Part shown: piece by piece, positions 1-34,933 of the stretch
Layout of the letters: the number at the start of each line of letters is the position of its first letter
Position numbering within the stretch: position 1 is the stretch's first letter
Origin: Flavobacterium sp.
GTDB taxonomy: Bacteria; Bacteroidota; Bacteroidia; Flavobacteriales; Flavobacteriaceae
Direction: 5' to 3'
DNA length: 34,933 nucleotides
Assembly: GCA_008501705.1 (NCBI GenBank)
Contig: QQUG01000044.1
Span: 1 to 34,933, forward strand
Program-made: the position numbers and the translations under genes
Notes under the pieces: model-generated
Database searches by the model: none
What the model was told of the DNA's origin: nothing
What the model saw: the letters and a program-made list of their open reading frames with translations, nothing else

Positions 1-286
1 TATCGATATAGAGTACGGTTTCCTTCTCGGTGTTGAGAGCACTTACAGAAGCGGTAAAAGGCTGTGCGAAAGCCAGAATAATACAAGCTAAGGCGAGTAA
101 GCGGAGGAGCAGGGTAAGCCATTTCTTTAATTGGGAGCTCTTTCGGGTTTGTATGGTAACTTTTTTCAGAAATGCAACATTGGTGAAGTCCACTTTCTGA
201 AAGCGCCGCAATTGAAATAAATGAATGAGAATAGGGATGAGCAGTAAGAAGAGTGCGTAAAGTACTTCGGGGTGTTTAAACTGCAT
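1..286 (-). CDS. BatA-type N-terminal membrane domain protein (partial, continues off the window's left edge)
   Basis: Reverse-strand ATG at 284-286, open to window start: MQFKHPEVLYALFLLLIPILIHLFQLRRFQKVDFTNVAFLKKVTIQTRKSSQLKKWLTLLLRLLALACIILAFAQPF; typical BatA/aerotolerance N-terminal domain. Not in supplied ORF track. Confidence 0.85.
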   Translation of the reverse strand, partial: MQFKHPEVLYALFLLLIPILIHLFQLRRFQKVDFTNVAFLKKVTIQTRKSSQLKKWLTLLLRLLALACIILAFAQPFTASVSALNTEKETVLYID

Positions 287-356
287 TCCGATAAATATTT
301 GTCAAAGATATAAAATGCTTTGAATAAACGGGTATATCCCCCATGTTAAGATGATG

Positions 357-1565
357 CTAATTTCCCTTGATTGAAAAATGAAAACTGGTTCCTTTACCTA
401 ATTGAGATTCAACACTAATGGTGCCGCCAAGCTTTTCCACCAATTTCTTTACCGTGGATAATCCAATTCCGTTACCCTTCTTTCCCTGCCTGTCCAGGTT
501 TCCAACGATAGAAAAGAGTTCGAATATACTGTCCATTTTATCGGCCGGGATGCCTATACCGTTATCCGTAATGGTGAAATGGTAGTAACCATCCAATTTT
601 TCACAGTTGACATTTATTACAATTATCTCCTTATCGTTGTATTTTAAACTGTTACCAATAAGGTTGAGGAAGATTTGTTCCAGGGCCGCACGGTTGCAGT
701 TCAGTTCGAAGCTTATTTCAGGGAAATTGATCTCACATTGATTATCGATGTTGAGCAATTCCACGATCTCTTCCAGCAGATGGTGCAGATCGAAGTCCTC
801 TTCGTGTTGTTGGGCAATGCTATCACTCTCATAGTGGTTTAGCATCCCAGAGATATAGTCGCTTAATGAGAATGCCGAATCTTTCAGATAATCCAGGTAT
901 TTCATAGCCTCCGGGTCTATCTGGGCTGCAAATTTACCCTTCAGGATGTCTGCGGTTACGATCATATTGGCAAGGGGCATCTTCATGTCATGAGAAACCC
1001 TGCCCGCAAAATCTTTTAGATCGTCGTTCTTTTCCTTTAATTCTTCCTGAATTTCATGCAATTCGCTATTTCGCTTATTTAGCTCGATGAGCATTACTAC
1101 TTGTTTGGCCAGCACCTTCAATGCTTTTATTTGTTTTTCTGAAAGTTGGTTTGGCTTGTGATCGATCACGCAGAGTGTGCCCAATGCATAACCATTAGAA
1201 TCCAGAAGGCAGAAACCTGCGTAGAATTGAATGGGATTTTTACTGGATATTACGTAAGGATGATCGGTAAAATCGGGATGATCCTTTAAGTTCTCAAGGA
1301 TCAGGAAATGATCTTCAGTACCAATTGCATAGCTACAAAATGATACGTCGCGGCTACTGGAGGTTATATCAAGGCCGTGAGCCGACTTAAACCAAACTTC
1401 TTCCTTGTCTACCAGAGAGATGAGAGATACAGGCATATCGGTGATATGAGCTGCCAATTCTGTTATCTGGTCATATTCTTCCTCCTTTTTGGAGTAAAGG
1501 ATATTGTAACTTCGCAGCGCTTCTATACGTTCTCTCTCGTTGGAAGGTATGGCCGGCTTGATCAA
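357..1565 (-). CDS. GAF-domain sensor histidine kinase
   Basis: N-terminal GAF-like region (VSLISLVDKEEVWFKSAHGLD...FCSYAI), HisKA box (DFAGRVSHDMKMPLANM), HATPase N/G boxes (NLIGNSLKYND, DNGIGIP, GNGIGLSTVKKLVEKLGG). Confidence 0.93.
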   Translation of the reverse strand: MIKPAIPSNERERIEALRSYNILYSKKEEEYDQITELAAHITDMPVSLISLVDKEEVWFKSAHGLDITSSSRDVSFCSYAIGTEDHFLILENLKDHPDFTDHPYVISSKNPIQFYAGFCLLDSNGYALGTLCVIDHKPNQLSEKQIKALKVLAKQVVMLIELNKRNSELHEIQEELKEKNDDLKDFAGRVSHDMKMPLANMIVTADILKGKFAAQIDPEAMKYLDYLKDSAFSLSDYISGMLNHYESDSIAQQHEEDFDLHHLLEEIVELLNIDNQCEINFPEISFELNCNRAALEQIFLNLIGNSLKYNDKEIIVINVNCEKLDGYYHFTITDNGIGIPADKMDSIFELFSIVGNLDRQGKKGNGIGLSTVKKLVEKLGGTISVESQLGKGTSFHFSIKGN

Positions 1566-1678
1566 TATTTCTATTCACTAAGTTAGGTGCAACCATTAGC
1601 AGTTGCAATGGTTTTAGTAAATATAACAGAATTTATTACTTCTACGGTAGAACGGGTTGAGAATTAGCCGTGTAAAGT

Positions 1679-1706
1679 AAAAAAAGCCGCAAAAATGCGG
1701 CTTTAC
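1679..1706 (-). terminator. Rho-independent terminator downstream of the 1738-2271 gene
   Basis: AAAGCCGC-aaaaat-GCGGCTTT stem-loop with a T-run when read on the minus strand. Confidence 0.8.
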
Positions 1707-1737
1707 CAAGTTTACATAGTTTAAAATCGGGTATGAT

Positions 1738-2271
1738 TTAATAACAATACTCGAATGTCATTGCCCAGCTGTTCCCGCCTATGGGTACACCTGCGCCCCA
1801 TGCTGTTTCTTCATCGCCGGTTACTGTATTTACCACAACAGCATGTGCTGCCACATAAACACATTCGCCTGCCGAAATACCCGGTCCTACATATTCTACG
1901 TTCACAGTTCCTGCAGGATGATCATCTTTGTAGGGGAAGTGTCCTATTTTTGGATTTCCACTACCGGTAGTAGGTAATTGGTTCAGGTCGCCTACATACA
2001 GATGAGTTTCAACGATCTCCCAGTCATTTTCGGAAGTGTACGATACCACAACATTGTCATCTACTACTTCTACATTTACAATACCCGAATATATGTGTTG
2101 CCCGGCCATTAGGTCGGTCTGGTACGAACTACTGGTTGGATCTGGAGAAGTACCACCGCCAATTTCAATAATTAGATTTGAAGAGTTATCGACTGGGTAT
2201 TCTTCATTTTCCGGACTGCAAGCCGCAAGGACTAACAAGGATACAAGTACAAAAGTAAATTTTAATTTCAT
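1738..2271 (-). CDS. Hypothetical lipoprotein
   Basis: Signal peptide with lipobox (LVLAACSPENEE); no recognised domain. Confidence 0.8.
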   Translation of the reverse strand: MKLKFTFVLVSLLVLAACSPENEEYPVDNSSNLIIEIGGGTSPDPTSSSYQTDLMAGQHIYSGIVNVEVVDDNVVVSYTSENDWEIVETHLYVGDLNQLPTTGSGNPKIGHFPYKDDHPAGTVNVEYVGPGISAGECVYVAAHAVVVNTVTGDEETAWGAGVPIGGNSWAMTFEYCY

Positions 2272-2398
2272 GTTGTTGTTTTTTGGGATTAGGGACGAAA
2301 TATAGGAAAATACTTACTTAAAAAACAAAATTAATAAGACAAAAGTTATATTTTATCGACGAAATACACGTTTTTGCTCAAATATGTGATGAAAAATG

Positions 2399-3163
2399 TT
2401 AAAATTTCTCGAAAACACCCAATCCGAAAAGAGCGAAATCGTACTTGACAGGATCAACAGGATCGAGGTAACGTAGCGCTGTATCCAATTCGTTCAAGGC
2501 TTTTGCATCATTCTGTTTTCGTTTCAGCAATTCCAGCTTACGGGCCACATTCCCAGAATGCACATCAAGAGGGCAGGAGAGCTGTGAAGGTTTGAGGGAT
2601 TTCCATAAACCGAAATCCACACCGGTATCTCCGGGACGGACCATCCATCTCAAGAACATATTGATTCGTTTGGCGGCAGAATTCTTCATAGGGTCACTCA
2701 CATGTTTTTCGGTGCGAGCTAAATGATCCAATTCGAAAAAGATCTTTCTAAATTCATGAATGGCTGGTTGCAGGGAATCTGCTTTGGCATTCCTGGTGAA
2801 AACTGTTTCCAGTCCTCCGTGTTTGTTGTAAATATTCTGAATTGCCTTCAGAAAATATTCCAGATCCACTGCACTGAAGGTTCGGTGTACAAAACCTGAG
2901 AATCGCTTCATATCATCTTGCCCCATGTTCATAATGAATTCATACGGACTCTCATCCAGCAGCGACATTAGTTTCGAGGCGTTTGTGATGATGCTTTTTC
3001 GGTTTCCCCAAGCAATACTTGCTGTTAAGAAAGCCGCTATCTCTATATCTTCTTTTTTACTGAATCTGTGCGGAATTTGTATGGGATCGCTCTCTAAAAA
3101 TTCGGGTTGATTGTATTGGAAAGCTTTTTCGTCCAGAAATTCTTTCAGGGCCTCGGGCTTCAT
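2399..3163 (-). CDS. TIGR02757 / DUF2400 family protein
   Basis: FLTASIAWGNRKSI, RWMVRPGDTGVDFGLWKSLKPSQLSCPLDVHSGNVARKL, DPVDPVKYDFALFGLGV are hallmark family motifs. Confidence 0.92.
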   Translation of the reverse strand: MKPEALKEFLDEKAFQYNQPEFLESDPIQIPHRFSKKEDIEIAAFLTASIAWGNRKSIITNASKLMSLLDESPYEFIMNMGQDDMKRFSGFVHRTFSAVDLEYFLKAIQNIYNKHGGLETVFTRNAKADSLQPAIHEFRKIFFELDHLARTEKHVSDPMKNSAAKRINMFLRWMVRPGDTGVDFGLWKSLKPSQLSCPLDVHSGNVARKLELLKRKQNDAKALNELDTALRYLDPVDPVKYDFALFGLGVFEKF

Positions 3164-3817
3164 CTAACTGATAATTTTACCGTCCTGCATCACAAACTTT
3201 CTATCGGCCATGGCGGCAAGTTCCTCATTATGGGTAACGATCACAAAGGTTTGCCCAAATTCATCGCGAAGCTTAAAGAAGAGGTTATGAAGGTTCTCGG
3301 CACTTTCTGTATCCAGGTTACCGCTGGGCTCATCTGCCAGGATGATCTGTGGATTGTTGATCAGTGCCCTTGCTACGGCTACCCGTTGTTGCTCACCTCC
3401 GGACAGTTCATTTGGCTTGTGATGTCCTCTGTCCTTTAAGCCGAGAAATTCCAGAAGCTCCCAGGCCCTGCGGCTGGCTTCAGCCTTGGGTGTTTTCTTT
3501 ATAAAGGCGGGAATACAAACATTTTCCAGGGCGCTGAATTCGGGTAATAATTGATGGAACTGAAAAATGAATCCGAGGGAGGAATTTCTAAATTTCGCCA
3601 GTTCTTTCCTGCTCAAGCTGGATATATTGGTATTGTTTATGTTTAAAGTACCTTCATTCGCTTTATCCAGGGTTCCCAGTATTTGAAGCAAGGTTGTTTT
3701 ACCCGCCCCGGAGGCTCCTACAATAGATACGATCTCACCAGCGGCAATCGATATATCTACTCCTTTCAATACATGTAGGTTATCGTAATACTTATGAATG
3801 TTCCTGGCTTCGATCAT
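3164..3817 (-). CDS. ABC transporter ATP-binding protein, LolD-like
   Basis: Walker [10 protein letters not shown], signature [15 protein letters not shown], Walker [13 protein letters not shown]; stop codon immediately followed by the ATG of the next gene. Confidence 0.93.
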
Positions 3818-3884
3818 GAATTTTGCTTAAAAAATTGAAGTGAATGTACAGCTTTCTAACAATAGTTACAATTGAAATTCTTCA

Positions 3885-6302
3885 CTAAGATCTTTTCTTA
3901 AATAGCCCTTTCACATTGTTATAATCCACGAAATAGGTTATTCGAAGGGACACGGTATTTTGTTTAGGCTGGGCAAAAAGATTGTCCAGGCTTTGCCCGT
4001 AATCTAAGGTAGACTGCTCATCCAGGTTGAAGATCCGGTTACGGTAGAGGAGGGTAGCCTCACTCCCCGGGGCAAAGCGCCATCGGAAACTTAGATCCAG
4101 GTTCCAGATATTGAAATTTCTGTTCGGGTTGTTCTCGCTGGTGTCATAATCAATTTCACTGCGACTGCCGTCTTCATTCAGAACAAAGAATATATTATCA
4201 CTGTAATCGGCTGTACTCCAGAAATTTCGAAATCGGAGGTCCAAAGCCTTATACGGATCGAAATTAAAACTAGCGGTTATCTCATTTTCTAAATTGGTGA
4301 TATCCCGCTGACCCATAAACACGTCGATGCCATCGTCGCTTATATATCCAAACTGGTCCTCCCGAAGTGAAACTTCGGTAGAAAGCACCAGGAGAAAACG
4401 GTCGGAGAACCTATACCTTGGGGAAATGTCGAAGAACCAGCTTATCTGCGGATCGTCGAACCAGGTTCTATGCCCTACATTGAGATCGTAGGCAAATTTC
4501 TTTCTATAGTCTGAAGAACACCAGATATTCCCACCTAAATTAGAGCTAAAGGTTACAAATCTGCCTTCCAGGCGCGGCTCGAAATAATCGTCATTTTTAG
4601 TATTATAACCGAAATTACCACCGAAGGCAAACCTGGTTGTGGTTACGAAAAATAAATTCACGTCGAAGTTATTCCCGGTTTGTACCGACGGCTTATACAG
4701 ACGCCGATGCCTGGCCGTAAAGGAGACACTATACGAATTAAAAGTGGGTGTAGGCTCGAAGATCTGGTAAGAAGCTCCGGCAACAAAGTTGTTATAGTTA
4801 TTGGTGAAATTAAGCCCCAGATCATTAATATCCAGCTCTCTATCAGCAAAGTCATGCCCAAACCTGTACCTGAATTTCCCCTTGATCCTAAAAAAGTCCA
4901 ACTCGGTTCTGATCCCTGTAGTTTTATTATCGATCTCGCTCACATTGCTCATGATCCCTCTGCCGGAAAAGCGAAAATTATTTCCCTTGTCGGCCAGATC
5001 GAAAACCAGTCCTGTGACGTTAGAATCCCTGAAACTTCCTTCCCTGGTAACGTTGCTGTTAATTATAGACACAGACGAGTTGTCATTGAACTGCTGGTCC
5101 AGAACCATAATATTGTAATTCGCCAGGGGCTCTACTAAAACATCCCTACTGGCACCGGTTATCGTATCTTCGGCACGGGCGAAGGTTCGTTCGGTGATAG
5201 CGTTCAGTACACCAATACCAAGTTTCTTCTTGGTACGGCCGGAGATCTTAAGTGCATTAAGCAGGTTCACTCTTTCCGGGTATTGTGTGAAAGTTTCGTT
5301 TTCTTCCAGATCTTCCAGGGGCCCTGAAGGCGAATTTCCTATCCGTCTGGAGAAGAAGATGTATCCTTTATTGAACAGATCCACTCCTTCGGTAAAGAAT
5401 TGTCGGTTCTCGTTAAAGGTCTGTTCGAAAGGCCCCAGATTTAACCGCACCTTGTCGAAGGCTACCTGCCCAAAATCGGGAATAAGCGTTGCATCCAGGG
5501 TAAAACTATCACTAAGACCGTATTTCAGGTCCATGCCCGCACTGAAATCTGTATCGGTCTCACCGTCGAAATTAGAGACCACACCCTGGGCGAATGGAAA
5601 GAAAGTTAATCGTACAGGAGGATCTATATACTTAACTCCGCTCACCAGGCCGTTATACTGTGTTGCATTTCCCACCGAGTTTTCAATGAAATTCCAGGTG
5701 TGAGTCTCGTTCTTGCCAACGAGGCGGCGATAGAAATTAACACTCCAATCCTGTACCTCGACTTCAGGGAACCGAAGCGCGTTATAAGGGATCTTAAATT
5801 CGGCATACCAACCATTTTCATCTCTGGAAGTCTTACATTCGAAGACAACGTTATATCCAAAATCGAAATTATTCAAACTCCGTCTGGCATCGCCAATGGT
5901 CCCGGCACTGGTAACATAGAATCGAGTCTCGTTAATTCCATCGTTGTAGGTATTAAGTGCTATAGAAAAATAGTCTGCCTGCACAAAAACCTCATCCCTT
6001 TGGGAGAACTGACTTAAAATATTCTCCGGATCGGGGTCGTGCATATAGGCTGCGACGTAAACAGCCTTATCGTCGTAGGCCATTTTAACTTCAGTTTTAT
6101 ATTCGGGGTCGATATCCCCTTCATTTCCGGGTTCGTACATAAAAAAATCGCCATAGGCCGGTAATGATTGCCAGACAGCGTCGTCTAATATTCCGTCAAT
6201 TTTGGGAGCATTTTCAATTCGAACTGCGTCCAGGGTTTTCTTCTGCTGCGGGTAGGCGTAAATACATAAAAAAAGGAGTAGAATGGGAATTAATTTGCGC
6301 AT
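3885..6302 (-). CDS. DUF5916 / family-9 carbohydrate-binding-domain outer-membrane protein
   Basis: N-terminal signal, CBM9-like ENAPKIDGILDDAVWQ...; C-terminal beta-strand-rich region (QGVVSNFDGETDTDFSAGMDLKYGLSDSFTLDATLIPDFGQV). Confidence 0.9.
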   Translation of the reverse strand: MRKLIPILLLFLCIYAYPQQKKTLDAVRIENAPKIDGILDDAVWQSLPAYGDFFMYEPGNEGDIDPEYKTEVKMAYDDKAVYVAAYMHDPDPENILSQFSQRDEVFVQADYFSIALNTYNDGINETRFYVTSAGTIGDARRSLNNFDFGYNVVFECKTSRDENGWYAEFKIPYNALRFPEVEVQDWSVNFYRRLVGKNETHTWNFIENSVGNATQYNGLVSGVKYIDPPVRLTFFPFAQGVVSNFDGETDTDFSAGMDLKYGLSDSFTLDATLIPDFGQVAFDKVRLNLGPFEQTFNENRQFFTEGVDLFNKGYIFFSRRIGNSPSGPLEDLEENETFTQYPERVNLLNALKISGRTKKKLGIGVLNAITERTFARAEDTITGASRDVLVEPLANYNIMVLDQQFNDNSSVSIINSNVTREGSFRDSNVTGLVFDLADKGNNFRFSGRGIMSNVSEIDNKTTGIRTELDFFRIKGKFRYRFGHDFADRELDINDLGLNFTNNYNNFVAGASYQIFEPTPTFNSYSVSFTARHRRLYKPSVQTGNNFDVNLFFVTTTRFAFGGNFGYNTKNDDYFEPRLEGRFVTFSSNLGGNIWCSSDYRKKFAYDLNVGHRTWFDDPQISWFFDISPRYRFSDRFLLVLSTEVSLREDQFGYISDDGIDVFMGQRDITNLENEITASFNFDPYKALDLRFRNFWSTADYSDNIFFVLNEDGSRSEIDYDTSENNPNRNFNIWNLDLSFRWRFAPGSEATLLYRNRIFNLDEQSTLDYGQSLDNLFAQPKQNTVSLRITYFVDYNNVKGLFKKRS

Positions 6303-6421
6303 CAGGGGTCATATTCATTCAGATGGCACAAAACTACGATTTTGGGCGAATTATTATAGAAAAGTTAAATAAAATCAAGATTTTTATAATCCACCTAACA
6401 AAGTGGTATTTTTATAACGCA

Positions 6422-6976
6422 ATGAAAGAGAAAAATGAACAAATAGTGCTTGCGGGAGGCTGTTTTTGGTGCACCGAAGCTGTTTTTCAACGCTTTGATG
6501 GTATTTTGGAGGTGCGATCCGGTTATACCGGGGGCCATATTAAGAATCCCGCCTACAGGGAAGTGTGCAGTGGCCGTACCGGACATGCCGAAGGAGTACA
6601 TATTACCTTCGATCCGGAGATCATTAGCCTTCAAACCATACTGGAAGTATTTTTTGCTACCCACGATCCTACTAGCCTGAACAGACAGGGAAACGACGTT
6701 GGGACTCAATACAGAAGTGCTATCTTTTTCACTTCCGAAGCACAAAAAAAAGAAATAGAAGCCTTTGTGGAATTCCTAAAGAACGAGCGCATTTTCGAAA
6801 AAGAGATCGTTACCGAAATTAGTCCGCTGGACGTGTTCTATGTGGCCGAGGTGAATCACCAGGAATATTATAACCTGAACAAACAGCAACCGTACTGTCA
6901 GTTTATAATTGCTCCGAAAATTGAAAAGATCAAAAAATTTTATTCAGATAAATTAAAAGCCAATGGGGTCGTATAA
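6422..6976 (+). CDS. msrA: Peptide-methionine (S)-S-oxide reductase MsrA
   Basis: [38 protein letters not shown]: catalytic GGCFWC. Start set at ATG 6422 rather than ORF-track 6164. Confidence 0.95.
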
Positions 6977-7562
6977 AAGTTACGAAGAATATGATCAGCC
7001 GATCACAGACGAGTTAAAGCGAAACTATACAAAGATCCTGGAAGGAATAGGGGAGGATATGGATCGGGACGGGATCGTAAAAACTCCGGAACGCGCAGCA
7101 AAAGCCATCCAATTTCTCACCTCCGGGCATTGTATGGACCCTGCCGAGATATTAAAAGGCGCCATGTTCGAGGAAGAGTATCATGATATGATAGTGGTGA
7201 AGAATATAGAATTATACTCCTTATGCGAGCATCATATACTGCCCTTCTTTGGAAAGGCACACGTGGCCTATATTCCGGACGGACGCATTGTAGGCCTGAG
7301 TAAGATCCCGCGCGTTGTAGACGTTTTTGCACGGAGGCTTCAGGTTCAGGAGCGTTTAACCCATAATATTTTAGAGTGTATCAATGATACGCTAAGACCC
7401 AAAGGGGTTGCGGTGGTGATTGAAGCGGCTCATATGTGCATGATGATGCGTGGCGTTCAGAAACAGAACAGTGTGACCACAACCTCCGGATTCAGGGGGC
7501 AATTTGAAAAAATTGAAACAAGAAACGAATTTATGCGACTCATAGGAACAGACCTGGCATAA
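6963..7562 (+). CDS. folE: GTP cyclohydrolase I
   Basis: [52 protein letters not shown]...[28 protein letters not shown]. Confidence 0.96.
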
Positions 7563-7566
7563 TTTC

Positions 7567-7581
7567 TGGCAGGTTTCTTGC
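7567..7581 (+). promoter_or_regulatory. Putative sigma54 (-24/-12) promoter
   Basis: TGGCAG-GTTTC-TTGC: GG-N10-GC spacing, matches TGGCAN6TTGC; 30 nt before ATG at 7612. Confidence 0.5.
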
Positions 7582-7611
7582 GTTAGCATGTGTATAATTT
7601 AACATTTCAAA

Positions 7612-7920
7612 ATGAAAAGAAATAAATTCAAATTACTGCGACAAGGACTATTATTCGACGCGATCGGTATGACAACTGCGTTCATTCCCGTGGTCGGACC
7701 GTTCCTGGATATTTTCTGGGCGCCTTACGCAGCAAAGAAAATGAGCGATATGTATGAAGGCAATACCGGTAAAGTGGCGGCTGCCATAGTGTTTCTGGAA
7801 GAGATACTTCCATTTACCGACTTCATACCTACCTTTACCTTAATGTGGATATACACCTTTGTATTTGCAACTACTCCAAAACCGGCAGTTCAGACCATCG
7901 AAGTAGAGGTTAATGAATAG
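7612..7920 (+). CDS. Small conserved-looking membrane protein of unknown function
   Basis: 102 aa, hydrophobic segments (TTAFIPVVGPFLDIFWAPYAAKKM; FTLMWIYTFVFATT). Confidence 0.8.
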   Translation: MKRNKFKLLRQGLLFDAIGMTTAFIPVVGPFLDIFWAPYAAKKMSDMYEGNTGKVAAAIVFLEEILPFTDFIPTFTLMWIYTFVFATTPKPAVQTIEVEVNE

Positions 7921-7938
7921 ACTCTTAAACAAATAAAG

Positions 7939-7974
7939 GATCCTCCGGAACTACTCGTCCCGGAGGATTATTTT
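7939..7974 (+). terminator. Rho-independent terminator
   Basis: ATCCTCCGG-aactactcgtc-CCGGAGGAT followed by TATTTTAT, between two convergent genes. Confidence 0.75.
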
Positions 7975-10204
7975 ATATCCCTATTATAACAGTTCCCGTT
8001 ATATTTCTTCCCATATTTAAAATACCATCTGTCTTAAGTCGGGACAAATGCGAAATATATTCTTTGTTAAAGATATTAGTAACCGCCAATCTAAGATCTA
8101 CTGTGGCCTTATTGAGTTGCAGACTGGCACTGGCCCCCAAATTCACCAAACTATACCCACCGGTTCTAAGTTCGGAAGTGCTAGTCTTATCCTGATCCAT
8201 CACATTAAGTAATGTGGCAAAGGCTTCCCATTGCTTAAAGAACTTATTCGCTCCAAATTCAACACTTAGTGTATTGCGTATACTGTTGGCTGGTATTAAC
8301 GGCAGGCTCTCTCCATTGTCCATTTCGCCCGTCACGGTTTGGAAACTACTTTCAAGATGGAGCCAATCCAAGGGGTGCGGGTGCAAATGCAGTCCGAATT
8401 CACCTCCGTATAACTTGCTGTCGTCCTGCACATAGTTGTAAACAAAATTGTCGTCTATCATTTCTCCGGTAGGCAGAATGAAAATAAAGCTATCTACCAG
8501 GTTATAAAATCCATTCGCAAAGATCTCAACATGTTCGTTCCCGTATTCTAAAGATAGATCCAGTTGGAGGTTTTGTTCGTTATCCAGGTTGGGGTTACCC
8601 ACCTCGTAGCGGTTTGTTCCTTCGTGAACCCCATTGGAGGTAAGTTCGGCCAGGTTAGGCGCACGAAAACCGGAGGCAAGGTTAATACGCCCGGACAGCT
8701 GTTTAGTAATATCGAACTTAGCACCCAGCGCTGCATTAAAACTATTGAAATCGCGTTCCAGGGCGTGAATAAATAATTCTCCTTCGTCTGTAAACGCGGC
8801 ATCACTGTCCAGCTTCCGGATATCGTAACGCAAGCCCGCCTGTAAATCAATCTTTTCCAGGTGATAATGCGTCGTTCCCAATACTCCAACATCCACCACC
8901 GTAGCGTCTGGAATGAGTATTTCCTCTCCAAAGTTCTTGTTCTTCTGAAACATCCCCTGTACGCCCACTATGGTCTCGAACTTACCAAGATCGGGCAGAT
9001 TGTATTTCAGGTCGTAGTTGAGGGTGTTGAGTTTCATTTGAAGGGCAGGGCCTTCTTCTGGAGCTCCTTCTTCGTGTTCTTCAAATTCACGTCTGTCATT
9101 AAATATATATCCCAGTTTTACATCCAGGCTGGAATTATTGAAATAGTGGTTGTTCTCCAAACTGAGAATATGATTGTCGATCTCCTGGTAGGGTTCCATA
9201 GGTTTCTTTTCGGTGGATTGCACTCCTAATTCTTCCGGAATCCCAATATTGGCTCTGTTATAGTTGTACCGAAACGTACTTTTTATCTTATTGCCCTGAT
9301 AGCGTAGCCCCGTCTTCAGATCTGTTTCATTAAACCTCGAATTGGTGACCCGGACGCCGTTTCCCGCTTCGTAATCACTGTGAGCATCGTAGGCCACACG
9401 GGCCAGGAATTTTAATTTTTCCCCGGAGGTTTGTGCCCCGCCATTAAAACTATAACCTTGTGTATTCGAGAAGTAAGTAGCTGTGGCATCGGCGGTTGTT
9501 TTGCCAATACCGGCAAAAGGTTCGGGGTTGAAATACAACACTCCGCCCAGGGCATCGCTACCATATAACAGGGAAGCCGGCCCTTTAATTACTTCCACGC
9601 TGCCGGTACCTGAGGCATTAAGTCCTAAGCCATGTTCATCGCCAAATTGCTGATTTTCCAGCCTAACACCCTGGGCATACGTAAGTACCCGATTTGCGCT
9701 CAGGCCTCTTATTACCGGTTTGCCTATCCCCACTCCGGTACTAATACTTTCTACTCCGGCAATGGTTGTGATACCTTCAGATAGCGTAGTGGCTCCGGAT
9801 TTTGAAAGATCATCTACAGACACCCGCTCTACCTTCATCACGTTATCCCTTTGTAACTTATGAAAGGGTGCGGCGATAATAACCTGGGCCATTTCCACGG
9901 CGCTTTCTTCCATTTCAATATCGATGTTGAGCGACGTATTTTCTCCCGAAAAATTAAACTTTTCAGAATAGGTGGCGTATCCCAGAAAGGAGCATACCAC
10001 GGTAAAGGTACCCGAAGGGATTCCATTTAGTTCGTAATTCCCATCCAGATCTGTTTCGGTTCCTATTTCAAGTTGTGGGATATAGATTGCTGCCAAAAGG
10101 GGCTCGTTGCTACCCGCAGCGGTGACAGTTCCGCTTATGCTATTTTGAGACTTTGCCGTATATACAAACGTGCATATTAGCAAAGACATGTATAATGTTT
10201 TCAT
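7973..10204 (-). CDS. TonB-dependent receptor with CarboxypepD_reg-like N-terminus
   Basis: ISGTVTAAGSNEPLLAAIYIPQLEIGTETDLDGNYELNGIPSG; plug PVIRGLSANRVLTYAQGVRLENQQFGDEHGLGLNASGTGSVEVIKGPASLLYGSDALGGVLYF; acidic/His patch EEHEEGAPEEGP. Confidence 0.95.
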   Translation of the reverse strand: MKTLYMSLLICTFVYTAKSQNSISGTVTAAGSNEPLLAAIYIPQLEIGTETDLDGNYELNGIPSGTFTVVCSFLGYATYSEKFNFSGENTSLNIDIEMEESAVEMAQVIIAAPFHKLQRDNVMKVERVSVDDLSKSGATTLSEGITTIAGVESISTGVGIGKPVIRGLSANRVLTYAQGVRLENQQFGDEHGLGLNASGTGSVEVIKGPASLLYGSDALGGVLYFNPEPFAGIGKTTADATATYFSNTQGYSFNGGAQTSGEKLKFLARVAYDAHSDYEAGNGVRVTNSRFNETDLKTGLRYQGNKIKSTFRYNYNRANIGIPEELGVQSTEKKPMEPYQEIDNHILSLENNHYFNNSSLDVKLGYIFNDRREFEEHEEGAPEEGPALQMKLNTLNYDLKYNLPDLGKFETIVGVQGMFQKNKNFGEEILIPDATVVDVGVLGTTHYHLEKIDLQAGLRYDIRKLDSDAAFTDEGELFIHALERDFNSFNAALGAKFDITKQLSGRINLASGFRAPNLAELTSNGVHEGTNRYEVGNPNLDNEQNLQLDLSLEYGNEHVEIFANGFYNLVDSFIFILPTGEMIDDNFVYNYVQDDSKLYGGEFGLHLHPHPLDWLHLESSFQTVTGEMDNGESLPLIPANSIRNTLSVEFGANKFFKQWEAFATLLNVMDQDKTSTSELRTGGYSLVNLGASASLQLNKATVDLRLAVTNIFNKEYISHLSRLKTDGILNMGRNITGTVIIGI

Positions 10205-10241
10205 TGTTATTTATTTTGGTTATTACTGAATTTGATCAGGG

Positions 10242-10568
10242 TTAAACCAAAACGGGTGGGCCTCTTAGAGCACGGTAAGGTGAAAAGAAGTGACCTTCAG
10301 AATTTGTATTTCCGAAAGTGGATTTATAATTATCAGTAAAGTTGAAGACTTCGCTTTCTTCGATCGGATTAAAACTGAAGACCGAGAAGTGGAAATGACA
10401 AATGGAACAATCCAGTTGCGTTTCGTGGATATGGGTGCTGAAATCTGTACAGCTGGGGTGATTGTGGTTTTCAACCGCATGAACAAACTGAACCCCAGTT
10501 GGCAGCAATAAGGCTGCCACCAGCAGAAGTGATGCAAAAGAGTTCCTTATGTTTTCAGTGCTAATCAT
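10242..10568 (-). CDS. His/Cys-rich small exported protein of unknown function
   Basis: Hydrophobic N-terminal segment then HAVENHNHPSCTDFSTHIHETQLDCSICHFHF; 4-nt overlap with upstream gene. Confidence 0.75.
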   Translation of the reverse strand: MISTENIRNSFASLLLVAALLLPTGVQFVHAVENHNHPSCTDFSTHIHETQLDCSICHFHFSVFSFNPIEESEVFNFTDNYKSTFGNTNSEGHFFSPYRALRGPPVLV

Positions 10569-10867
10569 TTCAGAAGAAATCCTAATCCAATTAATCGTAA
10601 CATCTTTTTCTCAAAATTCCAGAAAAATTCAAATTCGCCATACAACCATCCAAACAAAACTAATAAAACCTGGTAGATAGGGAAGATCAAAACAATACGA
10701 AGTGGCCAATAAAAGTAGCCCGCCATACTATCTCTGTGTATTCCAATAGCTTCCATAATAGGTCCGGCAACCTTTGCCGAACTGCTTCCAACCACAGCAA
10801 ATACAAGGAAGACAACAAACAATCTCCAATTACTTTCTATGTTCCAGCGCTCCTTTAGTTTCTTCAT
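10565..10867 (-). CDS. DUF6787-like small membrane protein
   Basis: KLKERWNIESNWRLFVVFLVFAVVGSSSAKVAGPI...; overlaps both neighbours by 4 nt. Confidence 0.75.
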   Translation of the reverse strand: MKKLKERWNIESNWRLFVVFLVFAVVGSSSAKVAGPIMEAIGIHRDSMAGYFYWPLRIVLIFPIYQVLLVLFGWLYGEFEFFWNFEKKMLRLIGLGFLLK

Positions 10868-11301
10868 TGTTTGGGTCCCTGCCTGCCTCCGGTGAACGAC
10901 TGTTTGTATCGTTCCTGGAAGAACATCATATAATTGTATAAGAGATAGTTCACTTCGTAGCCGTAATCTACATCAAATTCGTAGTTGATCTCCTGCTGAT
11001 ATAAATTTGGATCGTACAGCTGAAAATTCTGAACCCGCCGGTTGTATTCTGTGACAAAAAGCCTGTTGCGGTTTTCGAGGAACGACTGACTGTAATACCC
11101 CTGCGGGGGTTGAGTGACAAGCCAATTGTTGAAGCCCAGGTCCATAATGATGATCTCATACTCCAGACTGTCATTGGCAATACGAACCGTATCCATTGTC
11201 TCCGAAGTGGATTCGGATGTATCGGATATTGCCGTCCTGCCAGAATCACAACTGTAGATCATGAGCGCAAAACCTAAAATTGCCAAGAAATATCTCATCA
11301 T
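10864..11301 (-). CDS. DUF6146-like lipoprotein
   Basis: Lipobox-like LMIYSCDSG; DSLEYEIIIMDLGFNNWLVTQPPQGYYSQSFLENRNRLFVTEYNRR. Confidence 0.75.
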   Translation of the reverse strand: MMRYFLAILGFALMIYSCDSGRTAISDTSESTSETMDTVRIANDSLEYEIIIMDLGFNNWLVTQPPQGYYSQSFLENRNRLFVTEYNRRVQNFQLYDPNLYQQEINYEFDVDYGYEVNYLLYNYMMFFQERYKQSFTGGRQGPKQ

Positions 11302-11362
11302 TCAACTTTAAGGTAAAATTACGAAACACCCGATCTCTGTAGGATTTTTTAACGGCCTTTAA

Positions 11363-11396
11363 CAAAAAAACGCCTCCAACCGAAGTAAGAGGCGCT
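11363..11396 (-). terminator. Rho-independent terminator downstream of the DUF937 gene
   Basis: Minus strand: CGCCTC-ttacttcggttg-GAGGCG-TTTTTTT. Confidence 0.75.
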
Positions 11397-11418
11397 CATC
11401 CATGTATTCACATTTAAT

Positions 11419-12051
11419 TTATCGTCCGAAGAGGCTTCCCAAAAGGCCGCCTTTCTTTTTGTTTCCACTAAAGACCATACCGGCAATATCGTCCACTACA
11501 CTGCCATCGCCATCACCATCAAGTAGCATCTCTATCATGGATTGAGACTTATTTTGCTGCTTACGTCCGCCCCCTAACATACCGCCAAGTAGGCCTTCTA
11601 TTCCACTGGGAGAGGATACGTTCTTCTGTTTTTTCTCTTTTCCGAGGTAAGCCAGGATCACCGGAGCGGCCACCTGAAGGATCTGCATCACCGAGTTGGA
11701 ATCCATCCCGGATTTCTTGGAAAGTGCACCAACCACATTGTCCTGAGAACCTCCCAGTACATGTCCTAATATCCCTAATCCATCTATTTTCTGATCTTCA
11801 GTAACACCACCTTCAAAAAATCCGCCAAGGTTGTCCAGCAGACTTCCATCGTGTTTGCTTTCCAGGGCTCCCATCAGGCCAGCAGCACCTTCCGGGCTTT
11901 TGGCGTTACGCTTCATCGCTCCCATGAGTAACGGAAGTGCCATTTGCACTACCTGAGCTGTTTTATCTTCAGGTTGTTTGGTTTCCCGGCTGGCACCACT
12001 TATGAGTTGCTTACCCAGGTCACCATTTAATAGATCTAAAATTCCTGCCAT
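11419..12051 (-). CDS. DUF937 domain-containing protein
   Basis: MAGILDLLNGDLGKQLISGASRETKQ...VVQMALPLLMGAMKRNAKSPEGAAGLMGAL; Gly-rich C-terminus. Confidence 0.88.
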   Translation of the reverse strand: MAGILDLLNGDLGKQLISGASRETKQPEDKTAQVVQMALPLLMGAMKRNAKSPEGAAGLMGALESKHDGSLLDNLGGFFEGGVTEDQKIDGLGILGHVLGGSQDNVVGALSKKSGMDSNSVMQILQVAAPVILAYLGKEKKQKNVSSPSGIEGLLGGMLGGGRKQQNKSQSMIEMLLDGDGDGSVVDDIAGMVFSGNKKKGGLLGSLFGR

Positions 12052-12095
12052 TATTTACGTTTTTGGTTTAAACTCTCAATGTACTAAAAATACCG

Positions 12096-13052
12096 CTATG
12101 CAGGCTTTAAGATGGAAATGATCTGTGAGGCCAGTTCGGTACCAATTCTGTCCTGGGCTTCCTTAGTGGCTGCACCAATGTGGGGACTTAGAGAAAGTCT
12201 GCCATTCATCAACACTTTGATTGCCGGCGTGGGCTCGGTTTCGAAAGTGTCCAGTGCGGCAAAAGATAATTTTTCATTCTCCAGAGCCTCCAACAGAGCA
12301 TCCTCATCTATCACACCACCACGTGCTGCGTTAATGATGGCTGCACCCTGTTTCATCATCTCCATTTCTTTTTTACCAATTACGTAGTCCTTTTGAGCCG
12401 GCACGTGCAGGGTAACAAAATCACTTTGCTTTAGTACTTCTGAAATCGGTTCGGATTTAATATGAAAATTCAGCGACTGGCCATCGTAAAAATCCACGGT
12501 GATATTGGCCTCATCAACAAACATATCACTAGCCATCACACGCATGCCACATCCCAAAGCGATCTTGGCTACTTCCTGCCCAATCCTTCCGAAGCCAATA
12601 ATACCAATAGTTTTTCCGCGTAATTCGCGACCTCCGGCATAGGCTTTTTTAAGGTCCTTGAATTTACTATCACCTTCCAGCGGCATGTTTCTGTTTGCGT
12701 CGTACAGGAATCGGACCCCTCCATATAGATGAGCGAAAACCAATTCGGCCACCGAAGCAGAAGAAGCTGCCGGGGTGTTGATGACATGCAGTCCTTTGTC
12801 ACGAGCATATTCCACATCGATATTGTCCATACCCACTCCGCCACGACCAATGATCTTTAAAGTAGGGCAGGCATCGATCAATTCCTTTCGCGCTGTGGTA
12901 GCGCTACGAACCAACAATACATCTATCTGCTGTTCATTTATATAGTTTGCCAGTTGTTCCTGGGCGACCTTGGTTGTAATTACCTCAAATCCACCGGCCG
13001 ACAAGGCGTCGATACCGCTTTGAGAGATTCCATCATTCGCTAATACTTTCAT
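12096..13052 (-). CDS. serA: D-3-phosphoglycerate dehydrogenase-type 2-hydroxyacid dehydrogenase
   Basis: GRGGVGMDNIDVEYA, GKTIGIIGFGRIGQEVAKIALGCGM, INAARGGVIDEDALLEAL, SPHIGAATKEAQDRIG; adjacent to serC. Confidence 0.9.
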   Translation of the reverse strand: MKVLANDGISQSGIDALSAGGFEVITTKVAQEQLANYINEQQIDVLLVRSATTARKELIDACPTLKIIGRGGVGMDNIDVEYARDKGLHVINTPAASSASVAELVFAHLYGGVRFLYDANRNMPLEGDSKFKDLKKAYAGGRELRGKTIGIIGFGRIGQEVAKIALGCGMRVMASDMFVDEANITVDFYDGQSLNFHIKSEPISEVLKQSDFVTLHVPAQKDYVIGKKEMEMMKQGAAIINAARGGVIDEDALLEALENEKLSFAALDTFETEPTPAIKVLMNGRLSLSPHIGAATKEAQDRIGTELASQIISILKPA

Positions 13053-13201
13053 GGTTCAATTATTAGTTTTAAATTCTAAATTTTAAATTTTTTCCTGGCT
13101 TCTTTTCTCAATTTTGATGATCTCGAGTGCAAAATTAAAGCTCTTTTCTTCAATCATGATGAATCACGATAAACTTAACAATCAACACTTAAAACTTAAA
13201 A

Positions 13202-14269
13202 TTAAGAAGTTCGTTCCGCTTCCCGCATCACATCCACTAAAACCTGAACGCTTTCCAGAGGAAGCGCATTGTACATGGATGCCCGGTAACCTCCAACACT
13301 TCGGTGGCCGTTTAGACCGTTTATACCGGCTTCTTTCCACATGCTGTCAAATTGTTCTTTTACACTCTCATCAGTGAGGTTAAAGGTTGCATTCATAGGA
13401 GAACGATCCTCTTTATTGGCAACAAATCCTTTAAATAATGGGTTTCTGTCAATTTCTGAATAGAGTAGATCGGCCTTTGTTTCATTTATTTTTTCCATGG
13501 AGGAGATACCTCCTTTTTCTTTGAGCCATTCCAGGGTAAGCATTGACACATAAACCGCAAAAACCGGAGGGGTGTTGAACATACTATCCTTTTCGAGATG
13601 CACTCGGTAGTCCAGCATGGACGGAATAGAGCGACTTACTTTGCCTAAAATATCTTCCTTGATCACTACCAAAGTAGTTCCGGAGGGTCCCATGTTCTTT
13701 TGAGCCCCTGCGTATATCAAACTAAATTTCGAGAAGTCCAGCTTTCTGGAGAATATATCACTACTCATATCGCAAACAACAGGGACATCGGTTTCTGGTA
13801 GTGATCTTAGTTGAGTTCCGAAGATGGTATTATTACTGGTACAGTGAAAATAATCCGCATCAGCAGGGATGGTATAGTTCTTAGGGATATAATTGAAATT
13901 AGCGTCCTTAGAAGAGGCCACTTCCATTACTTCACCAAACATTTTCGCCTCTTTTACGGCCTTGCTCGACCAGGTTCCGGTGTTGAGATACGCGGCCTTT
14001 GTTTCTAAGAGGTTGTACGATGCCATTAGAAACTGCATACTGGCACCCCCTTGAAGGAAGAGTGCTTTATATCCTTTATCTTGAAGTCCCAGATGTTCAA
14101 GCGCCAGGTTTTGAGCGTTTTCCATGATCTGGATAAACTCCTTCGAGCGGTGGGAGATCTCCATCACCGATAGCCCTATCCCGTTGTAATCCAGTACGGC
14201 CTGAGAAGCTTTCTCAAATACTTGCTGAGGTAAGATACAGGGGCCCGGGCTAAAATTATGTTTTTTCAT
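13202..14269 (-). CDS. serC: Phosphoserine aminotransferase
   Basis: NFSPGPCILPQQVFEKA, SVMEISHRSKEF, FLQGGASMQF, YAGAQKNMGPSGTTLVVI, GINGLNGHRSVGGYRASMYNALPLESVQ. Confidence 0.96.
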   Translation of the reverse strand: MKKHNFSPGPCILPQQVFEKASQAVLDYNGIGLSVMEISHRSKEFIQIMENAQNLALEHLGLQDKGYKALFLQGGASMQFLMASYNLLETKAAYLNTGTWSSKAVKEAKMFGEVMEVASSKDANFNYIPKNYTIPADADYFHCTSNNTIFGTQLRSLPETDVPVVCDMSSDIFSRKLDFSKFSLIYAGAQKNMGPSGTTLVVIKEDILGKVSRSIPSMLDYRVHLEKDSMFNTPPVFAVYVSMLTLEWLKEKGGISSMEKINETKADLLYSEIDRNPLFKGFVANKEDRSPMNATFNLTDESVKEQFDSMWKEAGINGLNGHRSVGGYRASMYNALPLESVQVLVDVMREAERTS

Positions 14270-14431
14270 GAGTGGATTTTTCAGGTTACAAAGATGTGAA
14301 GAAAGGGAATATTTTATGTAAATAAAATGACATTTATTAGGAAAACTATTAACAGGAAATCAACGAAATGCATTTCAGAAGAAATAAAGAAGAATGAGCC
14401 TCTTACATCTGCTGCCATTTAGTTCTATAAG

Positions 14432-15427
14432 TTACAAATTCAGCAGGAAGGAAACAGTATCCACCCCATCTGCATAATCCCAGAGTTGCGGCTTTTGAGC
14501 AGTTCCGAAAGGAATATCCTTTGCCGAAACGATTGCTTGTATATGTTCTTTATTTTCTGAAAGGTATTTCCGAAGCTCTTCCTCATTTTTATAATACTCG
14601 TAAAACACCACCGAAATAGGGGATGAAAAACCGCTGTCTTCCTTCAGTAATAAGAATTCGTTATCCAGCAGTTCTATATTACTCATCAGGTAGACCGCTT
14701 TATTATAATCGTAGTTGTTGATGTACTTGTTATTATTGATGATCTCTTTCCAGCCGAACATAGCATTAAAGAAGGGGTCGAAATTATAATCTTTGGGCAG
14801 GAAGAGTTTGGAGACATTACGGCAACCAAGTCCGAAATACCGAAAAATATCCTCCGCCAGGGCGTTAAGTTGTTCGGTAGTTTCATCCCCACTCAGAATA
14901 GCTACCGAATTCCGGTTTTTCCTGATGATATTGGGATACTTTCCGAAGTAATAATCAAAGTAACGAGCGGTATTATTACTGCCTGTGGCGATCACAGCAT
15001 CGAAATTGTTAAGCTTATCTTCGGTAAATTCGATCAATTGGGCAAAGTCCGGCTCGAACTCTACCAGTTTTTTGGCAAGAAAGGGGAGAAGTACCGTATC
15101 ATTGGAGGATAGCTTTGCCAGTACTTTATTTCCAGTGATCAGCACCGAGAGGAAGTCGTGAAATCCTACCAAAGGGATATTACCGGCCATCACAATGGCG
15201 ACAGTTTGTGGTTGCTTTTCAGGGATGCTGTAGGCAGACAACCATTTGTTTAGGTTCTCTTCGGTAAGCACTTCACTCCAGCCTTTAAGAGCGAAGACGA
15301 TATTTTCCCTGGTAAACCAGCCGTTATGGGCACTGGCAGAATTTATAACTTCTTTATTTTCAAGAATTTCAGAAGTAATAAAGCGCCCTAATTTCACAAA
15401 TCCGTTAATTCTTTGTTGTAATTGCAT
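14432..15427 (-). CDS. Acyl-CoA reductase, LuxC-like
   Basis: [89 protein letters not shown]. Confidence 0.9.
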
Positions 15428-15489
15428 CTGGTGTTTGGAGTTCCCCTTTACAGGCCGTAAATTTGCGCAAAGTTAGAAAAAGAAATGCT

Positions 15490-15840
15490 ATGGCAATTAT
15501 AATCACAGACGAATGTATCAATTGCGGTGCCTGCGAGCCGGAATGCCCGAATACGGCCATTTACGAAGGTGCTGACGACTGGCGTTATGCTGATGGTACA
15601 GACCTAAGCGGTGACCTTGTTTTACCCAACGGAAAGGCTGTTAATGCCGAAGAGGTCCAGGAGCCCGTGAGTGATGAGATCTATTATATAGTCCCGGATA
15701 AATGTACAGAATGTAAAGGATTTCACGAGGAGCCGCAGTGTGCCGCTGTTTGCCCTGTGGACTGCTGTGTTCCGGATGAGGACCACGTAGAAAGTGAAGA
15801 GACACTGCTAGCGAAACAGGCCTTTATGCATCACGATTAA
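15490..15840 (+). CDS. 4Fe-4S dicluster ferredoxin
   Basis: [27 protein letters not shown] ... [24 protein letters not shown]; start set at ATG 15490. Confidence 0.93.
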
Positions 15841-15845
15841 GGAAG

Positions 15846-16223
15846 CTACTCCTTTTTAAAATACATATCCAGGAATTCCAGCCGTTTTGTTAACCAGGAG
15901 GTGATATACTCCAGTTCTTCCTCACGATCCGTTTGTGTCTTCCAGACCAATTCTTCTCGTTCGTAAATACCTGAGGTATCCAGTATATTATACGAATTAG
16001 CTTGTTCTAATGCTTTACCCGTTAGCGACCTGTTTCCAAACAGGACGGAATCTTCCTTCTTATTCTTTATTAGATCCAGATGCAGCTCACTCGGGTGCCA
16101 GACCAGCAGCTTATGTGTTGAATCTGCACCAAAGCGATCCGTATCTACCGATATATAGGGCGTCTTCTGGGCGGCTATAGACAGGCTTATGAAAAGGAAA
16201 GAAAAAACAAGGAAAGCTCTCAT
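15846..16223 (-). CDS. Hypothetical exported protein
   Basis: Signal-peptide-like N-terminus MRAFLVFSFLFISLSIAAQ; no recognised domain. Confidence 0.75.
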   Translation of the reverse strand: MRAFLVFSFLFISLSIAAQKTPYISVDTDRFGADSTHKLLVWHPSELHLDLIKNKKEDSVLFGNRSLTGKALEQANSYNILDTSGIYEREELVWKTQTDREEELEYITSWLTKRLEFLDMYFKKE

Positions 16224-16352
16224 TGAGAATTGGGTATGGCACGTTACTTAAAGGCGAATAAGATATATAAAATGAAAGGAACGGTGGTGAATTGTTTGTC
16301 GAAACGAAGTATTATAAACGGAACCAATGATCGAATAAAACTTACATATTAA

Positions 16353-18659
<2,307 letters not shown>

Positions 18660-18693
18660 AGAATGGGAGAATATTTTATGAAAAAGAAAAATG

Positions 18694-18724
18694 AAAATGG
18701 CCCGGAGACGGGCCATTTTTTTTC
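18694..18724 (+). terminator. Rho-independent terminator of katG
   Basis: AAATGGCCC-ggagac-GGGCCATTTTTTTT. Confidence 0.85.
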
Positions 18725-18854
18725 AGAAAACAATGAGGTGATCTGGGCAATTATTTAATAGTTATTTTTGCAAAATAGAAACGCTTAGGGATTTTCCGGT
18801 GTTTGCCTCTTAACCATAGGTGTAAATTTTCATCCTGTGAGATAATACCCAATA

Positions 18855-19934
18855 ATGAACAGCACAGAAGCCATACTCAAAGAGCGTATCAAAGAGCTCA
18901 CTTGCCTGTACGACATATCGTCGATTATTGTAAACGCAGATGTTGGCCAGATGCAAGAGACATTAAAGGCAATTGCATTAAGTCTAAAGAAAGGATTTCA
19001 GTTTCAGAATGAAACCGAAATTTCTATTACTACCTCTTTGGGCTCTTATAGATCAGGGAAGATAAACCAAAAGCTGAAGTTAACATCAGAAATAAAGGTT
19101 TTCAACAAACCCAATGGAACCGTTATCGCTTCTTTAAAGAACAATAAAAGCTCATTTTTAAAAGAGGAGAAACAGTTGCTGGACAGTGTGGCTTTAAAGG
19201 TTGGTAATCTAGTGGAACGCATAGAGATCCAGCAGAGTGAAAACGCTCTAAAACGTCAAATGGAACATGCAGACCGACTGTCTATATTAGGTGAAATAAC
19301 CGCCGGTATTGCGCATGAGCTTAACACGCCCCTTGCCAATATCCTGGGTTTTGCTGAATTGCTAAAAGATGATCTGAAGGAGGAAGCAGATAAAGTTTCG
19401 GATTTGGACAAAATTATCGACAATGCTATTTTCTCACGGGAGGTAGTAAAAAAGCTCATGTTCTTTGCTTGCGAGATGCCCAATGAGATGAAACAGATAA
19501 ATTTGGTAAGCAGTATCAAGAGTGCTTTAACCCTATTAGATGCTTCATTTAAGAAGGCGAAAGTGAAGTGTGTTGTGAACATAGAAGAAGATGAACTCCT
19601 CCTCAAAGCCGACACAATTCAGCTCACTCAGATTATATTTAACCTGGTAATCAATGCCATTTATTTTTCACCTAAGAACGGGAAAGTTACTATAAACGCT
19701 TCAGAAGCAAAGAACCATATAATTTTAGAGATTAGCGATGAAGGCAGTGGATTATCTAACGAAGCTTTAGAAAAAGTCTTTCAACCATTTTTTAGTACGA
19801 AGCCCACAGGAGAAGGATCTGGCTTGGGGTTAAGTGTGGTCCATGGAATTGTGGCAAGCCATAAGGGAAGTATAACAGTAAGTAATAATAAAGGGGCGGG
19901 GGCTACATTTACAGTGACGCTGCCAAAATCATAA
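18855..19934 (+). CDS. Sensor histidine kinase (NtrB-like)
   Basis: LSILGEITAGIAHELNTPLANILGFAELL; NLVINAIYFSP; DEGSGLSNEALEKVFQPFFSTKPTGEGSGLGLSVVHGI. Confidence 0.94.
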   Translation: MNSTEAILKERIKELTCLYDISSIIVNADVGQMQETLKAIALSLKKGFQFQNETEISITTSLGSYRSGKINQKLKLTSEIKVFNKPNGTVIASLKNNKSSFLKEEKQLLDSVALKVGNLVERIEIQQSENALKRQMEHADRLSILGEITAGIAHELNTPLANILGFAELLKDDLKEEADKVSDLDKIIDNAIFSREVVKKLMFFACEMPNEMKQINLVSSIKSALTLLDASFKKAKVKCVVNIEEDELLLKADTIQLTQIIFNLVINAIYFSPKNGKVTINASEAKNHIILEISDEGSGLSNEALEKVFQPFFSTKPTGEGSGLGLSVVHGIVASHKGSITVSNNKGAGATFTVTLPKS

Positions 19935-19951
19935 CATCTAGTATTTCGCAA

Positions 19952-21310
19952 ATGCAGTTAAAAAAGGAAAATATATTAATTGTGGATGATGACATTCACA
20001 TTCTGGAACTATTGCAGCGTCATCTTCAATCCTGGAATTATCACACCTATAAAGCCATATCTGTTAAGGAAGCCGTGCAAATCTTGCGAGATACCAACAT
20101 AAACTTACTTATTACCGATCTAAAGATGCCGGAAATAGATGGCACAGAGCTAATTAAATTCGTTTCTGAACATTATCCGCACTTACCGAAGCTGGTGATC
20201 ACAGGATATCCTTCCGTTCAGGATTCGCTGGCTGCCATGAAATCTGGTGTAGTTGATTATCTCACTAAACCATTTACAAAGGAAGAACTTAAATCTGCCA
20301 TCGATAAATCCATGGATCCTGGAGCAAGCAATTTAAAGAATGTTAATACCTTACAACCAGGGTATGAGAGAAAAACCAAGGTGGCAGGAGAAGAAGAGTT
20401 TAGCTATGGCGGCATCATTGGAAATTCGGAAAAAATAAAAGATGTTATCCAGATCATTGAACGGGTGAAAGATAATAAGGCTACTATATTCATTAAAGGT
20501 GAAAGCGGTACGGGAAAGGAACTAGTGGCACGAGCCATCCACTACCAGGGTAAATATTCCAGAGCGCCTTTTGTCTCTGTGAATTGTGGTGGAATTCCGG
20601 AAAATCTATTGGAGTCGGAACTTTTTGGATACACCAAAGGTGCCTTTACGGGTGCTGATTCAAATCGGTTAGGATTTTTTCAGGCGGCCAATGGAGGCAC
20701 TATATTCCTCGATGAAATTGGCAATGCTTCTAAGGCAGTCCAATCCAGGTTACTACGAGTACTACAGGAAAAAGAGGTGGTGAAGGTAGGAGCCCAAAAG
20801 GCAGAAAAGATAGATGTGCGCGTCATTACCGCGACGAATTCCAATTTAAAGGAAATGATTGCTAACGATGCCTTTAGAGAAGACCTGTATTACCGTCTCA
20901 CCGTTGTTGAGATCGACGTACCTCCTTTAAGGGAGCGCAAGGAAGATATCAGCTTGCTGGTTGATAGATTTCTGTTTAAATATGGTGTGGAATACAAGGA
21001 TCGATTTGTAAAAATAAGCCCCGAGGCATTCGCTATACTTAAAAGATACGATTGGCCCGGTAATATACGCGAGCTGGAAAATGTAATACAGCGAGCGGTT
21101 ATAATGTGTGAGAAGGAGATTAGAGTGGAACATCTTCCGGATGCGTTAAAGTACAGCATAGATTTTCCAAAAGATGAATTACTACCACTGAAGGAGATCG
21201 AGAAGAGATACATTCGTAAAGTGTTAAATGCCACAGGCAACAATAAGACAAAGGCCGCAGCCATTTTAGGTATAGATCGCAAGACGATCAGGCAAAAACT
21301 TTCAGATTAA
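19952..21310 (+). CDS. Sigma54-dependent response regulator (NtrC family: receiver, AAA+, Fis-type HTH)
   Basis: Receiver ILIVDDDIHILELLQ/LLITDLKMPEIDGTEL; AAA+ GESGTGKELVARAIH, GAFTGAD motif (ELFGYTKGAFTGAD), FLDEIGNAS; C-terminal NKTKAAAILGIDRKTIRQKL. Confidence 0.96.
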   Translation: MQLKKENILIVDDDIHILELLQRHLQSWNYHTYKAISVKEAVQILRDTNINLLITDLKMPEIDGTELIKFVSEHYPHLPKLVITGYPSVQDSLAAMKSGVVDYLTKPFTKEELKSAIDKSMDPGASNLKNVNTLQPGYERKTKVAGEEEFSYGGIIGNSEKIKDVIQIIERVKDNKATIFIKGESGTGKELVARAIHYQGKYSRAPFVSVNCGGIPENLLESELFGYTKGAFTGADSNRLGFFQAANGGTIFLDEIGNASKAVQSRLLRVLQEKEVVKVGAQKAEKIDVRVITATNSNLKEMIANDAFREDLYYRLTVVEIDVPPLRERKEDISLLVDRFLFKYGVEYKDRFVKISPEAFAILKRYDWPGNIRELENVIQRAVIMCEKEIRVEHLPDALKYSIDFPKDELLPLKEIEKRYIRKVLNATGNNKTKAAAILGIDRKTIRQKLSD

Positions 21311-21397
21311 AAACCAAAAAAAAACCGAAACATTTTTCCCCGACCGGGTAAATATGCCCCGGTACTTATTTCCTTTTCTATATAAAAGAAAGCTTGT

Positions 21398-21430
21398 AAA
21401 CCCTTATCCTATAAGGGTTTCTTTGTTTTT
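21398..21430 (+). terminator. Rho-independent terminator of the two-component operon
   Basis: AAACCCTTAT-CCT-ATAAGGGTTT perfect 10-bp stem followed by CTTTGTTTTT. Confidence 0.85.
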
Positions 21431-21451
21431 ATAAAATTCTGGCACATCCGG

Positions 21452-21466
21452 TGGCATATAGATTGC
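21452..21466 (+). promoter_or_regulatory. Putative sigma54 (-24/-12) promoter
   Basis: TGGCAT-ATAGA-TTGC: GG-N10-GC; between the NtrC-type gene's terminator and the ORF at 21497. Confidence 0.65.
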
Positions 21467-21496
21467 CTTTAGTACATCAAAAGATAATAATGTACT

Positions 21497-21676
21497 ATGA
21501 AATCAAACTCATTTAATATTTGCCCTTCCTGCATCCACACTGCTTACTGCGTGTTCACACACGACAAGAGCCAGGTATGGTCTTGCAGTGAACACGAAGA
21601 GACTATCGTGGACAACACCACACCGCAGAGCCTTCAAAAATTAAATAAAGAATCACCGGAAATGGTGGTGGTTTAA
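21497..21676 (+). CDS. 59-aa Cys-rich microprotein (zinc-ribbon-like)
   Basis: Own translation: MKSNSFNICPSCIHTAYCVFTHDKSQVWSCSEHEETIVDNTTPQSLQKLNKESPEMVVV; CPSC...C...C spacing. Below track length cutoff. Confidence 0.65.
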   Translation: MKSNSFNICPSCIHTAYCVFTHDKSQVWSCSEHEETIVDNTTPQSLQKLNKESPEMVVV

Positions 21677-21694
21677 TTTAAAATTGGAAAGCAA

Positions 21695-21841
21695 ATGATA
21701 CTCGACAACGTATTTAGTAGATTAAAAGAAAACACGAGAATTCTAAATAATCCAGCGCTAAGCACCATACGAAATAGTCTGTATCAGTTTGCAAACGACC
21801 GCCATTTAAGAAATAGAAAATTAGCTACAAGAACATTTTAA
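21695..21841 (+). CDS. 48-aa basic microprotein of unknown function
   Basis: Own translation: MILDNVFSRLKENTRILNNPALSTIRNSLYQFANDRHLRNRKLATRTF; preceded by purine-rich GGAAAG. Below track cutoff. Confidence 0.4.
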   Translation: MILDNVFSRLKENTRILNNPALSTIRNSLYQFANDRHLRNRKLATRTF

Positions 21842-21976
21842 AACTCGTGTATTGAACACAAACGAAAAGAAATAAGAAAGTTAATAAAGAAGCAATCGAA
21901 TTAATACGATGAATTATAAATCGTCAATTCAAGTAAACCCAACATTAATAAAATCCGTGCAAAACGGTAAATAATT

Positions 21977-23302
21977 ATGACAACAATCACAGCAGATTTA
22001 AATAACCTGTCTACTGAAAAGGCAAGCCCAAAGAAGAAAGTACCCTTAAAAGGTATGATGAACAATGTGATGGAGCAGTTTTACAAAGCTGCAGACCATA
22101 TAGATCTTCACCCTAATATCAGGAAGATTTTGAGTATTACCAATAATGAGATCATTGTAAATTTTCCGGTAAAAATGGATAATGGGGAAGTTGAAATATT
22201 TACAGGTTACAGGGTACAACACAACAATGCTTTGGGGCCTTACAAAGGAGGATTGCGTTATCATCCAACTGTTGACATTGATGCAGCGAGAGCTTTAGCA
22301 ATGTGGATGACCTGGAAAACCTCTTTAGCCGGGCTGCCTTATGGTGGTGCTAAAGGAGGAATTCAACTTGATCCCTCAAAATATTCACAGAACGAATTGG
22401 AGCGAATAACACGTCGATTCACCTTTGCTCTGGCAGATAATATAGGGCCGGAACACGATATACCCGCACCAGATGTAAATACAAACAGTCAGACCATGGC
22501 CTGGATAGCAGACACCTATATGAGTACTCGTCCACCGGCAGAACGCACTGCAAATCAGCATGTAGTTACAGGTAAACCGGAAGGAAGCGGAGGTCTTGAA
22601 GGCCGCGACCGTGCAACAGGTTATGGAGTGTTTTTAAATATAAAGTTCTGGGCTGAGAAGAACAACAAAACACTAAAGGGCAAGAAATTTATTGTTCAGG
22701 GATTTGGCAATGTAGGGTACTGGGCGGCATATTTCATGGAGAAAGAAGGAGCCAAATTGGTAGCCGTGCAAGATGCTTATGGAAGTATAAGAAGTGCAAA
22801 TGGCATTAATGTGGAAGATCTGTATAACTACACAAAGCTGAACAATGGCAGCATATCGGGATTTCCTGATGCCTTCGATCTTGATAATGAAAAATTCTTT
22901 GTCACAGAGTGTGATATATGTATCCCCGCAGCTCTCGGCAACCAGATAACCAAAGAAAATGCTTCAAAGATTAAAGCCAATCTCATAGCCGAAGGCGCAA
23001 ATGGCCCTATGAATGTTGAAGGTGAAAAGATTCTTCTGAATAGAGGTGTAACCATTATACCAGACATTCTATGTAATTCGGGAGGTGTGGTAGGCAGCTA
23101 TTTCGAATGGTTACAAAATCGCAATGGTGAACTGTGGCATTTGGACGAGGTAATGGCGAAGCTGGATAAAAAGATACGCGAATCATTCAATAAGGTATTT
23201 CACTATGCCGAAAAAGAAGGAATGGATCTTCGAACAGCAGCTTATTGTATTGCCATCACAAGAATAGAGAAAGCCTATATCCAGCGTGGAATTTTCCCTT
23301 AA
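21977..23302 (+). CDS. Glu/Leu/Phe/Val dehydrogenase (glutamate dehydrogenase)
   Basis: GYRVQHNNALGPYKGGLRYHP, WKTSLAGLPYGGAKGGI, QGFGNVGYWAAYFMEKEGAKLVAVQDAYG, AEGANGP, PDILCNSGGVVGSYFEWLQN. Confidence 0.96.
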   Translation: MTTITADLNNLSTEKASPKKKVPLKGMMNNVMEQFYKAADHIDLHPNIRKILSITNNEIIVNFPVKMDNGEVEIFTGYRVQHNNALGPYKGGLRYHPTVDIDAARALAMWMTWKTSLAGLPYGGAKGGIQLDPSKYSQNELERITRRFTFALADNIGPEHDIPAPDVNTNSQTMAWIADTYMSTRPPAERTANQHVVTGKPEGSGGLEGRDRATGYGVFLNIKFWAEKNNKTLKGKKFIVQGFGNVGYWAAYFMEKEGAKLVAVQDAYGSIRSANGINVEDLYNYTKLNNGSISGFPDAFDLDNEKFFVTECDICIPAALGNQITKENASKIKANLIAEGANGPMNVEGEKILLNRGVTIIPDILCNSGGVVGSYFEWLQNRNGELWHLDEVMAKLDKKIRESFNKVFHYAEKEGMDLRTAAYCIAITRIEKAYIQRGIFP

Positions 23303-23326
23303 TAACTAATTTAAAATTTTGATGAA

Positions 23327-23746
23327 ATGAAGTACGGAAGTTTAATATTGGAAAAGAAAGAGTATGTCTATTTGAAACGCATACTCAATATCTCGGGATA
23401 TGCCGGAGATTTTGAAACACAAAAATCGTTGAATCGATTGAACGAAGAATTAAAGAATGCCCAAATCGTAGATGAGAAAGATATACCGGCAGATGTAATT
23501 CGGTTCAACAGTAGAATAATGGTTTATTCGGAGTCCGGTTGGGAGCGAACCCTTCAACTGGTCATCCCTTCAGAAAAAAATGCCAAGCAGGATAAAATAT
23601 CGATCTTAACTCCTATGGGAGCAGCTCTTTATGGCTATTCGGAAGGCGATACCATCGAATGGGATTTTCCTTCCGGAAAACAAAAGATCAAGATTGTAAG
23701 TGTAAATCAGGATAGTTCTCGTAAGAAAAATAAGGTAATAGCATAA
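23327..23746 (+). CDS. GreA/GreB-family C-terminal (Rnk-like) protein
   Basis: IRFNSRIMVYSESGWERTLQLVIPSEKNAKQDKISILTPMGAALYGYSEGDTIEWDFPSGKQKIKIVSV resembles the GreA C-terminal FKBP-like domain. Confidence 0.85.
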   Translation: MKYGSLILEKKEYVYLKRILNISGYAGDFETQKSLNRLNEELKNAQIVDEKDIPADVIRFNSRIMVYSESGWERTLQLVIPSEKNAKQDKISILTPMGAALYGYSEGDTIEWDFPSGKQKIKIVSVNQDSSRKKNKVIA

Positions 23747-23756
23747 AGAATAAGCA

Positions 23757-24179
23757 ATGGATACGTCACTTACAGAGATTTTTCCTCATGATACAGAGAC
23801 AGATGTAATGCATAAGATCAACTTTATGGAACTAACCAATTGGATCAATCATCTTAAATACATTAAAAGAGAATTGAACAATTTAATCGGTTTATCAGAG
23901 GAGGGTAGAAGGCAAGAAATTGAGTATGTACGGATCAATAAGAAATTTCAGAAAAAAAGTATCGAAAATGACAGGCTATTGCAAACACTTCAATATTATC
24001 TCAATTCAAGGAGAAACATAAACGAGTGTGAAGATATGCAGTGTGATATGGCCTATGTGCATGAACATGAGAGTTTCAGAAGGAGATATTTGTATCACCT
24101 TGAAAAATACAGAGGGCTTAAGGATGAGTTCTTTTATAAAGAACGATCTAATTTAATTGCACAGAAACCCACATCATAA
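23757..24179 (+). CDS. Hypothetical helical protein (paralogue A)
   Basis: Begins 10 nt after the preceding ORF; INFMELTNWINHLKYIKRELNNLIGL segment shared with the next ORF. Confidence 0.75.
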   Translation: MDTSLTEIFPHDTETDVMHKINFMELTNWINHLKYIKRELNNLIGLSEEGRRQEIEYVRINKKFQKKSIENDRLLQTLQYYLNSRRNINECEDMQCDMAYVHEHESFRRRYLYHLEKYRGLKDEFFYKERSNLIAQKPTS

Positions 24180-24190
24180 CAAATTGGCCA

Positions 24191-24580
24191 TTGGAAGTAG
24201 AGCGAACATATAGAACGGATGAGCATCGACGACTTTGTATAAAAAAGGACCTAATTGAATTGGGCGGTTGGATAAATACATTGGAACGGGTGAATGAAGA
24301 GATCAATTATCTGAACATCATCGATAAACAGTTGGTTAAAGATAGTAAGATCGGGTATAATCTTCAGGCGATACGAAGAAAGAATACATTGATGATGGGG
24401 CTGCTCTGTTCTTATGAGAAAGAGCTTAATACAGAATATGAATATGGAAAATTGAGATACGATCTGTCGCGGGCGAAATTACATGAGAAAAAGAGGGAGC
24501 GTCTGGACTCCTTCGTACTTGAATTTATAGAACTAAGAAAAGCGATATACCATAAATTAAGTTTGTTCCACCGCAGATAA
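24191..24580 (+). CDS. Hypothetical helical protein (paralogue B)
   Basis: KKDLIELGGWINTLERVNEEINYLNII aligns to paralogue A; start codon TTG in track, exact start uncertain. Confidence 0.75.
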   Translation: MEVERTYRTDEHRRLCIKKDLIELGGWINTLERVNEEINYLNIIDKQLVKDSKIGYNLQAIRRKNTLMMGLLCSYEKELNTEYEYGKLRYDLSRAKLHEKKRERLDSFVLEFIELRKAIYHKLSLFHRR

Positions 24581-24594
24581 AAAACACCAAAATC

Positions 24595-25437
24595 ATGAAA
24601 AAGGTCCTCATTCCTATCGACCACGAAATAAATAGTTATAAAGCTATCGATTATGTTGTAAGTTTTTTCAGAAACGAAGTATGTGAATTTTATTTTCTGA
24701 ATACGTATACCTACAACGTGGACGGACTAAAAGCAATAGATCTACTTCAGGCCGAAGACGATTGGTTTGAAAAACCTAAGATCGCCTCCGAAAATTGTCT
24801 GGGCAAGGTACTCGAGCGATACGCGGTTAATAAAGGGGATAGTAGTCACGATTTTCGCGCAATTTCCAAATGTGGAACATTGATCGAAGAAATTAAAAAA
24901 AGTATCACTGATATTAATATCGATCTGCTGGTATTACCTGGCCATAATAAAGCTGGCGGAAGTACCAATAAGTATTCCCGTAAATATAAGCGTATCATAG
25001 AAAATATACGTGAATGCCCGGTAATGTTTATTCCATCTATGGTCGAAATACATACAACTCCAAAATTCGTACTAGTTTCAAATTTCGAATCGGAACATCC
25101 TAAAGTTGAAATTGAGAAATGGTATGAGTTGGTGAAAATCGCAAACGGGAGTGTTAAGATCCTAATACTTTCAGAAAAAAATAAAATGAACGCTAATCAG
25201 AAGGCAAATCTTAAAATGCTGGAATTGCAATTGCATATGTGGAATGGTAAGCCTGTAACCGTTCAAAATATTGGAAATGCTTTGGAATTAAAAAATTATG
25301 TGGCCAATAATCCGGACCATATTATTTGTATCATGGATCGCAAACCCGATTTCTGGAGAAAGTTCGGACTTAAATACTCAAGGATCACAAACCTTGGGCC
25401 ATTGCCCGGCACCCCTGTAATTGCCTTACATCAATAG
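24595..25437 (+). CDS. Universal stress protein (UspA-like, two-domain length)
   Basis: MKKVLIPIDHEINSYKAIDYVVSFF...INIDLLVLPGHNKAGGSTNKYSRKYKRIIENIRECPVMFIPS. Confidence 0.8.
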   Translation: MKKVLIPIDHEINSYKAIDYVVSFFRNEVCEFYFLNTYTYNVDGLKAIDLLQAEDDWFEKPKIASENCLGKVLERYAVNKGDSSHDFRAISKCGTLIEEIKKSITDINIDLLVLPGHNKAGGSTNKYSRKYKRIIENIRECPVMFIPSMVEIHTTPKFVLVSNFESEHPKVEIEKWYELVKIANGSVKILILSEKNKMNANQKANLKMLELQLHMWNGKPVTVQNIGNALELKNYVANNPDHIICIMDRKPDFWRKFGLKYSRITNLGPLPGTPVIALHQ

Positions 25438-25550
25438 GTTTATACTTTTTAATATTAGCCCATTGAAGGTTGATTTAAAGTGATCTACGAGATGGATCTC
25501 CATTGCTGATTTTTCAATCTATTATTTGAAATTATAAATCCTATAATAAG

Positions 25551-25769
25551 ATGAATGAATTGATTGAAGAGGCTGAAAAGTTTGAAAAAGTAAAGCTAAG
25601 CCATATGACAATTAGTGATCGTGTTACCGCATCACGTAAGGCAAAACAACTTATTTTAAGTTTAAATGAATTCTACAAGAAGGATAAAGATCCTGAGTTA
25701 ATGGCTTTGATGAAACGGTTAACTTTGAAAAAGAAAAAAATTGAGACCCGTTTAAAGGTACGCTACTAG
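25551..25769 (+). CDS. 72-aa basic helical protein of unknown function
   Basis: MNELIEEAEKFEKVKLSHMTISDRVTASRKAKQLILSLNEFYKKDKDPELMALMKRLTLKKKKIETRLKVRY; intergenic, same strand as the island. Confidence 0.6.
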   Translation: MNELIEEAEKFEKVKLSHMTISDRVTASRKAKQLILSLNEFYKKDKDPELMALMKRLTLKKKKIETRLKVRY

Positions 25770-25887
25770 GAACTTAAGATATCCAGGCAAATGAGTGCGT
25801 GCGATTTGATCAAAGCCATTCCCCCTAATATGAAGGGTGGAAGTATTAGATAAAAATTAAAATGGGGCTAGGACTATCTCGTTTAAT

Positions 25888-26334
25888 TCAAGATTCACAT
25901 ACTTCTTTAAAATAACCTAGTGCCTTAGGCCAGGTGCCGTCGAACATGGGCCGGAAGGCCTCATCTGTGGTCATAGTGATCTGCAGCTCGGTTATGTTGT
26001 CGTTCACTTTTTTAAAATTGTATTCCTCCAGGGAACCGATCCACTTCTGCATCATTTCATCGGTAAGTTCCACTTCAATATTCTGTGTATTTACCATGGC
26101 AATATGTTTCGCCCTGATATAGGCATGCGGTTTAAATGCTTCGAACACCACCTTTGTTCCACCCCGGGAATTATCGAAAAAAGACATATATCCACCTTCT
26201 TTCCATTCACCCTCGTAGGTCATTCCTTCGCCCCAGGCCTTTGCCCAGTCAGCATAGACACTTTTGTCCATTATTTTGTGGAACACGTAATCCTGTGGCT
26301 TATTAATGGTGGTTCTGTATGTTAGCGTTATCAT
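25888..26334 (-). CDS. SRPBCC / AHSA1-domain protein
   Basis: TINKPQDYVFHKIMDKSVYADWAKAWGEGMTYEGEWKEGGYMSFFDNSRGGTKVVFEAFKPHAYIRAKH. Confidence 0.85.
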   Translation of the reverse strand: MITLTYRTTINKPQDYVFHKIMDKSVYADWAKAWGEGMTYEGEWKEGGYMSFFDNSRGGTKVVFEAFKPHAYIRAKHIAMVNTQNIEVELTDEMMQKWIGSLEEYNFKKVNDNITELQITMTTDEAFRPMFDGTWPKALGYFKEVCES

Positions 26335-26417
26335 ATAGATGCCTTTTATTTCTTAGTTATCACTGCTAATATCAAGTAAAATTTCTATTGTATTTCTGTA
26401 AAAATACAGTGAATCTA

Positions 26418-27161
26418 CTATTTCGCAGTTTTTCGTTGATCGTATTTTCGCTTGGTCTTTATTAAATTGTATCTCATATCATCATAGAATAGACTCATAA
26501 GCAGGATAAAGGCACCCAGGATCAAGGTGTTTAATTCCAGGTTGAATTTAGAATAGAAAAGCCCTCCCACTAATCCGCCGGCAAAAAAGAACAATATAAT
26601 ATAGATACGCAGTTTTATGGTCGATCTTAATTCACTGCGGTTCGGGTGCATTTTTGGAAAGAACAGTTGAGATAATTCTATTCCCAGATCTGTAAAAAGT
26701 CCGGTTAAATGTGTAGTTCTAACTATTGCGCTGGAAATTTTAGTCACCAGGGAGTTTTGTAAACCCATGGCGAAAAGCAAGGAACAGGCTATTAGATCGG
26801 GATAAGAAATCTGGACGACATTGCTTAGCAAAGCGATGGTTATTAAGATAAGGCATTCTATTAGGATAGGAATGAAATAAACATTCAGCTTTTTGTTCTT
26901 CCTGAAAACTTCGATCATAAAGCTGGAAAAAAATGATCCGAAAAGAAAAGAGAAAATATACAGGAAATAAATGGTGCCTCGCCAAAACTCGAAATTCGCG
27001 ACATCATTGAGAAATAGCGCAAAATGGCCGGTTACATTGGTAGTAAGTTGTTTAATTGATAAAAACCCGGTTACGTTTACGATGCCCGCCACAAAGGACA
27101 ACACGGTTGCGATACGCAGATTATGCTTTATTGTTCTGCTCTTACCCTGATGTCTGAACAT
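26418..27161 (-). CDS. YoaK/DUF1275 family membrane protein
   Basis: FVAGIVNVTGFLSIKQLTTNVTGHFALFLND, ACSLLFAMGLQNSLVTKISSAIVRTTHLTGLFTDLGIELSQLFF. Confidence 0.92.
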   Translation of the reverse strand: MFRHQGKSRTIKHNLRIATVLSFVAGIVNVTGFLSIKQLTTNVTGHFALFLNDVANFEFWRGTIYFLYIFSFLFGSFFSSFMIEVFRKNKKLNVYFIPILIECLILITIALLSNVVQISYPDLIACSLLFAMGLQNSLVTKISSAIVRTTHLTGLFTDLGIELSQLFFPKMHPNRSELRSTIKLRIYIILFFFAGGLVGGLFYSKFNLELNTLILGAFILLMSLFYDDMRYNLIKTKRKYDQRKTAK

Positions 27162-27644
27162 TCTGGAATCATTCTATTTGGTTTTTTATTGAGTGAGAAA
27201 GTAGTATGTAGTGAATGCTGTGCAATGATGATCACCATACTACTTCGGTGTTAATACCTTATAACCGTAAGGACTACTAATGGTGCGTAACTAGTATTTG
27301 GGATATAAAGTCGTGTTTCTGATGCTTTTAATTAATTTGTTCACTAGTTACATCGGCGTTTTAAAATTAAAAAATCCATTCACTTGCGGGGCAATTTTTA
27401 ATATGTTTTTAAAGTAGAGTTATGAACAATCAAATAGCCCAATAACCACGAGGGTAATTTCCCTTATAGCATAGATCATGTATTTGCCGAACCTGTCTGC
27501 TGTCATGGCAGACACATTTTCAGAAACCAATTTCTAACGGATCCTGCGAAAGAATCGTATCATGGGAACTTAGTTTATCTAAATGTTAGATAATTAATCG
27601 GATAGGGGTGAGAGGGGTGGTGTACACTTATTAGGCAACAGGCC

Positions 27645-28496
27645 TTATTCCACTTTAATATTCCCGTTCGTTCTCACATAAATTATAACGTCTTTTTCTG
27701 AATTGTTCGAAATGGTATGAATTGCTTTCGATGTAGCACCGAAATAGCTTCCGGTGTCCAGTACTTTTGTTTCCTGATCTTGAGGTAGCATGTAATTCAT
27801 TTCGCCTTGTATGACAACCGCATGTAAAACTGTGCCCTCCGTATTTATTGTTCCATTAAATGTTTTGGGGAATTTTACAAAAAGTCCTTTCGAACCACCA
27901 TCATCCCAAAGAAAACTTATTTCAGCTTCACTATGGGAAGCTATCCAGTTTGACTTTTTACTATTAAGCCATACCACATTTGAAGCATCTATATTGACGG
28001 GTCGTTCTCCACTGTCGAATGCTTCCTCAATGGGTTTAACTAAGTAAGGCCCTTTATCTATTTCCACTAAGGCGATATTTTCTTCGCCTTTGGCAGCCGT
28101 AATATGCGATTCTCCTTTGGGTTGAGTCCAGAAACTACCTGGTTTCATCCACATCGTTGCAGCTGCCGGATCGTCGTTATGGACACTTCCTTTTATAACA
28201 ACAGCTCTGTACGTTGCGTTGTGAATGTGAGGTGGGGAAGAAAATCCATCGGCAAACTTTGCTAGAAACCCGGTTGCTACTTCTCCATTTCTATCTCCCC
28301 AAATGGTTCCAGCTAGCGGACTTTGGTCCCCTCGTGCAGGGTTTAATTTTTCCCAATTGATTTCAGAGCTCAACAGCACTTTATTTGTTGGGTTTTCAAT
28401 CTGTTGGGAAGTAGTATGGTCCGCGTCTTTGTTCGGATTGGTACAAGACAGTAAAATTGTACTTATGGCTAAAAGACTGATCGTTATTTGTTTCAT
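27645..28496 (-). CDS. Cupin (DUF4437-like) lipoprotein
   Basis: Lipobox ILLSCTNP; two repeated cupin-like halves ([75 protein letters not shown]); 4-nt overlap with upstream gene. Confidence 0.82.
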
Positions 28497-29344
28497 TGGT
28501 TTTTCTTAAAGTTCTTGATAATTTCTAAAGTAGGTTTATGAGGTCTTCCGGAGGCTTTTTCAAAATCGGAACGCACATCATTTGCTCCGCTTCTTATGCC
28601 TTCGTAAATACCAGCAATTACAGTTCCTAAGAAATCACCTAATGCTGCCTTTCTTTCGGCCGCATAAGCCTCTACAGTCACTGAATTGAAGACAAGACTC
28701 GTGTCATACACCTGGTTGATATAATCGGCAAGCTGACTCTGAGTAACAGGATCGCCTACAAGGTTGTAAATTTGGCCATTATGTTTGTCTTCTATAAGCA
28801 TTTTAGCATAGGCATAAGCTAATTCTTCCCTACTCGTATAGGTGCATTTTCCCTGAGCTGCACAGTTTCTAATTTCGCCATCTTTGAGGTAGGTATCCAG
28901 GTATTCTAGATCTGGTTCAATGTAAATTCCATTTCTGCCAATAACCCAATTTAAGCCAGAATTTTGTACATCTCTTTCAGTTTGTCTGTTGGTTTGAACA
29001 ATAGGGCTAAAAGCATTATCCTCTTCAGCGCCAACGATACTTGTATAAACGATTTTTCGAACACCGTTGTGTTTCGCTGCTTCAATGACGTTTCTGTGTT
29101 GTATGATTCGTTTTTGAGGTTCGTCCATCCCTGAAATCAATAAAACAGTATCGATTCCTTTTAAGGCCAAATCGAAATCTTCCCGATTGTTGTAATCTCC
29201 TTTTCTGATCTCAACGCCTAATTTTGATGCTTTTTCCGGTGTACGTGCGATCCCAATGACGTTTTCCTTTCCAATTTCCCTTATGAGTTGCTTTACAACG
29301 GAAGCACCTAATTTTCCACTTGCGGAGGTAACTGCTATTTTCAT
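28493..29344 (-). CDS. NmrA-like/QOR2-type NAD(P)H quinone oxidoreductase (SDR fold)
   Basis: [20 protein letters not shown]...[44 protein letters not shown]. Confidence 0.9.
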
Positions 29345-29368
29345 AAACGTTAGTTTTTATTCATTAAA

Positions 29369-29998
29369 TTAAGCTGTAACAGCTTTTCTGTTCTTTCGAA
29401 ACCGAATTATCCTGTCTTTTATATAAGGTATTCGAATAACAAAGCCAATTCCTACGATAACCGCATAGATCACCCAGGTTTTATCTAAAAGCGCTACGTG
29501 AAGCAGACTAAGAAAAATGGCAGCATAGGAGAAGCTCTGTAGTTTTTTCCATTTACTTTTTAGTTTCTTCATCGATCTTCTATTTGATGTGATCATCAAA
29601 GGAATGACGATCAAAACTGCAACGAATCCTGCTACGTAATTCACCTGCGTAAACGTCTCAAGGAAGCCTTCAGCAAATAAAAATATTACAAAGTGTAGTA
29701 GACTCCACACAGCCGTTGCAATTCCCATTGCTTGTCTTACAAAAAGATTGCTAATTCCGAAAAGAATAAAGAACGGCGTGCACGTAAGCACAGCGGTCAT
29801 CCATCGTATAGCGAACTCTCCGGATACGTGATACATCATTTCTAAGGTGGTCATCCCTTCACTACCGGCACCTTCAATTAATGTTATGGATAGGCCATTG
29901 GTAACATCAATTTGCACCATACTAAAAATGACGAACAAAGGTAATATTGCCAGTATGGCAACTAGCATCCAACCATAATTTCCTTTTAAAAATTTCAT
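29369..29998 (-). CDS. Ferric-reductase-like transmembrane (MsrQ/YedZ-like) protein
   Basis: Multiple TM segments with His (MYHVSGEFAIRWMTAVLTCTPF, AVWSLLHFVIFLFAEG, WKKLQSFSYAAIFLSLLHVALL). Confidence 0.78.
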   Translation of the reverse strand: MKFLKGNYGWMLVAILAILPLFVIFSMVQIDVTNGLSITLIEGAGSEGMTTLEMMYHVSGEFAIRWMTAVLTCTPFFILFGISNLFVRQAMGIATAVWSLLHFVIFLFAEGFLETFTQVNYVAGFVAVLIVIPLMITSNRRSMKKLKSKWKKLQSFSYAAIFLSLLHVALLDKTWVIYAVIVGIGFVIRIPYIKDRIIRFRKNRKAVTA

Positions 29999-30092
29999 GC
30001 TATTAATTATTCTCTAAAGTTTCCAATTCTTTTTCAAGTCTTTCAGTTTTAGTTTTAAATTTTTCCATGGCTCTTTTCAACTGAAATATCTT

Positions 30093-31079
30093 TTAGTTCT
30101 CAACAACTACTTTACCAATTGCATTTCTACTTTCAAGTCTTGCATAGGCTTCTCCAACATTTTCCAGTGAAAATTGATTTTCATCTAATAAAGGGCTTAG
30201 ATCTCCAGCTTCGGCAATTTTGGTAAGGTTTCTTAAAATTTCTCCGTGTTGCTCTCTTTTGAAATCATGTAGCATTGGGATAAGCATAAATACAACGTGT
30301 AAAGAAAGCCCTTTAAAGTGCATTGCAGTGAGATCTAGTTCACATAAGGAAACGGTAGTTGCAACCTGGCCATTTAAAGCGGCAGCTTCAAAGGATTTTA
30401 GCATATTTTCTCCACCTACCGAATCAAACACCACGTCAAAACCAAGTCCATTGGTGTGTTTATTCACATAATCTTCAACCTGTTCTGTTTTGTAATTTAT
30501 GGGTTCGGCACCAAAACCTTTTACGATTTCCATTTGTTTTTCACTACTAACGGTTGCATAAACGTCTGCGCCAAAATGTTTGGCCAGCTGCACGGCCACG
30601 TGTCCAACACCTCCGGTGCCGCCGTGTACTAAAACTTTCTGACCGCTTTTTACATTGGCACGAATAAGACCTTCGTAGGCAGTTATACCAACCAGCGGAA
30701 GAGAGGCGGCTTCTTTCATGCTAAGGTTTTTAGGTTTACGAGCAATTAATTTGCTGTCTGCAGAGATATATTCGGCTAATGTACCTTGTAAGTCTCCTAA
30801 TCCACCGGCGCAACCATAAACTTCATCGCCAACCGAAAAATCAGTAACATCTGCCCCAATCTCTACAATGGTACCTGCGAAGTCCATTCCCAGTATGGCC
30901 GGCGTGGCCGGGGCAAATGGCAGGTCCTTTCCCATATTTTTTATCATTGTATCTACGGTATTGATACTGGATGCGGAGATTTTAACTAACACCTGCCCAT
31001 TGCTAAGAGTTGGATCTTCCACTTCTCTGGGTTCGAAGCTTGCATTTTCACCATATTGACTTATTATCATTGCTCTCAT
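30093..31079 (-). CDS. Zinc-dependent alcohol dehydrogenase/quinone oxidoreductase-like (MDR superfamily)
   Basis: PAILGMDFAGTIVEIGADVTDFSVGDEVYGCAGGLGDLQGTLAEYI, VLVHGGTGGVGHVAVQLAKHFGADVYATVSSEKQ. Confidence 0.93.
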   Translation of the reverse strand: MRAMIISQYGENASFEPREVEDPTLSNGQVLVKISASSINTVDTMIKNMGKDLPFAPATPAILGMDFAGTIVEIGADVTDFSVGDEVYGCAGGLGDLQGTLAEYISADSKLIARKPKNLSMKEAASLPLVGITAYEGLIRANVKSGQKVLVHGGTGGVGHVAVQLAKHFGADVYATVSSEKQMEIVKGFGAEPINYKTEQVEDYVNKHTNGLGFDVVFDSVGGENMLKSFEAAALNGQVATTVSLCELDLTAMHFKGLSLHVVFMLIPMLHDFKREQHGEILRNLTKIAEAGDLSPLLDENQFSLENVGEAYARLESRNAIGKVVVEN

Positions 31080-31096
31080 GTACTATTGTTTTAGTT

Positions 31097-31113
31097 ACTA
31101 TAAAAATTATAGT
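31097..31113. promoter_or_regulatory. Perfect 17-bp palindrome, candidate HxlR-family operator
   Basis: ACTATAA-AAA-TTATAGT in the divergent intergenic region. Confidence 0.6.
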
Positions 31114-31143
31114 TGCAAACTTAAGTATAGTATTCTATCTTTG
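31113..31143 (+). promoter_or_regulatory. Bacteroidetes-type promoter for the HxlR gene
   Basis: TTG (31113-31115)-N20-TATCTTTG (31136-31143), fitting the Bacteroidetes -33/-7 pattern with TAnnTTTG. Confidence 0.6.
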
Positions 31144-31175
31144 CAATAACGGTCAAAAATGATAGTATACATTTT

Positions 31176-31532
31176 ATGGAAAAGACAGAACCAAAAATGC
31201 TTAAGTTCAGAGGTAGTGAATATCCTTGTTGTGCAAGCTTAACGATGGGGGTTATAGGAGGAAAATGGAAAACAGTGATCTTATATCATTTAATGCACAA
31301 AACACTTCGCTATAACGAGTTAAGAAAGGAAATGCCCACCGTTACTGAAAGAACCTTGAGTTTGCAGCTAAAAGCCCTGGAAGAAGATGGCTTAATTAAA
31401 AGAAAGGTGTATACGTCCAAGCCACCTTTGAAAGTTGAGTATTCCTTAACCGATCTCGGTAAAACCTTAATTCCGTTAATTCAGTCTATTGCGGATTGGG
31501 GTGACTTTGTAGTTGAAAAATATGCAAAGTAG
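31176..31532 (+). CDS. HxlR-family winged-helix transcriptional regulator
   Basis: EYPCCASLTMGVIGGKWKTVILYHLMHKTLRYNELRKEMPTVTERTLSLQLKALEEDGLIKRKVY...VEYSLTDLGKTLIPLI. Confidence 0.96.
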   Translation: MEKTEPKMLKFRGSEYPCCASLTMGVIGGKWKTVILYHLMHKTLRYNELRKEMPTVTERTLSLQLKALEEDGLIKRKVYTSKPPLKVEYSLTDLGKTLIPLIQSIADWGDFVVEKYAK

Positions 31533-31742
31533 GGGGTTAGTTTGTTGCTGAGGGGCCTGTGTATGAGTAGTTGCGTGGGTAAGCCTTTAACTTAGCGTGT
31601 CGGTATGGTAGGTAGGTTTCTTTAAATTTGTGATGATTAATTGGGGGGAGGCAAAACTAAGGTTTTTGAACCAAGTAAGCAGGGGGGAAATTTATTCTTT
31701 GGCAAAATATACCCTACGGTCGTGGGAACTAATGTAACAAGC

Positions 31743-32852
31743 TTATGACAAATATGAATGACTAGCAAAAAGGATATTCCTTTTATAAAATTTGTTTAGA
31801 AATAAGTTTGGGAGTATTCTTTCAGCGCTTTCTTGAAGAATACTAAATAAGGGCCTAAAATGGTCATACTTACCTTCATATACTTCTCTCCATAGATTTG
31901 GTCTATATCTTACCCAGATACTTAAAAGGTAAAATAATTTAAAGTATAGAAGAAATACGTCATCTATGGTTAATAATGGTTTTAATGTGCAGCTTGCGGC
32001 AATGGGTGAATTGTATTTAGGCTTTAGGGTAATATATTGAGCAAGGACATCGTCGCATCTAAATTCTTCTTTCGAAGAATCTTTATTAGTTTTTTTTCTG
32101 TATTCAAATTGATATTCTTCAGGAATACTCAAAATATTATTTATTAAATCCGCTTCCAGATATTCAGTATTTTGAAACTTATTTATGCTTACTTTAAAAG
32201 ATGCAGGTTCTACTTTGTAATTTTTACTTGCATAATAATTTAGATAATATGGTTGCTCTTTAAATATTTCTGAGTAAATGTTCTTTAATTCTGGAATACG
32301 AGCTAATAGTTCTTTTAATGAAACGATTTTGTGAATTTGCTCCTCAGGTACTTTATCTATTTTTCGATAGTAATTAGGGGTAATTATCTTTTTCGTGTCA
32401 AATAACATTCTATCTAGATATTCTTTAAAAAAACCATTCGGACAGCAATAAATGAATTCATTTTCAGCGATATTACCGGTTGCTGTACGGTAAATGGATT
32501 TTAGACCGTGACCTCCGTTTTTTGAGAAGTTTTCAACATCGCTTAGGGTTAATGGGTTATTAACGTTTGCGATAAGTAAGGCGCTCAATAAATTATACGT
32601 ACCGTAATAAATCGAAATTATACTTGGTGTCAAATTTCTAGCGTCAGATTGATTAAATAAATCTCTCGCACTACGAATACAAAACGTTATGCCTTTAGCT
32701 TTTTCATTCAATAATTCATCATTAAGTCCTAGTCCGGCTAACTGTGATTGACGGGTTAATTCCTCAATAACACCATTATGCGTCGTTAGAATATCAATTC
32801 GTTGCCAAATTGCAATTTTCGGAGTTTCTGTAAAAATTCTTTCGTGATCCAT
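31743..32852 (-). CDS. YaaC-like protein
   Basis: ITFCIRSARDLFNQSDARNLTPSIISIYYGTYNLLSALLIA, NGGHGLKSI, and C-terminal RPNLWREVYEGKYDHFRPLFSILQESAERILPNLFLNKFY resemble YaaC-family architecture. Confidence 0.7.
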   Translation of the reverse strand: MDHERIFTETPKIAIWQRIDILTTHNGVIEELTRQSQLAGLGLNDELLNEKAKGITFCIRSARDLFNQSDARNLTPSIISIYYGTYNLLSALLIANVNNPLTLSDVENFSKNGGHGLKSIYRTATGNIAENEFIYCCPNGFFKEYLDRMLFDTKKIITPNYYRKIDKVPEEQIHKIVSLKELLARIPELKNIYSEIFKEQPYYLNYYASKNYKVEPASFKVSINKFQNTEYLEADLINNILSIPEEYQFEYRKKTNKDSSKEEFRCDDVLAQYITLKPKYNSPIAASCTLKPLLTIDDVFLLYFKLFYLLSIWVRYRPNLWREVYEGKYDHFRPLFSILQESAERILPNLFLNKFYKRNILFASHSYLS

Positions 32853-32988
32853 AAATTTGTTATATCCGTGTCACATGGAGCAACGTTGTATTGTATTCAG
32901 ATGAAAAACTAATTAAAATTGTAACTTCCACGAATAATTTCAATAGAAATCCACACAGTCATCAATGTTATGTCTTTCTAAGAATTGT

Positions 32989-34503
32989 TTATTCGGTAAT
33001 TTTTAAATTTTTATCAAGCTTCAAACCGTTAATGTATTCCCGAAAATTTTCAAGATTTATTTTAGGTGATGACCGAATTTTGTCTTCTCTTCCCTCCTCG
33101 TCTTTTTGCCCTGGTTCCACCTGTTTGAAGTTTCGAGGATTTGCATTTGGAAATAGACCAACATCTACTAAGTATGCTGAATATCTCGTGCCATCACTCG
33201 GAGCTGAACTTGTATTTGAGTTTGCAATATGTATTAATCTAAGATCAACTAGTTCTTTAATTGCCTGATTGATTTGTGGATATTTTAGTATTTCAGAATT
33301 TGATATTAAGAAAGCGTTCCATTTTTTATTCTCGACGATTTCATTTCTAATATGCTGTAAATAATGTTCTAAAATCTCTTTCTCATCCTGTGAGTCAGTT
33401 TTAAATGCTTCTAATTTATTTGGTAGATTTTCAATACTAGTTTCAATTACCAAAGGTTTACTAATACTCGTTTGACCATTAATTATTTTATTACCTAGAT
33501 CTAAAAACAAGGAGAAAAAATCTCTTGGCACTCCTCCTGATGCTAAACAAAGAAATCTAAATCCGTTTTCTGAAAAAACATTCTCGTAATCAATGTTTAC
33601 GTCAACTTTATTATTTACGCTAATAAGGAGATTTTTCATAAAACTCACAAGAGAATTAAAATTTTCAAAATTATAATCAAGATTTAATGATTGACCGTCA
33701 TGCTTAACTTCCATCCCTATGTAGGTTTCTCCTTGGGTGTAAAGCGAAGTCCTATGTTTTATTGAAGCAATTTTTAAATAAAGTCGTGTATTCTTTGAGA
33801 TACGATGGAAAAAGTCGGCAAAATAAGGTTGGTCGGTTTTTCTAATAAAATAGAAATCATCTAGAATAAGAAAAATATCTTTATCCAAGTATTCGGACGA
33901 TTGTTGAATTAGTTCTTTAAAATCTGTTAGTTCATTACGTAGAATATTCAGTTTGTCAATTTTTAATGTTTTCGACGATTCTAATTCTTCACTCACTTCT
34001 GCACCAACTTTTGTGTTTGTCTCACCAAACCCGGCACTCGCCTCACCTAATATTTTGCTACCAGTTTTACTTCTCATAGATTCCTCGTATTGATCTGGAC
34101 TTCTTAATCTATTATCGAGCTGAATTAAATATTTATCTAATGAGCGGGAAATCTTTCTTGTCTGGTAACCACGTTTCACTTGCCACCAAGAATAATTGTT
34201 ATCCAAGTTTGTTTTAAGCTGCTTTATTACAATCCTCAAAACTTGAATTATAGAATCTGGAAAGCTTATATCCTTATAATCATCAAGATTTACTGAAATA
34301 ATGATGTTATCCTTTGCTCGAGTCTTTAGAGATTTCAATAACAATGACTTTCCAGATCCTCTTCGACCATATATAATTTGGTTTTGTTTGCTTTCAAGAC
34401 GATCAATGTGACCTTTCGGATCTAAATACTCAATCGTTGTTTGCTCTGTAACACGAATATTTTCTTCAATATACCTCAAAACTTTTCTTAAATCTTCGTT
34501 CAT
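32989..34503 (-). CDS. ORC/CDC6-like P-loop AAA ATPase
   Basis: Walker A IIYGRRGSGKSLLLKSL; Walker B DIFLILDDFYFI; GGVPRDFF; C-terminal winged-helix-like LKYPQINQAIKELVDLRLIHIAN. Start set at ATG 34503 (MNEDLRKVLRYIEENI), not the TTG at 34560. Confidence 0.8.
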   Translation of the reverse strand: MNEDLRKVLRYIEENIRVTEQTTIEYLDPKGHIDRLESKQNQIIYGRRGSGKSLLLKSLKTRAKDNIIISVNLDDYKDISFPDSIIQVLRIVIKQLKTNLDNNYSWWQVKRGYQTRKISRSLDKYLIQLDNRLRSPDQYEESMRSKTGSKILGEASAGFGETNTKVGAEVSEELESSKTLKIDKLNILRNELTDFKELIQQSSEYLDKDIFLILDDFYFIRKTDQPYFADFFHRISKNTRLYLKIASIKHRTSLYTQGETYIGMEVKHDGQSLNLDYNFENFNSLVSFMKNLLISVNNKVDVNIDYENVFSENGFRFLCLASGGVPRDFFSLFLDLGNKIINGQTSISKPLVIETSIENLPNKLEAFKTDSQDEKEILEHYLQHIRNEIVENKKWNAFLISNSEILKYPQINQAIKELVDLRLIHIANSNTSSAPSDGTRYSAYLVDVGLFPNANPRNFKQVEPGQKDEEGREDKIRSSPKINLENFREYINGLKLDKNLKITE

Positions 34504-34607
34504 TTTATACTTATTGAAAATTAAAGCCAACGCTTCTATAAAAATAACAATCCCCACCAACCCACCTTACGGAATCCCATAAATTTCCTTAACACAGTTT
34601 TCAACAC

Positions 34608-34933
34608 CTATCCCCCCAACTGTACCGCTTTTTGCATGGCCTGATAACGTTTTTTCCACTTAGCGCGGTCCTTGTTTAAATGATCGTCTATATGCACAGG
34701 GTCCTTGGTATTGAACAATCCACCCCAGCGGAGCTCGGGATCGTCTATAATGGCTTTTAAAAATTGGCGTACCGGGCCGGGGACGTTGGGGTACTTTCTC
34801 AAGACCGTTGAGTTGGCCCATTTGCCATTGTCGTACACCAGGTTCATATCGATGCCATGGCCGGCCAGGTGGTTCGAAAATGTGGCCGGAGGCACAATGG
34901 CACCATTCACATTGGTGGAGGTGCGAAAGGAGC
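34608..34933 (-). CDS. M15-family metallopeptidase (partial, open at the right edge)
   Basis: Frame stays open through the edge (SFRTSTNVNGAIVPPATFSNHLAGHGIDMNLVYD...); HxxGxxxD-type HLAGHGIDMNL and DPVHIDDH. Confidence 0.75.
   Translation of the reverse strand, partial: SFRTSTNVNGAIVPPATFSNHLAGHGIDMNLVYDNGKWANSTVLRKYPNVPGPVRQFLKAIIDDPELRWGGLFNTKDPVHIDDHLNKDRAKWKKRYQAMQKAVQLGG

Follow-up and report, generated by a model that had tools for sequence, protein, structure and literature searches.

The ORC/Cdc6-like ATPase gene and the YaaC-family gene that lie side by side in the window (the whole stretch of Flavobacterium sp. DNA analysed here, 34,933 nucleotides) are accessory genes, located at a variable site that is without them in close relatives. 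Most probably they are independent single-gene cargo that came to lie next to each other at an insertion hotspot, and not a dedicated two-gene operon. The first-pass annotation had joined them into one system, with the ATPase as sensor and the YaaC-like protein as effector; this attractive two-gene story is here corrected to two single-gene candidates, both of which can be tested.

Translation confirmed two intact open reading frames on the minus strand, of 504 (P0001, the ATPase) and 369 residues (P0002, the YaaC-like protein), without internal stops (Table 1). Neither a terminator-like site nor a clear Bacteroidota promoter was found in the gap that separates them. The AT-richness reported for the pair was also borne out, with a GC content of 0.317 for the ATPase gene and 0.310 for the YaaC gene versus 0.497 for katG and 0.445 for the DUF5916 gene; on the HxlR side the genes have 0.38-0.42.

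Table 1. Coordinates of the two genes, their insertion site and the HEPN-associated relatives of the ATPase
Feature	Position	Strand	Basis
ORC/Cdc6-like AAA+ ATPase (P0001), C-terminal winged helix, 504 aa	32989..34503	-	translation, motifs, model
YaaC-family protein (P0002), 369 aa, confident model	31743..32852	-	translation, PF14175
Intergenic gap between ATPase and YaaC genes, 136 nt	32853..32988	-	
Low-confidence loop inside the Walker A/B insertion of the ATPase, codons 146-177	33973..34068	-	model and comparison of relatives
Insertion of ~7.2 kb relative to two same-genus genomes	27432..34607	.	empty site in L071 (G200) and L070 (G925)
M15 peptidase gene, truncated by contig end; conserved flank of insertion site	34608..34931	-	
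HEPN + ORC-like ATPase pairs, plasmid/prophage-like contigs	L015 4709-6807; L101 981-3001; L103 3756-5927; L111 3796-5849		

Two congeneric genomes (G925, and G200, which is complete) have, within ~30 nt after the M15 peptidase gene, DNA matching the window from 27428-27431 onward; compared with them, the intervening DNA of the window is thus an insertion. Seven genes lie within it, encoding a cupin-like lipoprotein, an NmrA-like protein, a membrane protein, a quinone oxidoreductase (QOR), HxlR, the YaaC-like protein and the ATPase. The flanks of the pair were correctly described at first as an HxlR cassette and an M15 peptidase gene, but it had been overlooked that the HxlR/QOR cassette shares the insertion with the pair. 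This HxlR/quinone oxidoreductase/NmrA-like/cupin-like cassette (window 27645-31532) is likewise missing from the two same-genus genomes. The HxlR side and the YaaC and ATPase genes are set apart by a step in GC content, which points to acquisition in at least two events. A third congeneric genome, G927, has a CAP12/Pycsar-type TIR gene immediately after the M15 gene (L072 3437-4210; PF10137, E 1e-39; PADLOC PDC-S35, E 7.7e-96), which indicates that the site takes different accessory genes. The comparison with close relatives therefore bears out the accessory status of the pair, which is patchy in occurrence and foreign-looking in appearance. Within the Flavobacteriaceae, the family of the window, the ATPase is present in 6 of 301 genomes and YaaC in a single one, the window's own; across the order Flavobacteriales, 2 of 298 genomes had a PF14175 match.

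The nearest relatives of both genes occur singly. The closest ATPases (65% identical in G457, L045; 41% in G181, L036) stand solo between unrelated genes, and no YaaC gene was found beside them or elsewhere in their genomes. The closest YaaC relatives belong to two Flavobacterium strains (61%, L016; 56%, L017), and here no ATPase gene was found beside them or elsewhere in the genome. Searches of six ATPase-bearing genomes with P0002 gave no match, nor did searches of five YaaC-bearing genomes and one virus record with P0001. Among all loci collected, the two families occur together only in the window's own genome. Since the nearest relatives occur singly, the two genes are most likely separate mobile cargo; they would have come to lie together at the hotspot downstream of the M15 peptidase gene.

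The identification of the first gene as an ORC/Cdc6-like AAA+ ATPase holds. P0001 carries a Walker A motif (YGRRGSGKS, residues 45-53), a Walker B motif (FLILDD, 211-216), the motif GVPRD (324-328) and a sensor arginine, and its confident structural model (mean pLDDT 85) consists of an AAA+ core of ORC-like fold and a C-terminal winged helix. In the PDB, Foldseek matched it best to ORC/Cdc6 subunits and to an archaeal AAA+ ATPase (E down to 1.8e-6), with TnsC lower. The Pfam model ORC-CDC6-like (PF24389) is barely reached (27.7 bits versus a cut-off of 27), by a match confined to 43 residues. P0001 resembles the P-loop ATPases of the Sll1717 family (ATPase_Sll1717, NCBIfam NF047389) in its ORC/Cdc6-like fold and in an alignment over residues 26-430, but differs in a score of 41.6 bits, below the cut-off of 75. 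Similarly, it aligns nearly end to end with the NCBIfam model DS41_1_antiphage (NF053860; residues 33-432 to model positions 33-434 of 448), at 32.3 bits versus a cut-off of 370, and the members from the phylum that were searched with this model all fell below the cut-off. For the ATPase family, ATPase_Sll1717 matches 8 and DS41_1_antiphage 7 of the 10 aligned members, P0001 being sub-cut-off for both. DS-41 counts among the validated systems of DefensePredictor (PMC13092281), and the NCBIfam model, judged by its name, is presumably named after it. Among the known systems of PADLOC no model matched the ATPase strongly (best E 1.5e-4, to mad8). BREX and other defence systems are known to include ORC/Cdc6-like STAND ATPases (PMC12839542).

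The YaaC assignment is firm: P0002 exceeds the curated cut-off of PF14175 (27 bits) with 85.8 bits (E 4.7e-24) over residues 48-354, nearly the whole protein. The confident model (mean pLDDT 89) had no fold match at E<=0.001 in the PDB or BFVD, and PADLOC gave no match of the protein to known systems. On the basis of conservation, H115, E188, R315 and R345 are candidate residues for an activity. P0002 represents a form of ~370 aa, rare and patchy, whereas relatives on plasmids and in Proteobacteria have an extra N-terminal extension of ~135 aa. The longer relatives (L009, L010, L011, L014, L019, L021-L026), whose extension has no Pfam match, are partly located on conjugative plasmids. Our literature search gave no paper on the family and the model matched no solved structure, yet the family recurs next to complete defence systems, on conjugative plasmids and in prophages.

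Neighbouring genes were examined at 15 YaaC relatives (genomes and viral contigs). Of the two closest, L016 adjoins a threonine synthase gene and L017 directly precedes a Gabija pair; an OLD/AriA-like ATPase (L018), Abi (L020) and Lamassu (L026) were found adjoining or near other relatives, and at L022 a complete Avs4 together with type I modification genes (type I methylase). One prophage-like contig (L031 3441-12658) shows, after a repressor, bSEFIR, a YaaC-like gene and a CBASS operon (SAVED effector, cyclase, E1/E2). Strong PADLOC neighbours were present at 6 of the 15 YaaC loci, where hand-picked proteins were scanned, and PADLOC also gave hits in two of five control regions drawn from three of the genomes concerned; because the neighbours were chosen by eye and the controls gave such matches as well, an enrichment of YaaC in defence islands is not established. 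The defence neighbours and the plasmid forms fit a stand-alone defence or toxin-like gene.

A defence role is plausible for each gene alone, and both are candidate antiviral genes. The defence-type role proposed by the first-pass annotation is thus retained per gene, in line with the prophage-, plasmid- and defence-adjacent nature of the two families, but not for the pair as a two-gene system. The ATPase may be a solo guard ATPase of the prophage or island type, the winged helix of which would bind nucleic acid or a phage product; it would assemble with ATP and act via its own inserted loop or via a partner. The YaaC-like protein could be a stand-alone effector or a toxin-like protein. A rather unlikely alternative is that neither gene serves in defence, the ATPase being a regulator of replication, partition or transposition of a mobile element (ORC/Cdc6- or TnsC-like) and YaaC a house-keeping or plasmid-maintenance protein. 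The best fold matches of the ATPase are indeed replication initiators, with TnsC further down, and YaaC relatives adjoin recombinases and parA on plasmids; however, in the window the pair has no replication origin, transposase or integrase next to it, complete defence systems lie beside relatives, and 7 of the 10 aligned ATPase family members match an antiphage model (P0001 itself below the cut-off).

Relatives of the ATPase were found on 24 IMG/VR viral contigs in an alignment-based search, while a scan of the viral contigs with P0001 alone gave no match; none of the 24 has a YaaC gene beside the ATPase gene. At L036 a 167-aa protein without Pfam or PADLOC match is encoded ~160 nt after the ATPase gene (9278-9781). 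An IS1380-type element interrupts an ATPase relative that lies at the end of a Bradyrhizobium prophage, near tRNA-Thr (L028 882-4040), and bSEFIR adjoins an ATPase relative once (L108).

Where the ATPase family has a recurrent partner, it is an upstream HEPN gene. A HEPN-type gene lies just upstream of the ATPase gene in four relatives, one on a plasmid (L015) and three on viral contigs (L101, L103, L111). These ATPases have a homologous core in common with P0001, but unlike P0001 they carry an N-terminal extension (136-147 residues before the Walker lysine versus 49-65 in the others) and lack an insertion of ~50-85 residues between Walker A and Walker B that is present in all solo ATPases examined, P0001 included. 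Accordingly, the Walker lysine and the Walker B aspartate are 99-111 residues apart in the 4 HEPN-paired proteins and 154-191 in the 20 without a directly upstream HEPN gene; by this manual count the insertion is lost in 4 of 4 and 0 of 20, respectively. The link between its loss and the HEPN partner offers a direct handle on where the effector sits in the ATPase family. HEPN domains also occur fused to related DUF499 ATPases (PMC12839542). In the model of P0001 the insertion forms two strands (138-145 and 176-183) that flank a low-confidence loop. It is conceivable, though improbable, that this phage/island family of ORC-like ATPases has two branches, one relying on an upstream HEPN RNase and the other, with P0001, partnerless and using the hairpin-like Walker A/B insertion as effector, the adjacent YaaC then being a separate single-gene effector. 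As a candidate amphipathic, membrane-inserting hairpin the insertion was rejected: the alternation score beat shuffled sequences in only a few of 24 proteins, P0001 not among them (p = 0.16), and since the test is not significant such a hairpin is not claimed.

A true two-gene defence system, with the ATPase as the sensor of infection and activator of the YaaC-like effector, appears very unlikely. The common strand, order, insertion and equally low GC content of the two genes, together with the short gap, mean that a joint arrival and a present-day cooperation are conceivable, and since most relatives compared share less than 65% identity there is room for a recent, narrow pairing. However, no second locus with both was found among those collected, and no second genome among the 12 genomes and records that were cross-searched; the survey of adjacency returned rare co-occurrence, with relatives of each found only without the other, and the partner that does recur with the ATPase family is HEPN and not YaaC. 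On co-occurrence the proposed sensor-effector pair was therefore rejected in favour of two independent single-gene cargoes.

The least probable option, that the YaaC-like protein is a divergent HEPN RNase, draws on an aligned helix with SxYYxxxN followed by a GHG motif that recalls HEPN helices and is in register in hhalign, but it was dismissed as the hhalign match is not significant (probability 2%, E 0.025), no HEPN structure is among the matches listed for the confident model, which had no significant fold match, and the Rx4-6H motif is absent from the invariant YaaC columns. Finally, one of the control regions for the YaaC neighbourhoods, picked blind (L118 1477-6034), contains RT_UG39-like and PrimPol-like genes and an ATPase that resembles HEC-04.
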